Below, one piece after another: positions 1 to 64,000 of a DNA stretch of 64,000 bases. Source of the stretch: Psychroflexus sediminis (GTDB lineage Bacteria; Bacteroidota; Bacteroidia; Flavobacteriales; Flavobacteriaceae). The notes under the pieces are model-generated. The model did not search any database, was not told the DNA's origin, and saw only the letters and a program-made list of their open reading frames with translations. A program made the translations under genes and the position numbers. The stretch covers positions 1-64,000 of the forward strand of contig NZ_FNCW01000002.1 of assembly GCF_900099815.1 (NCBI RefSeq), read 5' to 3'. Numbering within the stretch: position 1 is the stretch's first letter; the number at the start of each line of letters is the position of its first letter.

Positions 1-45
1 CGTCCCCAAGGCTTTGGGAGAACCAGTGACTCGAATTTCACGCAT

Positions 46-77
46 AAAAAAACCTCAACTACTTAAAGTTGAGGTTT
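46..77 (-). terminator. Intrinsic terminator of tRNA-Phe
   Basis: Perfect 10-bp stem (51-60 with 67-76) and a 6-nt loop. On the minus strand it is followed by seven T residues (46-52). It lies directly downstream of the minus-strand tRNA gene, so it most likely ends that transcript. Confidence 0.8.
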
Positions 78-83
78 AAAAGG

Positions 84-156
84 TGGTGCCTCCAGGAATC
101 GAACCAGGGACACAAGGATTTTCAGTCCTTTGCTCTACCAACTGAGCTAAGGCACC
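84..156 (-). tRNA. tRNA-Phe (anticodon GAA)
   Basis: Read on the minus strand this folds as a complete cloverleaf. The 7-bp acceptor stem pairs GGTGCCT with AGGCACC, the D arm is GCTC...GAGC, the anticodon loop CTGAAAA carries GAA, and the T arm has the TTCGATT loop. The discriminator base is A (84). CCA is not encoded and must be added after transcription. Length is 73 nt. A consensus Bacteroidota promoter lies upstream and a terminator hairpin downstream, so it is a stand-alone transcription unit. Confidence 0.97.
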
Positions 157-172
157 AGTTTTATTGCGGGTG

Positions 173-203
173 CAAATATAAACCCATTATTTAATTAAAC
201 AAA
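173..203 (-). promoter_or_regulatory. Bacteroidota-type promoter of tRNA-Phe
   Basis: On the minus strand, TTTG (200-203) is followed after exactly 19 nt by TATATTTG (173-180). This matches the -33/-7 consensus of the Bacteroidota primary sigma factor (TTTG-N19-TAnnTTTG). It lies about 17 bp upstream of the tRNA. It is the best full promoter in the window and helps assign the organism. Confidence 0.85.
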
Positions 204-228
204 AGAAAAGATGAAATATTCTTATCAC

Positions 229-236
229 TATCTTTG
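229..236 (+). promoter_or_regulatory. Probable -7 element for coaX
   Basis: TATCTTTG matches TAnnTTTG exactly and ends 15 nt before the coaX start codon, implying a leader of only about 10 nt. No TTTG is seen at the -33 position, so this is a half-promoter prediction. Confidence 0.55.
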
Positions 237-251
237 AACTTTTAATTAGAT

Positions 252-983
252 ATGAATTTAATCGTTGACGTAGGTAACACACAAATCAAATTTGCAGTCT
301 TTGATGCAGATCAATTGGTAGAAAAAAGTGTAGTTCCTTCAGAACATTCGATTGATTTTTTTCGGAAAATTTTACAATCCTATCCAAAGTTATCCAAAGG
401 AATTATTTCTTCTACAAGTGAAGTTCCAGCTGCTTTAGAAAGCTTACTTACAGAAAACGTAGATCTTTTAAAATTTTCTCACCAAAGCAAATTAAATTTT
501 CACAATAACTATAAGACTCCCGAAACTTTAGGTTTAGATCGAATTGCCTTAGTAGCTGCAGCTGTTGATGAATTTCCTTTGCATAACGTACTGGTCATAG
601 ATGCAGGGACTTGTATAACTTATGATTTTATCGATAAAAAGTCCGTTTACCAAGGAGGTGCCATCTCTCCAGGTTTACAAATGAGATATAAAGCCATGCA
701 TACGTTTACAAAAAAACTACCGTTAATTAAAGAAGCCTTTCAAGCCTCAACATATATAGGTCAATCTACCAAGGAAGCCATGCAAGTGGGAGTCTGTAAG
801 TCAATTTGTTATGAAATTGACGGCTATATTGAAGATTATCTGACTGATTATGAAGATTTAACAGTTGTTTTAACAGGAGGAGATTATTATTTGTTGTCAG
901 CATCTATAAAAAATAGCATATTTGCGACTTCTAATTTTTTATTGAAAGGATTAAATAAAATTCTACAACTCAACTCAATTTAA
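252..983 (+). CDS. coaX: Type III pantothenate kinase
   Basis: Cytoplasmic enzyme that phosphorylates pantothenate, the first step of coenzyme A synthesis. The 243-residue length is normal for CoaX. Visible motifs of the ASKHA-fold family are the N-terminal phosphate-binding D6-V-G8-N9, the G94-L-D-R97 segment, the D117-A-G-T120 catalytic stretch and a C-terminal TGGD. The ATG follows an exact -7 element by 15 nt. The stop codon overlaps the next start by one base (TAATG), suggesting translational coupling to the outer-membrane protein downstream. It heads an envelope-biogenesis run reaching at least to 5661. It does not resemble type I or II kinases. Confidence 0.95.
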   Translation: MNLIVDVGNTQIKFAVFDADQLVEKSVVPSEHSIDFFRKILQSYPKLSKGIISSTSEVPAALESLLTENVDLLKFSHQSKLNFHNNYKTPETLGLDRIALVAAAVDEFPLHNVLVIDAGTCITYDFIDKKSVYQGGAISPGLQMRYKAMHTFTKKLPLIKEAFQASTYIGQSTKEAMQVGVCKSICYEIDGYIEDYLTDYEDLTVVLTGGDYYLLSASIKNSIFATSNFLLKGLNKILQLNSI

Positions 984-2233
984 TGTTCACAAGATTTTTT
1001 CTTTTATTTTCGATACTACTTATAGCAGCCTCTTCTGCATCAGCTCAGGAAGGTTCATTATCCCCTTATTCTTTTCTTGGGATAGGAACCAAAGCCTTTA
1101 GAGGGACGGTAGAAAATAGGTCCATGGCTGGTCTGGGGATGTTTTCAGATAGTATTCATCTTAATCTAAAAAATCCAGCGGCTTATTCAGACCTGGGTTT
1201 AACCGCCTTTACGGCAGGAGCTACTGCCAACTCTGTAGAGCTAGAAACAACTACCAGCTCGGACAATTTAAATTATTTCACGTTCGATTATTTAGCAATT
1301 GGTCTGCCTTTTGATAACTTAGGAGTGGGTTTTGGAATCAAACCAAGAAGCGCTGTAGGTTATGAACTTGAAGAAATAACACCAAATCGTATTTCCCGAT
1401 TTGAGGGTCGCGGAGGTTTAAACACCGCTTACTTTTCAGCAGGTTTCGAGCCTCTCAAAAACTTTAGGCTTGGTGCAACAGCTAATTATCATTTTGGAGA
1501 TATAGAGAATAAATCCATTATTTTTGCAAACCAAGTACAATATGCTTCCAGAGAGATTAATTTTACCTACATAGGTGGGTTCTCTTTTGAAGCTGGCGCA
1601 CTTTACAATTTAAATCTATCAGAAAAAATAAACCTGAACTTCTCAGGAAGGTATGAAACAGGCTCATCACTTGATGTAAACCGACGACGAGAGTTAGCCA
1701 CAATTCAACTTGGGCAGAATGAAACTGAAATTGTAATTAATGAAGTTGAATTAAATCCTTTAGATACTGAAATTGAATTACCGGAAATGTATGCTTTCGG
1801 TTTAGGACTTGGACAGAAGAGAAAATGGTTTGTAGGCTTAGAATATGAAAACTACACCGCTGGAGATTTTTCCTCCTTAGATTTTAACTTTGGGGCACAG
1901 GTTGTTCAAAAAGAAGCCAGTGCCCTTAGATTGGGAGGTTTTTTTATTCCCCGCTACAATGATCCTGTAAGTTACTTTAAACGGGTGGTTTACAGAGCTG
2001 GAATAAGATATGAAGAGAGTGGGTTGGAATATAATGGTGAGGATATAAACGAGTTTGGCATATCATTTGGTCTAGGTTTACCTGCCGGTCGGGTTTTTAC
2101 CAATGCCAACCTAGGAGTTGAATATTTTGAAAGAGGGACAACCTCAAATAATTTGATACAGGAAAATTTTATCAGCGTATTTTTTAGTTTCTCTTTCAAC
2201 GACAAATGGTTCATTAAATCTAAATATAATTAA
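983..2233 (+). CDS. Putative outer-membrane beta-barrel protein
   Basis: A 416-residue exported protein with a signal peptide (hydrophobic residues 4-18, likely cleavage after SASAQ, about residue 22). The rest is rich in alternating Gly/aromatic segments typical of outer-membrane beta-barrels of the FadL/PorV-like type common in Bacteroidota. The start near residue 28 (SPYSFLGIG) and the NPAAYSDL segment resemble conserved flavobacterial proteins at this locus. Its substrate or role is not evident. Its position between coaX and a TPR protein/LptC pair suggests envelope assembly or general outer-membrane function. The start overlaps the coaX stop by one base. Confidence 0.75.
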   Translation: MFTRFFLLFSILLIAASSASAQEGSLSPYSFLGIGTKAFRGTVENRSMAGLGMFSDSIHLNLKNPAAYSDLGLTAFTAGATANSVELETTTSSDNLNYFTFDYLAIGLPFDNLGVGFGIKPRSAVGYELEEITPNRISRFEGRGGLNTAYFSAGFEPLKNFRLGATANYHFGDIENKSIIFANQVQYASREINFTYIGGFSFEAGALYNLNLSEKINLNFSGRYETGSSLDVNRRRELATIQLGQNETEIVINEVELNPLDTEIELPEMYAFGLGLGQKRKWFVGLEYENYTAGDFSSLDFNFGAQVVQKEASALRLGGFFIPRYNDPVSYFKRVVYRAGIRYEESGLEYNGEDINEFGISFGLGLPAGRVFTNANLGVEYFERGTTSNNLIQENFISVFFSFSFNDKWFIKSKYN

Positions 2234-2245
2234 ATACTTAAAATT

Positions 2246-3616
2246 ATGAAGTTCAAAATTGCTTTTACACTTTTAGGATTAGTGTTTGCTTTTAATGCAG
2301 CAAGTGCTCAGGACTGTAGAGTGACACTTAGTTTGTTTAACGAAAGTGCCAAAGTAGAAAACTTTAGCGATGCTTATCCTAAGTATAAGGAATTGCTGGA
2401 AAATTGCTCAGATTACAATATTCTTATTTATCAGCGAGGAGAAAAGATGCTTGAAGAAATGATCGAAGTAGCTGAAACTGAAGAAAGAAAACAAGAATTG
2501 ATTCAGGAATATATCGATAACCAAACCATGCGCTTAGAAAAGTTTCCAGGCGAAACTAAAGCAGGAGATGTATTCGCTGATATTGCAATGATCAAATACA
2601 AATATGAAGTGGGAACTTTGGAAGAAAGGCTTGAGGCTTTTGAAAAAATTGTAGAAGTCGATAAAGAAAACTTTTCCTCACCAGTTGCTATATATGCGTA
2701 TTTCAGAATAGCAAATGACCTTAATGACGCCGGGGAAAGAGATATTCAGTTTTTGTTCGATAAGTATGATCAGGTTATAGCGCTTATCGAGACTCAGGAA
2801 AACGACAAAGCCTTAGAAGCTAAGCCTCTGATCGAGAAGCAGGAAGCTCAGGAAGAACTGACCTCCAGAGAATCTAGAATCCTTAAAAATTCTGAAATCT
2901 ACCTAAGAAATTATACCAAGATTAAAGAAAGTGTAAACTCTTTATTAGGTTCTAAAGCTGACTGTGATAACCTGATTCCTTTATATAAAAAGAATTTTGA
3001 TGAGAATAAAGACAATGTTCAATGGTTGAAAAACGCCAATGAAAGATTATCTGCGAAGGACTGTACACAGGACCCGTTATTTTTTAAAGTTTCTGAGGCT
3101 TTACACCAGAAGGAGCCTTCTGCAAGCTCTGCTTATTCTTTAGGTCAGTTGGCAGAAGCTGAAGGTGATAGGGCAAAAGCTTTGGAATATTATAATGAAG
3201 CTGCAGAACTGGAAACTAGTGAAATTAGAAAAGCTAGAATATACTATAGAATAGCCAACAATTATAAAGATAGAGGCAGCTATTCTCAGGCAAGAAATTA
3301 TTACAGAAAAGCTTTACAAAGCAAGCCTTCTATGGGTGTAGCCTACTTAAAAATCGCAGACATGTATGCTAAGAGTGCTAACGATTGTGGTAATACAGTT
3401 TTCGAAAAAAGAGCGGTTTACTGGTTGGCAGCAGACTATGCAGCTAGAGCTGGACGTGTAGATCCATCTATAAGTTCAAATGCAAATGAGACAGCTGAAA
3501 GTTATAGAGCCAGGGCTCCTCAAAAATCTGATATTTTTCAGGAAGAGGCTGCAGGCAAAAAAATCTCATTTTCCAATTGTTGGATAAGAGAAAGCGTCGT
3601 GGTCCCAAATATCTAG
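2246..3616 (+). CDS. Exported TPR-repeat protein
   Basis: A 456-residue periplasmic or surface protein with a clear signal peptide (hydrophobic 4-18, AASAQ cleavage near 22). The middle is strongly helical and acidic. Residues about 290-375 contain at least two recognisable tetratricopeptide repeats (A-x-x-LGxxAxxxGDxxxALEYYxxA followed by YYRIAxxYxxRGxYxxARxYYxKAL). TPR domains mediate protein-protein contacts. Twelve bases separate it from the preceding gene and one base from the LptC gene, so it is probably co-transcribed. The syntenic position is usual in flavobacteria, but no specific partner can be named from sequence. Confidence 0.8.
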   Translation: MKFKIAFTLLGLVFAFNAASAQDCRVTLSLFNESAKVENFSDAYPKYKELLENCSDYNILIYQRGEKMLEEMIEVAETEERKQELIQEYIDNQTMRLEKFPGETKAGDVFADIAMIKYKYEVGTLEERLEAFEKIVEVDKENFSSPVAIYAYFRIANDLNDAGERDIQFLFDKYDQVIALIETQENDKALEAKPLIEKQEAQEELTSRESRILKNSEIYLRNYTKIKESVNSLLGSKADCDNLIPLYKKNFDENKDNVQWLKNANERLSAKDCTQDPLFFKVSEALHQKEPSASSAYSLGQLAEAEGDRAKALEYYNEAAELETSEIRKARIYYRIANNYKDRGSYSQARNYYRKALQSKPSMGVAYLKIADMYAKSANDCGNTVFEKRAVYWLAADYAARAGRVDPSISSNANETAESYRARAPQKSDIFQEEAAGKKISFSNCWIRESVVVPNI

Positions 3617-3617
3617 A

Positions 3618-4175
3618 ATGATAATTAAAAACTCATTTTTTTACAAAAGCATTGCTGTATGTTTATTTACAGCAATGCTTTTTGCTTGTGAGGGTAATCT
3701 AAAGGATGTGAAGGAAATGGAAAAAGATTTTCTTGAGCCTCAATCCAAGGTCTATGAGCTCAACCTGTTTTATACAGATAGCGGATCGGTAAAAGCAAAC
3801 TTAAGAAGTCCGGAAATGCTAGACTATTCCAACAGAGAATTCCCCTTTAGAGAATTTCCTCAAGGTATAGAGCTGGATTTTTTTGAAATTGATTCCAGCA
3901 AGAATACGATTACCTCAGACTATGCAATACAGTATTTAGAAACAGGATTGATAGATTTGAGGAAAAATGTCAAAATAGTCACTTCTGATAGTACGATATT
4001 AACGGGTCCTCAATTATATTGGGATCAACAGCAGGAATGGCTTTTTACCGATTATAAGTACAATTTACAGCTATCCAATGGTGCTAGAAACGAAGGCGAA
4101 GGTTTTGATGCTGATCAAAAATTTACTACTTTCAATTCGAGATCCAATACAGGAATCCAATACATACCAGATTGA
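3618..4175 (+). CDS. lptC: LPS export protein LptC (lipoprotein)
   Basis: A 185-residue protein with a lipoprotein signal: a hydrophobic stretch ending LFAC, lipidated Cys at residue 24. The body has the LptC layout: repeated short beta-strands carrying the phrases YxxxLFYTDSGxVKANL, PxGIELDFFEIDS and ITSDYAIQY. In the Lpt system LptC is the inner-membrane-tethered periplasmic component that receives lipopolysaccharide from the LptB2FG ABC transporter and passes it to LptA. In E. coli it is held by a transmembrane helix; lipid anchoring is usual in Bacteroidota. The stop overlaps the next gene (TGATG). Confidence 0.82.
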   Translation: MIIKNSFFYKSIAVCLFTAMLFACEGNLKDVKEMEKDFLEPQSKVYELNLFYTDSGSVKANLRSPEMLDYSNREFPFREFPQGIELDFFEIDSSKNTITSDYAIQYLETGLIDLRKNVKIVTSDSTILTGPQLYWDQQQEWLFTDYKYNLQLSNGARNEGEGFDADQKFTTFNSRSNTGIQYIPD

Positions 4176-4372
4176 TGAAATATTTTAAATACTTTGAGTT
4201 TGCTTATATCGCTTTTGCGGTTTTCTTTATCATTGAAGCTATTCGCATATGGGCAGAAAACGAGAGCAGAGCTTACCTTTATCTATTCTTTTCTGTACTA
4301 GCCATTTTTATGTTTTTCTTTAAAAGGCGTTTCAGAAAAAGAATTGAAAACAAAACTAAAAACAAGAAGTAA
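4175..4372 (+). CDS. Small membrane protein of unknown function
   Basis: A 65-residue protein with two predicted membrane helices (about residues 6-24 and 32-47), followed by a very basic tail (KRRFRKR...NKTKNKK). I chose the ATG at 4175 because it overlaps the lptC stop as TGATG; a TTG at 4172 is in the same frame. Its own stop overlaps the next start as TAATG, so it is wedged between lptC and the CBS-domain gene by one-base overlaps on both sides. This argues strongly that it is a real gene. Its function is unknown; an envelope role is inferred from context only. Confidence 0.7.
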   Translation: MKYFKYFEFAYIAFAVFFIIEAIRIWAENESRAYLYLFFSVLAIFMFFFKRRFRKRIENKTKNKK

Positions 4373-5661
4373 TGAGCGCAGAAGTTCTCGTTATTATCTT
4401 ATGCCTTTTGCTTTCCGCTTTCTTTTCCGGGATGGAAATCGCCTTTGTGTCGGCGAATAAAGTTCACATAGAGATTCAGAAGAATCAAACTGATATCATC
4501 GCCAGTGTTTTAAAAACATTGACAAAAAAACCCTCCAAGTTTATCGCGACCATGCTAGTTGGAAATAACATCGCTTTGGTTGTTTACGGTTTTTTCATGG
4601 GAGATTTAATCATGAATTGGTTTGAGAGTATGCAGCCCGTTCAAAATGAATTTTTAAATTATTTTATCACCGAAGCCAGTTTGTTTACGCAGACCTTAAT
4701 ATCTACTGTGGTTATTCTATTTACTGCTGAATTTCTTCCCAAGGTGTTTTTTCAGATTTACTCTAATGTACTATTGAAGGTATTCAGCGTTCCCGCATTT
4801 ATATTCTATTACCTGTTTAGCTTTATTTCAAGTTTTATCATATGGATTTCAGACATCATTTTGAAACGCGTTTTCAAAATGGAAGGCGATAAAGTACAGC
4901 TTAATTTTAGCAAGGTAGAACTTGGAGATTACATCAGTGAGCAAATGGAAACGGTTGAATCTAAAGAAGATATAGATTCTGAAATTCAAATCTTTCGAAA
5001 TGCTTTACAGTTTTCTGAAGTAAAAGCCCGTGAAGTTATGATTCCTCGTAATGAAATTGTGGCAGTAGATATTTCAGAAGACACCAGGAACCTCACGGAA
5101 ATTTTTACCAGAACAGGACTTTCCAAATTATTAGTTTATAAAGAAAGCAACGATGATATCGTAGGTTATATTCATTCTTTTGAAATGTTCCGTCAGCCAC
5201 AAGATATCCAAAGTATTTTGATGCCTGTTGTTTTTGTCCCGGAAACTATGCTTGTGAAAGAGATTCTTAACGTCCTCATTAAAAAAAGAAAGAGTATTGC
5301 TGTAGTAGTCGATGAATACGGGGGAACCAGTGGTATGATGACGGTAGAAGATATTGTAGAAGAACTTTTTGGAGAGATTGAAGACGAGCACGATTCTGTT
5401 ATCCTGGTAGAAGAAATCATCAGAGAAAACGTATATAAATTTTCTGCCAGGCTGGATGTGGATTACATCAATGAGAAATACGACATCAACCTTCCGGAAA
5501 ATGAAAATTACGAAACCCTGGGCGGGATGATCGTCAATACCACAGAGGAAATCCCTGATGTTGGTGAGGAAGTAAACATAGATCACTTTAAAATTGAAAT
5601 TCTCGAGGCGTCCAATAAAAAAATAGAATTGGTCTCCATTAAAGTAGATACAGGTGAATAG
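4372..5661 (+). CDS. CNNM/CBS-domain transporter (HlyC/CorC family)
   Basis: A 429-residue inner-membrane protein with the standard three-part layout of this family: an N-terminal DUF21/CNNM transmembrane region (about 1-185, four helices), a CBS-domain pair (about 215-340, including VMIPRNEI and VVDEYGGTSGMMTVEDIVEELFG), and a C-terminal CorC_HlyC domain (about 345-425). The family is linked to Mg2+ or Co2+ efflux and is often annotated as a hemolysin, a misleading legacy name. In gliding flavobacteria GldE belongs to the same family, but gldE cannot be assigned here. It overlaps the preceding small gene by one base. Confidence 0.88.
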   Translation: MSAEVLVIILCLLLSAFFSGMEIAFVSANKVHIEIQKNQTDIIASVLKTLTKKPSKFIATMLVGNNIALVVYGFFMGDLIMNWFESMQPVQNEFLNYFITEASLFTQTLISTVVILFTAEFLPKVFFQIYSNVLLKVFSVPAFIFYYLFSFISSFIIWISDIILKRVFKMEGDKVQLNFSKVELGDYISEQMETVESKEDIDSEIQIFRNALQFSEVKAREVMIPRNEIVAVDISEDTRNLTEIFTRTGLSKLLVYKESNDDIVGYIHSFEMFRQPQDIQSILMPVVFVPETMLVKEILNVLIKKRKSIAVVVDEYGGTSGMMTVEDIVEELFGEIEDEHDSVILVEEIIRENVYKFSARLDVDYINEKYDINLPENENYETLGGMIVNTTEEIPDVGEEVNIDHFKIEILEASNKKIELVSIKVDTGE

Positions 5662-5748
5662 AAATTTATTTTCCTGAAAAAACCTTTAAACCTCATTTCC
5701 AACTCTTTTTAGCTTTATTAAACGAATTAAATATTTTGAACAACAAGG

Positions 5749-5779
5749 TTTTATATATGGGCTAATTATCTTATTTTCG
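5749..5779 (+). promoter_or_regulatory. Possible promoter of ppiD
   Basis: TATTTTCG (5772-5779) differs from TAnnTTTG by one base, with TTTT at 5749-5752 exactly 19 nt upstream. It lies in the 146-bp gap before the peptidyl-prolyl isomerase gene. Degenerate match, so only tentative. Confidence 0.35.
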
Positions 5780-5807
5780 CCCCCTATATTTCTTAAAATA
5801 CCCTAAA

Positions 5808-7901
5808 ATGGCAATACTTAGTAAAATTAGAGAACGCACAGTTTTCCTCATAGTCATCATAGCCTTAGCTTTATTTGCTTTTGTGCTTACTGACTTATTC
5901 AGAAACGGTGGTTTTTCTGGAGATAAAACGACCAGCGTTGTTGGCGTGATTGGTGATGAAGAAATAACCAGGGAGGAGTTTGCTTCCGAAGTTGAAAGTA
6001 TTGTTCAGCAGAGTCAGGGCAGGGTAAGCACCTTACAAGCTGCAAAACAAGCCTGGGATAGTAACCTGAGGAGAACCTTGCTCAAGCAGGAATTTGATAA
6101 ATTGGGCCTTGAAGTTGGCGCAGATCAAATTACGGATGTTATGGCGCAGCAGCTGGCAGGGGATCCCAGGTTCTCCAATGAAGCAGGCTTTTTTGATGAG
6201 GCTAAACTGAAGCAGTTTATCGCAGAACTTAAACTGACTTCTCCAGAACAATATCAGCAGTGGTTGAATTTTGAGAAATCTATGGCGATTAATGCTAAAT
6301 CTCAACTTTACTTCAATATGATAAAAGCAGGCGTAAAAACTACTCTTCTTGAAGGAAAGCAGATTTACCACCAGGAAAATGATAATCTTACTTTTGAATT
6401 TGTCAAAATTCCTTACAACGAGGCCGAAGAAGTGGAAGTGACCAAGTCTGATATTCAATCTTATATCAACGATCACAAAGAGCGTTTCCAACAAGAAGCT
6501 AAAAGAGACCTGGAATATGTCTCTTTCGAAGAAGAGCCTTCAGAAGAGGACAATGTTTTAGTTTTGGCTGAGGTAGAAAAAATGTTAACGGATGAGAGTC
6601 CAAATTTCAAAACTACAGATGATGTTGAAGAATTTGTTGCTGTAAATTCAGAAACACCTTTCAACGACATGTATGTTTTTGAATATAACTTAACCGGAGA
6701 ATTCGCAGATGAAATTTTGGATTTGGATATCAATGAAGTTTATGGTCCTTATTTTGAAAACGAAAGCTATAAATTGACTAAACTTCTTGAGCGCAGTCAA
6801 AAACCAGATTCGGTAAAAACAAGCCATATCCTTATAACTTATGAAGGCACACGTGTGGATGGGTCTGTGACAAGAACCAAAGAAGAAGCCAAAAGTTTAG
6901 CAGATAGCATCACCTCTGTAGTCCAAAGGAATTCAGGGAAATTCGCAGAATTGGCTGCAGAATTTTCATCAGATCGTCAAAGTGCCGCTAATGCCGGAGA
7001 TTTAAATTGGATCACTTATGGAGCTTTGGTTCCGGAATTCAATGAGTATGTTTTTGAAGAAGCAAGAGTGAACAGCTATGGAGTTGTAGAAACGGACTTT
7101 GGTTTCCACGTTGTGTATGTGGAAGATAGAACTTCTCCTAAAGACGTGGTTAAATTGGCTACGGTTACCAAAAAAGTTGAACCAACGGAGAAAACCTTAA
7201 ATGAACTTTACCGTTCTGCCAGTAAATTTGAACTTGCCGCTAAAGAAGGAGATTTCCGTGAAGAAGCAGAAGCTGTTGATAAAACAGTAAAACCCGTCAG
7301 CGGAATTGACAAACTCGATGAAACTATTCCAGGAGTGGGCAGACAGAGATCGATTGTGAAATGGGCCTTTGAAGGGGAAACCAAGGTCGGTGACGTAAAG
7401 AGTTTTGATACAGGAAACGGTTACATCGTTGCGAGAGTGACCAAGAAATCTAAAAAAGGCTTAAAATCTCCAGAAGAAGCTTCTGCTGAAGTCACACCAA
7501 TTCTAAGAAAGCGCAAACAGGCAGATAATATCATTTCTCAGATTCAGGGCAATGATCTTGCTAGCGTGGCTTCTGCATTTGAACAAAGCGTACAAAAAGC
7601 GACGTCTATCAACATGAGTAATTCTATCATTCCGGGAGGAGGCAATGAACCAAAAATTGTTGGGGCTGCATTTGCTATGGAAGTAGGAGAGGTATCTAAG
7701 CCACTACAAGGAAATACAGGTGTTTATTTGATAAATCTTTTGGAAAAGAACGAAGCAGAAGCATTGCCATCTTATCGCTCTGTTGCCAAGCAAGAGACCG
7801 AGGCTAGAACGCGTAACCTGCTGAATCCAAGAAATAGTCCGATTATTGAAGCTTTAAAGAACAGTAAAGAGATTGAGAAGAATATTCACGTAATCTACTA
7901 A
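5808..7901 (+). CDS. PpiD-like peptidyl-prolyl cis-trans isomerase (SurA N-terminal domain)
   Basis: A 697-residue periplasmic foldase anchored by one N-terminal membrane helix (about 12-30), like PpiD. Residues about 40-190 form a SurA_N-type helical chaperone region. A parvulin/PPIC domain lies at about 333-435, with the characteristic starts SHILITYEG and FAELAAEFSSD and the phrase AGDLNWITYGALVPEF. The C-terminal third contains a second degenerate rotamase-like segment (about 595-660). It should help fold exported and outer-membrane proteins, fitting the envelope genes before it. It is separated from them by 146 bp, has a possible promoter of its own, and ends in a strong terminator. Confidence 0.9.
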   Translation: MAILSKIRERTVFLIVIIALALFAFVLTDLFRNGGFSGDKTTSVVGVIGDEEITREEFASEVESIVQQSQGRVSTLQAAKQAWDSNLRRTLLKQEFDKLGLEVGADQITDVMAQQLAGDPRFSNEAGFFDEAKLKQFIAELKLTSPEQYQQWLNFEKSMAINAKSQLYFNMIKAGVKTTLLEGKQIYHQENDNLTFEFVKIPYNEAEEVEVTKSDIQSYINDHKERFQQEAKRDLEYVSFEEEPSEEDNVLVLAEVEKMLTDESPNFKTTDDVEEFVAVNSETPFNDMYVFEYNLTGEFADEILDLDINEVYGPYFENESYKLTKLLERSQKPDSVKTSHILITYEGTRVDGSVTRTKEEAKSLADSITSVVQRNSGKFAELAAEFSSDRQSAANAGDLNWITYGALVPEFNEYVFEEARVNSYGVVETDFGFHVVYVEDRTSPKDVVKLATVTKKVEPTEKTLNELYRSASKFELAAKEGDFREEAEAVDKTVKPVSGIDKLDETIPGVGRQRSIVKWAFEGETKVGDVKSFDTGNGYIVARVTKKSKKGLKSPEEASAEVTPILRKRKQADNIISQIQGNDLASVASAFEQSVQKATSINMSNSIIPGGGNEPKIVGAAFAMEVGEVSKPLQGNTGVYLINLLEKNEAEALPSYRSVAKQETEARTRNLLNPRNSPIIEALKNSKEIEKNIHVIY

Positions 7902-7925
7902 ATCCAGAGAGATAAAATAAAATAG

Positions 7926-7960
7926 AAAGCCCTGTTACAGTTTGTGACAGGGCTTTTTTT
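7926..7960 (+). terminator. Intrinsic terminator after ppiD
   Basis: A 14-bp stem with one G-T wobble (7926-7939 with 7943-7956), a 3-nt loop, and a run of T ending at 7960. It lies between two convergent genes; the T tract is on the plus strand, so it mainly serves ppiD. Confidence 0.9.
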
Positions 7961-8870
7961 ATAAGGACATGTCTTCGAAGCTAAGGATGGTGTTCAAGCC
8001 TTTATTCCTGAAGTAATGCGTAGGATCTTTTTCGCTTAGTACCATGACAAAGTCTCCTCCCCAGGCACCAAGACTTTTGATATGGCCTTTGAAATCGGGA
8101 AATAGTCTGGACTGAACGGGTTTTATCTGTAGAATCTCAGAAAGACACTGTTCATGACTATCTATTAATTCTTGAGCCATTTCAAGGGATTCAACGTTTT
8201 GAAAGTCCTGGGTTATCTTATTTATTTCTGAAATAAACTTCTCCAGGCCATTTGGTCTTGTCGTTTTATAGTTGGCAATGGCTTCCCGGCTATTTTGCTT
8301 TTCTTCCAGGTAAACAAAATGAATATAAGACTTGATGGCCTCAGGAATTTCGGCAGTTTCCACTTGAGGTTCTCCTTTTTCAAGCTGAAAAACCAGTGCG
8401 GCGTCTGAATCTGCACAGGCAATGTCATAGCCACTACCGCCAAAGGTATTGGCTAATAAAGCATAAGGGTTTACATCAGCCCACTTGGCCAGGTTAGCAA
8501 TAAGCGTTGAAGACGTGCCCAGCCCCCAGGTTTTCGGAAATTCGAGATGAGTTTTAAACTGATAATTTTGAGTAAAAACAGTTGGGTTCAGCCTGTTAAT
8601 TTCTCTAAAAACCTGAAAAAGCCTGTTTTCAATGTCGTTATTTCCTTTCCAGGTAGTCTTGATCACCTGAAGGAGATCAAATTCGATATCTAACCAAAGC
8701 CGATTTTGATGATCATAGCTCAGCCAGCGTGAAGTGTCTTTTTCTGAGGGAATCACGTTTAGGTGCTGTCCAAACTTACAGGGTATTGCCAAAGCTTTGG
8801 CGCCATCCAAAACTAAATATTCCCCTGTGATTAAAAGCTTGCCGTGACTGTAAAACTTCTGAGTATCCAC
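7959..8870 (-). CDS. GHMP kinase with GYDIA motif (mevalonate-pathway kinase candidate)
   Basis: A 303-residue cytoplasmic small-molecule kinase. The GHMP-family ATP-binding loop is seen as G116-L-G-T-S-S121 and the namesake G147-Y-D-I-A151 follows in motif 2. The N-terminal SHGKLLITGEYLVL is typical of mevalonate and phosphomevalonate kinases. It starts with GTG overlapping the HMG-CoA reductase stop by one base (TAGTG), so the two are translated together. Partnership with HMG-CoA reductase strongly implies a mevalonate-pathway step. Which one (mevalonate, phosphomevalonate, or another role) cannot be settled from sequence. Confidence 0.85.
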   Translation of the reverse strand: MDTQKFYSHGKLLITGEYLVLDGAKALAIPCKFGQHLNVIPSEKDTSRWLSYDHQNRLWLDIEFDLLQVIKTTWKGNNDIENRLFQVFREINRLNPTVFTQNYQFKTHLEFPKTWGLGTSSTLIANLAKWADVNPYALLANTFGGSGYDIACADSDAALVFQLEKGEPQVETAEIPEAIKSYIHFVYLEEKQNSREAIANYKTTRPNGLEKFISEINKITQDFQNVESLEMAQELIDSHEQCLSEILQIKPVQSRLFPDFKGHIKSLGAWGGDFVMVLSEKDPTHYFRNKGLNTILSFEDMSL

Positions 8871-10180
8871 TACGAACGCATTTTTTCAAGTAAATTAATC
8901 ACTTCTGAATGGGTTACCGTATGGGTTTTAAAATGGTCGACAGCTTTCGCTCTTTCTGTTTCGTCAGCTTCAAATTGATTGAGGATATTCATCAGGTGCA
9001 TTTTCATATGGCCTTTCTGAATTCCCGTGGTCACTAGGGAATTCACGGCTGCAAAATTCTGAGCAAGTCCAGCTACTGCTGTAAGTCTCATAAGCTGTTC
9101 TGCTGAAGGGTGGTTGAGCAAGGCCAAAGATAATTTTACGAGCGGATGCAGGCTTGTTAGTCCGCCAGTGGTTCCTAAAGCCAGAGGGACTTCAATCCAA
9201 AACCTGAAGATGCCGTTTTCGGTTTTTACGTGGGTCAGGCTGCTGTAACGTCCCCTTTTGGCGGCAAAGGCATGCACGCCAGCTTCCACTGCTCTAAAAT
9301 CGTTGCCAGTGGCCAATACAAGGGCATCAATACCATTCATAATCCCTTTGTTGTGAGTCACGGCCCTGTAAGGTTCTATTTCGGCAATTTTGATGGCTTG
9401 AGAAAACTTTCTGACAAACTGTTCTGCTTCTTCTTTTGTTTCTCCCAGTTCTGTAACGGGACAGGATACTTCAGCCCTAACCAGGCATTCTGGAACATAA
9501 TTGGATAAAATGCACATGATGACTTCCGGAAAAGTTCCTTCTGAAGTAAAATTATTGTAAGTTCTGGCTTCAGCTTCCAGGGTTTGACCAAACTGCTCCA
9601 GGCAGGAATTGATGAAATTTGCACCCATAGCATCTACAGTTTCAAATGTACAGTAGAGCTGGAAATAATTCTCAAGATCTTCGGTTTTGTCGATGAGCTG
9701 AATGTCTTTAATACCGCCTCCTCTTTTTTCCATGTTTTTGGTAATGGAAGCCGTATCCGAAAACAATTTTGGCTTAATGCTTTCAAAAAATAGGTTTAGT
9801 TGTTGTGAATCTCCACTATAATTGAAATGCACATGACCCACTTTGGTCGTTCCAAGGATTTCGGTTTTGAAGCCGCCTTTGTCCAGCCAAAACTTGGCGG
9901 CCTTACTGGCGGCAGCAATCACAGAACTTTCTTCAATGGCCATGGGGATGGCATAAAGCTTTCCGTCTATATCAAAATTGGGAGCGACACCTAAGGGCAG
10001 GTAGTAATTTGAAATGGTATTTTCTGTAAATTCATCGTGAAGCTTTTGTAGAGCTTCGTCAGAATTCCAGTACTGTTTGATGATAGCTTCTGCCCTGGGA
10101 TAATCTGATAAATAATGAGTGGCCAGCCAGTCTATTTTTTCGAGTTTGGTCAACTTGGAGAAACCTGAGATTTGAGACAT
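8870..10180 (-). CDS. mvaA: Hydroxymethylglutaryl-CoA reductase, class II
   Basis: A 436-residue enzyme interconverting HMG-CoA and mevalonate, the committed step of mevalonate-dependent isoprenoid synthesis. Class II features are the IP-MAIEESSVIAA segment with catalytic Glu (about residue 84), the DAMGANFINSC stretch, the THNKGIMNGIDAL segment with the active-site Lys, and the C-terminal GHMKMH with the catalytic His. The length matches class II proteins (about 430). These were named degradative after Pseudomonas, but in Flavobacteriaceae they act in synthesis. A -7 element is seen about 25 bp upstream. It is translationally coupled to the GHMP kinase. Confidence 0.95.
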   Translation of the reverse strand: MSQISGFSKLTKLEKIDWLATHYLSDYPRAEAIIKQYWNSDEALQKLHDEFTENTISNYYLPLGVAPNFDIDGKLYAIPMAIEESSVIAAASKAAKFWLDKGGFKTEILGTTKVGHVHFNYSGDSQQLNLFFESIKPKLFSDTASITKNMEKRGGGIKDIQLIDKTEDLENYFQLYCTFETVDAMGANFINSCLEQFGQTLEAEARTYNNFTSEGTFPEVIMCILSNYVPECLVRAEVSCPVTELGETKEEAEQFVRKFSQAIKIAEIEPYRAVTHNKGIMNGIDALVLATGNDFRAVEAGVHAFAAKRGRYSSLTHVKTENGIFRFWIEVPLALGTTGGLTSLHPLVKLSLALLNHPSAEQLMRLTAVAGLAQNFAAVNSLVTTGIQKGHMKMHLMNILNQFEADETERAKAVDHFKTHTVTHSEVINLLEKMRS

Positions 10181-10204
10181 TTGAATTAATTAAACAATTG
10201 ACTA

Positions 10205-10212
10205 CAAAGATA
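10205..10212 (-). promoter_or_regulatory. Probable -7 element for the HMG-CoA reductase operon
   Basis: On the minus strand this reads TATCTTTG, an exact TAnnTTTG, 24 nt upstream of the reductase start, giving a leader of roughly 19 nt. No clear TTTG is seen at -33. Confidence 0.5.
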
Positions 10213-10372
10213 CACTTCATAAGTTATAAGCCGCTTTATCAGGCATGTACAATTTTAAGAACATAATTATTTATACAAGCCCTATACAATACCTCTTAAT
10301 TTGAGTTTTTAATAAGAAAAGAACGTGATTTTTGATGTTTTTTTAGTAAAATTGATCTCCAAAAATAAAATC

Positions 10373-12562
10373 ATGAATAAACTAAAAATCAAATTAAGTC
10401 TACTGGTCATTTTGATGACTGGCTCAATGACTTTATTGTCTGCTCAAACTAAGGAAATAAGCTTAGAGGACATTTGGAGCGGGGAGTTTAGTCAGGAGCG
10501 CATGCAAAATTTACAATCCTTAAAAGACGGCGAATCTTATATTGTTCAGGATTATGACAGATCCACTCAAAATATGAAGATTGAAGTCTTTAGTTATAAA
10601 ACCGGTGAAAAAACAGCTAATCTTTTAACGAGTAATTCTATTCCAGGCCTGTCTACTTTTCAAACCTTTTCGTTGAGTAAGGATGAGACCAAAGCTCTTT
10701 TGGGAACGAAAGTTGAACCGATTTTTAGACGTTCTACCAAAGGTATTTATTATGTATATGACCTAAAGACCAAGACATTAACCCAAATCGATGATGTAAA
10801 GATACAGTCGCCTGCCTTTTCTCCGAATGGCAAAAAAGTAGGATACGTCAAGGGCAACAATATTTTTTATAAGAATCTGGAAACCAATACCACTGTAAAA
10901 GTCACCACGGATGGCGAAAAGAATAAAATCATCAACGGGGTTACCGATTGGGTGTATGAAGAAGAGTTTGCTTTTGTACGTGCTTTTGAATGGAATCCGG
11001 GTGGAACTAAAATAGCTTATTTGAAATTTGATGAAAGTAAAGTTCCGGAATTTTCCATGGATTTATATGGAATTTACGGGCAGGACTTGTATCCAACTCA
11101 AGAGGTGTTTAAGTATCCTAAAGCCGGGGAAGACAATGCAGAAGTGAGTCTTCATCTCTATGATTTAGACAGCAACACCAATTCCAAAATAAATCTGGAG
11201 GTTCCTGAATACTTGCCCAGGTTAAAATGGACCGAAGATGAAAATCTGTTTAGTGTTCAAAGTTTAAACAGACACCAAAATGAACTCAAGCTCTATCTTG
11301 TCAATGCTGAAACTAAAGCCGCAAGCCTGGTTTTAACTGAAAAGGACGATGCTTATGTTGATGTTACAGACGATTTAACTTTTCTGAATAACAATAGCTT
11401 TTTCTGGACTAGTGAAAAAGATGGCTGGAAGCATATTTACCATTATGCTGAAGATGGAAGTTTAATCAATCAGGTCACTAGCGGAGCCTGGGAGGTGACC
11501 AATTTTTATGGGTTTGATAACAAGTCTGGCCGGATTTACTTTCAAAGTACAGAGCAAGGAAGTGTTAATCGCGATGTGTACTCTGTTTTGGCCAATGGAA
11601 GGAATAAATTAAGACTTACCCAAAAAACAGGAACACACCGAGCAGATTTTAGTGCAGACTATACTTATTTTGTCAATACGTTTACCAATACGACCACTCC
11701 TGCTGTTTATACCTTACATAAAGCAAAAAAAGGAGAGCTTGTAAGAGAAATCAAAGACAATTCAGCTTTGCTAAATAAGTTGGACAACTACACTATATCG
11801 CCCAAAGAGCTTTCTACGATTAACGTGAATGGTTATGAACTGAACACCTGGATGATCAAGCCACCGAACTTTGATCCTGAAAAAACCTATCCTTTATTGA
11901 TGTTTCAATATTCAGGACCTGGTTCTCAGTCGGTTTCCAATACGTTTTTTAGCACCAATGACTACTGGTACCAGATGCTTGCTCAGCAAGGTTATATTGT
12001 GGCCTGTGTAGACGGAAGAGGGACAGGATTTAAAGGCAGAGATTTCAAGAAAATAACTCAGGAACAACTCGGTAAATACGAGCTTGAAGATCAAATCTCT
12101 TCAGCTAAGCTCTTTGGAGAAAGAGACTATATAAATGCCGACAGGATTGGTATTTGGGGATGGAGTTACGGAGGATTTATGTCTACCAATGCTATTTTCC
12201 AGGCGAATGATGTTTTCAAAGCAGCCATTGCGGTTGCACCGGTAACCAGCTGGAGATTTTATGATACGGTTTATACCGAGCGCTATATGACAACTCCTCA
12301 GGAAAACCCCTCTGGTTATGATGATAATTCGCCGATTACCCATGTAGATGAGTTCGATAAAGGGAATTATCTGCTGGTGCATGGTAGCGGTGATGATAAC
12401 GTACATGTGCAAAATTCGATGCAGCTCATAGAGGCTTTGGTGCAGGCCAATAAACAATTTGACTGGCGAATTTACCCCGACAAAAATCATGGAATTTATG
12501 GAGGAAATACTCGCCTTCACCTCTATACGTTGATGACTAATTTTATTAAAGAAAACCTATAA
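10373..12562 (+). CDS. Dipeptidyl peptidase IV (S9B family serine peptidase)
   Basis: A 729-residue exported peptidase that removes N-terminal dipeptides, classically after Pro or Ala. I start at ATG 10373, which gives a normal signal peptide ending in LLSAQ; an upstream GTG at 10325 would add 16 poor residues. The beta-propeller region carries DWVYEEEF near residue 192, the double-Glu motif that clamps the substrate N-terminus in DPP4. The C-terminal hydrolase has GWSYGG (nucleophile Ser near 597), GSGDDNVH (Asp near 670) and KNHGIYGG (His near 705). The next gene, 5 bp away, is a POT peptide transporter, so released dipeptides are probably imported. Confidence 0.93.
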   Translation: MNKLKIKLSLLVILMTGSMTLLSAQTKEISLEDIWSGEFSQERMQNLQSLKDGESYIVQDYDRSTQNMKIEVFSYKTGEKTANLLTSNSIPGLSTFQTFSLSKDETKALLGTKVEPIFRRSTKGIYYVYDLKTKTLTQIDDVKIQSPAFSPNGKKVGYVKGNNIFYKNLETNTTVKVTTDGEKNKIINGVTDWVYEEEFAFVRAFEWNPGGTKIAYLKFDESKVPEFSMDLYGIYGQDLYPTQEVFKYPKAGEDNAEVSLHLYDLDSNTNSKINLEVPEYLPRLKWTEDENLFSVQSLNRHQNELKLYLVNAETKAASLVLTEKDDAYVDVTDDLTFLNNNSFFWTSEKDGWKHIYHYAEDGSLINQVTSGAWEVTNFYGFDNKSGRIYFQSTEQGSVNRDVYSVLANGRNKLRLTQKTGTHRADFSADYTYFVNTFTNTTTPAVYTLHKAKKGELVREIKDNSALLNKLDNYTISPKELSTINVNGYELNTWMIKPPNFDPEKTYPLLMFQYSGPGSQSVSNTFFSTNDYWYQMLAQQGYIVACVDGRGTGFKGRDFKKITQEQLGKYELEDQISSAKLFGERDYINADRIGIWGWSYGGFMSTNAIFQANDVFKAAIAVAPVTSWRFYDTVYTERYMTTPQENPSGYDDNSPITHVDEFDKGNYLLVHGSGDDNVHVQNSMQLIEALVQANKQFDWRIYPDKNHGIYGGNTRLHLYTLMTNFIKENL

Positions 12563-12567
12563 ACTAT

Positions 12568-14478
12568 ATGGAAGCCACAGTTAAACCAGCCTATCAAAAA
12601 GAATTATTTGGCCATCCAGCAGGTCTTTACATTTTGTTTTTTACAGAGCTTTGGGAACGTTTTTCCTATTATGGCATGCGTGCTATTCTCACGCTGTATA
12701 TGCTTGCCAAGGTGAGTTCAGAAAACCCCGGCTTGGGCTGGGAAGAAGGCAAAGCACTCGCTATTTACGGATGGTATACTATGCTGGTGTATGTGGTTTC
12801 TATTCCCGGAGGAATTATAGCAGACAAAATCCTGGGGCAGAAGCAATCGGTCATGATTGGCGGCTGGCTTTTGGTTGCGGGACACGGGGTGTTGTCTATC
12901 GAACAAGACTGGGCTTTCTACACCGGTCTTTTACTCATTATACTCGGTGTTGGAATGTTGAAACCCAACATCTCTACCATGGTCGGCGGACTCTATAGAG
13001 AAGGAGATGCAAGACGTGACAAAGGATTTTCTATATTTTATATCGGTATCAATGTTGGTGCTGCAGTAGCTGCCATTTTGGTAGGCTATATCGCTTCAGA
13101 ATACGGCTGGCATTACGGATTCGGTCTTGCGGCCATAGGAATGGTTTTGGGCCAGTTGGTTTATATATTTGGACAGAGATACCTTACCCATGTAGGGAAT
13201 AAGCCTAGTAGTTTAATCCATACCGAAGAATCCTCCGTGTCTATCAAGGAGATCTTTCAAAACATGCTGTCTACTAAAAAATCACTTGCAGTAGTGGCTC
13301 TGCTGGTCGCTTTATCCTTTGTGATTCCTCTCCAGTTTATGGAAACTGAAGTTACAGCTTACATTGTGTTCTTTATTTTCCTGTCGGTTGTGGTAGGTTT
13401 TATGATGACCGTTTATGAAGATTTGAATGGCAAAATTGAAAAAGACAGATTTATCGTTTTGCTGCTTTCTTTTTTAATCGTAATTGTCTTTTGGGGCGCT
13501 TTTGAGCAAGCCGGTGGCTTATTGAATATTTATGCTCAACAAAAAACAGATCGATTCTTACCGGTCTTTGATTATACAGTACCCGCAGCCTTTTTCCAGT
13601 CGCTTAATCCAACCTATATTATTTTATTTGGAATTCCAGTAGCCTGGTTTTGGAGTCGCATGAAGAAAAAAGGGAAAGAAGCCTCTTCTATTTTCAAAAT
13701 GGCCATAGGGGTTATTGTCATGGGTCTTGGATTTGTTTTTATGGTATTCGCTACCTTACAGTATGAAGCGAATGGTGAATCTGCAATTTACTGGCTCATT
13801 TTTGCTTATTTGCTTCACACCATTGGAGAGCTCTCTGCCTCTCCCGTAGCATTGTCTTTCATTACGAAACTCGCCCCTTTGCGTTATGCCGCTTTGATGA
13901 TGGGGCTTTATTTTGCGGCGACAGGTCTTGGTAATAAAGTAGCTGGAATCATAGGGGAGTCTTCGCAGGCGGAACGCATCGATATTGAACTTAGCGCAGA
14001 TCAAAATCAACTCTCACAGTTTGTTGCTAATGCAAATCCTGAAGAGGTGTTCGAGAACAATAAAGCCTTTATAATAGAAACCCAGCTCTATACAAATTCA
14101 TCGGGTGAGGTCGTCTTTGAAGAAGTCAATACGGATGAGAGAATCAATTCTGTATTTACTTATGAAGGAGAAAAGTCTAAGTCTGAATTGCTCAGCAGGA
14201 TAAAAACTTATAATACATCAGAAGATAACAAGCTGCTGACTTACTTAAAGTTTGATTACCAGGAGGGAGAATATCAGGGAAGAATAGAGATAGATCAGTT
14301 CCAAACGGATCTTGAATTTCAAACCTTTATGGGCATTGTGATTTTCACTGTTGCTTTTGGAGTCTTAGTTATTTTACTGCTCAAACCCTTAAAACGACTG
14401 ACTCACGGTGCCGAAGAAAAAGAAGTTGAAGGTCTTGAAGCGGAGGGCTTCGAAATTGCAGATGACGAAGTAAAATAA
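12568..14478 (+). CDS. POT/PTR-family proton-coupled oligopeptide transporter
   Basis: A 636-residue inner-membrane MFS transporter for di- and tripeptides. The POT signature ELWERFSYYGMRA, which contains the proton-coupling ExxERFxYY motif, is at about residues 22-34. GMLKPNISTMVG and a FYIGINVGA segment follow. About a dozen hydrophobic helices are visible. Residues about 470-590 form a long hydrophilic insertion before the last helix, larger than in enteric POTs such as DtpA. It is likely co-transcribed with dipeptidyl peptidase IV upstream and the thioredoxin-like gene 5 bp downstream. Exact substrate range is not predictable. Confidence 0.92.
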   Translation: MEATVKPAYQKELFGHPAGLYILFFTELWERFSYYGMRAILTLYMLAKVSSENPGLGWEEGKALAIYGWYTMLVYVVSIPGGIIADKILGQKQSVMIGGWLLVAGHGVLSIEQDWAFYTGLLLIILGVGMLKPNISTMVGGLYREGDARRDKGFSIFYIGINVGAAVAAILVGYIASEYGWHYGFGLAAIGMVLGQLVYIFGQRYLTHVGNKPSSLIHTEESSVSIKEIFQNMLSTKKSLAVVALLVALSFVIPLQFMETEVTAYIVFFIFLSVVVGFMMTVYEDLNGKIEKDRFIVLLLSFLIVIVFWGAFEQAGGLLNIYAQQKTDRFLPVFDYTVPAAFFQSLNPTYIILFGIPVAWFWSRMKKKGKEASSIFKMAIGVIVMGLGFVFMVFATLQYEANGESAIYWLIFAYLLHTIGELSASPVALSFITKLAPLRYAALMMGLYFAATGLGNKVAGIIGESSQAERIDIELSADQNQLSQFVANANPEEVFENNKAFIIETQLYTNSSGEVVFEEVNTDERINSVFTYEGEKSKSELLSRIKTYNTSEDNKLLTYLKFDYQEGEYQGRIEIDQFQTDLEFQTFMGIVIFTVAFGVLVILLLKPLKRLTHGAEEKEVEGLEAEGFEIADDEVK

Positions 14479-14483
14479 AAGAA

Positions 14484-15023
14484 ATGAGGTATTTGTATTT
14501 AGGGCTTATGTTTTTCATGCTTCATTCTGTGCATGCACAAATTAAATGGATGACGATGAATGAAGCTTTGGATGCTCAAAAAAAAGAGCCCAAAAAAATA
14601 TTTGCAGACGTTTATACAGACTGGTGCGGACCGTGTAAAATGATGGATAAAAACACCTTTTCAAATCCAGACTTAGTCAAGTACGTAAACACCCATTTTT
14701 ATCCTGTAAAATTTAATGCGGAAGGAACTGAAACGGTAGATTACCAGGGCTTTGAGTATACCAATCCGAACTATAGACCAGAACGTAAAGGAAAGCGAAA
14801 TGCACAGCATTTTTTCGCTAATGCCTTGAAGGTTTCGGGTTATCCTACGGTTGTTTTCTTTGATGAAGAATCTGATGTCATCGCCCCTGTGGTAGGCTAT
14901 AGAACAGCTGAACAGCTCGAGATTTATCTTAAAATGATCGCAACAGATGATTATAAGGACCTAACTACTCAGGAAGCATGGCAAGCTTATCAGGCAGAAT
15001 TTGAAGGAACCTTTAAGGATTAA
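14484..15023 (+). CDS. Exported thioredoxin-family protein
   Basis: A 179-residue protein with an N-terminal signal peptide (hydrophobic 4-15, HSVHAQ cleavage) and a thioredoxin fold. The redox-active motif is WCGPC at about residues 47-51, and the cis-proline segment is SGYPTVVFFD. This makes it a periplasmic thiol-disulfide oxidoreductase. A roughly 25-residue insertion (DYQGFEYTNPNYRPERKGKR) between the active site and the cis-proline is unusual for plain thioredoxins and resembles DUF255-like relatives. It follows the peptide transporter by 5 bp. Its last four bases overlap the convergent comEC-like gene. The partner protein is unknown. Confidence 0.85.
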   Translation: MRYLYLGLMFFMLHSVHAQIKWMTMNEALDAQKKEPKKIFADVYTDWCGPCKMMDKNTFSNPDLVKYVNTHFYPVKFNAEGTETVDYQGFEYTNPNYRPERKGKRNAQHFFANALKVSGYPTVVFFDEESDVIAPVVGYRTAEQLEIYLKMIATDDYKDLTTQEAWQAYQAEFEGTFKD

Positions 15024-17080
15024 TTTCCGGGAAGTACAAATGCCCCCCGTTCCCAGGTGGAATGGAAATTTACCTTGAGTTTTTTTGCTGATGTCTGCCA
15101 GCGTTCAACATCTGTTCTATAATTGCTTCCATCAGCAATTATTAGCCTAGGTTTCAGCTTTGATATGACTCTGTCAAGATTTATATTCGGTGAATTTTTC
15201 AGAAGAAGATACTGAGGCTGAAAGTTCATTTCAGGATAAACAGGAATACTATCTAATACAAATAAAGTCTCAGTTGAGTTGAGCTGGTATACATGCCTAA
15301 AGCTTGAAATCTGGATAGTATTAATCCCTTTTAAAGTTTTGTAATTTTTAATGTGGTAAGCACCTATAATGGAGTCTTCAGGCTGAATTTTATCGCTATA
15401 TAAATGCAGACCAGATCCTCTGAGAATACCTAGTTGAGAGTTTTTATAGGTTTGAAAAACCAAAACTTCTCCCTGCTGAAGTTGATTGCGTTTTTCACTA
15501 TACAGACAAATTATAAAAGCCAGCAGTGATAGATTCAGAAAAGAATAGCTCCATAATTTATGTTTTGAATTCCATAAAATTAAACTTAAAAGCAAAACCA
15601 GGCTAGCTATAAGCATTGATTTAGTATAGTAAATATCAGAGAATACCAGATTTTCTTTTGAAGAAATCCAGTCGACAAAACCTAAAAGTAGATCTAAGAG
15701 ACGACCATAGGCAGAAACTAAAAATTCCGGTAAAATCCCTAGCAAACTTAAGAGAATAACAGAAATACCACCTGCTAGTATAAGTCCTAAGCCGGGTAAA
15801 ATAACCAGATTACTGATTAGGAACAAACCCGGGAATTGATGAAAGTAATACAGACTTAAGGGTAAGACTCCCAGTTGAGCAGTGATGGTCACGGTTAGGA
15901 TATCCCAAATTTTCTGATCTAAAAAATATCTGGGTTGATAAAGTCTGTAGAGCCTTGGCTGAAGTGTCACTATGCTTATGACCGCCAGGTAACTTAGTTG
16001 AAAACCGACCTGATAGATAAGATAGGGATTAATAAAAATCAATAACACAGCAGAAAGCGCCAGGGTATTGATTGGGCTGGTTTTTCGTTTGTAATTCAGG
16101 GCCAGGCTCAAAAACGAAAACATAACCGCAGCTCTTAAGACCGATGGAGTAAATCCTGCTAGTGCTGCAAACCCCCAGATACCAAGTAAAACAAAGCCTT
16201 CTCGTAAAACCCTGCCATACTTTATTCTTAGCAGACGCTTAGTTATAAACTGTAAAATAATTAATAGGATACCTACATGTAAACCTGAAACAGCAAGAAT
16301 ATGAACTACACCCGCTTTAGAAAAACTGGTATATGTTTCCGGGTCTATGTCTTGTTTTTGACCTAATAATAAAGCTTGAATAATGTCCATTTGTTCTTTG
16401 GTAAACCTGTGCTTATCCAGAGACCTTTCAATTTTGTGTCTTGCCTGTTCACCAAAACTCAAGAAACTAATGCCAGGCTTCGCCTTTATTCTGAGTTGAG
16501 CAAGCTCAGAGTCGATCACATGACTCATCTGTTGCGTAAACATATAATTCTTGTAATTAAACTGCTGAGGATTTTGAGGGTCTTTAAATGCAGTAAGTTT
16601 TCCGTAACCTGAAATTCTAGACTTTGAGGAAATCTGTAGTTTGTCTGAAACGGGAATCTGAAGTAAGACTTTACCTTTTGTTGTTTTGCCTTGCCAGGAA
16701 ATCAAATTGATTTTGTATTTATCTTTATAGGCGTTAGACTTTAAAGCTTTAACGACTTCTCCTTCAAAAGTGACATAATGAGCCTGAGAAGAATCCGGGG
16801 TTAAGAAATGCGTATAATGATTTTCCTGATGCTTTGGTAAATGTATTTTAGTATTAAGCAGGCCCAGGCTAAAAATAAATAAAAGCGCAGCGCTAGTAAA
16901 AATCAATTTCATTTTTGGATGAGATTTAGCTATCAAAAACGAAATAATAAGGAGTATAAAGAGCGACAAACTTATCGAAACATAAGTCGAAATATTAAAC
17001 TGAAAATCTGTAAAACCCAGCCAAATCCCCCAAAAGAATACTAAGCAAACTTGCAACAAAGGAAGGTTGGCAAACTTCAT
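15020..17080 (-). CDS. ComEC/Rec2-family competence membrane protein
   Basis: A 686-residue inner-membrane protein. ComEC forms the channel that brings single-stranded DNA into the cytoplasm during natural transformation. The order is three N-terminal helices, a DUF4131-type soluble region (about 90-230), then the competence domain with the hallmark LLLGQKQDI and HILAVSGLHVGIL near residues 240-275, followed by several helices. The C-terminal 150 residues have the position of the metallo-beta-lactamase-like domain of longer ComEC proteins but lack a visible HxHxDH motif. A nuclease activity is therefore doubtful. No other competence genes are in the window. Confidence 0.87.
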   Translation of the reverse strand: MKFANLPLLQVCLVFFWGIWLGFTDFQFNISTYVSISLSLFILLIISFLIAKSHPKMKLIFTSAALLFIFSLGLLNTKIHLPKHQENHYTHFLTPDSSQAHYVTFEGEVVKALKSNAYKDKYKINLISWQGKTTKGKVLLQIPVSDKLQISSKSRISGYGKLTAFKDPQNPQQFNYKNYMFTQQMSHVIDSELAQLRIKAKPGISFLSFGEQARHKIERSLDKHRFTKEQMDIIQALLLGQKQDIDPETYTSFSKAGVVHILAVSGLHVGILLIILQFITKRLLRIKYGRVLREGFVLLGIWGFAALAGFTPSVLRAAVMFSFLSLALNYKRKTSPINTLALSAVLLIFINPYLIYQVGFQLSYLAVISIVTLQPRLYRLYQPRYFLDQKIWDILTVTITAQLGVLPLSLYYFHQFPGLFLISNLVILPGLGLILAGGISVILLSLLGILPEFLVSAYGRLLDLLLGFVDWISSKENLVFSDIYYTKSMLIASLVLLLSLILWNSKHKLWSYSFLNLSLLAFIICLYSEKRNQLQQGEVLVFQTYKNSQLGILRGSGLHLYSDKIQPEDSIIGAYHIKNYKTLKGINTIQISSFRHVYQLNSTETLFVLDSIPVYPEMNFQPQYLLLKNSPNINLDRVISKLKPRLIIADGSNYRTDVERWQTSAKKLKVNFHSTWERGAFVLPGN

Positions 17081-17096
17081 AGTATTTTAGTTTAGG

Positions 17097-17600
17097 TTAA
17101 TAAATCACTCGCCTGCTTTTTACGTAGTTTTTTCTCCAATATGGATTATTGATGGAAGATATCATTACACCCTGAGAAGAGCTAGAATGTATAAAATCTA
17201 TTGTTTTTGGAGTCCTGTTTACCACTAAGCCCACATGATTGATTCCCCGGCTCTTTTTGTTTGTTCTAAAGAACACAAGATCTCCAACATCCACCTGCTT
17301 CAGTTTTACCTTATTGCCAAACTTAGACATTAGTCTTGTCGTTCTAGGCAGTTCTACCCCATAGCGTAAGAAAGAAAGCTGAAGCAATCCTGAACAATCC
17401 ATCCCTGATGGATCCATGCCGCCATATTTGTAGGGGGTTCCAAGATAGGTTTTAGAGTAATTCACGACACTTATAATTGTATTAGCTCTTTGAATTTCAG
17501 CTTGTTGCACTCTTCTAGATCCACCGCATGAGACAAGTGCTAGTGCAAAAGCACAAAAAAGAAACTTAAAACTTATTTTTTTTAAATTAAAAATTACCAA
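17097..17600 (-). CDS. NlpC/P60 peptidoglycan hydrolase, lipoprotein
   Basis: A 167-residue cell-wall hydrolase, probably a gamma-D-glutamyl-diamino-acid endopeptidase of the C40 family. Lipobox ALVSC gives lipid-modified Cys25. The catalytic Cys69 sits in DCSG, His122 in NHVGLV and the third polar residue is His138 in FIHSS. It starts with TTG overlapping the end of the Wzc-like kinase gene by 7 bp, so it is the last gene of the exopolysaccharide export operon wza-wzc-nlpC. The association suggests local peptidoglycan opening for the export machine, but general wall turnover is equally possible. Confidence 0.88.
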   Translation of the reverse strand: MVIFNLKKISFKFLFCAFALALVSCGGSRRVQQAEIQRANTIISVVNYSKTYLGTPYKYGGMDPSGMDCSGLLQLSFLRYGVELPRTTRLMSKFGNKVKLKQVDVGDLVFFRTNKKSRGINHVGLVVNRTPKTIDFIHSSSSQGVMISSINNPYWRKNYVKSRRVIY

Positions 17601-19987
17601 AACTTCCAGAATTTCTTTTTCTCTTGATTTGCACCGTAACCATAGCCATACCCATAATTATAGGCATTGATACCGACTTCATCTAGCCCATTAATGATTA
17701 TTCCCATGTTCACAAGTTTCTTCTGTTCCTTGAGGTCACGAATATGGGGGAGCAGCCTTGTGTCTGTGAATCCAGCTCTAGTGATGTATAATGTAATATC
17801 AGCGTATTTAGAAATTAAGATGGTATCGGTTACTAAAATAGTTGGTGCAGTATCGATGATGATATAATCGTATTGTTTTTTTGCTTCTTCCAATAATTGA
17901 GCAAATTTTGAACTCATCAGTATTTCAGCTGGGTTAGGAGGAATATCACCAGAGAGAATGACATCTAGGTTAAGACTTTCTAAAGCATTCTTTATAATAA
18001 GGTCTTCAAAAGTAATAGTATCATCGTAAAGATAATTTGATACACCAATCTTATTTTTTTTGAGATTTAGGTAATTGTGAATTTGCGGATTTCTAAGGTC
18101 ACAACCTATCAGTAATGTTTTCTTTTTGGCGGCAACAAGTGAAGATGCAAGGTTTATAGCTACAAAGGTTTTTCCCTCTCCTTTGGTTGTGGAAGTAACA
18201 AACACTACTTCAGAATCGGATAATGAGCTGCTCTCTTTTTTTACTCTCATAAAATTGAGATTGGTTCTCATAATTCTAAATGACTCAGCGATTGAGGACC
18301 TGTCGTTTGGTAAAATCACCTTATTCTCTTCTGCTTTATGCTGAGGTACTTCAGCGACTAACGGGATGCCTGGTAAGAAGGCTCTTATTTGATCTTTGGT
18401 CTTAATTTTTGTATCTAAGAGGAAAAGCATGTAAAGCACGCCAAAGGGGACGACGAGTCCAATAACTAAACTCGAAAGCAAAATAATTTGTGATTTAGGA
18501 CTTACGGGTGTAGGCTGAGTATAAGCGTAATCTACAACTTTTATGATAGGAGCCGTAATCGCATAGGATAAAGCCGCCTCTTCTCTTTTTTGAAGTAAAA
18601 ACAAATACAGTTTTTCTTTAACTGCTTGTTGACGTTGAATATTTCTTATCTCTTTTTCCTGCCCTGGTAGTTTACCAATATTTAAATCAAACTCTCTTTC
18701 TCTCCTTTTTACCTTTTCTAAGGAGATTTCAAGACTTTTTATGTAGTTGTTGATTGTGTTAAGTATATTATTTCTTAATTGTTGAATGAGTTTCTCAACT
18801 TCTTTTACACTGGGGTTTTCTAGGGTAGAAGAAATCAGGAGGCGCTCTCTTTCTAATATCTTCTGATTATAAGTTTCTGTAAAACTGTTGAGGTTGTCAT
18901 TTGCAATCCCAATTCTTGCCGGCAGCAAATCATATTCACTTTGCTCTAAAAGCTCTTCTTTAAAGTTTTTTGTTAGGGATAACTGATTGCTAATTTCAAA
19001 GACCCGTAATTCTGCTTCAGTACTTTTGCCAAATAAAGCGGTGGCATTATTTTCAATTTGAACAAGATCATTTTCGCTTTTATAATTGGCAAGACCACTT
19101 TCTACAGTATCCAGTTCACTCACAAGATATTCCAGACGTTCTATCACAAATTCTTCAGTGCGTTTAGCAATCAGCCTGTTATCTTCAATACCATCAGCAT
19201 TGAATTGATCTATCAATGCATTGAGAATATCTTCGTTCTTTTCTTTGTTTTGACCTTTGATGGAAATATTTAAGATCTCACTTCTATCTCCAAGTGGCTC
19301 CACACTGATTTGATTTGTTAAGGAGCTAACAGCTTGGGAGGTAGAGCGAAAATTAAAATTAAAAGTCGACCCAACCAGTTGAGTAATGTCACCGTTATAA
19401 TTTGGATTGAAGTTGAGTACAAGGGGATAGCCTTCCACGTTCATAGGCTCGCCAACTCTGTATTCCTTAGAAAAATTGGTTTCAGGATTTGAAATCTCAA
19501 ATTGATTAAGAGATATGAATTCTACTGTGTATAAAGGTGTAGCAGAGTCATATATAGAATCATTCTCTATCCAAAATACTGTAAAAGGCCTTTCATCTTC
19601 CCATATCACAGAAGATTTTAAGCTGCCAGACTTGTAATAGCTGCTGGTCAAATCTAAATTTTTTACGACTTTCAATGCAATCCTTCTAGATTTTAAAACA
19701 CTCCTTTCATTTTCCAGGTTGACTTTACTCATATCTATAAGGGGTGAACCACCGCTTAATCCAGAAAGGTCAAGACCACTCTGGTCTTTAAGTATTTTTA
19801 TCTGAGCATTGGTTTGATAGATGTTGGTTGAATAGCGTAAATAAATTAAGGCGACTGATACTGATATAACCAGGCATATGATAAACCAAGGCCAGTACTT
19901 GAGGTACTGAAGAACAATCTTTTTAAGATCTTCGCTACTATCTTCAGGAGAAGAGCTGGTATGTATATTTGTATTTGGATTTTCCAT
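17594..19987 (-). CDS. Exopolysaccharide co-polymerase with BY-kinase domain (Wzc-like)
   Basis: A 797-residue inner-membrane protein controlling chain length and export of surface polysaccharide. Near the N-terminus is a membrane helix (about 30-52), followed by the Wzz domain and long coiled-coil periplasmic segments (about 240-470). A second helix lies near 505-525. The cytoplasmic bacterial tyrosine kinase follows, with Walker A TTKGEGKT near 600, Walker A' LLIGCDLRNP and Walker B YIIIDTAPT near 711. The C-terminus carries a Tyr-Gly cluster (YNYGYGYGYG), the usual autophosphorylation tail. It lies 7 bp downstream of the Wza-like gene and overlaps the NlpC/P60 gene. Confidence 0.93.
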   Translation of the reverse strand: MENPNTNIHTSSSPEDSSEDLKKIVLQYLKYWPWFIICLVISVSVALIYLRYSTNIYQTNAQIKILKDQSGLDLSGLSGGSPLIDMSKVNLENERSVLKSRRIALKVVKNLDLTSSYYKSGSLKSSVIWEDERPFTVFWIENDSIYDSATPLYTVEFISLNQFEISNPETNFSKEYRVGEPMNVEGYPLVLNFNPNYNGDITQLVGSTFNFNFRSTSQAVSSLTNQISVEPLGDRSEILNISIKGQNKEKNEDILNALIDQFNADGIEDNRLIAKRTEEFVIERLEYLVSELDTVESGLANYKSENDLVQIENNATALFGKSTEAELRVFEISNQLSLTKNFKEELLEQSEYDLLPARIGIANDNLNSFTETYNQKILERERLLISSTLENPSVKEVEKLIQQLRNNILNTINNYIKSLEISLEKVKRREREFDLNIGKLPGQEKEIRNIQRQQAVKEKLYLFLLQKREEAALSYAITAPIIKVVDYAYTQPTPVSPKSQIILLSSLVIGLVVPFGVLYMLFLLDTKIKTKDQIRAFLPGIPLVAEVPQHKAEENKVILPNDRSSIAESFRIMRTNLNFMRVKKESSSLSDSEVVFVTSTTKGEGKTFVAINLASSLVAAKKKTLLIGCDLRNPQIHNYLNLKKNKIGVSNYLYDDTITFEDLIIKNALESLNLDVILSGDIPPNPAEILMSSKFAQLLEEAKKQYDYIIIDTAPTILVTDTILISKYADITLYITRAGFTDTRLLPHIRDLKEQKKLVNMGIIINGLDEVGINAYNYGYGYGYGANQEKKKFWKFW

Positions 19988-19994
19988 ATAAAGA

Positions 19995-20759
19995 TTATCT
20001 AGCTAATAAAACTACGGCAGAGAATAAAATTGAAACAACTGAAAGCAGTGTACCCACATTGCCTACAAAACCTGCAGATTTTACTTTTGGTTGGTTAGGC
20101 TCTACATAGATGATATCATTGGGTTTGATAAAAAAATAATCTGTATTCATCCAGTCCGTTTGGGTAAGGTCTATACGTTTTACTTTACGCCCATCACCCT
20201 CCTGCCTGTATATCATGATATTATCTCTTCTTCCATTGATGGTCAGGCTTCCAGCCAATCCCAAAGCCTGGGGAAGAGTCATATTTTCTTCAATAATTTC
20301 GTAAGTTCCTGGTTGCTTTACTTCGCCTTGAACAGTGAACTTAAAATTTATAATTCTGACATTTACAGTTGGGTTTTTAACGTAAACCGATAACTTCTTC
20401 TCCAAGAGATCTTGTACCTCTTGTGTAGTTTTACCTTTTACTTCAATTTTTCCAAGCTGAGGAAAATTGATTTGTCCTTCTTTATTCACAAGGTATCCTG
20501 TTAATTTGAGAAGCTCTATTTGCCTGGGTTGAGCCCCTGCATTGTCTGCGCTGTTAAAACTAAAAGGCAGAACACTTTCGGGATTTAAAGCCGTAGTTGT
20601 GATATTTAAAATATCATTGATTTGAATTTGAGGATGAGAATATATAGATTCTATGGAAGCAAATTCTCTTGAGTCAATGTCTTGATAATAGACGACTTCT
20701 TTCCTGGAGGAACAACCTAAAACGAAAATTGAAAAAAGAAGTAGGACGGATTGTTTCAT
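19995..20759 (-). CDS. Polysaccharide export outer-membrane lipoprotein (Wza-like)
   Basis: A 254-residue protein of the polysaccharide biosynthesis/export (Poly_export) family, which forms or lines the outer-membrane exit channel for capsule or exopolysaccharide. The start at 20759 gives a standard lipoprotein signal (LLLFSIFVLGC); the frame is open to 20798, but that extension would overlap the -7 element. SLBB-type segments are visible: TGYLVNKEGQINFPQLGKIEVKG, then VRIINFKFTVQGEVKQPG. A C-terminal hydrophobic helix (about 235-252) may span the outer membrane. First gene of a three-gene operon with the Wzc-like kinase and NlpC/P60 hydrolase. Confidence 0.9.
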   Translation of the reverse strand: MKQSVLLLFSIFVLGCSSRKEVVYYQDIDSREFASIESIYSHPQIQINDILNITTTALNPESVLPFSFNSADNAGAQPRQIELLKLTGYLVNKEGQINFPQLGKIEVKGKTTQEVQDLLEKKLSVYVKNPTVNVRIINFKFTVQGEVKQPGTYEIIEENMTLPQALGLAGSLTINGRRDNIMIYRQEGDGRKVKRIDLTQTDWMNTDYFFIKPNDIIYVEPNQPKVKSAGFVGNVGTLLSVVSILFSAVVLLAR

Positions 20760-20774
20760 TAAATTTTTGTTAAT

Positions 20775-20782
20775 CAAATTTA
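20775..20782 (-). promoter_or_regulatory. Probable -7 element for the wza-wzc-nlpC operon
   Basis: On the minus strand this reads TAAATTTG, an exact TAnnTTTG, 15 nt upstream of the preferred start at 20759. A TTTG lies farther upstream (20807-20810) at 24-nt spacing, longer than ideal. Confidence 0.5.
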
Positions 20783-20813
20783 ATACAAATAAGCGCAATT
20801 TTTTTTCAAAAAG

Positions 20814-20830
20814 AAAGCCTTTTAGGCTTT
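20814..20830 (+). other. Inverted repeat between divergent polysaccharide genes
   Basis: AAAGCC-TTTTA-GGCTTT, a 6-bp-arm palindrome in the 176-bp region separating the wza-like operon from the dehydratase gene. It lies just upstream of the minus-strand promoter. A regulator site is possible; a hairpin without function is the alternative. Confidence 0.3.
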
Positions 20831-20935
20831 AAACGCATTATCTGCATAAATATGTTTTTTGGGAAGTACTATTTAAGACAAATGTAAAATTATTCCTTAA
20901 GTTTGATCTTGCATTTTGAATCTTAACCAATTGAA

Positions 20936-22852
20936 ATGAATCCTATATTTACACTAAAGCATTTTTGCTTTAAAATCCTTAAGCGCTTAGCTCGTAATTA
21001 CGTGCCTAGAGTTGTTATCTTTCTGATTGATGTTTGTATTTCTATACTTTCAGCTCAATTTACCTTCTTCCTGATTTCATCTGTAGGCGAAAAAAAACTT
21101 AAATTTATCCACCTGAACTGGGAGTTTGCTTCCCTGGTGATTATCCAGATTTTGTTCTTTATTATTTTCAAATCTTATGCTGGAGTAGTAAGATATACAG
21201 GGTTTAAAGACTCCATTAAGCAATTGCAAACAACAATCGCCACGGTTGTAACTTTGATCATTATAAACGAGTTAATCTATAACATCTATCAGACCAAAAT
21301 TTTGGTTAATGGAGGTGCTATCATCTATGGTTTTATAGCCTTTTCAATGCTGTTTTTATTCAGGGTTATTGTGAAAAGGGTTTACCAGCTTATACATGCA
21401 GAATACACTTCAACAAAAGCCTATATACTCGGTACAAGCTTAACGGATGTGGCCATTGCAGAAAGTATAATTTCAGATTCACGAACAAATTTTGAGATTG
21501 TTGGTTTTATAAGTGAAATAAGTAAATTAAAGAGAACACGTATTCTCACATTACCAATAGTTACATTCGAACAGTTAGAACATAAAAAAATAAGAGGAGG
21601 GACTTCAGTAATCGTTTCAAGTCAAAAATTAAGAGAATTGGCTACAGCGGATTCCGATATCCTAAGCCAACTTTTAGAATTAAACCTCAAAATATATAAA
21701 CTTCCAGATCTTCAGGATTGGAGTGGAGAATCAATTTCTTCTGAAATTAAAAAAGTCAATTTAGAAGACCTGCTACAAAGAACTCCTATAAAACTTCAAC
21801 GAGAGAAACTCAGCACAATATATAAGGACAAAGTGATTTTGGTTACAGGAGCAGCTGGGTCCATAGGTAGCGATATTGTAAGGCAGCTGATTCGCTTCAA
21901 ACCCAAAACAATACTCATGCTTGATCAGGCAGAGACCCCATTGCACCATATGAGTTTAGAATTGGAATCACAGTACCCAAACCTTCATTTTGAAAAGATT
22001 ATAGCCAATGTTAGAAACTTCAAGCGTTTAGAGTCTATTTTTGATTATTTCCAGCCGGAAATTGTTTTTCATGGAGCAGCATATAAGCATGTTCCAATGA
22101 TGGAAGCGAATCCTATTGAAGCCTTAGACGTCAACTTTATAGGAACCAAAAATCTTACGGATTTATCTGTTCAATTTAAGATTTCGCGCTTTGTATTTGT
22201 ATCTACAGACAAAGCTGTAAATCCCACCAATATCATGGGGGCTTCCAAACGATGTGCAGAAATTTACTTACAATCTGTAGCAAGAGCCAAAACTTCGAAT
22301 ACCAGGTTTATAACTACAAGATTTGGAAACGTTTTGGGATCCAATGGTTCTGTAATCCCACATTTTAAAGCACAAATTGAAAACCTAGGCCCGGTAACAG
22401 TAACCCATCCCGATATCACAAGGTATTTCATGACGATTGATGAAGCTTGTCAACTTGTTTTGGAGGCTGGAGCTATGGGTAATGGCGGCGAAATCTACGT
22501 CTTTGATATGGGTAAGCCGGTAAAAATCATTGATCTTGCAAAGCAAATGATTCGCCTGTCTGGGTTTATACCTTATGAAGATATAGATATTGTGTATACA
22601 GGTTTAAGACCTGGAGAAAAACTTTATGAAGAGTTACTGGCCGATAAGGAAAATACACTCCCAACACATCATCAGAAAATACTTATCGCAAAAGCAAGTT
22701 ACAATTTTGATAGCGAAAAATTGATTTTACTCAAAAATCTGCAGAATCAGATTTCAAACAACAATGTAGTGAAATCTATAGATGTTCTCAAAAAGCTGGT
22801 TCCGGAATTTATTCCGCTGACCGAAAAAGAGCGTCAAAAAAATGCGATTTAA
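20936..22852 (+). CDS. Membrane nucleotide-sugar 4,6-dehydratase (CapD/WbpM/PglF-like)
   Basis: A 638-residue enzyme anchored by about four N-terminal membrane helices (residues 25-150). A CoA-binding-like Rossmann segment (about 160-285) precedes the catalytic extended-SDR domain, with NAD-binding TGAAGSIGSDI near 302 and the family active-site stretch STDKAVNPTNIMGASKR near 422. Such enzymes convert UDP-GlcNAc or related sugars to 4-keto-6-deoxy intermediates for deoxyamino sugars in capsule, O-antigen or glycoprotein glycans. It is divergent from the export operon. Its stop abuts the stop of the convergent sulfoxide reductase gene. The exact nucleotide sugar is not predictable. Confidence 0.92.
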   Translation: MNPIFTLKHFCFKILKRLARNYVPRVVIFLIDVCISILSAQFTFFLISSVGEKKLKFIHLNWEFASLVIIQILFFIIFKSYAGVVRYTGFKDSIKQLQTTIATVVTLIIINELIYNIYQTKILVNGGAIIYGFIAFSMLFLFRVIVKRVYQLIHAEYTSTKAYILGTSLTDVAIAESIISDSRTNFEIVGFISEISKLKRTRILTLPIVTFEQLEHKKIRGGTSVIVSSQKLRELATADSDILSQLLELNLKIYKLPDLQDWSGESISSEIKKVNLEDLLQRTPIKLQREKLSTIYKDKVILVTGAAGSIGSDIVRQLIRFKPKTILMLDQAETPLHHMSLELESQYPNLHFEKIIANVRNFKRLESIFDYFQPEIVFHGAAYKHVPMMEANPIEALDVNFIGTKNLTDLSVQFKISRFVFVSTDKAVNPTNIMGASKRCAEIYLQSVARAKTSNTRFITTRFGNVLGSNGSVIPHFKAQIENLGPVTVTHPDITRYFMTIDEACQLVLEAGAMGNGGEIYVFDMGKPVKIIDLAKQMIRLSGFIPYEDIDIVYTGLRPGEKLYEELLADKENTLPTHHQKILIAKASYNFDSEKLILLKNLQNQISNNNVVKSIDVLKKLVPEFIPLTEKERQKNAI

Positions 22853-23314
22853 TTAAATCTCTAGTTGTTTACTCACTTGGGCGTTCACCCAGACTAAAAA
22901 GTTCTCATCTTCTTTTGAAAAAGCTTTTTTCGTGTTAGAATCAATGTCTATTTGTCCGATATTTTCACCATTAACGAATAGGGGGATCACCACCTCAGAT
23001 TTTACATTGATGTTACAGGAGATGTAATTATTTTGAGCTGAAACATCATCAACCACAAAATTCTGATTGGATTCCGCAACTTGTCCGCAAATGCCCTTTC
23101 CGAAAGGAATAGTCGTATGTTCGGTAGGTTCGCCGGCAAAAGCTTTTAAAATGAGTTCTCTTTTGTCACCGTTTTTAAAATAAAACCCAACCCAATCGTA
23201 AGTGTCCACCTTAGTTTGGAGCAAGTCGCAAACCTCAGTTAGTCTATGATTGATGTCTAAATTTTGCTTTGAAAGTATGTTTTCTACGTCTGGTTTTAAA
23301 TCCTCTAAGTTCAT
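22853..23314 (-). CDS. msrC: GAF-domain free methionine-(R)-sulfoxide reductase
   Basis: A 153-residue cytoplasmic enzyme that reduces free methionine-R-sulfoxide, a repair of oxidised methionine. The whole protein is one GAF domain of the fRMsr type, with WVGFYF, the G-K-G-I-C76-G segment and DDVSAQNNYISC100 followed by SEVVIPL. These two cysteines align with catalytic and resolving cysteines of characterised YebR/fRMsr proteins (inference). I start at 23314: the frame is open to an ATG at 23359, but that lies upstream of an exact -7 element (23331-23338). Isolated from the polysaccharide genes by convergent orientation. Confidence 0.85.
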   Translation of the reverse strand: MNLEDLKPDVENILSKQNLDINHRLTEVCDLLQTKVDTYDWVGFYFKNGDKRELILKAFAGEPTEHTTIPFGKGICGQVAESNQNFVVDDVSAQNNYISCNINVKSEVVIPLFVNGENIGQIDIDSNTKKAFSKEDENFLVWVNAQVSKQLEI

Positions 23315-23330
23315 GATGTTAGATTTGAAA

Positions 23331-23338
23331 CAAAAGTA
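23331..23338 (-). promoter_or_regulatory. Probable -7 element for the sulfoxide reductase
   Basis: Minus-strand TACTTTTG, an exact TAnnTTTG. It places transcription start about 11 nt before the ATG at 23314 and excludes the longer start at 23359. Confidence 0.5.
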
Positions 23339-23374
23339 TTTATTATAAAGGCATTTCATACAGGTCGTTTTCTA

Positions 23375-23382
23375 TAAATTTG
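23375..23382 (+). promoter_or_regulatory. Probable -7 element for the xrtF pair
   Basis: TAAATTTG is an exact TAnnTTTG. It overlaps the most upstream TTG of the frame (23380), so transcription must begin after that codon. This supports the downstream TTG at 23449 as the real start. Confidence 0.5.
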
Positions 23383-23448
23383 TTAAATATTTTGAAACAG
23401 GTTTATAGTAGAATCCAGTATTCAACAACTAAATTCAATACCCCAACT

Positions 23449-24000
23449 TTGGAAATTTTAAAGAAAAATAAAGCGGTAATAAGGTTCTTAGGAATTTTCT
23501 TTGGGACCTATATTGTTCTAACACTGGCTTACCAACTCTACTTGGATAATGTTGGGTCTGAAATCTACTTTCCGGAACCTGTAACCCATATTGTTGCCTT
23601 ACAAACAGAGAGTTTAATCAATTTCTTAGGCTATGAAACCAAAATGATTCCCAGTCACTATGATCCTTCTATGCGCCTTGGCATCAACGGGGATTATTTG
23701 GTAAGAGTGGTGGAAGGTTGCAATGCGGTGAGTGTGATTATCCTATTTTTATCCTTCGTTCTGGCCTTTAAAAAAGACTGGAAATCCACCTTGCTGTATA
23801 TTTTTGCGGGGAGTGTTTTGATTTATGCCTTCAATGTTTTGCGCATTGCTTTACTTACCATAGGGATTTATGAGATGCCAGAATATACAGAATTAATGCA
23901 CGGAACCCTTTTTCCTCTTTTTATTTATGGTTTTGTGTTCTTATTATGGATTTTTTGGATTAAAAACTACAAAACCAGTAACAGTCCAAACAATGAATAA
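23449..24000 (+). CDS. xrtF: Exosortase family protein XrtF
   Basis: A 183-residue multi-helix inner-membrane protein of the exosortase/archaeosortase family, proposed transpeptidases that cleave C-terminal sorting signals of exported proteins. The family triad is visible: Cys91 in VEGCNAVS, Arg132 in NVLRIALL and His151 in MHGTLFPL. I prefer the TTG at 23449 because it gives the usual beginning (EILKKNKAVIRF...) and lies after the -7 element; the frame is open from 23380. The next gene overlaps by 8 bp and is the dedicated partner of this exosortase subclass. Which proteins it processes is unknown. Confidence 0.85.
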   Translation: MEILKKNKAVIRFLGIFFGTYIVLTLAYQLYLDNVGSEIYFPEPVTHIVALQTESLINFLGYETKMIPSHYDPSMRLGINGDYLVRVVEGCNAVSVIILFLSFVLAFKKDWKSTLLYIFAGSVLIYAFNVLRIALLTIGIYEMPEYTELMHGTLFPLFIYGFVFLLWIFWIKNYKTSNSPNNE

Positions 24001-24430
24001 ATTTTTGAAATTCGGTTTATTAGGGCTTTTGGTGATTGGCTTAGCACTGATTCGACATTTCGAACACGAACTTTTCTCAGATCCACTTCTCGAGTTTTAC
24101 TCTTCGAAGTATAGCTATTCTGAACCCCCTGAATTCAACACCTTTCAGGTTATCTGCTCCACGAGCTGGAGGTTTCTATTGAATTCCATTCTTTCTTTAG
24201 CCCTTATCTGGATTGCATTTCCATCTAAGAAGACCTTTCTTTTTTCCCTTGTATTTTACGGCTTTACTTATCTGGTCTTAATCACTACATTTTGGTTTTT
24301 TATCTCAGATATGAAAGCTGAGAATTACCTTATTATTTTTTATATACGGCGCTTTTTAATCCAGCCGATATTTGTATTGATTTTATTACCAGCATTTTAC
24401 TATCAAAAGAGTATTGTTAAAGAAAAATAA
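23993..24430 (+). CDS. Exosortase F system-associated membrane protein
   Basis: A 145-residue protein with about four hydrophobic helices. The motif RHFEHELFSDPLLEFY after the first helix and the paired position directly behind xrtF identify it as the flavobacterial exosortase F-associated protein family (TIGR04127-type, recognised by eye). The ATG at 23993 overlaps the xrtF stop by 8 bp; the longer frame from 23927 lies wholly inside xrtF and is rejected. The biochemical role is unknown: it may help present substrate or finish processing in the membrane. Confidence 0.8.
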   Translation: MNKFLKFGLLGLLVIGLALIRHFEHELFSDPLLEFYSSKYSYSEPPEFNTFQVICSTSWRFLLNSILSLALIWIAFPSKKTFLFSLVFYGFTYLVLITTFWFFISDMKAENYLIIFYIRRFLIQPIFVLILLPAFYYQKSIVKEK

Positions 24431-24447
24431 TTCTAAATAAAATTGTA

Positions 24448-24455
24448 TACTTTTG
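24448..24455 (+). promoter_or_regulatory. Possible -7 element immediately before the HYC_CC_PP gene
   Basis: TACTTTTG is an exact TAnnTTTG ending only 4 nt before the GTG start at 24460. If used, the transcript would be leaderless or nearly so. A chance match cannot be excluded. Confidence 0.35.
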
Positions 24456-24459
24456 TAAA

Positions 24460-24858
24460 GTGAAATCATTCATTTCTAAAATAGCGTCCATCACTTTAGC
24501 ACTTCTTGTGTTATTTTCAACCTTGTCTTTCACGGTTGGGGTTCATTATTGTGGAAACATCATGATAGACAAAGCTATTTTATCCCAGGCCGAAACCTGT
24601 GATATGCATCAGCAAATGCCTTCAGAAGAAAAATCTGAGTGCTGTGATGACGAAGTTGAAGTGGTAAAAGGTCAGGATGAGCTTCAATTTTCTAAGGCTG
24701 AATTTGACCTGGATTTCCCACTTGAGCTCGTAGCCTATAGTTTTATTCATTTCTTAAATCCTGAAACCTACAATACGTCAGTTAAGAATTTTCCGGTTTA
24801 CCATCCTCCTCAATATTCCTTAGATTTCCGAGTCCTGCATCAGGTCTTCCTTATTTGA
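24460..24858 (+). CDS. HYC_CC_PP-family exported protein
   Basis: A 132-residue secreted protein (signal peptide 1-25) showing the three marks that name this Bacteroidota family: HYC (VHYCGN, about 28-32), a CC pair (SECCDDE, near 67) and PP (YHPPQYS, near 121). It has four or more Cys plus a DMHQQM stretch, consistent with metal binding. It precedes the CusA-type pump by 88 bp and heads the copper island, where such proteins are commonly found. It starts with GTG; no in-frame ATG gives a full signal peptide. Function is unproven; a periplasmic metal-binding accessory role is inferred. Confidence 0.75.
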   Translation: MKSFISKIASITLALLVLFSTLSFTVGVHYCGNIMIDKAILSQAETCDMHQQMPSEEKSECCDDEVEVVKGQDELQFSKAEFDLDFPLELVAYSFIHFLNPETYNTSVKNFPVYHPPQYSLDFRVLHQVFLI

Positions 24859-24946
24859 TTATTTAAAACTTGCCGCTTAGATTTTAACTGAATTGAATTC
24901 AGAATAAAATCCAAATCTGTCTACATGTTTTTAATATCAAAGCCCC

Positions 24947-27900
24947 ATGTTAAATAAAATCATCAAGTTTTTTCTAAACCAGCGTTTAGTAGCATTCATT
25001 CTTTTGGCAGCTATAGTGATAGGTGGTTTAATGGTATCACCGTTTCAGTGGGCCGATTCCTTTTTGCCTAAAAACCCGATTCCAGTTGATGCGATACCCA
25101 ACACAGGCGCCAATCAACAAATTATTTTTACAGAATGGCCAGGTCGCTCTCCTCAAGACATAGATGACCAAATCACCTATCCCCTTACCACTTACCTGCT
25201 GGGCTTGCCTGGCGTAGAAACGGTGAGAAGTTCTTCTATGTTCGGGTTTTCCAGTATTTATGTGATTTTTGAGGATGGAGTCGAATTCTACTGGTCCCGT
25301 TCCCGTATTCTCGAAAAGCTCAGTTCCATCCCCAAAGGACTCTTGCCTGCTGAAGCTAAACCTACGCTGGGGCCAGATGCTACTGCCCTTGGGCAGGTGT
25401 TCTGGTATACGCTCGAACCCAGAGACAAAAACAATGAGCCTACCGGAGGCTGGAATTTACATGAAATAAGAAGCGTACAGGATTTTTACGTAAAATATGG
25501 TTTAAGCAGTGCCAAGGGGATCTCAGAAGTGGCTTCTATCGGAGGTTTTGTAAAAGAATACCAGATTGATGTAAATCCAGAGGCCTTGAAATCCTATAAT
25601 ATTCCGTTGATGCAAGTCGCTAAGGCGGTAAAGGAAAGCAATCGGGATGTAGGAGCCAAAACATTGGAAATCAATCAGGTGGAATACATTGTAAGAGGCC
25701 TGGGATATATAGAAAACCTTGCGGATTTCGAAAGCATTGTGGTGGATGAGCGTCAAAATGTTCCTATTTACCTCAAAGATGTCGCAAAAATTAAAATCGG
25801 GCCAAGCCAGAGGCGAGGCATTCTCGACCGTGCCGGAGCAGATGTTGTTGGTGGAGTGGTAATTGCCCGGGATGGTTTTAATCCTATGCAGGCCATCATC
25901 AATGTCAAGGAAAAAATTGAAGAAATTTCCCCGGGATTACCCAGCAAAACCCTGGCGGACGGAACTGAAAGCCATCTGGAAATCGTTCCGTTTTACGATC
26001 GTTCAGAACTGATCAATGAAACCATTGGTACATTAGAAGAAGCCATAAGTTTACAGTTAATCATCGCTATTTTGGTTGTGATTATCATCGTTTTCAATTT
26101 AAGAGCTTCCCTGGTCATATCTGCAGTCTTACCCATTTCGGTGCTGCTGGTCTTTATCGCGATGAAATTCTTCCATGTACAAGCCAATATTGTCGCTCTA
26201 TCCGGAATCGCCATTGCTATTGGTACCATGATCGACCTGGCCATTATCCTTTCTGAAAATGTCCTGAAAAAGCTTGAAAAATCACCGAAGAAATCGCTGG
26301 TCAGTAACATTTACAAGGGTTCCTCTGAAGTGAGTTCTGCCATTTTAACGGCGGTCCTGACGACGGTGATCAGTTTTGTACCCGTATTCGCCCTGGAAGC
26401 TGCCGAAGGCAAACTCTTTATTCCCTTGGCCTACACCAAAACCTTTGCCCTGATCTCCGCGTTTTTGGTCACAGTCTTGATTTTGCCAAGCCTGATGTAC
26501 ATGGTGTTTAAAATCAAAATCAACAAGACCAAAACAGCGTATTACTTAAACGCTTTTCTTGGTCTGGTAGGGGTTTGGACTATTTTTTATGAATTTTGGT
26601 TAGGGCTGTTTATTATACTTTATGCTGTCAGCTATTTTATGTCTTATCAGACCTACTTTAAAGCATATCGGGTAAAAAACCTGCACTTTTATGTATTGGT
26701 GACCGGGGTTTTGGTTTTGCTTTCATGGCTTTGGCTGCCTTTAGGACCACAGCAATCGATGATTTCTAATGTATTTTTTGTTGGTATTCTGGTGGGTGTT
26801 TTATTGACATTTTACCTCTTACTGCAAAAGTATTATGCTCAGATCCTGACTTTATTTCTAAAGCATGTCAGGATATTTTTAGTACTTCCCGTGTTGGCTA
26901 TAGGTATAGGAGTTATGATTTGGCTGGGGTTTTCAACGACCTTTCAGTGGTCTAAACAAGCTGCCAATGCTGTAGGTCTTTCCATTGAAGACACGGGAGT
27001 CTGGAAAGCCATGGATAAAACATTCCCAGGCATTGGCGAAGAGTTTATGCCCAGTCTGGATGAAGGGAGTTTTATATTGATGCCTACCAGCATGGCACAT
27101 TCCGGAATCGAATTCAATAAAGAAAAACTTCAGCAAATGGACATTCTGGTCAAACAGATTCCTGAGGTTGAAACCGTGGTAGGAAAGCTTGGACGGGTAG
27201 AATCTGCAATTGATCCTGCACCCATTTCCATGTTCGAAAATTTAATCACTTATAAGACAGAATTCATTCAAAATGCCCAGGGTGAACTCCAGGCTTACCG
27301 TGTGGATAATGACGGACGTTTTAGAGTAGAAGGGGTGAGAATTCAAAACGGCGAGGTTGATATCTCTAAAAATTCAGAAGATGTACTGTGGTTTGATAAT
27401 TCTGAATTTGTGTTTCAAAATGAATCAGGAAAAGCATTTTCAGAACAAATTCAGTCTGAACTGTTGTATGAAATTGAAAATGATTTCAAACCTTTTTTAA
27501 TACAAGACGAAGACGGAAACTACTTCAGAAATTGGCGACAACACATCCAGTCGCCAGATGATATCTGGTCTGAAATCACTGAGGTCACCAGGATTCCCGG
27601 CATTACTTCTGCACCAAAGTTACAGCCTATAGAAACGCGCCAAATCATGTTGCAGACGGGGATGCGTGCACCTATGGGTATTAAAGTTTCGGGACCTAAC
27701 TTGCAGACGATAGAAGATTTCGGGAAAGAACTGGAAGGAATTTTGAAGCAAGTAGATAAACTCAAAACACAGGCGGTCTTTGCCGATCGAGTGGTCGCCA
27801 AACCCTACCTGCACCTGAATTTAAATCGGAAAAACCTTGCCCGTTACGGAATGACAGTCAACGAGGTTCAGGAGTACATATCTGTAGCCATAGGGGGCGA

Positions 27901-28861
27901 ATACCTCACGCAAACCGTGGAAGGCAGGGAACGTTATGGGGTGAGAGTGCGCTATCCGCGTGAAATGAGAAATACGCCGAAAAGGATAGAAGAAATGCTG
28001 ATCTCGACCTCCTCAGGAACACAGATTCCGCTGAGTGAACTTGTAGAAATAGAATATGAACGCGGTTCGCAAATGATCAAAAGAGAGAACACCTTTTTGA
28101 ATTCATATGTGCTTTTCGATCGTGCCGATGGTATTGCTGAAGTTGCTGCGGTGGAAGCTGCCAGAGCCGCTATTACTAAAGAAATCAACACCGGAAACCT
28201 GAAGGTGCCAAGTGGTGTGAGCTACAGGTTTGCAGGAAGTTTTGAAAACCAAATCCGTTCAGAAAAGCGATTATCCATGATTATCCCCGTGGTTTTTATG
28301 GTGATTTTCCTGATTTTATACTTCCAGTTCAAGTCGGTTCGCATCAGTATGATGGTATTTTCCTCCATCGCTTTAGCCTTTAGTGGCGGATTTATCATGA
28401 TTTGGCTTTACGGACAAGACTGGTTTTTAAACTTTAGCTGGTTTGGACAAAATCTTCGGGATATTTTTCAGCTCAAAACCATCAATTTAAGTGTAGCGGT
28501 GTGGGTTGGATTCATCGCCTTATTTGGAATTGCGACCGATGATGCCGTGCTGATGGCGACTTACCTGAAACAGTCCTTCAACAGAAATCCTACCAAATCC
28601 AAGGCAGAACTTCGTGAAGCTGTTATGGAAGGCGGACTCAAACGAATTCGTCCGGCCGTGATGACTTCAGTAACCACTGTCATCGCTCTTTTACCGGTTT
28701 TATCTTCAACGGGTAAAGGTTCAGATATTATGGTGCCTATGGCGATTCCTGCTTTTGGCGGCATGTTGATGGCGAGTTTGACCTATTTCTTACTGCCTAT
28801 TTTGTTTTATATCATTTATAGCAGACAGTTAAAAACGACTTCTGAAATTGATCTCGAATAA
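24947..28861 (+). CDS. cusA: Heavy-metal RND efflux permease (CusA/CzcA-like)
   Basis: A 1304-residue inner-membrane proton antiporter that captures Cu(I)/Ag(I) or divalent metals and drives them out through a tripartite pump. HME-RND marks are WPGRSPQDIDDQITYPL near the N-terminus, the TM4 segment GIAIAIGTMIDLAIILSENV, EEFMPSLDEGSF in the periplasmic part and GIATDDAVLMATYL near the end. It is about 260 residues longer than E. coli CusA: extra hydrophobic segments (about 525-640) sit between the two halves, and an acidic insertion lies at about 780-880. CusA is favoured over CzcA because the neighbours are copper-type. First gene of a pump operon with TolC and CusB-like proteins. Confidence 0.93.
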   Translation: MLNKIIKFFLNQRLVAFILLAAIVIGGLMVSPFQWADSFLPKNPIPVDAIPNTGANQQIIFTEWPGRSPQDIDDQITYPLTTYLLGLPGVETVRSSSMFGFSSIYVIFEDGVEFYWSRSRILEKLSSIPKGLLPAEAKPTLGPDATALGQVFWYTLEPRDKNNEPTGGWNLHEIRSVQDFYVKYGLSSAKGISEVASIGGFVKEYQIDVNPEALKSYNIPLMQVAKAVKESNRDVGAKTLEINQVEYIVRGLGYIENLADFESIVVDERQNVPIYLKDVAKIKIGPSQRRGILDRAGADVVGGVVIARDGFNPMQAIINVKEKIEEISPGLPSKTLADGTESHLEIVPFYDRSELINETIGTLEEAISLQLIIAILVVIIIVFNLRASLVISAVLPISVLLVFIAMKFFHVQANIVALSGIAIAIGTMIDLAIILSENVLKKLEKSPKKSLVSNIYKGSSEVSSAILTAVLTTVISFVPVFALEAAEGKLFIPLAYTKTFALISAFLVTVLILPSLMYMVFKIKINKTKTAYYLNAFLGLVGVWTIFYEFWLGLFIILYAVSYFMSYQTYFKAYRVKNLHFYVLVTGVLVLLSWLWLPLGPQQSMISNVFFVGILVGVLLTFYLLLQKYYAQILTLFLKHVRIFLVLPVLAIGIGVMIWLGFSTTFQWSKQAANAVGLSIEDTGVWKAMDKTFPGIGEEFMPSLDEGSFILMPTSMAHSGIEFNKEKLQQMDILVKQIPEVETVVGKLGRVESAIDPAPISMFENLITYKTEFIQNAQGELQAYRVDNDGRFRVEGVRIQNGEVDISKNSEDVLWFDNSEFVFQNESGKAFSEQIQSELLYEIENDFKPFLIQDEDGNYFRNWRQHIQSPDDIWSEITEVTRIPGITSAPKLQPIETRQIMLQTGMRAPMGIKVSGPNLQTIEDFGKELEGILKQVDKLKTQAVFADRVVAKPYLHLNLNRKNLARYGMTVNEVQEYISVAIGGEYLTQTVEGRERYGVRVRYPREMRNTPKRIEEMLISTSSGTQIPLSELVEIEYERGSQMIKRENTFLNSYVLFDRADGIAEVAAVEAARAAITKEINTGNLKVPSGVSYRFAGSFENQIRSEKRLSMIIPVVFMVIFLILYFQFKSVRISMMVFSSIALAFSGGFIMIWLYGQDWFLNFSWFGQNLRDIFQLKTINLSVAVWVGFIALFGIATDDAVLMATYLKQSFNRNPTKSKAELREAVMEGGLKRIRPAVMTSVTTVIALLPVLSSTGKGSDIMVPMAIPAFGGMLMASLTYFLLPILFYIIYSRQLKTTSEIDLE

Positions 28862-28879
28862 ATTTAATAAACGAAAACT

Positions 28880-30145
28880 ATGTTTAATACCTATCCCATA
28901 AAATCACCCGGCAGCTCCCTGAAGCTTGTTCTAATCGGACTGCTGTTCTGCCTTAGTTTTAACCTGAATGGCCAAAGCCTTGAGGATTTAAAAACCACTG
29001 CTGCAGAAAATAACCTGGAGTTAAAGACGCAGTATAAGCGCTTTGAAGCTCAGCTAGAAGGCATAAGTCTGGCCAAATCCTGGCAGGATCCCAACCTGAG
29101 TTTTGGCTATTTCATCAGTCCCATAGAAACTCGGGTGGGTCCTCAAATTGCAAGATTTTCCCTGACTCAAATGCTGCCCTGGTTTGGAACCTTTAAAGTG
29201 AAAGGCGATATAGCAGCTTACAAAGCCGAAGCCGAATTTGAAAAATTTCAGGATCAAAAACTGAAATTGTATCTCAAGGTCGCACAACAGTATTATGAGC
29301 TCTCGGCTTTAAGATATGTTGCTAAAATCGAAGAAGAACAGTTCGAAATTTTAAAAGACCTGAAATCTATTGTAGAATCTAACTTCGAAAATAACAAGGC
29401 GAATTTGGTGGATATTTTAAGAGTTGAGCTGGAGATGGATAAGCAGCTGAATGTCCTTCAGGTGTTAAAAGATCAAGATCAAGCTTTAGTGACTCAGCTT
29501 AATCAGATGATGAACAGGCCGCTGGAAGCACCGGTTTTAATCCCAAACCCAAAGCAGACTCTGGAACAAATCCAATTCATGGAGAGCGATACGCTTTCGA
29601 TAACGCACCCTCGTCTGGAACGCATTCGCAGTTTGCAGGACTCCAATGCAGCAGAAAGTGAGTTGGCCCAAAAACAGGCTTTGCCGCAGTTTGGTTTAGG
29701 CTTGGATTATGCGATTATTCAAAATCAAAACGTGATGAATGCAGACGCTGGTCAGGATGCGATAATGCCTATGCTATCGGTGAGTTTACCCATTTTTGGA
29801 AAGAAAAATAAATCCAGAAAAAAAGCGGTTTCCCTTCAGGGCGAGGCGATACAATTTCAGCTGGAAAATGAAAAAACGCTTTTAAGAACCGAAATTCAAG
29901 TGGCAAAGTACAAGCAGGATGAACTTTTTGATCGTCTTGATTTATATGAAAAACAACTCCTGAGGTTAAAAGATATTTTACAGCTTTCAGAAGTTGCTTT
30001 AGCCAATGCCTCCATGGAAATCGAAGAAGTTTTACGCTTGTATCAGGAGCGATTACTCTACCTGAAACAGCAGGCTCAGGCTTTGGCAAATCTTCAAAAA
30101 ACAAATGAAACCTTAGGTTACCTCACTTCAAATTCAGCATTATGA
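28880..30145 (+). CDS. TolC-family outer-membrane efflux protein (CusC-like)
   Basis: A 421-residue outer-membrane channel with a signal peptide (about 16-35, FNLNGQ cleavage) and two OEP repeats of long amphipathic helices. Features include SLAKSWQDPNLSFGYFISP near the start of the barrel region and LPIFGKKNKSRKKA at the second repeat. It provides the exit duct for the adjacent RND pump. It begins 18 bp after cusA and overlaps the adaptor gene by 4 bp (ATGA), so the three subunits are made from one message. Confidence 0.92.
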   Translation: MFNTYPIKSPGSSLKLVLIGLLFCLSFNLNGQSLEDLKTTAAENNLELKTQYKRFEAQLEGISLAKSWQDPNLSFGYFISPIETRVGPQIARFSLTQMLPWFGTFKVKGDIAAYKAEAEFEKFQDQKLKLYLKVAQQYYELSALRYVAKIEEEQFEILKDLKSIVESNFENNKANLVDILRVELEMDKQLNVLQVLKDQDQALVTQLNQMMNRPLEAPVLIPNPKQTLEQIQFMESDTLSITHPRLERIRSLQDSNAAESELAQKQALPQFGLGLDYAIIQNQNVMNADAGQDAIMPMLSVSLPIFGKKNKSRKKAVSLQGEAIQFQLENEKTLLRTEIQVAKYKQDELFDRLDLYEKQLLRLKDILQLSEVALANASMEIEEVLRLYQERLLYLKQQAQALANLQKTNETLGYLTSNSAL

Positions 30146-31905
30146 AAACGCAATACAAATATTATTTAGGCTTTATTGTCATATTTATCGTCGGCATTTT
30201 TTTAGGGATTACTTTGTTTTCACCTGAACCTAAAAAAGAGGATGCCCATAATCATTCTCAGGAGCAGGCAGGCGAAGCAGTCTGGACTTGTTCGATGCAT
30301 CCTCAGATCCGTCAGGACGAGCCGGGCGACTGTCCCATTTGTGGAATGGATTTAATTCCTGCAAGTAAAATGGAAGAAAGCATTGATCCGGATGCTATCA
30401 AAATGAGTAAAACTGCTCGAAAACTGGCTCAAGTAGCAACCACCAGACTTGGAACTCAAAACTATGAATCCAACCTGAATTTATCGGGTCAGTTACAAGT
30501 CAATGCTGATAACACCTTTTCCATATCCACGAATTTCAAAGCCAGAATTGAAAGGCTTTTTGTAAACGAAGAAGGAGAACAGGTAAGCAAAGGAGAAGTA
30601 GTGGCAGAAGTTTATGCGCCTGAAATTCAGGTTTTAAAAGAAGAACTGGAACTGGCCAGACGCCAGGGAAACGAGCTTTTGCTGAATAGCATCCTCCAAA
30701 AAATTCAAAATTACGAATTGTCTGTCGATGATGTTGAGTCACTGAAAAACGGAAGATTGAATCTGCGCTCTCCGAAAACAGGGATAATTACAGATTTGAA
30801 AGTTACCCAGGGGGATAATTTGAAAGCCGGCCAAAGCTTAATGAGCATTGCAGATTTGTCCAGTCTTTGGGCAATCCTAGATGTTTATGAAAACGATCTC
30901 AACAAAATAAATGTAGGCGACAAATCAAAATTAGAGACACCAAACTATAAAAAAGTTTCAGGAGAAGTCACTTTTATTACACCTGTTTTGGATGACGAGA
31001 CTCGGTCTGCAAAGGCACGAGTCGTCATTAATAATCGAAATCTGGACTTAAAGCCGGGTGTTTTTATCACGGCAGAAGTGATAAAAACAGCACCTAAGTC
31101 AGAGGGCAGTGAAACTTTGATGGCCCCAAAATCTGCTGTGCTTTGGACGGGGAAGCGCTCGGTGGTTTATCAGCAGCTGGAGAATGAAAATGGGGTTTAT
31201 TTTAAGATGAAGACCGTTGAGATCGGTGAAACCTCATCAGATTTTGTCGAAATCCTTTCGGGTTTGGAGCCAGGCGACGAAGTGGTTACCTATGGCGCTT
31301 TCAGCATAGATTCTGAAGCCCAACTGGCGGGAAAACCGAGTATGATGAATCCTGAAGGAGGCGCCTCGATGACAGGTCATCAGCACGGAGATATGAAAGA
31401 GAGTGAAGAAACCTCAAGTGTGAAGCAGAGCACTCCGTCAGGTGAAACTATAAACAGTAGTGAAGAAGCTAAAGAAGAACTAAAGCCGGTTTTAAAGGAT
31501 TATTTAGCTTTTAAAAATGCCCTGGCTACAGATGATTTTAAAAATGCTGAATCTGCAGGGATCCAACTTAAAAAAAGTATAGCAGAGGTGGATATGTCTG
31601 TTTTTACTGATGAAGCTCATGATAGCTGGATGCAGCACAGCCGTGAATTAAAAAAGGCGCTTGAGCATATACAGCAACAAAATGATATTGAAAAAATTAG
31701 AAATACTTTTCAAGACGTATCTGAAGCTATGATTCCCATTGTAAAACTTATCAAGCCCATAGCTGAAGAGCTGTATGTTCAATTCTGTCCTATGGCAAAT
31801 TCAAATAACGGAGCCTACTGGCTAAGCGCAAAAGAAGAAATTATGAATCCATACTATGGTGAGTCCATGTTGAAGTGTGGTGAAGTAACCTCTGTAATTA
31901 AATAA
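30142..31905 (+). CDS. cusB: RND periplasmic adaptor with heavy-metal-binding and DUF3347 domains (CusB-like)
   Basis: A 587-residue membrane-fusion protein joining pump and channel. An N-terminal anchor (about 10-26) is followed by a heavy-metal-binding domain: WTC50SMHP...GDC64PIC67GM69DLIP. Then come lipoyl/hairpin/barrel segments of the CusB type (about 95-400), with AKARVVINNRNLDLKPGVF near the barrel. A Met/His linker (MTGHQHGDM) leads to a C-terminal DUF3347 domain (about 440-585) with FCPMA and NPYYGESMLKCG. The same domain appears alone in the next gene. These added domains suggest copper capture and hand-over at the periplasmic entry of the pump. Confidence 0.93.
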   Translation: MKTQYKYYLGFIVIFIVGIFLGITLFSPEPKKEDAHNHSQEQAGEAVWTCSMHPQIRQDEPGDCPICGMDLIPASKMEESIDPDAIKMSKTARKLAQVATTRLGTQNYESNLNLSGQLQVNADNTFSISTNFKARIERLFVNEEGEQVSKGEVVAEVYAPEIQVLKEELELARRQGNELLLNSILQKIQNYELSVDDVESLKNGRLNLRSPKTGIITDLKVTQGDNLKAGQSLMSIADLSSLWAILDVYENDLNKINVGDKSKLETPNYKKVSGEVTFITPVLDDETRSAKARVVINNRNLDLKPGVFITAEVIKTAPKSEGSETLMAPKSAVLWTGKRSVVYQQLENENGVYFKMKTVEIGETSSDFVEILSGLEPGDEVVTYGAFSIDSEAQLAGKPSMMNPEGGASMTGHQHGDMKESEETSSVKQSTPSGETINSSEEAKEELKPVLKDYLAFKNALATDDFKNAESAGIQLKKSIAEVDMSVFTDEAHDSWMQHSRELKKALEHIQQQNDIEKIRNTFQDVSEAMIPIVKLIKPIAEELYVQFCPMANSNNGAYWLSAKEEIMNPYYGESMLKCGEVTSVIK

Positions 31906-31933
31906 TGAACCTTAAATTTTAAAAATTAAAACA

Positions 31934-32443
31934 ATGAAAAGTAAAAAAACAACTTTAGTCCTCACCCTAATCTTTATCGGTTTTGGAGCCTTTGCACAAC
32001 ATAAACATGCTCATGATGGGGAGCAAAAAGAAATGAGTCAAAACATGGACCTTGAGTTTAAAGATCAGCAGTTAGGTGAAGCTTTTGAGCATTACATTCA
32101 TTTAAAAGAAGCCTTGGTAGCTTCAAAAACTGAAGTAGCCAAAAAAGCGGCAGGTAAGTTAGAAGCATCACTTGAGAATGTAAACGGCGGTGAAACAGCA
32201 AAAACAGCAGTGACCAAATTTAGTTCATCCACTGGTTTGGAAGAACAGCGAGAAGCCTTTAAGGGATTAAGTCTTGAAATGCTTTCTTTAGTAAAAGCCG
32301 GAGAGCTTTCAAAAGGGGAGGTTTATTTGGAGTATTGTCCTATGGCAAAAGCTTCATGGCTATCCACCAGCCAGGAAATTCGCAATCCTTATTATGGCGA
32401 TAAAATGCTGAAATGTGGAACGGTAAAAGAAACCATCAAATAA
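31934..32443 (+). CDS. DUF3347-domain exported protein
   Basis: A 169-residue periplasmic protein with a signal peptide (cleavage near FGAFAQ, residue 22) and a His-rich start (HKHAHDGE). The remainder is a single DUF3347 domain with the family ending EYCPMAKASWLS, NPYYGDKMLKCGTV. It is clearly homologous to the C-terminus of the preceding adaptor, which shares the CPMA and NPYYG-x-x-MLKCG motifs. Conserved Cys, Met and His residues make copper binding plausible. It lies 28 bp after the adaptor gene and is probably co-transcribed. A soluble copper chaperone or adaptor-swapping partner is inferred, not shown. Confidence 0.85.
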   Translation: MKSKKTTLVLTLIFIGFGAFAQHKHAHDGEQKEMSQNMDLEFKDQQLGEAFEHYIHLKEALVASKTEVAKKAAGKLEASLENVNGGETAKTAVTKFSSSTGLEEQREAFKGLSLEMLSLVKAGELSKGEVYLEYCPMAKASWLSTSQEIRNPYYGDKMLKCGTVKETIK

Positions 32444-32456
32444 CTAAACATTAGTT

Positions 32457-32511
32457 AATACCTTAATAAATTTAAATTTTTATCAATACCTTTTAACTTA
32501 ATACCTTTTAA
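32457..32511 (+). repeat. Three AATACCTT(TT)AA direct repeats upstream of the MlpB-like gene
   Basis: AATACCTTTTAA occurs at 32485-32496 and again exactly at 32500-32511, a 15-bp spacing. A shorter version, AATACCTTAA, is at 32457-32466. They fill the 71-bp gap before the gene at 32515. Regular spacing in a promoter-sized gap suggests a binding site, but low complexity makes chance possible. Confidence 0.4.
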
Positions 32512-32514
32512 AAC

Positions 32515-32931
32515 ATGACACTGAAAACTATATTAACAGCATGTACACTCCTGCTTTTTCTTGTGAGTTGTAACTCCACTTCAGAGAAAGAGAACAAAAC
32601 CACCACATCCAGGCTAACGGAACACACAGACCCGCTTAAAAGTTTAGCAATTGGGGATAAAGTCCCAAACGATAAGGTTTGTATGGTCAATGACGCCTAT
32701 ATGGGTGTTGAGCAAATCGCGGTGCCGGTAAGTGGCAAAACCTACTACGGCTGTTGCGACATGTGCGTCGATAAATTGAACTCAATAGATGAAGCGAGAA
32801 TCGCTATTGATCCTTACAGCGGGAATCCAATAGATAAATCTGAGGCCTTTATTGTGTTGTCCAATTCACAAGGCTCTGTGACCTATTTCGAATCAGAATC
32901 AAATTATAAAGCTTTTACCAAGCGTCTTTAG
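32515..32931 (+). CDS. MlpB-like lipoprotein with Cys-rich metal-binding motif
   Basis: A 138-residue lipoprotein (lipobox LFLVSC, Cys19). The body holds CMVNDAYMG and YYGCCDMCVDKLN. This CC-x-x-C arrangement resembles TRASH/YHS-type metal sites seen in copper and mercury proteins and in flavobacterial proteins annotated MlpB (name recalled, not searched). It sits inside the copper island after the DUF3347 gene. A role in periplasmic copper binding or sensing is inferred from Cys/Met content and context. Confidence 0.7.
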   Translation: MTLKTILTACTLLLFLVSCNSTSEKENKTTTSRLTEHTDPLKSLAIGDKVPNDKVCMVNDAYMGVEQIAVPVSGKTYYGCCDMCVDKLNSIDEARIAIDPYSGNPIDKSEAFIVLSNSQGSVTYFESESNYKAFTKRL

Positions 32932-33106
32932 TATAAAAAAATACGGGAAGAAATAATCCAAGTGTTCAGGTTAACAACTAGAAGTTACAAGTGTTTTTTC
33001 AGAAATAAGCATTATGACAGAGTTGATCTTTAAACTAGCATTTGTATAAAAGTAATTAGAAAACGGAAGTGATTTATTAATAGAACGGTAACAGAAATAA
33101 TGTACC

Positions 33107-33763
33107 ATGCTTAAAACCTTTGTTTTTATATTATCCATCATAATAAGCCATGTAACTTACTGTCAAGACATGCTCATAGAGCAAATTGCTGACAAAAAAA
33201 TTGTACGTAAAGTTTTTGATGAAGAAAAAGAATTGAAATCAAAGCAGTTTTTTGATGTAGGGGAACTAAAAAGCAGCGGAGATAAACTGTCAGTAAATCT
33301 GCAAGTAAAAATTTTTGATGAAGACGGAAAACTAGAAGAAAAATATTTTACTCATTACACCTGTAAGCCAGAGAAATCTGACGTACTTCTTAATGTGTTT
33401 CCATTTGCTCAAAGGGGTGATGCTAAATATGTTATAGAAGCTTCATCTTATGGTTTTAAAAACCTCTATCAATTTAAAGCAGAGGAAAAGAAACTGAAGG
33501 ACCTTAGCTTGAAAATGTCTGTTGAATCAGGAATGCTTGGCTTTTTTGGCTCTAAAAATAAAATTAAACTAAGCCATCGAAGGGTAAACAAGACTGCTAG
33601 TGGTTTTGATCTTCAATCTCATTTAACCATTAAAGTTTATATGATGGGATTAAATATTAAAACTGAAAGCTATCAGGTTACTGAAAAACTAAATGACAAT
33701 AAAATTTTATTAAGCCAAGAGTTTATGAGTGAAGATGGTAGTTATTTTTTAATGAATTATTAA
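33107..33763 (+). CDS. Exported protein of unknown function
   Basis: A 218-residue protein with a signal peptide (hydrophobic 4-15, VTYCQ cleavage near 20). It is rich in Lys and alternating beta-strand patterns, with no metal-rich tracts and only one Cys in the mature part. I do not recognise the family for certain; the layout (ten or so beta strands ending in a hydrophobic YFLMNY) vaguely recalls DUF3108/TapB-like secreted beta-sandwich proteins. It lies in the copper island behind a 175-bp gap, so it may have its own promoter and may be unrelated to copper. Confidence 0.6.
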   Translation: MLKTFVFILSIIISHVTYCQDMLIEQIADKKIVRKVFDEEKELKSKQFFDVGELKSSGDKLSVNLQVKIFDEDGKLEEKYFTHYTCKPEKSDVLLNVFPFAQRGDAKYVIEASSYGFKNLYQFKAEEKKLKDLSLKMSVESGMLGFFGSKNKIKLSHRRVNKTASGFDLQSHLTIKVYMMGLNIKTESYQVTEKLNDNKILLSQEFMSEDGSYFLMNY

Positions 33764-33817
33764 ATAAAGAACTGCAATTCTTACTTAAAAAACTTAAAGG
33801 ACCAAAACACAAACTGT

Positions 33818-34036
33818 ATGAAAAATGTGATAAAAATTTTAATCATGCTTGTAGTTACTTTTTTTGCAATTTCCTGTACGGATAAAAAAAAGGAAAATGA
33901 TAAAGAGCATCAAGAGCAAAAAGACCTCATAGAAGAGGATGTTTTTATGCATCACAATCATCAGGAAGGAAGAACTCATGACGAAACAAAGAGTGTCAGT
34001 ACGTCATCCGATACGATTAAAGATATAAAAGAATAA
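33818..34036 (+). CDS. Small His-rich lipoprotein
   Basis: A 72-residue protein with a lipoprotein signal (VTFFAISC, Cys20) followed by a short charged chain containing MHHNHQEGRTHDE. The stretch CTDKKKEND directly after the lipidated Cys matches the CVDKKKEDT of the lipoprotein at 41497, suggesting common descent. It should be a lipid-tethered flexible His/Glu-rich peptide able to bind copper or other metals in the periplasm. It lies between the unknown exported protein and the multicopper oxidase gene. No known family name. Confidence 0.6.
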   Translation: MKNVIKILIMLVVTFFAISCTDKKKENDKEHQEQKDLIEEDVFMHHNHQEGRTHDETKSVSTSSDTIKDIKE

Positions 34037-34116
34037 AAATCATTTAATACTTATGAAGTAGTATAAACCACTGAGAATTGCCCAAAAAAATTAACCTCTT
34101 TCAAAACGTTTTAACA

Positions 34117-35781
34117 ATGAAAAAACTAGAACCACCTAAGGCATTTAACCGAAGAGCATTTCTTGAAACCGCAGGCTATGGCGCGGCAACGCTTATGCTT
34201 TGGCCATTCATTTCTTCCTGTGATGGCCAGTTCTCAAAAGCAGCATCACCTGTGATGGATCCAGATTTTATCCCTGATATAGATTTGGAATTAAGTGCTG
34301 TTGAGCGGGATATACCTATCCTGTCCGGCCCCAAAACAAAAGTCTGGGTATTTGAAGGAGACCTGATAACAGGGGATAAGGAGGCTTTACAGGCCTCGAA
34401 GGGCAGCTATCTCGGACCGACGATCAAGGTGCGGAAAGGTCAAAAAATACGTATTCGTTTTCAGAATAATATCCCTGAAGAAACTATTGTTCACTGGCAT
34501 GGGATGCATGTTCCGGCCGAGGATGATGGCCACCCTCAGGATGTCATCCATAGTGGGGAAACCTATATTTATGAGTATGAAGTCATGAATCGTGCGGGGA
34601 CCTATTGGTATCACCCGCACCCACATGGTCGCACAGGACCGCAGGTTTATAATGGCCTTGCCGGGCTTTTACTGGTGACCGATGAGGAAGAACAGCAACT
34701 CAACTTACCCAAAGGCGAGTTTGACAGGCCTGTCGTGATTCAGGATCGCTCTTTTGATGAAGATAATCAGTTGGTTTATATTCAAAGCAGAATGGATAGC
34801 ATGCGCGGCTTTTTAGGCGACAAGATTTTGATAAATGGGAATGCCGAAAAAGTTCTGAATCTGAAATCAGGTTGTGCTTACCGACTCAGATTACCGAATG
34901 GCTCCAATTCAAGAATTTACAAGTTGGCCTGGGAGGATGGAAGTCCAATCACTGTCATAGGGATTGATGGAAGTTTATTAAGTGCCCCCAAAGAATTGCC
35001 CTACCTTATGCTTGGTCCTGCAAAAAGAGCAGATGTTTGGCTGGATTTATCAGACAAGCCTGAAGGCATTCGATTGACTATGAAAAATGAGTCCTTTCCT
35101 TTAGAAGTCATGTCCGGGGGTATGATGATGGAGGGTGGAGAGACTTCCTTACCTCAAGGAAGCGAATATGAAGTGTTTACTGTAAAGACAACTAGTTCTG
35201 GCAGTAATGAGTATAGCTTACCGCAGCAATTAGTCAAATCGAATTATATCGATCCGTCTACGGCAGAAAATCTAAATAATCCAAGGCAGTTTAGCTTCGC
35301 CATGGATCACATGGAATGGACGATCAATGGGCGCACCTGGGAAACTACAGGCGTAGTCGATGAAGAAACCGTAAAGCTAGGGAGTACAGAAGTTTGGGAG
35401 TTGATCAATAGTTCTGCTATGATGGGTAATGATAGTGGCGGCGGCATGATGGGTGACGGCGGCATGATGGGCGGAGATGAGGGTATGATGAGTGGTGGCG
35501 ACATGATGGGTAACATGATGCAGATGCCACATCCCGTTCATATTCATCAGGTACAGTTCAACATTTTGGAAAGAGATGTGAGCGATGTAGATTCCCAATT
35601 ATGGGAGGCTGTAAAAGAGGGTTTTATAAATGATGGCTGGCAGGACACCGTCTTGTTATTGCCGGGGATGAAGGCCAGAGTAATCATGGAGTTTAAGGAT
35701 TTCAAAGGCTTGTTTGTTTATCACTGCCACAATCTGGAACACGAAGATATGGGCATGATGAGAAACTTTAAAATCACGTAA
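34117..35781 (+). CDS. Tat-exported multicopper oxidase with Met-rich insertion
   Basis: A 554-residue periplasmic cuprous oxidase of the CueO/CopA type that detoxifies Cu(I) by oxidation. The start at 34117 gives a twin-arginine signal (NRRAFLETAG, Arg12-Arg13); the frame is open from 34078. All four copper-ligand motifs are present: HWHGMH (about 127), WYHPHPHG (about 164), HPVHIH (about 472) and HCHNLEHEDMGMM (about 535). Residues about 434-470 form an insertion with 13 Met among Gly/Asp, directly before HPVHIH. It is comparable in spirit to the Met-rich segment of CueO that feeds Cu(I) to the enzyme. Confidence 0.93.
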   Translation: MKKLEPPKAFNRRAFLETAGYGAATLMLWPFISSCDGQFSKAASPVMDPDFIPDIDLELSAVERDIPILSGPKTKVWVFEGDLITGDKEALQASKGSYLGPTIKVRKGQKIRIRFQNNIPEETIVHWHGMHVPAEDDGHPQDVIHSGETYIYEYEVMNRAGTYWYHPHPHGRTGPQVYNGLAGLLLVTDEEEQQLNLPKGEFDRPVVIQDRSFDEDNQLVYIQSRMDSMRGFLGDKILINGNAEKVLNLKSGCAYRLRLPNGSNSRIYKLAWEDGSPITVIGIDGSLLSAPKELPYLMLGPAKRADVWLDLSDKPEGIRLTMKNESFPLEVMSGGMMMEGGETSLPQGSEYEVFTVKTTSSGSNEYSLPQQLVKSNYIDPSTAENLNNPRQFSFAMDHMEWTINGRTWETTGVVDEETVKLGSTEVWELINSSAMMGNDSGGGMMGDGGMMGGDEGMMSGGDMMGNMMQMPHPVHIHQVQFNILERDVSDVDSQLWEAVKEGFINDGWQDTVLLLPGMKARVIMEFKDFKGLFVYHCHNLEHEDMGMMRNFKIT

Positions 35782-35867
35782 AAAAGGAGTAAGAATCAGC
35801 TCTATAAGGAAAGCTTTTACTCAATGTTTGGAACACTAAAATAATTTTTAACTAAATACATTAAACA

Positions 35868-35894
35868 ATGAAAACAATGAAAACAATGAAAACA
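35868..35894 (+). repeat. Triplicated 9-bp repeat containing the start codon
   Basis: The unit ATGAAAACA occurs three times in tandem (35868-35894), giving MKTMKTMKT. Each ATG is preceded by an A-rich context similar to a translation start. Slippage would change the number of start codons without breaking the frame. Confidence 0.8.
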
Positions 35895-36386
35895 ATTTCG
35901 AGAACACTAATGATAATTGGAATAATGGGGGCGTTTGTAAGCTGTAAATCCAGCTTTGATGCTGCTGAAACCATGGAACTTCAAAACAACAGACAGGCTG
36001 TTTACCAGGAAATCATTTCAAATCCTGAACACATGACAGAATTTACTCAAATGGCTGAGCAAGATCAAGACGCTCGGAAAATCATGATGCAAAGCCATAT
36101 GGAAATGATGGAATCTGGAAAACTAATGGAGATGATGAAAAATAATCCGGAGATGATAGAGCAGATGAAAGAAAACATGCAGAACATGATGCAGAACAAC
36201 CCGGAGATGATGGAAAACATGCGGTCCAAAATGACTGAAAAAATGATGAAAAGCGCTGAGGGCAGAAAAAAACTGATGGAGGCGATGCAGGAAAATCCAG
36301 AAATGAAAAAAGCAATGATGCAGGAAATGATGCAAAACATGCACAATGGAGGCATGATGGATGAAAAGGAAAATGACAAGCAGTAA
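35868..36386 (+). CDS. Methionine-rich lipoprotein
   Basis: A 172-residue lipoprotein (FVSC lipobox) in which 37 residues, about 21%, are methionine. The mature part is a long amphipathic helix built of NPEM-x-x-x-M units (KNNPEMIEQM, QNNPEMMENM, QENPEMKKAM) with many MM pairs. Methionine thioethers bind Cu(I) and Ag(I), so a periplasmic Cu(I) sponge or chaperone is likely by composition. The start codon lies in a threefold 9-bp repeat that supplies three successive in-frame ATGs (35868, 35877, 35886); any could be used. It follows the multicopper oxidase by 86 bp. No named family is recognised. Confidence 0.7.
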   Translation: MKTMKTMKTISRTLMIIGIMGAFVSCKSSFDAAETMELQNNRQAVYQEIISNPEHMTEFTQMAEQDQDARKIMMQSHMEMMESGKLMEMMKNNPEMIEQMKENMQNMMQNNPEMMENMRSKMTEKMMKSAEGRKKLMEAMQENPEMKKAMMQEMMQNMHNGGMMDEKENDKQ

Positions 36387-36420
36387 ACTTAATTTTTAAT
36401 AATACTAAAATTCAAAAATT

Positions 36421-36633
36421 ATGATGTACGGATGGATTATAGGCTTAATACTTATAGTTGTTTTATTTATGGCAGTAAGAGGGAGTGGTGTTTTTAAAAG
36501 AAAGCCTAACTCAACAGAGAATCCCAGCACGACTTCAACGCCATTAGAAACCCTCAAAAATCGCTATGCTAAGGGTGAAATTGATGATGAGGAATTCGAA
36601 AAACGAAAAGCCGAACTGGAAAAAGCGGGTTAA
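36421..36633 (+). CDS. SHOCT-domain small membrane protein
   Basis: A 70-residue protein with one N-terminal membrane helix (about 4-22) and a C-terminal SHOCT motif (LETLKNRYAKGEIDDEEFEKRKAEL, residues about 42-67). SHOCT domains are short oligomerisation-type helices often found at the ends of membrane proteins. It lies 34 bp after the Met-rich lipoprotein and 3 bp before the amino-acid-type permease, so it is co-transcribed. Similar small proteins are common in copper clusters of Bacteroidota; the role is unknown. Confidence 0.75.
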   Translation: MMYGWIIGLILIVVLFMAVRGSGVFKRKPNSTENPSTTSTPLETLKNRYAKGEIDDEEFEKRKAELEKAG

Positions 36634-36636
36634 TTC

Positions 36637-37953
36637 ATGGGCCAGTATAAAAAAGGAAGTTTAAGTTTATTGGGGTCTGTCGCTCTAGGGACGGGTGTCA
36701 TGATAGGAGCAGGAATATTTGCACTTCTTGGTCAGGTAGCAGAACTTTCGGGTACATGGTTTCCTTATATCTTTCTGCTGGGCGCAGTCATTTCTGGCTT
36801 TAGTGCATATTCTTATATCAAAGTTTCCAACGCGTATCCTTCTGCAGGAGGCATTGCTATGATTTTGCAAAAAGCCTATGGCAAAACGACCATTACGGCT
36901 TCTGCTTCTTTATTGATGGCCTTATCGATGGTCATCAATGAAAGTCTGGTTGCCAGAACTTTTGGATCCTATACGCTGCAACTTTTTACCGTTGAAAATA
37001 AAGCGCTTTGGATTCCTGTTTTGGGGGTGGGATTATTAATTTTTGCTTTTTTGATCAATATTTCCGGCAATCGACTGATTGGAAAATCTTCCCTGGTGAT
37101 GGCATTTGTCAAAATTGCAGGGATTTTGATTTTTGCAGTAGGGGCTTTGTGGGCAGTTGGATTTTCATTAGAGGGTCTGATACCTAAACCTTCTGAAAGC
37201 ACAGACTATTCAGCAGCCAGTTATATCGGAGCTTTGGCTCTTTCTATTTTGGCCTATAAAGGATTTACCACCATTACCAATAGCGGAGATGAAATCACCA
37301 AGCCTAAGAAAAATGTAGGTCGATCTATTATTATTTCATTATTGATATGCACGGTGGTTTATTTCCTGGTCGCTTATGCCGTAAATTCCAGTCTTTCGAT
37401 TTCTGAAATTGTCAAAGCCAAAGATTATTCTCTGGCTGAAGCTGCAAAGCCTGCTTTTGGGGATTATGGCTTGTATTTTACAGTGGGTATTGCCATTGTA
37501 GCAACCATTTCAGGAATAATTGCCAGTATTTTTGCCGTTTCCAGAATGACAGCTATGCTCACCGACATGAAATTGATTCCACACAGCCATTTTGGAATGC
37601 CTGGACGAATTCAAAAGCATATGCTGGTTTACACGGTAGTCATTGCCATTGTCCTGACCGTATTTTTCGACCTTTCCAGGATTGCATCTATGGGAGCTAT
37701 ATTTTATTTGGTTATGGACATGATCATTCACTGGGGAGTTTTCAAACACTTAAGAAAGGAGGTGAAGGCCAATGCTGTTATTTTGATAACCGCATTGGTT
37801 TTAGATCTTATAGTTCTGGTTGCTTTTTTATGGATAAAGTTGTCTTCCGATATTTTGGTTCTGATTGTTTCTGCAGGCATTATGCTCATCGTTTTTATAG
37901 GTGAAAAATGGTTTTTAAACAGAACTGACAAATCTGAATTCATTGAAAGTTGA
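36637..37953 (+). CDS. APC-superfamily permease
   Basis: A 438-residue inner-membrane transporter with about 12 helices. The first-helix signature GSVALGTGVMIGAGIFALLGQ and the segment GFTTITNSGDEITKPKKNVGRSI are typical of amino-acid/polyamine/organocation permeases. Substrate is not predictable. Its presence within a copper-resistance run is unusual: it could import an amino acid useful for metal buffering, such as a thiol or His source, or be a passenger. It starts 3 bp after the SHOCT gene. Confidence 0.87.
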   Translation: MGQYKKGSLSLLGSVALGTGVMIGAGIFALLGQVAELSGTWFPYIFLLGAVISGFSAYSYIKVSNAYPSAGGIAMILQKAYGKTTITASASLLMALSMVINESLVARTFGSYTLQLFTVENKALWIPVLGVGLLIFAFLINISGNRLIGKSSLVMAFVKIAGILIFAVGALWAVGFSLEGLIPKPSESTDYSAASYIGALALSILAYKGFTTITNSGDEITKPKKNVGRSIIISLLICTVVYFLVAYAVNSSLSISEIVKAKDYSLAEAAKPAFGDYGLYFTVGIAIVATISGIIASIFAVSRMTAMLTDMKLIPHSHFGMPGRIQKHMLVYTVVIAIVLTVFFDLSRIASMGAIFYLVMDMIIHWGVFKHLRKEVKANAVILITALVLDLIVLVAFLWIKLSSDILVLIVSAGIMLIVFIGEKWFLNRTDKSEFIES

Positions 37954-38040
37954 GGCATAAATCCTACCTAAAAAAAATGACAGATTTTTAAAATGAGTTT
38001 AGTATTTCTTAATTATTAATTCAAAAAAATTTAATTTAAT

Positions 38041-39318
38041 ATGAAAAATAAAGCAATAATTTTAGCAGGTCTGTTTGCGATTTTTCCAATGCTATCTTTT
38101 GCTCAAGGGGATTCTGAAGGTTTTTTTAGCTTGTGGGGAGAAAGCGCCAAAACCGCAGTAGGATTTTTCTGGAAGGCAGGCTGGGCTTTTGTATTGGGCT
38201 ATATAATAAGTGGTGCCATTCAGGCTTTTGTACCTAAAAAGAAGCTTACACGACACATGGGTGAGAGCGATGTGAAAAGCGTTTCATTATCTACTTTATT
38301 TGGAACCATCTCTTCGTCCTGTTCTTTTGCAGCATTGGCTGCAGCCAGATCGCTGTTTTTAAAAGGCGCACACTTTGTAAGTACAATAGCATTCATGTTT
38401 GCTTCCACCAACCTTGTCATCGAACTTGGGATATTAATATTCATTTTTCTAGGCTGGGAATTTGTACTGGCAGAAATAATTGGTGGATTATTACTTATAG
38501 TTATAAGTTCTATACTTATCAAACTTACCTACCCAAAGAAATGGATCAAAGCGGCACGTGAAAAAGTAGAGGAGGAATCTGATGAAGAAGAGGATTTCGA
38601 CTGGAAGAAACGAATAAAATCGAAGGAAGGCTGGTTTTTGGTTGGTAAAAACTTTGTCATGGAATGGAAAATGGCCTGGAAAGATATTTTGATTGGTTTT
38701 ACGGTAGCTGGCTTTGTGTCGGTCTTAGTGCCACAGTCGTTTTGGGAGGCTATTTTTCTTAATAATTTGCAAGGACAGATACCCGATTTCGTCATTCGGA
38801 TAGAGAATGCACTTGTAGCTCCTTTTGTGGCTGCCGCCACATTTATTGGATCTATGGGAAACATCCCTCTTGCCACAGTGCTTAACGAAAATGGAGTGAT
38901 GTTTGCCGGACTTATGGGCTTTATTTATTCGGATCTTATGGTACCACCTTTGGTCAATATCAATAGAAAATACTATGGTCCGCGTATAGCACTTTATATA
39001 GCCGGAGTGATGTATGTGAGTATTGTTATTACAGCCTTGATACTCAATTATAGCTTCGAATTTTTTGGAGTCTTGCCCGAAGGCAGTCGTAAGGTAGCTG
39101 AGGTTACCCAGTTTAAGATGGATTATACCTTCTATTTTAATATTCTATTTGCCGTTCTTGCCGCACTGATGCTTTATTTCAATTTTAAAACCAAGAACAT
39201 GAAAGAAGGCGGAGGTCATGATCACGATCATGGAAGTGGAGGTATTTCTTTCAAAAAAGTGGCTGTTTATCTCTTTAGTTCCATTGTCATCATTGGTTTG
39301 ATTTTATATCTGATATAG
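38041..39318 (+). CDS. Permease of the DUF318/ArsP family
   Basis: A 425-residue membrane protein with a possible N-terminal signal or first helix (LPMLSFAQ) and about eight helices. The family segments TRHMGESDVKSV, GTISSSCSFAALAAARSLFLKGA and FASTNLVIELG are visible, and a repeat of the fold follows near residues 250-310. The ArsP_1/DUF318 superfamily includes organoarsenical and proposed Cu/Zn effluxers. A long hydrophilic acidic loop (about 175-205) and a His/Asp tail (HDHDHGSGG, about 399) are seen. Placed just before the P1B ATPase gene, it is probably a metal permease. Confidence 0.8.
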   Translation: MKNKAIILAGLFAIFPMLSFAQGDSEGFFSLWGESAKTAVGFFWKAGWAFVLGYIISGAIQAFVPKKKLTRHMGESDVKSVSLSTLFGTISSSCSFAALAAARSLFLKGAHFVSTIAFMFASTNLVIELGILIFIFLGWEFVLAEIIGGLLLIVISSILIKLTYPKKWIKAAREKVEEESDEEEDFDWKKRIKSKEGWFLVGKNFVMEWKMAWKDILIGFTVAGFVSVLVPQSFWEAIFLNNLQGQIPDFVIRIENALVAPFVAAATFIGSMGNIPLATVLNENGVMFAGLMGFIYSDLMVPPLVNINRKYYGPRIALYIAGVMYVSIVITALILNYSFEFFGVLPEGSRKVAEVTQFKMDYTFYFNILFAVLAALMLYFNFKTKNMKEGGGHDHDHGSGGISFKKVAVYLFSSIVIIGLILYLI

Positions 39319-39387
39319 CGTTAAGGTCTAAAAGATACATAATGCCAAAGCGTACTTCTAAATATCCAAATTGGAAAATTAAAAATT

Positions 39388-41403
39388 ATGGGACAACATC
39401 AAAACAATCATTCAAAAGATGAGCATGAGCATTCAGGTGATGATCACTCTCATCACGACCACCATAAAATGATGATTGAAGATTTCAAAAAGCGATTTTG
39501 GATTTCATTAGTCATTATGTTGCCTATAGTAGTTTTGGCTCCGATGATACAAGATTTGGTTGGATATGAATTTCGATTCAAATGGGATAGATATCTTCAA
39601 TTTGGACTCTCTTCCTTTGTTTTCTTTTATGGAGGCTGGCCGTTTTTAAAAGGCCTGGTCGATGAAATTAAGAAGAAAACACCAGGTATGATGACCTTGA
39701 TTGCACTAGCTATTTCGGTGGCCTATTTTTATAGCTCTGCGGTTGTCTTTGGTTTGGAGGGTAAAATATTCTTTTGGGAGCTGGCCAGTTTAATAGTCAT
39801 CATGCTTCTGGGTCACTGGATAGAAATGAAATCGGTGATGGGAGCCTCCAATGCTTTAGAAGAACTGGCTAAAATGATGCCTTCCACCGCTCGTCGAATA
39901 AAAGAAGATGGGGAGCACGAAGAGGTTTCTATAGACGACTTAAAAAATGAAGATGTTATTCTGGTAAAACCCGGTGAAAAGATTCCAGCGGATGGCCAGG
40001 TGATTGAAGGAGAAAGTCATGTCAATGAATCGATGCTCACAGGGGAGTCCAAGCCCGTTGCCAAGCACGAAGAGGATGAAGTCATTGGCGGATCAATAAA
40101 TGATAATGGCTCTTTAAAAATAAAAGTGCAGCACACCGGTAAAGACTCTTATTTGTCAAAAGTGATTGGCATGGTGGAAGAAGCTCAAAAGACCAAATCC
40201 AAAACCCAAAACCTGGCAAATAAAGCAGCAGCTTGCTTGTTTTATGTGGCTTTAGGTGCAGGTATTATAACCTTGGTTGTTTGGCTGAGCCTTGGGAAAG
40301 AATTTGAATATGCTTTAGAGAGAACAGTTACCGTCATGATTATTTCATGTCCACACGCACTCGGTTTGGCTGTGCCCTTGGTTGTTGCGATTTCTACAGC
40401 TGTTTCTGCCAAAAACGGACTTCTGATAAGAAACAGAACTGCTTTTGAAAATTCAAGAAAAATCTCAGCTATTATTTTTGATAAAACAGGAACCTTAACC
40501 AAAGGAAAATTTGGGGTGACCCGCTACAAATCAATTTTAGAAAAACAATCAGATGATGACTTACTTCAAATAGCAGCTTCCCTCGAAAATAGTTCAGAAC
40601 ATCCAATTGCTTCAGGAATAGTTCGAAAAGCAAAATCTCAAAATCTGGATTTACAGGAAGCATCAAGCTTTCAGAATATCACAGGGAAAGGGATACAAGC
40701 AACTTTAAACGATCAGGAAATTAAAATTGTGAGTCCGGGAATGTTAAAAGAACAGGACATTGACATTCCATCAGAGGCTTTCAAATCTAAAGATGAAACC
40801 GTAGTTTTTGTGACGATAGATGCTAAGCTGGCTGGATTTATTGCTTTAGCAGATGAAATCAGACCTGAATCCTTATCAGCTATAAAAACCTTAAAAGACA
40901 GAGGCATTAAAGTAATTATGGCCACTGGAGACAATGAGCAAGTGGCTAAAGCGGTAAGTGAAGAGCTTTCCTTAGATGATTATTATGCTGAAGTTCTTCC
41001 TGAAGACAAGCAAAGCATTATCAAAGACTTACAGGAAAAAGGTGAGTTTGTTGCCATGACGGGTGACGGGGTGAATGATGCACCTGCTCTGGCTCAGGCA
41101 GATGTTGGTATTGCGGTTGGTTCTGGAACGGATGTTGCAGCAGAAACAGCAGATATTATTTTGGTCAACAGTAATCCTAAAGACATTGCAAGCCTAATTT
41201 TATTTGGCACAGCCACATATAAAAAAATGATGCAAAACCTTTGGTGGGCAGCAGGATATAATATAGTTGCAGTTCCTCTTGCAGCTGGGGTTTTGGCTGG
41301 AGCGGGAGTTATTTTAAGCCCGGCAGTAGGCGCTATGTTGATGAGTTTGAGTACCGTTATTGTAGCTGTGAATGCTCAACTCTTAAAAAAACAAATGAAA
41401 TAA
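39388..41403 (+). CDS. copB: P1B-type copper ATPase of the CPH subclass (CopB-like)
   Basis: A 671-residue metal-transporting ATPase that exports copper from the cytoplasm. The N-terminus is His-rich (HEHSGDDHSHHDHH), with no CxxC HMA domain. TGES is at about 218, the transmembrane metal site is S-C321-P-H323 rather than CPC, the phosphorylated Asp365 is in DKTGTLT, and GDGVNDAPAL follows. The last helices contain MSLSTVIVAVNA. CPH with MSxST is the mark of the P1B-3 (CopB) group, linked to Cu(II) and Ag(I) export. It would deliver metal to the periplasm for the oxidase and RND pump. Confidence 0.93.
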   Translation: MGQHQNNHSKDEHEHSGDDHSHHDHHKMMIEDFKKRFWISLVIMLPIVVLAPMIQDLVGYEFRFKWDRYLQFGLSSFVFFYGGWPFLKGLVDEIKKKTPGMMTLIALAISVAYFYSSAVVFGLEGKIFFWELASLIVIMLLGHWIEMKSVMGASNALEELAKMMPSTARRIKEDGEHEEVSIDDLKNEDVILVKPGEKIPADGQVIEGESHVNESMLTGESKPVAKHEEDEVIGGSINDNGSLKIKVQHTGKDSYLSKVIGMVEEAQKTKSKTQNLANKAAACLFYVALGAGIITLVVWLSLGKEFEYALERTVTVMIISCPHALGLAVPLVVAISTAVSAKNGLLIRNRTAFENSRKISAIIFDKTGTLTKGKFGVTRYKSILEKQSDDDLLQIAASLENSSEHPIASGIVRKAKSQNLDLQEASSFQNITGKGIQATLNDQEIKIVSPGMLKEQDIDIPSEAFKSKDETVVFVTIDAKLAGFIALADEIRPESLSAIKTLKDRGIKVIMATGDNEQVAKAVSEELSLDDYYAEVLPEDKQSIIKDLQEKGEFVAMTGDGVNDAPALAQADVGIAVGSGTDVAAETADIILVNSNPKDIASLILFGTATYKKMMQNLWWAAGYNIVAVPLAAGVLAGAGVILSPAVGAMLMSLSTVIVAVNAQLLKKQMK

Positions 41404-41496
41404 TCAAAACACCATGTTCATTATAAAAAACATGTTAATACTTCTATATCTGAGTAAAATTTTAGTAAACTGATGTCTAATTAAAATTCAATACAA

Positions 41497-41718
41497 ATGA
41501 AAAATTTAAAACTAATTTTATCAAGTACTCTCATTGCAGGATTAATGATGCTGTCAGTGTCTTGCGTGGATAAGAAAAAAGAAGACACTACTGATGCTGA
41601 AGTGCATCACGAACAGGAAATGCATGATGAAGAAATGCATGATGAAGAGATGATGGATGAAGAAATGGACCATGACGAAATCAATCATGACGAAATGAAC
41701 CATGATGCTGAAATGTAA
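41497..41718 (+). CDS. Small lipoprotein with Met/His/Asp/Glu repeats
   Basis: A 73-residue lipoprotein (MLSVSC, Cys23). The mature chain is almost only acidic residues, His and Met, in tandem short units: EMHDE-EMHDE-EMMDE-EMDHDE-INHDE-MNHDAEM. No hydrophobic core is possible, so it is a flexible metal-binding tail tethered to a membrane. The CVDKKKEDT start parallels the lipoprotein at 33818. It lies between the copper ATPase and the HMA-domain protein. A periplasmic copper buffer or chaperone is the likely role by composition; no family is known to me. Confidence 0.65.
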   Translation: MKNLKLILSSTLIAGLMMLSVSCVDKKKEDTTDAEVHHEQEMHDEEMHDEEMMDEEMDHDEINHDEMNHDAEM

Positions 41719-41754
41719 AACCAGAATCATTTCTAAACCTTTTTGAATTAAAAC

Positions 41755-42468
41755 ATGACACATACCTATAAAGTTTCCGGCATGACTTGCCAGCATTGCA
41801 GAGCCAGTGTGGAAGAAAGTCTTAAAGATTTAGACCAGGTGAAATCGGTGAGCGTTGATTTGGAAGCCGAAGAAGCTAAAATCGATATGGAAAAGCATGT
41901 GGATTTGGAGACGCTTCAAAAGGCACTTTCAGATAAATACACGATTTCAAAAAAATCTGATTTTGAAGACAAATCTGGTCAAAACATCCAGGACCAGTCC
42001 AAAGCAAAACAGCTGTTCCCCTTGTTTTTGATCTTTGGTTACATCGCTGCAGCTTCCATTTTGCTGAATTTCAGCGACTGGGAACTCAGCAGTTTTATGT
42101 TTGACTTTATGGGCCTGTTTTATATCGTCTTTAGTTTTTTCAAATTTCTGGATTATACCGGATTTCCAGAATCCTTTAGGATGTACGACCCTCTAGCCAA
42201 AGCCCTGCCTGCTTATGGGTGGGTGTATCCGTTTATAGAAACCGCCCTCGGACTCATGTTTCTGATGCGATTTGAAATCGATATAGCTTTGGTCGCTACG
42301 ATTGTTGTTCTAGGAATTACCACTATAGGTGTCACCCGTTCTCTGTTCTCCAAAAAAGTCATCAAGTGTGCCTGTTTGGGAACGGCGCTCAATCTTCCTA
42401 TGACCGAAGCGACCTTTATTGAAAACACCATCATGCTGGTCATGGCAGTCTGGATGTTGTTGTTTTAA
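41755..42468 (+). CDS. HMA domain fused to MauE/DoxX-like membrane domain
   Basis: A 237-residue fusion. Residues 1-68 are a heavy-metal-associated domain with the GMTC12QHC15 copper-binding motif. Residues about 90-237 form four membrane helices of the MauE/DoxX type, with CACLGTALNLP near the end resembling the conserved CxC segment of MauE proteins, which have been linked to periplasmic disulfide handling. The fusion suggests that cytosolic copper is delivered to, or sensed by, a membrane thiol protein. It is the last gene of the copper island, followed by a repeat element. Confidence 0.82.
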   Translation: MTHTYKVSGMTCQHCRASVEESLKDLDQVKSVSVDLEAEEAKIDMEKHVDLETLQKALSDKYTISKKSDFEDKSGQNIQDQSKAKQLFPLFLIFGYIAAASILLNFSDWELSSFMFDFMGLFYIVFSFFKFLDYTGFPESFRMYDPLAKALPAYGWVYPFIETALGLMFLMRFEIDIALVATIVVLGITTIGVTRSLFSKKVIKCACLGTALNLPMTEATFIENTIMLVMAVWMLLF

Positions 42469-42495
42469 AATGAGTTCAGTGTTTCTTTGAGTCCC

Positions 42496-42621
42496 TGGCT
42501 TCCAAAAAGAAACGCAGGCAGGATTCTGGTCATTGTTGACCACGAAGTCACAGAGAGCACGGAGAAGGTTTATGCTATTATCTTTTATTTATATCTCTGC
42601 GTGCTTAGCGTCTTTTCGGTG
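42496..42621. repeat. Inverted-repeat intergenic element, copy A
   Basis: Contains three motifs shared with copies B and C: GAAACGCAGGCAG (42509-42521), ACCACGAAGTCACAG...CACGGAGA (42539-42565) and CTCTGCGTGCTTAGCG (42595-42610). The last two form imperfect inverted arms (AGCACGGAGA with TCTCTGCGTGCT). It lies between the copper island and dinB. Similar CACGAAGACAC / CGCAGAG-type sequences are scattered in many Bacteroidota genomes. Confidence 0.7.
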
Positions 42622-42643
42622 AACCTAAGTACAGTGATAACTT

Positions 42644-43747
42644 TTAAAACGGTAATTTCAACTGTTCTTCCTTTGGAATGGAAGGTTTTTTCACTGATTT
42701 GGGTTGTTCTGTGTTGAGGTTGGACAACGAAATCCCCAGCAGGCGGATGGAATCTTTGATGGGCTCCTGGTAAAGTAAGGCCTTGGTTTCTTCCATAATC
42801 AAAGCTTTGGAGGCAATAAAAAGCTTCAGGGTTTTACTTCGGGTTTGTACGCTGAAATCGCTGTATTTCAATTTCAAGGTGATGGTTTTTCCTGCAACCC
42901 GACTGTTTTTGAGTCGTCTCTCGACTTCCTCCGCGATATCCTCAAGCTTTTCGAGCATGTAAATTTCAGAGGAAATATTTTCAGAAAAGGTACGTTCGGC
43001 ACCGAGTGATTTGCGGATTCGGGTCGTTTTGACTTCGCTTAAGTGAATGCCGCGTACGACATTATAGTAATGCAAACCACTTTTTCCAAAGTGCTCCTGG
43101 AGATAGTCCAGAGTTTTAAGCTTAAGGTCAGCGCCTGTAAAAATTCCCAGGCGGTACATTTTATCCTGGGTAACTTTCCCCACGCCATAAAATTTCCTGA
43201 TGTCCAGCTGTTCCAGAAAGTCAATGACGTCTTCTGGTGGAATTGTTTTTTGACCATTGGGTTTATTGATGTCGCTGGCAACTTTGGCAATAAACTTATT
43301 GATGGAAATTCCGGCGGACGCATTGAGTCCTGTTTTAGCTTTGATTTTTTCTCTGATTTCTCTGGCCAGAATCGTCGCACTGGGGAAGTTGAATTTATTT
43401 ACCGTAACATCCAGATAAGCCTCATCCAGGGAAAGCGGCTCGACCAGATCGGTATATTCAAAAAAGATTTTGCGAATCTGCTGAGAGATTTCTTTGTAGC
43501 GCTCAAATCGTGGTCTTACAAATATTAAATGTGGACAAAGCCGAGCGGCCTGCCGGCCACTCATCGCACTTTTTACGCCGTATTTCCGGGCTTCATAACT
43601 TGCCGCCGCCACGACTCCGCGTTTGGAACTTCCGCCAACAGCAAGGGCTTTACCTTTCAAGCTGGGGTCATCCAACTGTTCCACAGAGGCGTAAAAGGCA
43701 TCCATATCCACATGGATAATTTTGCGAAGATGATCTCGAAAATCCAT
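42644..43747 (-). CDS. dinB: DNA polymerase IV (Y family)
   Basis: A 367-residue translesion polymerase able to copy damaged templates. The N-terminus has HVDMDAFYASVEQ with catalytic Asp, then YEARKYGVKSAM and SLDEAYLDV with the second catalytic acidic pair. The helix-hairpin-helix segment KFYGVGKVT and the little-finger domain follow. The protein ends KEEQLKLPF, a typical sliding-clamp-binding peptide. I start at ATG 43747; an in-frame TTG at 43753 would add two residues. It is a single gene flanked on both sides by copies A and B of an inverted-repeat element. Confidence 0.95.
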   Translation of the reverse strand: MDFRDHLRKIIHVDMDAFYASVEQLDDPSLKGKALAVGGSSKRGVVAAASYEARKYGVKSAMSGRQAARLCPHLIFVRPRFERYKEISQQIRKIFFEYTDLVEPLSLDEAYLDVTVNKFNFPSATILAREIREKIKAKTGLNASAGISINKFIAKVASDINKPNGQKTIPPEDVIDFLEQLDIRKFYGVGKVTQDKMYRLGIFTGADLKLKTLDYLQEHFGKSGLHYYNVVRGIHLSEVKTTRIRKSLGAERTFSENISSEIYMLEKLEDIAEEVERRLKNSRVAGKTITLKLKYSDFSVQTRSKTLKLFIASKALIMEETKALLYQEPIKDSIRLLGISLSNLNTEQPKSVKKPSIPKEEQLKLPF

Positions 43748-43780
43748 AGACAAAAATACGCAAAAGCAAAGGGAAACGTT

Positions 43781-43892
43781 GTTCTTTGTGACTCTGTGGT
43801 GGTTTTTTTGGTTTTATTTCACCACGAAGACACAAAGGTCAAGGAGGCTTTCTTTGTGTTTTGTTTTCACCTCTGATGAGCTAAGTGCGCAG
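43781..43892. repeat. Inverted-repeat intergenic element, copy B
   Basis: TTCTTTGTGACTCTGTGGT (43782-43800) is an imperfect inverted match of ACCACGAAGACACAAAGG (43821-43838). TCTTTGTGTT (43851-43860) is a further arm. CTCTGATGAGCTAAGTGCGCAG (43871-43892) shares CTAAGT-x-CGCAG with copy C. It lies between dinB and the orphan helical-protein gene. Confidence 0.75.
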
Positions 43893-43959
43893 TGCCTATT
43901 ATCGCGTATTTTGGGGTAAGATTTTTTTGTCTCAGCATAAAGAGCTTCTTATTGTTTTG

Positions 43960-44379
43960 CTAGCCTAACTTAAATGTTTTTAAATGCTCTTTCATTTGAA
44001 GACGTTTCATTGAAAATGTTTTTGACTTTTGGTCTAAAACATCGATTAACAAAATTGCTTTTTTAGCGATTTTGGAATAATCATAGCTTTCCTTTAGGCT
44101 AGACGAATCCATTTTTAGAACTAATCTATAAAGTAATTCAGATAAATGCTCAATGTGGGAGAGATGCAAGCTTGAAATGTGGTCTAAAAACTCCTCCTCT
44201 TGCATTTCGCTTATCTTACTCAGGTTTAGATCAAGTTCGCCATGCAAAGTGGTATCGATTTCATTCAATTCATCTGAAGCTGAATTTGAATTAAGACTTG
44301 TTACTTTTTCAATTAAACTGATTAGCATCAAGCTCAATTTTTCAATTTCACGTTCCAGATAATCTTTACTTTGTTGCAT
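43960..44379 (-). CDS. Hypothetical helical protein between repeat elements
   Basis: A 139-residue protein predicted almost entirely alpha-helical, with no signal peptide, Cys or recognisable motif. Heptad-like patterns (LEREIEKLSLMLISLIEKV, LSHIEHLSELLYRLVLKM) suggest a coiled-coil bundle. I do not recognise the family. It is bounded by copies B and C of the repeat element, which share sequence in direct orientation. It may therefore have arrived or been copied with them. Cytoplasmic, function unknown. Confidence 0.6.
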   Translation of the reverse strand: MQQSKDYLEREIEKLSLMLISLIEKVTSLNSNSASDELNEIDTTLHGELDLNLSKISEMQEEEFLDHISSLHLSHIEHLSELLYRLVLKMDSSSLKESYDYSKIAKKAILLIDVLDQKSKTFSMKRLQMKEHLKTFKLG

Positions 44380-44393
44380 TGATATTTTTTATT

Positions 44394-44514
44394 GCAGAGG
44401 CGCTAAGTCCGCAGAGTTTTTTATTAGTTTCCTTTGTGTCCCCGCCTCCTAAAGTGAAACGCAGGCAGATTTGTAGTTCTATTTCACCACGAAGACACGA
44501 AGGTCACGGAGGAA
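44394..44514. repeat. Inverted-repeat intergenic element, copy C
   Basis: CAGAGGCGCTAAGTCCGCAGAG (44395-44416) is related, in opposite orientation, to 42595-42610. CCTTTGTGTC (44431-44440) pairs with GACACGAAGG (44494-44503). GAAACGCAGGCAG (44456-44468) repeats 42509-42521. ACCACGAAGACACGAAGG (44486-44503) repeats copy B motif 43821-43838. It lies between the orphan protein and the ABC ATPase gene. Confidence 0.75.
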
Positions 44515-44525
44515 TTTCATGTAAG

Positions 44526-46184
44526 TTATATCCCTTTAGGTATCGCTTCAATAAGTTCTTTGGTGTAGTCTTTTTCCGGATGGGCATAGACGGCATCGGC
44601 TTCTCCACGTTCTACGATTTTGCCCTGATGCATCACTAATAGTTGATCGGCCATATATTTCACAACCGCCAAATCATGAGAAATAAAAATGTACGTAAAC
44701 CCAAAATCAGTTTTGAGTTCGTTGAGCAAATTCAAGACCTGGGCCTGTACCGAAATATCCAAAGCAGACACCGACTCATCGCATATAATCAACTTAGGCT
44801 CTACAGCAATGGTTCTGGCGATGCCGATACGTTGACGCTGACCTCCGCTAAACTCATGCGGATACCTGTCGAAATGCTCCTCAGACAATCCCACACGTTC
44901 TAAAATCTGAATGGTTTTGTCTCGTCTCGATTCAGCATTGCCATACAGGCCATGCACCTTCATGGGTTCCATAATGGTTTTGCCTACCGAAAGCCGTGGA
45001 TTTAGGCTGGAAAACGGATCCTGAAAAATCAGCTGAATGTCTTTTCTAAGCTGTCTTAAGGCTTCGCCTTTGAGCCTGGTAATGGATTTGCCCTGGTATA
45101 AAATATCGCCTTCGGTGGGGTCATCCAGCCTCAAAATGGCATTGCCTAAAGTTGATTTTCCGCAACCGGATTCCCCCACAAGCCCTAAGGTTTCACCTTC
45201 GTAAATTTTGAAACTCACGTCGTCCACGGCATTTATCTTTTCAGATTTCTCAAACCAGCCCGCATTGGAGATAAAGGTTTTTTTGACGTTTTTCACTTCA
45301 AGCAAAGGAGGTCTGGAGTAAATCAACTCATGCCTTTTTTTCCTTTCTTCTGAAGTTTCTATGGCAGCGTTTGGAACCTCCTGCATATAATCTTTAACGG
45401 TTGGTAAGGCTTTAAGACGGTGCCTGGTAGAAGGTTTGGAAGCTAAAAGCGCTTTGGTATACTGGTGACTGGCATTTTTAAAGATGCTGACCACATCGTT
45501 CTGTTCCACAATTTCGCCCTGGTACATGACCGCCACCCGATCTGCCAATTCTGATACCAAGGCCAGATCGTGGGAAATGAAGATGATACTCATCTCCGTT
45601 TCTTGTTGTAAAGATTTAAGCAGTTTCAAGATTTCTTTCTGCACCGTGACGTCTAAAGCGGTGGTGGGTTCGTCCGCAATTAAGATTTTGGGCTTGCAGG
45701 CAATCGCCATGGCAATCATAACCCTTTGCTTTTGTCCGCCACTGATTTGGTGAGGATAACTTTTGAAAATAGCTTCAGGTCTCGGTAATTTTACCTTTTC
45801 AAAAAGGTTCAGAACCTCCTGCCTGACTTCTTTTTTGGAAAGGGTTTTATGCCGAATCAGGACTTCTTCCACCTGTTTTCCACAGCGCATCGAAGGATTT
45901 AGCGAACTCATAGGTTCCTGAAAAATCATGGAAATGTCATTACCTCTAATCTGCTGAAATTGTTGCTCACTATACTTCGTCAGTTCTCGCTTTTGAAATA
46001 AAATCGACCCTTGTACCTTAGCCTTTGGACCGAGTAAACCCAGAATGGACAAGGTCGACACCGACTTCCCAGAGCCGGATTCACCTACAATGCCCAGAAT
46101 TTGATTGGGTTGAACGTTGAAACTGACATTCTTGATGACATGTTCATCTCCAAAGTGTATGTTGAGGTTACTGACTTTAAGCAT
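44526..46184 (-). CDS. Peptide-type ABC transporter ATPase, two fused ATP-binding domains
   Basis: A 552-residue cytoplasmic protein equal to a DppD-DppF (or GsiA-like) fusion. Domain 1 (about 1-255) has Walker A GESGSGKS, signature SGGQKQRV and Walker B ILIADEPTTALD. Domain 2 (about 300-550) has GESGCGKS, SGGQRQRI and LIICDESVSALD. Both carry the oligopeptide-family C-terminal segment after the ATPase core. It should power import of oligopeptides or similar solutes, but no permease or binding-protein gene is adjacent. Its ATG overlaps the exonuclease stop as TAATG, so it is translated from the same message. Confidence 0.92.
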   Translation of the reverse strand: MLKVSNLNIHFGDEHVIKNVSFNVQPNQILGIVGESGSGKSVSTLSILGLLGPKAKVQGSILFQKRELTKYSEQQFQQIRGNDISMIFQEPMSSLNPSMRCGKQVEEVLIRHKTLSKKEVRQEVLNLFEKVKLPRPEAIFKSYPHQISGGQKQRVMIAMAIACKPKILIADEPTTALDVTVQKEILKLLKSLQQETEMSIIFISHDLALVSELADRVAVMYQGEIVEQNDVVSIFKNASHQYTKALLASKPSTRHRLKALPTVKDYMQEVPNAAIETSEERKKRHELIYSRPPLLEVKNVKKTFISNAGWFEKSEKINAVDDVSFKIYEGETLGLVGESGCGKSTLGNAILRLDDPTEGDILYQGKSITRLKGEALRQLRKDIQLIFQDPFSSLNPRLSVGKTIMEPMKVHGLYGNAESRRDKTIQILERVGLSEEHFDRYPHEFSGGQRQRIGIARTIAVEPKLIICDESVSALDISVQAQVLNLLNELKTDFGFTYIFISHDLAVVKYMADQLLVMHQGKIVERGEADAVYAHPEKDYTKELIEAIPKGI

Positions 46185-46897
46185 TAAACAGAGATAAGTT
46201 CGTGATCTTCCAAAAGTTCTTCCTGACGAAGTTTCAAGATAACCTGCGCTACTGCAATAACGTCTTTTTCGCAGTAGATTACAATTCTATCAATATCTTT
46301 TTCTTTGTAATACACATCTCTCACCTGGCTGCCGTCGATGTCATCTTTAGGAGAAGGAATATTGAAAAGTTCGGTGAGCAATTTCAAAGAGGTGTAGTGT
46401 TTATAATCCCCGAATTTCCATAGCTCCAGAGTATCCAGGTGCGGAATTTCCCAGGGCTTTTTCCCGAAAAACTGAAGCTTTTCCGGCAGTGAAATCCCAT
46501 GAATCAGCATGCGTCTGGCGATATAGGGAAAATCAAATTCCTTGGCATTGTGACCACACATCAGGTGGTGGGGCAAGCTGAAATAATCTTCAACCAGAAT
46601 CTTGAAGCGCTTCAGTAAGTCGCCTTCTTCACCAAAAAAGCTGGTGGTTCTGAATTTGCGTTCGCTGCCCTTAAAATTAAAATATCCCACCGAAATGCAT
46701 ACGATTTTTCCGAATTCTGCCCAAATCCCGGCACGTTCATAAAACTCTTCAGCAGTAAATTCTTCTTTACGCTGGTATTGCGTTTTATCGGCATACAGCT
46801 TTTGTTTTACTGGCGTTAAGCCCTCAAAAGTCTCCTGTTCAGGAACGGTTTCAATGTCCAGAAAGAGAACGTGTTCCAGGTTGAGTTTATTTAACAT
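46184..46897 (-). CDS. 3'-5' exonuclease, PolB-like DEDD family
   Basis: A 237-residue protein of the ribonuclease-H-like DEDD superfamily, close to the predicted PolB-associated 3'-5' exonucleases. ExoI motif is FLD14IE16TVP, ExoII is CGHNAKEFD-F-PYIARR and ExoIII contains YCEKDVIAVAQVIL. Stand-alone proofreading or RNA/DNA trimming is expected; no polymerase domain is attached. It is followed by the peptide ABC ATPase with a one-base overlap. The divergent region upstream (46898-47039) holds the promoter of the cysteine-rich small gene. Confidence 0.82.
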   Translation of the reverse strand: MLNKLNLEHVLFLDIETVPEQETFEGLTPVKQKLYADKTQYQRKEEFTAEEFYERAGIWAEFGKIVCISVGYFNFKGSERKFRTTSFFGEEGDLLKRFKILVEDYFSLPHHLMCGHNAKEFDFPYIARRMLIHGISLPEKLQFFGKKPWEIPHLDTLELWKFGDYKHYTSLKLLTELFNIPSPKDDIDGSQVRDVYYKEKDIDRIVIYCEKDVIAVAQVILKLRQEELLEDHELISV

Positions 46898-46931
46898 GCT
46901 TCAGCGGTGTTTTTAAGATAACTAAAATAGT

Positions 46932-46939
46932 TAATTTTG
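46932..46939 (+). promoter_or_regulatory. Probable -7 element for the metallothionein-like gene
   Basis: TAATTTTG is an exact TAnnTTTG. It would give a leader of about 95 nt before the ATG at 47040. The -33 position has only a T-run, so this is a moderate prediction. Confidence 0.4.
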
Positions 46940-47039
46940 AAGAAGTTTTAATTCAAGTTAAAAATTATCAGTTTAACAGGGTTTAAATGTATCCTTTTGA
47001 AGGCTTACAGGTCTACTTGGTGAACACTAAAATTATATA

Positions 47040-47156
47040 ATGATGAATGCCTGTAAATGTACTAATTGTGACTGCTCTAAATGTAATTGCAAAAATTGTT
47101 TAGAAAGTAACTGCCCTTGTAAGCAATGTGATTGTACTCAATGCGATTGTTGCTAA
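47040..47156 (+). CDS. Metallothionein-like cysteine-rich peptide (38 aa)
   Basis: A 38-codon gene with 14 Cys (37%), at residues 5, 7, 10, 12, 15, 17, 20, 25, 27, 30, 32, 35, 37 and 38. Two blocks of five-residue CxCxx repeats (CKCTN-CDCSK-CNCKN-C and CPCKQ-CDCTQ-CDCC) are joined by LESN. There are no aromatic residues, His or hydrophobic core, as in metallothioneins. Repeat units use different Cys codons (TGT/TGC), so the repeat is kept at protein level. An in-frame TAA at 47028-47030 fixes the start to ATG 47040 or 47043. It is followed 7 nt later by an intrinsic terminator, then a SigZ-like gene. Not the SmtA or MymT family by eye. Cytosolic Cu(I)/Zn binding is inferred. Confidence 0.75.
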   Translation: MMNACKCTNCDCSKCNCKNCLESNCPCKQCDCTQCDCC

Positions 47157-47163
47157 AGCTAAT

Positions 47164-47200
47164 AAAGGTGACTTGAAAAGCCACCTTTGCTTATTTTTTT
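47164..47200 (+). terminator. Intrinsic terminator between the cysteine-rich gene and the sigma gene
   Basis: Stem of 7 bp plus 3 bp around one A-C mismatch (47164-47174 with 47178-47188), a 3-nt loop, then TTATTTTTTT (47191-47200). The sigma factor ATG follows at 47205. It either ends the short transcript completely or acts as an attenuator allowing limited read-through. Confidence 0.8.
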
Positions 47201-47204
47201 CAAA

Positions 47205-47732
47205 ATGAACACTAAAAAAATATGGACTAATTATAATGATGAATTGTATTTTTTCATTCTTAAAAAAGTAAAAAACAAAAGCGCTGCTCATGACATTGTT
47301 CAAAATACGTTTTTGAAAATTCATAAAAACCTGCATTCTGTTAGGGACGAAAAAAAGATTAAGTCCTGGGTTTTTCAAATTGCCCGAAATGAGATTGCAA
47401 ATTATTTTAATGAAGAATCTGTGTATGTCGAGAAATTCGATACAGACTTGAATACATCACTGCAGAAATATCAGGAGGTCTGCTGTTTTGACAGATTCAT
47501 AAATGATTTGCCCGAGATTTACAGAGAAGTCATCGAACTTATATATATAACTGGTCTTAAACAAAAGAATGCTGCAGAACTAATGGGAATAAGCCTTGAA
47601 AACCTAAAGGCAAGACTTAGACGGGCAAAAGGTATTTTAAAAAAGAATTTCAACACGTGTTGTAAGTATGAATTTAATGAAGAAGGAGATTTAGTGGGGG
47701 AGTCCAATTGTACTGTATGTGAAAAGGACTGA
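47205..47732 (+). CDS. ECF sigma factor, SigZ-like
   Basis: A 175-residue RNA polymerase sigma-70 factor. Region 2 is seen around AHDIVQNTFLKIHKNL, with SWVFQIARNEI. Region 4 is LPEIYREVIELIYITGLKQKNAAELMGISLENLKARLRRAKGIL. The tail has the SigZ-type cysteine extension: Cys152-Cys153 followed by YEF and Cys169-x-x-Cys172, which could bind metal or react with oxidants. I start at ATG 47205; an in-frame TTG at 47187 lies inside the terminator stem. No anti-sigma gene is adjacent. The only partner is the metallothionein-like gene upstream, suggesting metal or thiol stress control. Confidence 0.88.
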   Translation: MNTKKIWTNYNDELYFFILKKVKNKSAAHDIVQNTFLKIHKNLHSVRDEKKIKSWVFQIARNEIANYFNEESVYVEKFDTDLNTSLQKYQEVCCFDRFINDLPEIYREVIELIYITGLKQKNAAELMGISLENLKARLRRAKGILKKNFNTCCKYEFNEEGDLVGESNCTVCEKD

Positions 47733-47854
47733 GTTCTTCGCGCTCGTATCCTCATAAAACCAGCGCGCAAGATTGAATGAAGTGAACTTGGAATTACTTC
47801 AGAAGGGATTCTAATTATCTTAAAGTCAAAGTTCTGTAATTCAAAAAATAAACT

Positions 47855-47862
47855 TACTTTTG
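47855..47862 (+). promoter_or_regulatory. Probable -7 element for rpsP-rimM
   Basis: TACTTTTG, an exact TAnnTTTG, 48 nt before the S16 start codon, predicting a leader of about 40 nt. It excludes the in-frame ATG at 47860 as a start, because that codon overlaps the promoter. Confidence 0.55.
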
Positions 47863-47881
47863 CACCTCATTATTAATAACG

Positions 47882-47896
47882 GGAGTCGTGAACTCC
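47882..47896 (+). promoter_or_regulatory. Possible leader hairpin of rpsP
   Basis: GGAGT-CGTGA-ACTCC forms a 5-bp stem in the predicted 5' leader, 14 nt before the S16 start codon. Ribosomal-protein leaders often carry autoregulatory structures, but this one is short and unproven. Confidence 0.3.
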
Positions 47897-47910
47897 AAAA
47901 TTTAATTTTT

Positions 47911-48489
47911 ATGCCAGTTAAAATAAGATTACAAAGACACGGTAAGAAAGGAAAACCTTTTTACTGGATTGTTGCTGCAGATGTTCGTGCCAAAAGAGAT
48001 GGTAAATACCTGGAGAAATTAGGAATTTACAACCCTGTCACCCAACCTGCTACTATTGAGCTAGACATCGATTCGTCTGTGAAATGGTTAAGAAACGGTG
48101 CACAGCCAACAGACACTGCAAAACGTATTTTATCTTATAAAGGCGCTTTAATGAAAAAACACCTTTTAGCAGGTGTTGACAAAGGAGCCTTGACAGAAGA
48201 AGAAGCTGAGAAGAAATTTGAAGCTTGGATGTCTGAAAAAGAAGATAAAATATCGACTTCTGAAGAAAAAGCGGCGAAAGCTAAAGAAGCAGAAAAGCAA
48301 AAAGCATTGGAAGCGGAAAGAGAAGTGAATGCGAAGCGTGAAGCTGAAGCAAAAGCGGCTCAGGAAGAGGAAGAGGCGAAAGCCAAAGAAGAAGCAGATG
48401 CTAAAGCTGCTGCAGCTGCAGAAGCTGAGGCTGAAGCAGAAACACCAGCTGAAGAAGAGGATTCTTCTGAAGACAAAAAAGAGGCTTAA
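47911..48489 (+). CDS. rpsP: 30S ribosomal protein S16 with long acidic tail
   Basis: A 192-residue ribosomal protein. The first ~80 residues are canonical bS16 (MPVKIRLQRHGKKGKPFYWIV, VKWLRNGAQPTDTAKRIL). The remaining ~110 residues form a low-complexity tail of Glu, Ala and Lys (EEEAKAKEEADAKAAAA...), likely helical or disordered. Extended S16 tails are seen in flavobacteria; E. coli S16 has only about 82 residues. The start at 47911 is the conserved MPVKIRL. It is followed 13 bp later by rimM, the standard ribosome-maturation pairing. Confidence 0.95.
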   Translation: MPVKIRLQRHGKKGKPFYWIVAADVRAKRDGKYLEKLGIYNPVTQPATIELDIDSSVKWLRNGAQPTDTAKRILSYKGALMKKHLLAGVDKGALTEEEAEKKFEAWMSEKEDKISTSEEKAAKAKEAEKQKALEAEREVNAKREAEAKAAQEEEEAKAKEEADAKAAAAAEAEAEAETPAEEEDSSEDKKEA

Positions 48490-48502
48490 TAAATTTGGTG
48501 CG

Positions 48503-49033
48503 ATGACAAAAGACCAGTGTTTTTATTTAGGTCACATCGTGAGTAAATTTAGTTTTAAAGGGGAGTTGCAAATCAAATTGGATACCGACGAACCCGAACT
48601 CTATGAAAACCTGGAATCAATTTTTGTGGATTACCGCAATAAATTGATTCCTTTTTTTGTGGAAAAATCCAACCTTCAAAAAAGCAACTTACTTCGCGTC
48701 AAGCTCGAAGAAGTGGATGAAGAAGCAGATGCTGACGACCTGCTCAAGCGGGATGTTTACTTACCATTAGCAGACTTGCCCAAGCTGGGTCCTGACCAGT
48801 TTTACTACCACGAGATCATAGGTTTTAAGGCGGTGGATGAAGTTCATGGAGGCATTGGTGCCATAAAGTTTGTCAATGACCAAAGCATGCAGGCGCTTTT
48901 CTTTATCGATTTTAACGGCAGAGAAATTATCATTCCCGTACATGATAAGTTTATCCAAAAAATAGACAAGGAAGAAAAAGTGATCTATTTCAAAACTCCG
49001 GAAGGTTTAATCGATATGTACTTAGAAGATTAA
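48503..49033 (+). CDS. rimM: 16S rRNA processing protein RimM
   Basis: A 176-residue ribosome maturation factor that assists 30S head assembly near S19. The N-terminal beta-barrel starts CFYLGHIVSKFSFKGELQIKLDTD (family GxxGxxG replaced by a looser form). The C-terminal PRC-barrel contains FYYHEIIGFKAVDE and ends LIDMYLED. The ATG at 48503 is chosen; an open frame upstream to 48329 is only the shadow of the repetitive S16 tail. Co-transcribed with rpsP. Confidence 0.93.
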   Translation: MTKDQCFYLGHIVSKFSFKGELQIKLDTDEPELYENLESIFVDYRNKLIPFFVEKSNLQKSNLLRVKLEEVDEEADADDLLKRDVYLPLADLPKLGPDQFYYHEIIGFKAVDEVHGGIGAIKFVNDQSMQALFFIDFNGREIIIPVHDKFIQKIDKEEKVIYFKTPEGLIDMYLED

Positions 49034-49039
49034 ATTTTC

Positions 49040-50290
49040 TTAATTCAGGCTTTTCCGCTTAGCGTCCAGCTTTAGGAAAATAAGCACCAAAATTAAAAAA
49101 CCCCACAATCCTGAACCGCCATAACTAAAGAAAGGAAGTGGAATCCCAACGGTTGGAAATAAGCCGATTACCATGGCTATGTTTACAAAAAAGTGAACAA
49201 AAATAACAGCTAATACAGAGTAGCCATAGACCCTGCTGAATTGACTTTTTTGGCGTTCAGCCAAATGGTATAACCTAAGGATAAGAATGCTAAACAAAAT
49301 AATGACGAGGCTTGTTCCAAAAAAACCCCATTCTTCACCCACGGTACTAAAGATATAATCGGTGTGCTGTTCTGGCACGAAGCGCCCCTGTGTTTGTGAG
49401 CCTTTAAGCCATCCTTTACCTGTCCAGCCTCCACTGCCTATAGCCACTTCACTTTGATAAAGATTAAAAGCAGCGCCTCTTATGTCATTGGTCTCCCCAA
49501 TGAGCACATTGAACCTTTCTTTCTGGTGAGGCAATAAAACTGAATTCAGGATAAAATTAACAGAATACGAAAAGCCAAGTCCAAAGATTAAAACCAAGAT
49601 GTACCGCCATAGTTTAGGTTTTTTCTTTCTGTTGAAGAGGTAGATGATGATAAATAAGGCAACAAAAACCGGCGCAAAAATGCTGAATCCAAATTTTAGC
49701 GTCAGAATAAAAATAGCGACTGCCAGAAGGCCATAAGTAATATAAAAATGGGGTAAGCCTTCTCTGTAAAGCGGGATTACGAAAGACAAATAAATAACGG
49801 CACTTCCTGCATCCGGCTGAAGCATGATAAGCGCCAGGGGAAGGCCAATAATGGCGAATGCTTTGAGTTGAGAGGTGAACTTGGACAAATCATTGTCCAT
49901 TTCACTGATGTACTTTGCCAGGGCTAGGGCTACAGCAGTTTTCACAAACTCCGCCGGCTGAATGCTAAAAGCTCCAAAAGAATACCAGGCTGTTTGTCCG
50001 GCAATGGTTTTTCCGAAAATAAAAAGCCCTATAAGGGAAAGTATTGCAAAAATATAAATAACACTGGCAAACCTTTCAAAGAATTTACTTTCCAAAGCGA
50101 GAATCACAATACTGATAACTATTCCTAAAATAATCCAAAACAACTGTTTACCGTAGATTCTTGATAGATCAAAAATAATTTCTTCCTCACTTACGAAGGT
50201 GGTTGAATAGATATTAACCCATCCAAAACCTATGAGAATCGATATGATAAGTATGGTAAGCCAATCTATCTGCAGTAAGGTTTTCGGCAT
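49040..50290 (-). CDS. rodA: Rod-shape protein RodA (SEDS glycosyltransferase)
   Basis: A 416-residue inner-membrane peptidoglycan polymerase working with PBP2 in side-wall growth. About ten helices are visible. SEDS landmarks include IQPAEFVKTAVALALAKY, LMLQPDAGSAVIYLSF (catalytic Asp in the P-D-x-G motif) and, near the C-terminus, TVGIPLPFFSYGGSGL. It is the last gene of the purH/mre/mrd run, starting 2 bp after the PBP2 stop. Confidence 0.96.
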   Translation of the reverse strand: MPKTLLQIDWLTILIISILIGFGWVNIYSTTFVSEEEIIFDLSRIYGKQLFWIILGIVISIVILALESKFFERFASVIYIFAILSLIGLFIFGKTIAGQTAWYSFGAFSIQPAEFVKTAVALALAKYISEMDNDLSKFTSQLKAFAIIGLPLALIMLQPDAGSAVIYLSFVIPLYREGLPHFYITYGLLAVAIFILTLKFGFSIFAPVFVALFIIIYLFNRKKKPKLWRYILVLIFGLGFSYSVNFILNSVLLPHQKERFNVLIGETNDIRGAAFNLYQSEVAIGSGGWTGKGWLKGSQTQGRFVPEQHTDYIFSTVGEEWGFFGTSLVIILFSILILRLYHLAERQKSQFSRVYGYSVLAVIFVHFFVNIAMVIGLFPTVGIPLPFFSYGGSGLWGFLILVLIFLKLDAKRKSLN

Positions 50291-50292
50291 TC

Positions 50293-52161
50293 TTATTGGT
50301 TAATTTTAAAATCTTCGCCAGAATATGGTTTGGCATATTCATCCTCCAAAGTATTGCTAAGAATCCATTTTTCCAAGTCTTTCCTTTCGATTTTATCTTT
50401 TAGATATTTTTCAATCATAAGGCTGGAAATCCTGCCGGCATATCGAGATCCCCAGTAACCGTTTTCTACAAAAACAGCCAGGGCAATTTTTGGATTCTCT
50501 TTGGGGGCGAAAGCTACAAAAATAGAGTGATCGGTGAGCTGCATTCTTTCTCCGTCTACTACTGTATAATTTTCGGAAGTGCCTGTTTTTCCGCAAACTT
50601 CAATACCCGGAACCCTCAGGTAAGTGGCTGTTCCATAATTGAATACGTCATGCATGCCCTGTATAATCGGCTCAAAATGTTTTTGGTCTATAGTTGTGAC
50701 CTGCTTAGTCGTGTATTTTTCGTCTTCTATAGGCGATCCCGCTATAGACTTGACGATATGAGGTCTGTAAAACCAGCCTTTGTTAGCAATAGCTGCAGTT
50801 GCGTTGGCCAGTTGAATGGGTGTTGTAAGCACTTCGCCCTGTCCAATCGCATTGGAGAGGGTTGCACTTGCATACCATTCATACGTAGGATAGTTATAGG
50901 CCTTATTGTAATAATCTGAATCCGGCAGAAGACCAGCTCTTCCTACTTTCAAGTCATAGCCCAAATAATCTCCAAGGCCAAAACTAGCCATGTGTTTTCT
51001 CCAGACATCTATACCTTTTTGAGGCGTGTCGTACTTTTCAATTGTTCTTCTATAGATTTGTGCAAAATAGGAATTACAGGAATGGGCGATACCCGTTACC
51101 ATTTCGACAGGGCTTGGATGATTGTGACAACCCATTCTTGCTCCCCTGCCATAAGAGTAACCTCCATAACAATTAAAACTTTCCTCAAGCCCAACTACAC
51201 CTTCTTGTAAAGCCACCAGTCCTGTTAAAGCTTTGAAAGGCGAACCTGGCGCATAGACAGCTTGAAGTGCACGATTGTATAAGGGCTTTTGGATAGTATC
51301 GTAATATAATTTTGTGAAATTTCTAGACCTTTTTCTCCCCACCAGTAAATCCGGATCGTAAGAGGGCGCTGTTATCAGGCTCAAAATTTCTCCTGTAGCA
51401 GGTTCCAGGGCAACAATGCCCCCGCGTTTTCCCTGCATCAGCAGTTCACCGTAGGCCTGTAATTCCGCATCAATTGTGAGTTTTAAGTCGCTTCCTTTTT
51501 CTGAAAGCGTATCAAATTTACCTTCTTTAAAGGGTTTGATGTTTTTGTTGTGAATATCTCTCAAATAGTGTTTCACTCCTCTTTCTCCTCGTAAAGCTTC
51601 TTCGTACTGCTCTTCAACCCCCTGTTTTCCTTTCAAATCACCGGATTGATAATACGAATTCTTAGAGATTTCCCCCGGACCAACTTCAGCAATATATCCC
51701 AGAATATTGGCGCTGTGATCTGCATTATAATCCCTTAAAGATCGCTTTTGAATATAAAACCCCTCGTATTTATGCATGCGCTCCTGTAAGTAAGCATATT
51801 CTTTTTTGGTGAGTTGGGGTGTAATTAAGGAAGCTAATCGGGGAGAGTATCGCCAGGCCTTCTCCAGTTGAATTTTAAGCCGTTTTGGCGTGAGTTTCAA
51901 TAGACTGGCTAACTCCAGGGTGTCAAACTCCTTGACTTCCAAAGGCACTGCCATGACATCATAGGCAGGCTGGTTTCCAACCATGAGTTTCCCATTTCTG
52001 TCATAGATATATCCTCTCTGCGGATAGTCGTAGACTTTTCGTACAGAGATGTTATTGGAGACTTCATCGTAACTTTCATTTAGCACTTGTAAATAAAATA
52101 AACGGATCAGGAAAAGGAAGGCAGCAAAACTGACTAAAATGATAGGGAGTAATTTTCTCAT
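50293..52161 (-). CDS. mrdA: Penicillin-binding protein 2 (transpeptidase)
   Basis: A 622-residue membrane-anchored class B PBP that cross-links peptidoglycan during cell elongation. One N-terminal helix (about 5-22) is followed by the PBP dimerisation domain (DYPQRGYIYDRNGKLM). The transpeptidase domain follows, with SxxK as PGSPFKALTG, SxN as HSCNSY and KTGT as CGKTGTSENY. It overlaps mreD by 4 bp and precedes rodA, its partner, by 2 bp. Confidence 0.96.
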   Translation of the reverse strand: MRKLLPIILVSFAAFLFLIRLFYLQVLNESYDEVSNNISVRKVYDYPQRGYIYDRNGKLMVGNQPAYDVMAVPLEVKEFDTLELASLLKLTPKRLKIQLEKAWRYSPRLASLITPQLTKKEYAYLQERMHKYEGFYIQKRSLRDYNADHSANILGYIAEVGPGEISKNSYYQSGDLKGKQGVEEQYEEALRGERGVKHYLRDIHNKNIKPFKEGKFDTLSEKGSDLKLTIDAELQAYGELLMQGKRGGIVALEPATGEILSLITAPSYDPDLLVGRKRSRNFTKLYYDTIQKPLYNRALQAVYAPGSPFKALTGLVALQEGVVGLEESFNCYGGYSYGRGARMGCHNHPSPVEMVTGIAHSCNSYFAQIYRRTIEKYDTPQKGIDVWRKHMASFGLGDYLGYDLKVGRAGLLPDSDYYNKAYNYPTYEWYASATLSNAIGQGEVLTTPIQLANATAAIANKGWFYRPHIVKSIAGSPIEDEKYTTKQVTTIDQKHFEPIIQGMHDVFNYGTATYLRVPGIEVCGKTGTSENYTVVDGERMQLTDHSIFVAFAPKENPKIALAVFVENGYWGSRYAGRISSLMIEKYLKDKIERKDLEKWILSNTLEDEYAKPYSGEDFKINQ

Positions 52162-52661
52162 TTACGATTCTTTCGAATTAAATTTAAGGTAATCATTATC
52201 AGGAGTATACTAAAAGCTGAAGAATAAACAATCTTTTCTAAAAGATATAATAAATGATTAACACTAAAGATTTCTAAAGAAAAAAGAACAACATGATGTA
52301 TGATTACCATGAAGCTAACGTAGACCAATCTAGATCTAAACGGGGCATCATAAAATTTTAAAGTTTGGTAGTCGTAGCTCAAGCCAAATGCATTTCTTAA
52401 GAACAAGGGCCTCAGGTAAGCAATGACTAAAGTTGCAGCGGCATGGATACCACCACTGTCTTCAAAAATATCTATGCATATTCCCAGAACAAAAGCAAGC
52501 ACAAGCTTTTGAACAGAATTTATATTGAAAGGCAGTAGGATGATGAGTAAAGGATAAATATAGGGGTTGATGAACCCCATTACTTCAAACTGATTCAAGA
52601 TCATGACCTGAACCAAGATGAGCAACACAAATCTTATGCTATTTATAAAATAGGTTTTCAT
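52158..52661 (-). CDS. mreD: Rod-shape-determining protein MreD
   Basis: A 167-residue protein with about five membrane helices, part of the elongasome that links the MreB filament to the cell-wall enzymes. Sequence is weakly conserved as usual. Identification rests on hydrophobic layout, length, PYIYPLLIILLPF in the second helix, and its position directly between mreC (adjacent stop/start) and mrdA (4-bp overlap). Confidence 0.9.
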   Translation of the reverse strand: MKTYFINSIRFVLLILVQVMILNQFEVMGFINPYIYPLLIILLPFNINSVQKLVLAFVLGICIDIFEDSGGIHAAATLVIAYLRPLFLRNAFGLSYDYQTLKFYDAPFRSRLVYVSFMVIIHHVVLFSLEIFSVNHLLYLLEKIVYSSAFSILLIMITLNLIRKNRK

Positions 52662-53486
52662 CTAAGGCTCTTCTTGATTTAATAATTCGTAGGCTTGTTC
52701 TTTTCTCGTATCCTCAATGACATAGACGTGTTTCAAATTTGTCATGTCATTAAAAAGCTTTACAGAAATAGTATAATACCCCAGGTTTTCATTCAGTTCG
52801 TAATCATTTATTACACCGATAGGAACATTTTCAGGAAAAATTAAAGAACGCCCTCCGGTGGCAATGGTATCTCCAAGTTTAACTGGTGCAGATCTTGGTA
52901 CGTCTACCAGGTTCATAAGATTTGGATCCTTCCCATCCCAGGTCAGGGTTCCAAAATGATTGGTTTTTTTCAGTTTGGCATTAATAGAGGTGTTGGTGTT
53001 GAGAATTGAAATCACTCTGGAAAATTCTTTGCTGGCGTCTATAACAATGCCTATGATGCCCTTGCTGGAAATAACGCCCAGGTCTTGTTGAATGCTGTCA
53101 TTTGTTCCGCCTTCAATGAGAAGATAATTGTCGATCTTATCGTAATAATTTGAAATCACTCTAGCTTTTTGAACCTTGTATAAAGTATCACTGATATAAT
53201 CTAAAGTTGACTCTAAGGTATCTTCAGAAGAAGACATATTCAAAAGCTTTGTTCTTAACATTTCATTCTCTTCTAAAAGGATTTCATTTTGAGTTTTCAA
53301 GTCAAAGTATTGGTCTACACTTTCAGAAGTACCTAAAATGTTTCCCGAAATAAAATTAGCAGAGGAGACCACTTTGCTATTGTGATAAGTATGAGCCTGG
53401 AAAGTAAGTCCAAGAGCAATTGTCAAAAGGATGATAAACACCAAACCTGTCTTATTTTTAATAAGAAATAAAATGATTTGCTGCAT
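52662..53486 (-). CDS. mreC: Rod-shape-determining protein MreC
   Basis: A 274-residue periplasmic scaffold anchored by one N-terminal helix (about 10-28), followed by a coiled coil (about 60-90) and the beta-barrel domain with GIIGIVIDASKEFSRV and LTWDGKDPNLMNLVDVP. It interacts with PBP2 and MreD to organise side-wall synthesis. It lies 9 bp downstream of mreB. Confidence 0.94.
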   Translation of the reverse strand: MQQIILFLIKNKTGLVFIILLTIALGLTFQAHTYHNSKVVSSANFISGNILGTSESVDQYFDLKTQNEILLEENEMLRTKLLNMSSSEDTLESTLDYISDTLYKVQKARVISNYYDKIDNYLLIEGGTNDSIQQDLGVISSKGIIGIVIDASKEFSRVISILNTNTSINAKLKKTNHFGTLTWDGKDPNLMNLVDVPRSAPVKLGDTIATGGRSLIFPENVPIGVINDYELNENLGYYTISVKLFNDMTNLKHVYVIEDTRKEQAYELLNQEEP

Positions 53487-53495
53487 AACTCAGGT

Positions 53496-54524
53496 CTATT
53501 TTAGGAGGACAGCTTTGTATTTCTCCAGGTCCTTCAGGGTAATTCCTGTTCCTCTTACAATAGCTCTTAATGGATCTTCGGCAATGTAAACCGGTAAGTC
53601 TGTTTTTTGAGATAAACGCTTGTCCAGCCCTCTTAACATGGAGCCACCCCCAGCGAGATAAATACCGGTGTTATAAATATCGGCTGCCAATTCTGGAGGA
53701 GTTTGTGATAAAGTCTCCATAACAGCATCTTCAATTCTAAGGATAGATTTATCCAGGGCTTTTGCGATCTCTCTAAATGAAATTTCAACTTGTTTTGGCT
53801 TTCCGGTCAATAAATCCCGACCTTGAACCCGCATGTCTTCAGGAGCCGTTTCCAAGTCTTCAGTAGCAGAACCAATCTGTATTTTAATCTTTTCGGCAGT
53901 GCGCTCTCCAATGAAAAGGTTGTGCTGAGTGCGCATGAAATAAATGATATCATTGGTAAACACATCCCCGGCAATTTTCACAGATTTATCGCAAACAATA
54001 CCGCCAAGAGCGATGACAGCAATTTCGGTAGTACCACCACCGATATCCACAATCATATTACCCTTTGGCTGCATAATATCCACCCCAATACCAATAGCGG
54101 CGGCCATAGGTTCGTGTATCAGATACACTTCTTTGCCATTCACACGTTCTGCCGAATCTTTTACAGCCCGCATTTCAACTTCTGTGATTCCACTTGGAAT
54201 ACAGATGACCATGCGAAGGGAAGGAGTGAAAAGGCGTTTTTTGAGCGCAGGAATTTCTTTGATGAACATGCTTATCATTTGCTCACTGGCATCAAAATCT
54301 GCAATAACACCGTCTTTTAAGGGACGAATGGTTTTGATGTTTTCATGCGTTTTCCCCTGCATCATGGCAGCTTCTTTTCCTACCGCGATAATTTTTCCAG
54401 TTAAACGATTTCTGGCTACAATAGATGGACTGTCCACCACGACCTTATCATTATGAATGATAAGCGTATTGGCCGTTCCTAAATCTATAGCTATATCTTC
54501 GGTAAGAAAATCAAAAAATCCCAT
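53496..54524 (-). CDS. mreB: Actin-like rod-shape protein MreB
   Basis: A 342-residue cytoplasmic ATP-dependent filament protein. Phosphate-binding loops AIDLGTANTLI (phosphate 1) and VDIGGGTTEIAVI (phosphate 2) are present. LIHEPMAAAIGIG and the adenosine motif GIYLAGGGSMLRGL are also seen. It guides RodA/PBP2 movement, so the window organism should have genes for rod shape. It lies 34 bp after purH and heads mreBCD-mrdA-rodA. Confidence 0.97.
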   Translation of the reverse strand: MGFFDFLTEDIAIDLGTANTLIIHNDKVVVDSPSIVARNRLTGKIIAVGKEAAMMQGKTHENIKTIRPLKDGVIADFDASEQMISMFIKEIPALKKRLFTPSLRMVICIPSGITEVEMRAVKDSAERVNGKEVYLIHEPMAAAIGIGVDIMQPKGNMIVDIGGGTTEIAVIALGGIVCDKSVKIAGDVFTNDIIYFMRTQHNLFIGERTAEKIKIQIGSATEDLETAPEDMRVQGRDLLTGKPKQVEISFREIAKALDKSILRIEDAVMETLSQTPPELAADIYNTGIYLAGGGSMLRGLDKRLSQKTDLPVYIAEDPLRAIVRGTGITLKDLEKYKAVLLK

Positions 54525-54558
54525 GTGTTTGTTGTTTGAAGAGTATAAAGTTAATTAA

Positions 54559-56091
54559 TTAATGCTTAAAATGACGTATTCCTGTCATCACCATGGAAAT
54601 ATTATTTTCGTTGCAGTAGTCGATGCTCAATTCGTCCTTAATAGAACCTCCTGGTTGTATAACCGATGTAATTCCAGCCTTACCTGCAATCTCGACACAA
54701 TCTGGAAAAGGGAAGAAGGCATCGCTGGCCATGACCGAGTTTTTCAAATCAAACCGAAAGTTCAAAGCCTTTTCAATGGCGTGAGTTAAGGCATCAACTC
54801 TGGAAGTTTGTCCCGTTCCACTGGCCAGTAATTGTTTGTCTTTGGCCAGAACTATAGTGTTGGACTTGGTATGTTTGCATATTTTGGAAGCAAATAATAA
54901 GTCTTCCACTTGAGCATCGCTAGGTGATAATTTAGTAGCTGTTTTCAAATCTTCAACAGCATCCGTTTTGGCATCTCTGTCCTGTACCAATACACCGTTG
55001 AGGCAAGTCCTGACTATTTTATCAGAAAATTGAAAAACCTTTTGAACCAAAATGATTCTGTTTTTCTTTTTAGTCAGGATTTCCATAGCTTCATCGGTAT
55101 AACCGGGTGCAATCACAACTTCACAAAAGAGGTTGTGAATTTCTTCTGAAGTGGCTTTGTCTATTTCTGAGTTTGAAATCAAAATGCCGCCAAAGGCAGA
55201 AACGGGATCACCAGCTAAAGCGTCTATATAAGCCTGGTGAATTGTATCTCGTTGAGCCAGGCCACAGGCATTGTTGTGTTTTAAAATGGCGAAAGTCGGT
55301 GCTTCTTGGTAGAATTCTGACATTAAATTGACGGCAGCATCTACATCCAGCAAATTGTTGTAAGACAATTCTTTGCCGTGAAGCTTATTGAAAACTTTCT
55401 CAAAATCACCGAAGAAAAAGCCCTGCTGATGTGGATTTTCACCATAGCGCAATTCTTTTCCTTTATCAAAACTTTGTTTGTGAATAGGTATTGCTTCAGA
55501 GGTGTTGAAATAATTGAATATGGCGGTATCGTAATGCGAAGAGATCTGGAAAGCTTTGGCTGCAAAATTCTTTCTTTGTGAAAGGCTTACAACGCCTTTG
55601 TTTTCTTTCAATATTTCTTCCAGAGAAGCGTAATCCTGTCTTGAAGAGACGCAAAGCACATCCTTAAAGTTTTTAGCTGCAGCTCTGATAAGCGAAATGC
55701 CGCCAATATCGATTTTTTCAATAATATCCTGTTCGGTGGCCCCGGAAGCCACGGTATCTTCGAAAGGATATAAATCGACAATAACGAGATCGATTTGGGG
55801 GATATCATAAGCCTTTAGCTCTTCTTGATCCTGGGTATGGTCGGCTCGGTTTAAAATTCCTCCAAAAACTTTAGGGTGGAGCGTTTTTACCCGACCACCC
55901 AGGATGGAGGGATAGGAGGTGATATTTTCAACAGGAATGACATGTATTCCATGATCAGTTATGAATTTTTCAGTACCTCCAGTAGAGTAAATTTCGACAC
56001 CTAATTGGTTTAAAATTTTCACAATAGGTTCCAAACCTTCTTTGTGATAAACGGATATTAAGGCAGATTTTATTCCTTTTACTTGAGCCAT
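54559..56091 (-). CDS. purH: Bifunctional AICAR transformylase/IMP cyclohydrolase
   Basis: A 510-residue enzyme for the last two steps of IMP synthesis. The N-terminal cyclohydrolase domain (about 1-195) carries SVYHKEGL, TGGTEKFI and GGRVKTLHPKVFGGIL. The C-terminal transformylase domain has LRYGENPHQ, LKHNNACGLA with the Lys-His pair, and SDAFFPFPD. The start at 56091 (MAQVKGIKSAL) is chosen: an upstream in-frame ATG at 56118 overlaps an exact -7 element. The gap to mreB is only 34 bp, so cell-shape genes may be read through from the purine promoter. Confidence 0.97.
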   Translation of the reverse strand: MAQVKGIKSALISVYHKEGLEPIVKILNQLGVEIYSTGGTEKFITDHGIHVIPVENITSYPSILGGRVKTLHPKVFGGILNRADHTQDQEELKAYDIPQIDLVIVDLYPFEDTVASGATEQDIIEKIDIGGISLIRAAAKNFKDVLCVSSRQDYASLEEILKENKGVVSLSQRKNFAAKAFQISSHYDTAIFNYFNTSEAIPIHKQSFDKGKELRYGENPHQQGFFFGDFEKVFNKLHGKELSYNNLLDVDAAVNLMSEFYQEAPTFAILKHNNACGLAQRDTIHQAYIDALAGDPVSAFGGILISNSEIDKATSEEIHNLFCEVVIAPGYTDEAMEILTKKKNRIILVQKVFQFSDKIVRTCLNGVLVQDRDAKTDAVEDLKTATKLSPSDAQVEDLLFASKICKHTKSNTIVLAKDKQLLASGTGQTSRVDALTHAIEKALNFRFDLKNSVMASDAFFPFPDCVEIAGKAGITSVIQPGGSIKDELSIDYCNENNISMVMTGIRHFKH

Positions 56092-56115
56092 TTTGAGATT
56101 CTTTTTTAGATGTGG

Positions 56116-56123
56116 CAAAAGTA
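56116..56123 (-). promoter_or_regulatory. Probable -7 element for purH (and possibly the mre operon)
   Basis: Minus-strand TACTTTTG, an exact TAnnTTTG, 25 nt upstream of the purH start at 56091, giving a leader of about 20 nt. No clear -33 TTTG. Confidence 0.55.
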
Positions 56124-56232
56124 GGACTTTGTTAAGGAATAACTAATTGTTGGCTCTCAATTATTTATAAAAAAAATAAACCTAAATCCAATGTGTTTTT
56201 AGGCTGAACCTGTTTCCTGATCTGCATTTCGT

Positions 56233-56258
56233 AAAAAACCCTGAAACGAGTTCAGGGT
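56233..56258 (-). terminator. Intrinsic terminator of the cysQCDN operon
   Basis: Perfect 8-bp stem ACCCTGAA/TTCAGGGT (56238-56245 with 56251-56258), a 5-nt loop, and a T-run on the minus strand (56233-56238). It lies 21 bp downstream of the cysN stop. Confidence 0.8.
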
Positions 56259-56278
56259 CATAAATCTATTTCTATGGT

Positions 56279-57535
56279 CTATACGATCATACCTGCAGCA
56301 ACGGTTTCTTTGGTGGATTCATCTACCAGGATAATACTTCCTGTTATTCTGTTGTCTCTGTAAGAGTCCAGCATCAAACGATGAGAAGTTTTCAATTTTA
56401 CACGCGCAATGTCATTCATCTTTAAATCCTTATCGGCCTCATTTCTTTTGAAGGTGTTCACGTCCATTTTATAAACGATGTCTTTGATGACTGCTTTTTG
56501 CTCGTTGGAGGTATGCATAATACTGTACTTTGTTCTCGGTTTCACGGGAGAATTATTCAACCAGCACAGCATGACATCAAATTCCTGAGATAATTCTGGC
56601 TGATTGTTCACTTTTACGATCATGTCACCTCGACTGATATCGATATCATCCTCCAAAGTCATAGCGACAGACATCGGAGCAAAAGCTTCTTCAACTTCCT
56701 TTTCTCCTGCATTGATGCTATTAATTTTTGAAGTGAATCCAGAGGGAAGGACGGCTATTTCATCGCCAATTCTGTAGATTCCGCTAGCGATTCTACCTGC
56801 ATAACCTCTGTAGTCTTCAAAGCCTTTGCGTTGAGGCCTCAGCACTGTCTGAACAGGAAATCTCGCATCTATTTTATTGATATCACTGCTGATGTGTAGA
56901 GTTTCCAACTCGTGTAACATAGGGGAGCCTTGAAACCAGGACATATTTTCAGACCGGTTGACCACATTGTCACCATTCAAGGCGCTGATAGGAATATAAC
57001 GCACATCTTTGATCAGCAATTTTGAAGAAAATTCTTCAAACTGCTCCACTATGCTATTGAAAGTGTCTTCAGAATAATCCATCAAATCCATTTTGTTAAT
57101 ACACACAATGATATGTGGAATATTCAATAAAGAAGCGATGAAGGTGTGTCTTTTGGTTTGTTCTATCACGCCATGCCTTGCATCTATAAGAACAACGGCA
57201 GCATTTGCAGTAGAAGCTCCTGTGACCATGTTTCTGGTATATTGAATATGACCGGGGGTGTCGGCGATGATGAATTTACGTTTAGGCGTGGTAAAGTATC
57301 TGTAAGCCACATCTATGGTAATGCCCTGTTCGCGCTCGTCTTTAAGACCATCTGTGAACATGGCCAGATCTACACCTTCAATACCTTTTTGCTTGCTGGA
57401 ATTTCCTACGGCGGCCAGTTGATCTTCAAAGATGGATTTGGAATCGTAAAGCAATCTTCCTATAAGTGTACTTTTTCCATCATCTACACTACCCGCAGTT
57501 GTGAATCTAAGCAGTTGATTTTTATCTATTTTCAT
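56279..57535 (-). CDS. cysN: Sulfate adenylyltransferase subunit 1 (GTPase)
   Basis: A 418-residue GTPase subunit that drives ATP sulfurylase to make adenosine 5'-phosphosulfate. The EF-Tu-like G domain has GSVDDGKSTLIGRLL (P-loop), DTPGH and NKMD, followed by two beta-barrel domains. The length shows no fused CysC domain, in keeping with a separate cysC upstream. Last gene of the minus-strand operon cysQ-cysC-cysD-cysN, 55 bp after cysD. Confidence 0.95.
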   Translation of the reverse strand: MKIDKNQLLRFTTAGSVDDGKSTLIGRLLYDSKSIFEDQLAAVGNSSKQKGIEGVDLAMFTDGLKDEREQGITIDVAYRYFTTPKRKFIIADTPGHIQYTRNMVTGASTANAAVVLIDARHGVIEQTKRHTFIASLLNIPHIIVCINKMDLMDYSEDTFNSIVEQFEEFSSKLLIKDVRYIPISALNGDNVVNRSENMSWFQGSPMLHELETLHISSDINKIDARFPVQTVLRPQRKGFEDYRGYAGRIASGIYRIGDEIAVLPSGFTSKINSINAGEKEVEEAFAPMSVAMTLEDDIDISRGDMIVKVNNQPELSQEFDVMLCWLNNSPVKPRTKYSIMHTSNEQKAVIKDIVYKMDVNTFKRNEADKDLKMNDIARVKLKTSHRLMLDSYRDNRITGSIILVDESTKETVAAGMIV

Positions 57536-57590
57536 CGTATAAGTCAGTTTTTGTAATCAAAATTTCAATATTGTTTCAAGAAGTAACAGT

Positions 57591-58496
57591 CTAAAAGTAA
57601 CCGTCTTTTTTACGGTCTTCCATGGCGGTTTCAGAGCGCTTATCATCGCTTCGGTTACCGCGTTCGGTTTCTCTCATGGTAGAGACCTCCTCCACGATTT
57701 TTTCCATGGTATCTGCATCAGATTCTATTCCCCCGGTAATGGTGATGTCTCCAAGTGTTCTGAAACGTATCCTTTTGGTCAGGATTTCTTCCCTAGGTTC
57801 CAGGATCAGATGGTCTGAATTCGGAATCCAGGATCCATTTCTTTTCACGACTTCACGCTCGTGAGCCAAATACAAAGAGGGAATTTCTATGTTTTCTTTG
57901 GCGAGGTAATTCCACACATCCATTTCGGTCCAGTTGCTTATTGGGAAAGCTCTAAAATGCTCTCCTTCAAAGTATTTTCCGTTGAGCAGGTTCCAAAGTT
58001 CAGGTCGCTGATTTTTAGGATCCCATTGTCCAAACTCATCTCTATGGGAAAAGAAGCGTTCTTTGGCTCTCGCTTTTTCCTCATCCCTTCTGCCACCTCC
58101 AATAGCACAGTCAATTTTATGTTCTTCAATCGTGTCGAGAAGGGTCGTGATCTGCAGGGCATTACGGGTTGCATTTTTACCTCTTTCTTCAGCCACTCTG
58201 CCTGTATCAATCGATTTTTGAACAGAACCTACAATGAGTTTGACGCCAAGCTTCTCGACGATATCATCTCTAAACTGAATGGCCTCAGGAAAATTATGGC
58301 CTGTATCCACGTGCATTAAAGCAAAAGGTATTTTGGCAGGATGAAAGGCTTTTTTGGCCAGATGTGTAACCAGTATCGAATCTTTTCCCCCGGAAAATAA
58401 AATCACCGGATTTTGAAATTGAGCCCAGACTTCCCTCAAAATAAAGATGGCTTCAGACTCAAGTTCTTCTAAATAATTTAAATAATACGTGCTCAT
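57591..58496 (-). CDS. cysD: Sulfate adenylyltransferase subunit 2
   Basis: A 301-residue catalytic subunit of ATP sulfurylase. The PP-loop pyrophosphatase motif is FSGGKDSILV near residue 35, followed by HVDTGHNFPEA and GGRRDEEKARAKERFFSHRD. It works with CysN to activate sulfate. It sits 4 bp downstream of cysC. Confidence 0.96.
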   Translation of the reverse strand: MSTYYLNYLEELESEAIFILREVWAQFQNPVILFSGGKDSILVTHLAKKAFHPAKIPFALMHVDTGHNFPEAIQFRDDIVEKLGVKLIVGSVQKSIDTGRVAEERGKNATRNALQITTLLDTIEEHKIDCAIGGGRRDEEKARAKERFFSHRDEFGQWDPKNQRPELWNLLNGKYFEGEHFRAFPISNWTEMDVWNYLAKENIEIPSLYLAHEREVVKRNGSWIPNSDHLILEPREEILTKRIRFRTLGDITITGGIESDADTMEKIVEEVSTMRETERGNRSDDKRSETAMEDRKKDGYF

Positions 58497-58500
58497 GAAG

Positions 58501-59094
58501 TTAAATTCTATGTGTTTCTTCTAGATAATTTATAATATACTGGACGGCTTCGTCCACTTCGGTATGTTCTGTTTGGATGTGAATTTCAGGATCTTTTGGT
58601 GCTTCATAGGGCGCATCGATTCCCGTGAAATTTTTGATTTCACCAGCTCTTGCTTTTTTATAAAGTCCTTTAACATCACGTTTCTCACATTCCTCCAGAG
58701 AGGTGTCAACAAAAACTTCTATCATATCGTCTTTACCTACGATTTGCTTCACCTGTTCACGGTCAGAAATTAAAGGAGACACAAAGGCAGCTATGGTCAC
58801 TATTCCAGCATCTACAAATAACTTTCCCACCTCTGCAATGCGTCTTAAGTTCTCCAGTCGATCTTCTTTGTTAAAGCCAAGTCCTTTATTGATGCCACTT
58901 CTGATGTTATCACCATCCAAAGCATAAGTGCTTATGCCTTTATAAAATAATTCTTCTTCAACTTTGTTGGCGATGGTAGATTTTCCGGAGCCTGATAAGC
59001 CTGTAAACCAAAGCACAAAAGATTCGTGTCCGTTCACTTTATTTCTATGCGATCTCGAAATATCGTAATCGTGTAAGACTATATTTTCGCTCAT
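58501..59094 (-). CDS. cysC: Adenylyl-sulfate (APS) kinase
   Basis: A 197-residue kinase converting APS to PAPS. The P-loop is GLSGSGKSTIA, followed by LDGDNIRSGINKGLGF and FVDTSLEECEKRDVKGLYKKAR, all standard. It makes the universal sulfuryl donor. Its ATG overlaps the cysQ stop by 4 bp. Confidence 0.96.
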   Translation of the reverse strand: MSENIVLHDYDISRSHRNKVNGHESFVLWFTGLSGSGKSTIANKVEEELFYKGISTYALDGDNIRSGINKGLGFNKEDRLENLRRIAEVGKLFVDAGIVTIAAFVSPLISDREQVKQIVGKDDMIEVFVDTSLEECEKRDVKGLYKKARAGEIKNFTGIDAPYEAPKDPEIHIQTEHTEVDEAVQYIINYLEETHRI

Positions 59095-59891
59095 AATTCT
59101 GTTTTTACGTGAAAGTAGCCGTTTAATAGATTTTCGCGATTGTATAACATTTCTTCATTCGTATCCAGGCTTATCACTTCCAGGCCTACGGCTTTACAAA
59201 TGGCTTGTCCGGCGGCTGTATCCCATTCCATGGTTGGTGCATAGCGCGGATATACATCCGCCTGACCTTCTGCTACCAGACAGAACTTTAAGGAACTTCC
59301 TTTGGAAACGATTTCTATTGGTTTTTGATGTTCCTTTTTCAAGGTCTCAACATGATCCAGTGTGTCCTGATTCATGTGAGAACGACTGCCTACCACTCTG
59401 ATGCGGCTCGAATTTCTGCTAGGCTGCAAAGCTGTGGCCTTATTCAACAGGGATTGTATGTCATGGTCGTTTTCCGACACCGCAACTTTAAAAGCCTGAC
59501 CGGCGTCAACATCGCCTACATATAGCAGGCGCTGAGCAGGAACATAAATCACTCCAAACACCGGCTTTTGATGATCGATCAAAGCTATATTTACGGTAAA
59601 TTCACCGTTTTTCTTTACAAATTCTTTAGTGCCATCCAGTGGGTCTACTATCCAGCATTGTGTCCAGGATTTCCGTTCCTCAAACTCAGTTTGTTTGTTT
59701 TCTTCACTAATAATAGGAATAGAAGTAGTTTCCAGATAAGACATGATGACTGCATTTGCATTTCTATCAGCCTGGGTGAGCGGAGACGCATCGTCTTTGT
59801 ATTCTACATCAAAATCCTCACTGTAGATTTCCATAATGGCGTCTCCTGCTTTCAGGGAGGCTTCAATAGCTTTAAGGTAATTTTCCTGCAT
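59091..59891 (-). CDS. cysQ: 3'(2'),5'-bisphosphate nucleotidase
   Basis: A 266-residue Mg-dependent phosphatase removing 3'-phosphoadenosine phosphate (PAP), the by-product of PAPS use. Inositol-monophosphatase-fold motifs are visible: SEEN (metal-binding Glu), WIVDPLDGTKEFVKKNGEFTV, and EWDTAAGQAI near the C-terminus. It heads the operon with cysC, cysD and cysN, so PAPS synthesis and PAP disposal are co-expressed. A -7 element and a palindrome lie upstream. Confidence 0.95.
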   Translation of the reverse strand: MQENYLKAIEASLKAGDAIMEIYSEDFDVEYKDDASPLTQADRNANAVIMSYLETTSIPIISEENKQTEFEERKSWTQCWIVDPLDGTKEFVKKNGEFTVNIALIDHQKPVFGVIYVPAQRLLYVGDVDAGQAFKVAVSENDHDIQSLLNKATALQPSRNSSRIRVVGSRSHMNQDTLDHVETLKKEHQKPIEIVSKGSSLKFCLVAEGQADVYPRYAPTMEWDTAAGQAICKAVGLEVISLDTNEEMLYNRENLLNGYFHVKTEL

Positions 59892-59973
59892 TAATTCTTA
59901 GATTGGAAATTAAAATTTATTTAATTTAAGCCTGGCTATCAAGCACTTATATGGCTTCGTGTAAAATATCAGG

Positions 59974-60005
59974 CAAAAGTATATAATTTCTACCAATTAG
60001 GTAGA
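59974..60005 (-). promoter_or_regulatory. cysQCDN promoter with overlapping palindromic operator candidate
   Basis: Minus-strand -7 element TACTTTTG (59974-59981, exact TAnnTTTG). Immediately upstream is the palindrome TCTACC-AATTA-GGTAGA (59989-60005), sitting where the spacer and -33 box would lie. The position suits repression by a dimeric regulator, possibly of the Rrf2 type used for sulfur control (inference). Confidence 0.45.
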
Positions 60006-60054
60006 CTATTCAATTTAGAATCAAATCTTTTTCTGTGTTAATTTTTTTTCTGAA

Positions 60055-60082
60055 TTTGAATCGTAATGTATTATGATATTTG
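60055..60082 (+). promoter_or_regulatory. Possible promoter of the DUF547 gene
   Basis: TTTG (60055-60058), a 16-nt spacer, then GATATTTG (60075-60082), which differs from TAnnTTTG at the first base or with a one-base shift. It lies 53 nt upstream of the start. Weak. Confidence 0.3.
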
Positions 60083-60135
60083 TCGACTAGTCCTAAAACT
60101 TTTAAATACTAATAGTAGTACATAAATAAAAACTC

Positions 60136-60867
60136 ATGAAAGCTCTAAAGTCTATATTTTTAATGCTAATCCTTTTTAATCTTGGGCTAGTAAATCTACA
60201 AGCTCAGGATATCCACAAGCACCAGCAATGGAATCAATTAGTTAAAACCTATGTGGATGCTGATGGGAATGTAGATTACAAAGCTTTGAAGCAACATGAA
60301 AACAAATTGGATGCGTATCTGAGCTTGCTCAACGAGAATCCTCCAAAAGCGTCCTGGACCAAAAATCAAAATAAAGCTTACCTTATCAACGCATACAATG
60401 CTTACACCGTGAAACTGATTATCGATAATTATCCTTTGGAAAGCATACGAGACATTGGCGGGTTTCTAAACAATCCGTTTACGACGGAGTTTGCGAAAAT
60501 TGGAGGGGAATCCTATGCTTTGGACGATATTGAAAAGGGAATGCTGCTGAAGATGGGAGACCCCAGAGTGCATTTTGCGGTGAACTGTGCTTCAGAATCT
60601 TGTCCAAGGCTAGCTAAGGAAGCTTATGTGGCATCCAAACTAGATCAGCAACTGGAGACGGCAGCAAAGCGGTTTATCCGTTCAGATAAAAACGAACTGT
60701 CAAAAAACCATGTTGAACTTTCTAAAATCTTTAAATGGTATGCCTCCGATTTTGAGAGAGGAGGAAAATCAGTCATTGATTTTATCAATACATATTCCCG
60801 ACAAAAAATCAATGCAGATGCCAGCATAGATTATTTGCCGTATTCCTGGGCATTGAATGAAAAATAA
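60136..60867 (+). CDS. DUF547-domain exported protein
   Basis: A 243-residue protein with a signal peptide (hydrophobic 6-22, NLQAQ cleavage). The DUF547 core holds KAYLINAYNAYTVKLI, YALDDIEKGML and the conserved VNCASESCPRL. Invariant Cys and His-Phe-Ala residues (RVHFAVNC) resemble a papain-like or transglutaminase-like active site, but activity is unproven. It precedes, by 5 bp, a TIGR04283-type glycosyltransferase; DUF547 genes often accompany that enzyme. Confidence 0.88.
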   Translation: MKALKSIFLMLILFNLGLVNLQAQDIHKHQQWNQLVKTYVDADGNVDYKALKQHENKLDAYLSLLNENPPKASWTKNQNKAYLINAYNAYTVKLIIDNYPLESIRDIGGFLNNPFTTEFAKIGGESYALDDIEKGMLLKMGDPRVHFAVNCASESCPRLAKEAYVASKLDQQLETAAKRFIRSDKNELSKNHVELSKIFKWYASDFERGGKSVIDFINTYSRQKINADASIDYLPYSWALNEK

Positions 60868-60872
60868 ACCCA

Positions 60873-61580
60873 ATGATTAGTATTATCATCCCCGTGTATA
60901 ATGAAGCTGAAATCATTGAAGCTAATCTGAAACGAATTCAGAAGAGAATAAGCCCCTTTTCATGGGTGGATGAAATCCTGGTCATCGATGGGGGGAGTCA
61001 TGATAACAGCTTCGAAAAAGCCAAGGCCGTTGAAGGTGTTCAGGCTTTCATATGCCCCAAAGGGCGGCCTAAGCAGATGAATTTTGGAGCCAAACGCGCT
61101 AGAGGTCAAATCTTATATTTTCTTCATATCGATTCTTTTCCGCCTGAAAATTTTGATGAAATGATCGTCAATGCTGTTAAAAACGGACATGAGGCGGGTT
61201 GTTTTCAAATGAAATTCAGAAGCAGTCATCCCTGGTTGAAATTTTTAAGCCTGCTAACGCAGTTTAACGCCAGGTCCTGCAGAGGAGGAGACCAAAGTTT
61301 ATTTGTCAGCAGATCGCTTTTTGAAAACATTGGAGGGTATAACGAAGACTTCCTGATTTATGAAGACCACGAAATCCTGAAACCCATCTATGAACAAACG
61401 CATTTTAAAGTGATTCCAGAGTGGATTTCGACTTCGGCCAGGCGTTATGAGGACAAGGGCATTTTGAAATTACAACTTCTTTTTCTGGGAATCTATTTCA
61501 AAAAATGGCTGGGGGCTTCTTCAGAAGAACTTTACAGGTTTTATGAAAAGCATATTAATAATACACCGACTAAAGCCTGA
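60873..61580 (+). CDS. Family 2 glycosyltransferase, TIGR04283 (arsenosugar-type)
   Basis: A 235-residue GT-A glycosyltransferase. ISIIIPVYNEAEIIEANL opens the fold, VIDGGSHDNS follows, the metal-binding DxD analogue is LHIDSFPP, and GGDQSLFVSRSLF with YEDHEI completes the site. PKGRPKQMNFGAKRA is characteristic of the TIGR04283 group, which co-occurs with arsenosugar synthesis genes. The arsenosugar radical-SAM gene is not in the window, so the substrate stays open. It follows DUF547 by 5 bp. Confidence 0.85.
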   Translation: MISIIIPVYNEAEIIEANLKRIQKRISPFSWVDEILVIDGGSHDNSFEKAKAVEGVQAFICPKGRPKQMNFGAKRARGQILYFLHIDSFPPENFDEMIVNAVKNGHEAGCFQMKFRSSHPWLKFLSLLTQFNARSCRGGDQSLFVSRSLFENIGGYNEDFLIYEDHEILKPIYEQTHFKVIPEWISTSARRYEDKGILKLQLLFLGIYFKKWLGASSEELYRFYEKHINNTPTKA

Positions 61581-61659
61581 GATTGCTTTACTTTTGAATA
61601 AACTTTAGTAATTTCAGCATCAGACATCCGACTAGTGCACTAATTAAAACCTGAAGAGT

Positions 61660-62970
61660 TTGAAACAAGAACATATTGTCATCATAGGAAATGGTATTTC
61701 AGGAGTGACTTTAGCGCGACATATCCGTAAATTATCGGATAAGCGCATCACCTTAATTTCTTCTGAAAGTGACTATTTTTTCTCTCGTACAGCTTTGATG
61801 TACGTTTATATGGGTCACATGAAATGGAATCATCTAAAACCTTATGAAGATACCTTTTGGGAGAAAAACAGACTGGAATTGAAACAGGCTCACGTCACGC
61901 ATGTTGATACTGAACACAAACAGCTAAAACTGGACTCCGGAGAGGATTTTTCTTATGATAAACTGGTGATTGCCTGTGGCTCCAGGTACAATAAATTTGG
62001 CTGGCCGGGCCAGGATGCTGAAGCCGTGATTGGACTCGTAAGTAAACAGGACCTCGAACAGCTCGAGGTATACGCGCCAAATAATAATGTATGCAAACGC
62101 GCAGTGATTGTAGGCGGAGGGTTGATAGGCGTTGAGCTTGCCGAAATGCTTTCCACTCGAAATATTCCTGTCACCTTCCTGGTGCGTGAAGAGCATTTCT
62201 GGAATACGGTTATACCCGATGAAGAGGCCCAGGTTTTAGAACGGCATATAAGAGAGCATGGTATCGATTTAAGGCTGGGCAATAGCCTTGAAGAAATTAT
62301 AACCGATGAGCATAGAAGAGCAAAAGCCGTCAAAGTAAAAGAAACCGGAGAAATAATAGACTGTGATTTGGTGGGTCTGACACCGGGTGTATCTCCGAAT
62401 ATTGATTTTTTAAAGTCCAGTAAGATTGAATTGAACCGCGGCGTATTAGTCAACCGGATGCTGGAAACCAGCGAACCGGATGTCTATGCCATCGGCGACT
62501 GTGCCGAACAGCGTGAGCCTATTGGCAACCGCCCTCCTGTGGAAGCCGTGTGGTACACCGGAAGGATGATGGGAGAAACCCTGGCACAGACCTTATGCGG
62601 AAATCCCATGGAATATAATCCGGGGCACTGGTTCAATTCTGCCAAGTTTTTTGATATTGAATACCAAACTTACGGCTGGGTGTTTCCTACGCCAAAAGAA
62701 GGTCATGACGATTTCTACTGGGAAGCTGAAGATGGTAAAAAATGTATTCATATTCATTTTGAAAAGGAACCCAGGATTTTTAAGGGCATCAATACCTTTG
62801 GGATTCGGATGCGACATGAAGTTTTTGACTACTGGCTGACAGAAGAAGCAACCGTGGAGGAGGTCATAAAGAATCTTAAGAAGGCTAATTTTGATCCTGA
62901 GTTTTTTGAAGCTTACGAGAAGCAGATTCAGAAGGAATTTGAAAAAGAATTTAATACAATAGAATTATGA
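61660..62970 (+). CDS. NAD(P)/FAD-dependent oxidoreductase
   Basis: A 436-residue pyridine-nucleotide-disulfide-type flavoprotein. The FAD site is IIGNGISGVTLARHI at the N-terminus and the NAD(P) site is VIVGGGLIGVELAEML near residue 150. The second FAD motif is VYAIGDCAE near 280. No CxxxxC redox pair is seen next to the first FAD motif, so it is nearer to ferredoxin or nitrite reductase-type NADH oxidoreductases than to disulfide reductases. It starts with TTG at 61660. The last 4 bp overlap the 4Fe-4S membrane protein gene, suggesting electron transfer between the two. Confidence 0.85.
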   Translation: MKQEHIVIIGNGISGVTLARHIRKLSDKRITLISSESDYFFSRTALMYVYMGHMKWNHLKPYEDTFWEKNRLELKQAHVTHVDTEHKQLKLDSGEDFSYDKLVIACGSRYNKFGWPGQDAEAVIGLVSKQDLEQLEVYAPNNNVCKRAVIVGGGLIGVELAEMLSTRNIPVTFLVREEHFWNTVIPDEEAQVLERHIREHGIDLRLGNSLEEIITDEHRRAKAVKVKETGEIIDCDLVGLTPGVSPNIDFLKSSKIELNRGVLVNRMLETSEPDVYAIGDCAEQREPIGNRPPVEAVWYTGRMMGETLAQTLCGNPMEYNPGHWFNSAKFFDIEYQTYGWVFPTPKEGHDDFYWEAEDGKKCIHIHFEKEPRIFKGINTFGIRMRHEVFDYWLTEEATVEEVIKNLKKANFDPEFFEAYEKQIQKEFEKEFNTIEL

Positions 62971-64000
62971 GTTTAGATGTGAATATGTCTGTCACAGGAA
63001 ACGCCCCGGAAGCTTTAAATGTTCAGCAAAAATTATCTGCGGCCCTAGGGCTTGCCGGAATTTTTATCATGAGCCTGTCGGTTTTCAATGTAGGATTTCA
63101 GCCGCAGGCACTCTGGCTAACGTTAGCGATAGGCCTGGTGGCCGTCGGTATTGTCTGGTACACCAGAGCCAGCTATGCAGGTAAAACCGCAGGCATTAAA
63201 AACGATGGGGTCTATTTCAAATCCCTGACCAATCGCGGGCTCTGGGCTTATATCGTAGGTGTAGTGTTCACCGGGTTTTATATTGTTCTTTATTTTTACC
63301 CGGGCTTACTAGGCTTAAATAGTAGCGGAGCAAATACAGGTGTTATTTCGCTCTTTGATCCTTTGAGTCAACTTATGGCCGGAAGACCGGCCAGTCAGTG
63401 GTTTGTTTATGGGGTTTTATACACCTTAGCTATTCTGGGATTTGGCTTTAAATTCCTGTGGAAATATCGGCATAACAGCTACCAGCGTCTGCGGACGTTT
63501 TCGGTCATGTTTTTCCAGCTGGGTTTTGCTTTTATCATTCCGGAATTAATGGCCAGACTCAATGATGACGATTTCTCATTACCTTATTATAACATAATTA
63601 ATATCTGGCCTTTAAACTATTACAACTTCGAACAGTACAGAGTAGATGAATTTATAAGTGCAGGGGATATAGGCATTGCTTTGCTGATTTTCGGGATACT
63701 TTCTATTTTAGTCATCACTCCGATTCTCACCTACAAATATGGTAAACGCTGGTATTGTTCCTGGGTATGCGGTTGCGGAGGCCTGGCAGAAACAGCCGGG
63801 GACCCGTTTCGGCATTTGAGTGACAAAACCCAAAGCGCCTGGAAACTGGAACGCTGGCTGGTGCATTCTGTTTTAGTCTTTGTGGTGGTTATGACGACAG
63901 CTGTGGTATATTCCTATCTTAACGGAGGAGGATACTGGCTTTCGGGGGGTGCATTTTTGATAAGTGTTGCGGTCTTATTGTCGGTCATATTCGGCTGGGC
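62967..64000 (+). CDS. 4Fe-4S-binding membrane protein (partial, runs off the window)
   Basis: An open frame of 344 codons with no stop before the window end, starting with ATG that overlaps the oxidoreductase stop (ATGA). At least five hydrophobic helices are visible. The motif YCSWVCGCGGLAET near residue 270, preceded by a basic YKYGKRW, resembles the first Cys cluster of NapH/NosR/RdxA-type membrane ferredoxins. The gene is incomplete, so the remaining clusters cannot be checked. With the adjacent FAD oxidoreductase it may form a membrane electron-transfer unit (inference). Confidence 0.8.
   Translation, partial: MSLDVNMSVTGNAPEALNVQQKLSAALGLAGIFIMSLSVFNVGFQPQALWLTLAIGLVAVGIVWYTRASYAGKTAGIKNDGVYFKSLTNRGLWAYIVGVVFTGFYIVLYFYPGLLGLNSSGANTGVISLFDPLSQLMAGRPASQWFVYGVLYTLAILGFGFKFLWKYRHNSYQRLRTFSVMFFQLGFAFIIPELMARLNDDDFSLPYYNIINIWPLNYYNFEQYRVDEFISAGDIGIALLIFGILSILVITPILTYKYGKRWYCSWVCGCGGLAETAGDPFRHLSDKTQSAWKLERWLVHSVLVFVVVMTTAVVYSYLNGGGYWLSGGAFLISVAVLLSVIFGW

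Follow-up and report, generated by a model that had tools for sequence, protein, structure and literature searches.

A putative metal(loid)-response unit of Psychroflexus sediminis and other Bacteroidota: a metallothionein-like peptide gene in tandem with a SigZ-like ECF sigma factor gene

The DNA considered here (the window) is the first 64,000 nt of contig NZ_FNCW01000002.1 of Psychroflexus sediminis. On its forward strand, the listed ORF at 47040–47156 encodes MMNACKCTNCDCSKCNCKNCLESNCPCKQCDCTQCDCC; translation gives 14 cysteines in 38 residues, as an initial annotation of the window had stated. Its claim that the start is bounded by an in-frame stop also holds: a TAA lies 9 nt upstream of the first ATG, and the open frame is 41 codons long. 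The actual protein is probably one residue shorter (37 aa, encoded at 47043–47156), since the alignment of homologues begins at the second methionine, which is invariant in nine of them. Its cysteines fall in two blocks of seven, as CxC and CxxC arrays in a short chain.

Upstream on the same strand, at 46989–47016, is a sequence identified as an ECF-type promoter by exact pattern match and conservation (GTATC at −35, a 17-nt spacer, and GTCTAC at −10). Downstream, a terminator- or attenuator-like hairpin (47164–47188) separates the peptide gene from a gene for a SigZ-like ECF sigma factor of 175 aa (47205–47732, forward strand), of which the initial annotation made no mention. Similar stretches, TGAACACTAAAA...TAATGATGAAT, are found just upstream of the peptide start (47019–47045) and at the start of the sigma gene (47205–47243), either by partial duplication or by chance. 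An Rfam search returned only an S16-Flavobacteria ribosomal-protein leader (RF03138, 50.1 bits) at 47872–47906, before the S16 gene.

The product of 47205–47732 is an ECF sigma factor, with matches to Pfam sigma-70 region 2 (41.5 bits) and region 4 (r4_2, 46 bits) and to ECF sigmas in the PDB by both sequence and fold. Its best family match is SigZ, at 145.2 bits (TIGR02959) and 152 bits (PRK09637), in each case below the curated cut-off (168.65 and 212, respectively). A Priestia megaterium plasmid gene annotated as SigZ is ~32% identical to it; the features listed within 4 kb of that gene, in an incomplete gene table, include no Cys-rich peptide or metal gene. The window sigma has a pair of cysteines in its linker (C93, C94) and four in its tail, arranged CC-x15-C-x2-C (C152, C153, C169, C172). 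An AlphaFold model (mean pLDDT 78.7) does not show these meeting, since its pTM is 0.43 and its linker is disordered.

The peptide and its relatives, called type A here, have the sequence features of metallothioneins, a functional class: they are short, rich in cysteine (14 of 37 residues in the window copy; 37% on average over 58 sequences), and poor in aromatic residues, which occur in just 2 of the 58. Histidine is found in one, in a C-terminal extension, and is absent from the window copy. The window peptide matches no Pfam family at E up to 10, a search in which HMMER filters may drop weak matches, nor do two type A relatives and four of the type B peptides described below. It has no NCBIfam or PDB match, and PDB and plasmid searches with the peptides as queries found nothing. 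The initial annotation had set it apart from the SmtA/BmtA family and proposed a new bacterial metallothionein type. The first point is borne out by the lack of any family-profile match and of histidine in 57 of the 58 sequences; the second stands insofar as the peptide is conserved, unclassified and metallothionein-like, though not in the copper link that went with it.

In a sample of 199 genomes of the family, 21 match the window peptide at E ≤ 1, nine of them, P. sediminis included, over the full length at E ≤ 4e-6 (58–81% identity apart from self); the others are weak. Two further genomes of the genus have no type A peptide, so that the distribution is patchy. Across the phylum, the type A profile matches 8 of 390 genomes, three of which are the only type A matches among 92 genomes of one family (f24, listed only as of the same phylum). 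A scan of named genomes gave 58 loci. One, from a Pirellulaceae MAG, was dropped before counting as a chance match (11 cysteines within a 312-residue frame); the 57 kept are from Bacteroidota, by record titles mostly Flavobacteriaceae but also Echinicola, Roseivirga, Portibacter, and Brumimicrobium. Cultured strains with the unit include Gillisia limnaea DSM 15749, Zeaxanthinibacter enoshimensis DSM 18435, and Maribacter thermophilus HT7-2.

All 58 sequences, the 57 homologues and the window copy, fit a single cysteine register, CxCxxCxCxxCxCxxC-x4-CxCxxCxCxxCxCC. Four of these cysteines were required by the scan motif, and their invariance thus partly reflects how the loci were chosen; the other ten lay outside the motif, though subject to a tblastn E-value filter. 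In 57 distinct coding sequences, each of the 14 cysteine positions is encoded by TGT in some and by TGC in others, and no cysteine is replaced; the pN/pS ratio, 0.25 over the whole frame, is 0.46 when only non-Cys codons are counted. Codon usage and conservation together confirm the type A ORF as a real gene, evidently under strong purifying selection. The initial annotation had read the TGT/TGC variation between repeat units as a sign of selection, and across species that sign is stronger. It had also looked to relatives with conserved Cys spacing, which exist, and had named a dN/dS near 1 as telling against the gene; the ratio found is well below 1. Its expectation of homologues at the same locus fared otherwise: genome position is not conserved, and what is conserved is a unit of peptide, sigma and promoter.

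In all nine type A genomes of the family sample, the sigma gene follows the peptide gene on the same strand, and it lies directly downstream in 54 of the 57 homologous loci (one recount). Of the exceptions, L061 retains only a sigma remnant, and L084 and L096 have no sigma; among the 54, the sigma of L098 is interrupted by an in-frame stop. The partners at L061 and L098 are evidently decaying. When neighbouring ORFs of at least 90 aa were clustered, the next commonest after the sigma was present in 7 of the 57 loci; no other recurs in more, and there is thus no linked anti-sigma gene in that size range. A search of the 199 genomes with the sigma alignment found the nine peptide carriers to be exactly the nine genomes scoring at least 269 bits (the next scored 163), so that the peptide and this sigma subfamily coincide in all 9 genomes, of 199, that have either (Fisher p 9e-16). 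Searches starting from the sigma agree: the peptide adjoins it in 30 of 30 loci of one set, and among 395 genomes of the phylum, each of the 11 top-scoring sigmas (at least 205 bits) is accompanied by a type A peptide or by the type B peptide described below. The pair is nonetheless not obligatory, since peptides occur without a sigma in 3 of the 57 type A loci and in 8 of 34 type B genomes.

The promoter block, GTATCYTTTT...GTCTAC, lies ~50 nt before the peptide start and has the spacing of an ECF promoter. In the form GTATC-N17-RTCT it is found 44–56 nt upstream of the peptide start in 54 of the 57 loci, the same 54 that carry a sigma. The other three have neither, though one of these, L061, is truncated by its contig end, with just 42 nt available upstream of the peptide. 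Promoter and sigma are thus present or absent together. Several orphan peptides carry TAnnTTTA/G in place of the ECF promoter, which we take to resemble the Bacteroidota housekeeping −7 element. The pattern GTATCYTTTTN12RTCTMC has a single exact match in the 2.97 Mb P. sediminis genome, at 46989 of the window; one site with a single mismatch is inside a coding ORF. Over the 199 family genomes, the strict 28-mer has 12 matches in 11 genomes, vs. 4 for a reversed control pattern, and is present in 8 of the 9 type A genomes vs. 3 of the 190 others. Three of the four exact matches outside the unit are inside coding ORFs; the fourth (genome G053) coincides in part with the start of a divergently oriented gene, ahead of an ORF for a lipoprotein-like product that has no obvious connection to metals. 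When the pattern was relaxed, the DNA flanking the 57 loci yielded no additional site.

An intrinsic terminator had been proposed at the end of the peptide gene. There is indeed a hairpin on the forward strand at 47164–47188, folding at −11.6 kcal/mol (z −1.9; 6 of 200 shuffles fold as well), but it is terminator-like rather than canonical, because its T-run begins ~5 nt past the stem and a pattern scan called a terminator on the reverse strand only. By a stem test, a hairpin begins 0–9 nt after the peptide stop in 42 of the 57 loci, and was not found in the remaining 15. What recurs, then, in many Bacteroidota, marine ones among them, is a tandem of conserved peptide and sigma genes with an ECF-type promoter in front and mostly a hairpin in between: the unit is conserved and its surroundings are not.

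For all 21 sigmas of the next tier in the searches (L112–L132), a Cys-rich ORF is the immediate upstream neighbour. This peptide, type B, is 33–34 aa long with 11 invariant cysteines (25 sequences); the four tested matched no NCBIfam model. It is found in 34 of the 199 family genomes, none of them a type A carrier. A sigma is present in 26 of the 34, a count that includes one decayed pair (G188) and one cut by a contig end (G047); the other eight have none within the 1.8–2.6 kb examined. The type B promoter, TGCATC-N-GTCTA/T, has the same −10 element as type A and a changed −35 (TGCATC). Its exact pattern has 27 matches in 26 of the 199 genomes (reversed control, 2). Of the type B genomes with a sigma, 21 of 26 have it at the peptide; of those without a sigma, 0 of 8 do. 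Of six extra matches, four are intragenic, one precedes a gene of the CDF cation-efflux family (a second exact promoter in its genome, G083:C14:17600-20000, starting 52 bp upstream of that gene), and one follows a peptide-less sigma (G125). In the last case (G125:C1:3316700-3319200), the arrangement may be an arsenic regulon: after the SigZ-like sigma gene come a TGCATC/GTCTT site and a 46-aa ORF, then a GCGTC/GTCTT site and a gene for arsenite methyltransferase. One type B peptide without a sigma (L202, G088:C40) has several cysteines replaced by tyrosine or phenylalanine, and looks as if it were decaying after sigma loss.

Among 47 type A sigmas parsed (54 loci have one), 46 have the linker CC, with CF in the other, and 46 the tail CC..C..C; the ten type B sigmas examined have a single linker cysteine. 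C94, C152, C153, C169, and C172 are invariant in 17 aligned sigmas of the two types. In a tree of 57 rows (the window sigma, 16 of the 47 parsed type A, two from f24, 17 type B, and 21 without peptide), support is 100/99 for type A, 99/91 for type B, and 96/95 for the two together against the rest, which places the type B sigmas as the sister clade of type A.

Cys-rich ORFs were also sought at 37 lower-scoring sigma loci (at most 182 bits) by a filter, with eight read individually. The filter found them at L219 and L222, and individual reading added one at L218 and, less certainly, one of CC type at L224; at the remaining loci the filter found no Cys-rich peptide, although, since it missed L218, more may exist. 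L218, L219, and L222 have promoter-like blocks, TGCGTCCTTT...GTC (GCGTC...GTC), that resemble the type A and B promoters; the peptides, encoded upstream of the sigma, have architectures other than those of types A and B. A 70-row tree, to which these four sigmas and nine others without a CxC peptide were added, gives 100/99 for A, 99/90 for B, and 96/83 for A+B, and groups L218, L219, and L222 together (91/85) outside A+B. From this placement, the pairing would either be older than A+B, with losses, or have been made more than once.

A large copper-type island occupies 28880–42468 of the window. By eye, it includes CusC/CusB-like efflux genes and a multicopper-oxidase-like protein; it also holds an ArsP_1 permease, a P-type ATPase, an HMA+MauE protein, and a 73-aa His/Met/acid-rich protein (41497–41718). 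The initial annotation had put the peptide gene 4.5 kb from this island, and the cluster does stop 4.6 kb short of it, at 42468; genes resembling dinB, an ABC transporter, and an exonuclease (names by eye) lie between the two. A copper tie as a general feature does not follow, and membership of a copper island was rejected as a general explanation, since the unit's neighbours differ almost everywhere in the 57 loci. Only 9 of these have any of ten tested types of metal(loid) gene in the flanks examined: acr3 is beside the unit in 3, multicopper oxidase or CusB matches in 2, and CopA in none (E ≤ 1e-8). By eye, three Mesonia loci have a CusA-like ORF ~5 kb away.

The more distant sigmas have a different set of neighbours. 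When the neighbours of 36 lower-scoring sigmas were checked for arsM, arsI/cadI, acr3, aquaporin-like, and merTP genes, half of the loci, 18, had one or more (12 of the 18 first examined and 6 of a further 18, one of these a weak MerTP match), and the other 18 had none. Curated models confirm 8 of the 18. The proportion is descriptive, the queries having been picked once the loci had been read, and four of the queries coming from loci that were then counted. One of the 18 is in P. sediminis itself (G000:C23:78326-78844), a second SigZ-like sigma without a peptide and with an arsI/cadI-like gene ~70 bp on. The four loci with other Cys-rich peptides (L218, L219, L222, and L224) are not among the 18. 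On a Hymenobacter plasmid (NZ_CP110138.1, 11872–20393), genes annotated as arsC and ACR3 lie on the opposite strand ~2 kb from a SigZ-like sigma of 31% identity, and at two loci (L217 and L220) a SigZ-like sigma is followed by a permease resembling, by eye, the ArsP_1 type of the window's copper island.

We propose that the window sigma is a metal(loid) sensor and the activator of its own unit, and that the two genes form a self-contained, movable, self-regulating detoxification module in which a sensor sigma drives a metallothionein and itself. From the sequence comparisons, the probability of this reading is put at roughly 0.7. Cu(I), As(III), Cd(II), Hg(II), or Zn(II) would bind the linker and tail cysteines of the sigma directly, with no anti-sigma; the activated sigma would steer RNA polymerase to GTATC-N17-GTCTAC; and the peptide would be the abundant first product. 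Partial termination at the hairpin, with some read-through into the sigma gene, would give positive feedback until the peptide, probably as two 7-Cys metal-thiolate clusters, had taken up the ions and so switched the sensor off. The two 7-Cys blocks would, on chemical analogy, favour Cu(I) as the ion, whereas As(III) or Cd(II) would be the candidates suggested by the arsenic genes beside related sigmas.

A copper-specific version of this scheme, in which copper is what the sigma responds to and the peptide, a Cu(I)-thionein of a bacterial kind, belongs to the same physiology as the nearby island, is possible but rather doubtful. Each half of the peptide has three CxC pairs and one more cysteine, and the order [CXC]..[CXC]..[CXC]..C is that of the Neurospora/Agaricus 7-Cys unit, which forms Cu5 clusters (PMC4755600). 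The rarity of histidine (1 of 58 sequences) and of aromatic residues (2 of 58) would suit such a role, as would the copper-type cluster 4.6 kb away, the CusA-like ORFs of the three Mesonia loci, and the precedent of CorE, a copper-dependent ECF sigma with a Cys-rich tail. The window neighbourhood is however a single case, and the module is not tied to copper genes elsewhere, as the counts of 2 of 57 and 0 of 57 indicate; arsenic genes are found next to related sigmas, and one type B promoter stands in front of a gene for a CDF exporter.

Two other readings would take the detoxifying role away from the peptide. If it acted chiefly on the sigma and not as a sink, whether by donating metal, by removing metal to shut the sigma off, or as a small anti-sigma, the constancy of the pairing in sigma-first searches (30 of 30 loci, and the 11 best matches) would be expected, as would the single occurrence of the exact type A pattern in the P. 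sediminis genome and the finding of only one clear further target, the CDF gene of G083. This seems improbable: sigma-less peptides persist, one of them decaying, and the very high cysteine content with a hydrophilic remainder would suit metal binding more than protein binding. Least likely of all is that the ORF is a Cys-codon-rich leader, its peptide functionless, at which ribosome stalling and the hairpin attenuate the sigma gene. The layout is suggestive, a short Cys-rich ORF with a hairpin 0–9 nt past its stop (42 loci) and then a regulatory gene, but a leader would have no need of the Cys spacing that is identical in 58 of 58 sequences, and the peptides persist without sigma gene or ECF promoter. 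Attenuation was also looked for directly: in the 42 loci the end of the ORF was not found to pair with the hairpin arm as an antiterminator would (mean 5.2 nt, vs. 5.6 in codon-shuffled sequences).

Among known systems, the closest in logic to the proposed module are CorE and CorE2 of Myxococcus xanthus (ECF44, now partly ECF238), likewise ECF sigmas that lack a linked anti-sigma and have cysteine in the linker and a Cys-rich C-terminal extension. These are reported to be metal-activated (PMC8999054; PMC3107203), and by analogy the window unit may work as CorE does. The CorE linker has a CXC, where the type A sigmas have CC and those of type B a lone C. Lack of CXC is reported for the majority of the new ECF238 group (PMC8999054). 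The tail, with four cysteines as CC..C..C, is arranged otherwise than the CorE set, and the promoter differs from that of CorE. The CorE paper gives 21 members from four phyla, none of them Bacteroidota, and the word "metallothionein" does not occur in its main text (PMC3107203).

On the peptide side, the SmtA/BmtA-type metallothioneins, which we take to be Pfam PF02069, are also small Cys-rich bacterial proteins with a presumed metal-thiolate cluster; type A peptides differ in having no Pfam match, no histidine in 57 of 58 sequences, and regular CxC repeats. SmtA-type proteins are described as carrying histidine and a zinc-finger fold (PMC10612145). The mycobacterial copper metallothionein MymT is similarly tiny, formerly unannotated, and Cys-rich, and is set apart from the window peptide by profiles (no NCBIfam or Pfam match) and not by direct alignment; its regulator, RicR, is not a sigma factor. 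A capacity of up to six Cu(I) has been predicted for MymT (PMC7558416). The 7-Cys unit of three CxC and one further cysteine is shared with fungal Cu-thioneins (Neurospora crassa MT, Cryptococcus CnMT, and Tremella TmMT), the longer of which repeat it in tandem (PMC4755600). The type A spacers are X2, vs. X5 and X3 in the fungal proteins, the type A peptide is bacterial, and no homology was detectable in the PDB search; the resemblance is likely convergent.

In the open-access literature, no paper was found joining SigZ with metallothionein, SigZ with Flavobacteria and copper, or metallothionein with Flavobacteriaceae and a sigma factor, and those matching SigZ and arsenic concern other topics, by their titles and abstract beginnings. 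Among the open-access matches listed, titles and abstract beginnings describe no such unit; prior mention elsewhere is possible. There is a slightly better than even chance that the units belong to an undescribed class of minimal metal-response units in Bacteroidota, in which ECF sigmas sensing a soft metal or metalloid through their own cysteines would drive dedicated metallothioneins. The two well-sampled peptide architectures (14 and 11 Cys), sigma clades, and −35 elements would have diverged together within it, the pairing being old or repeated, and SigZ-like relatives would run arsenic or mercury detoxification genes.

To our knowledge, few metallothioneins have been described from bacteria, the majority of them in cyanobacteria, pseudomonads, and mycobacteria. 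The peptides described here would add at least two widespread, uncatalogued metallothionein-like types from another phylum, each with a probable sensor, and are examples of genes of fewer than 40 codons that carry conserved functions overlooked by family libraries. If the proposed module is real, it would join sensing and sequestering in ~0.7 kb under one promoter and offer a compact metal biosensor part. A group of SigZ-like sigma factors, so far orphans, would then have a function, and the joint divergence of a sigma and its promoter would have a clear example.
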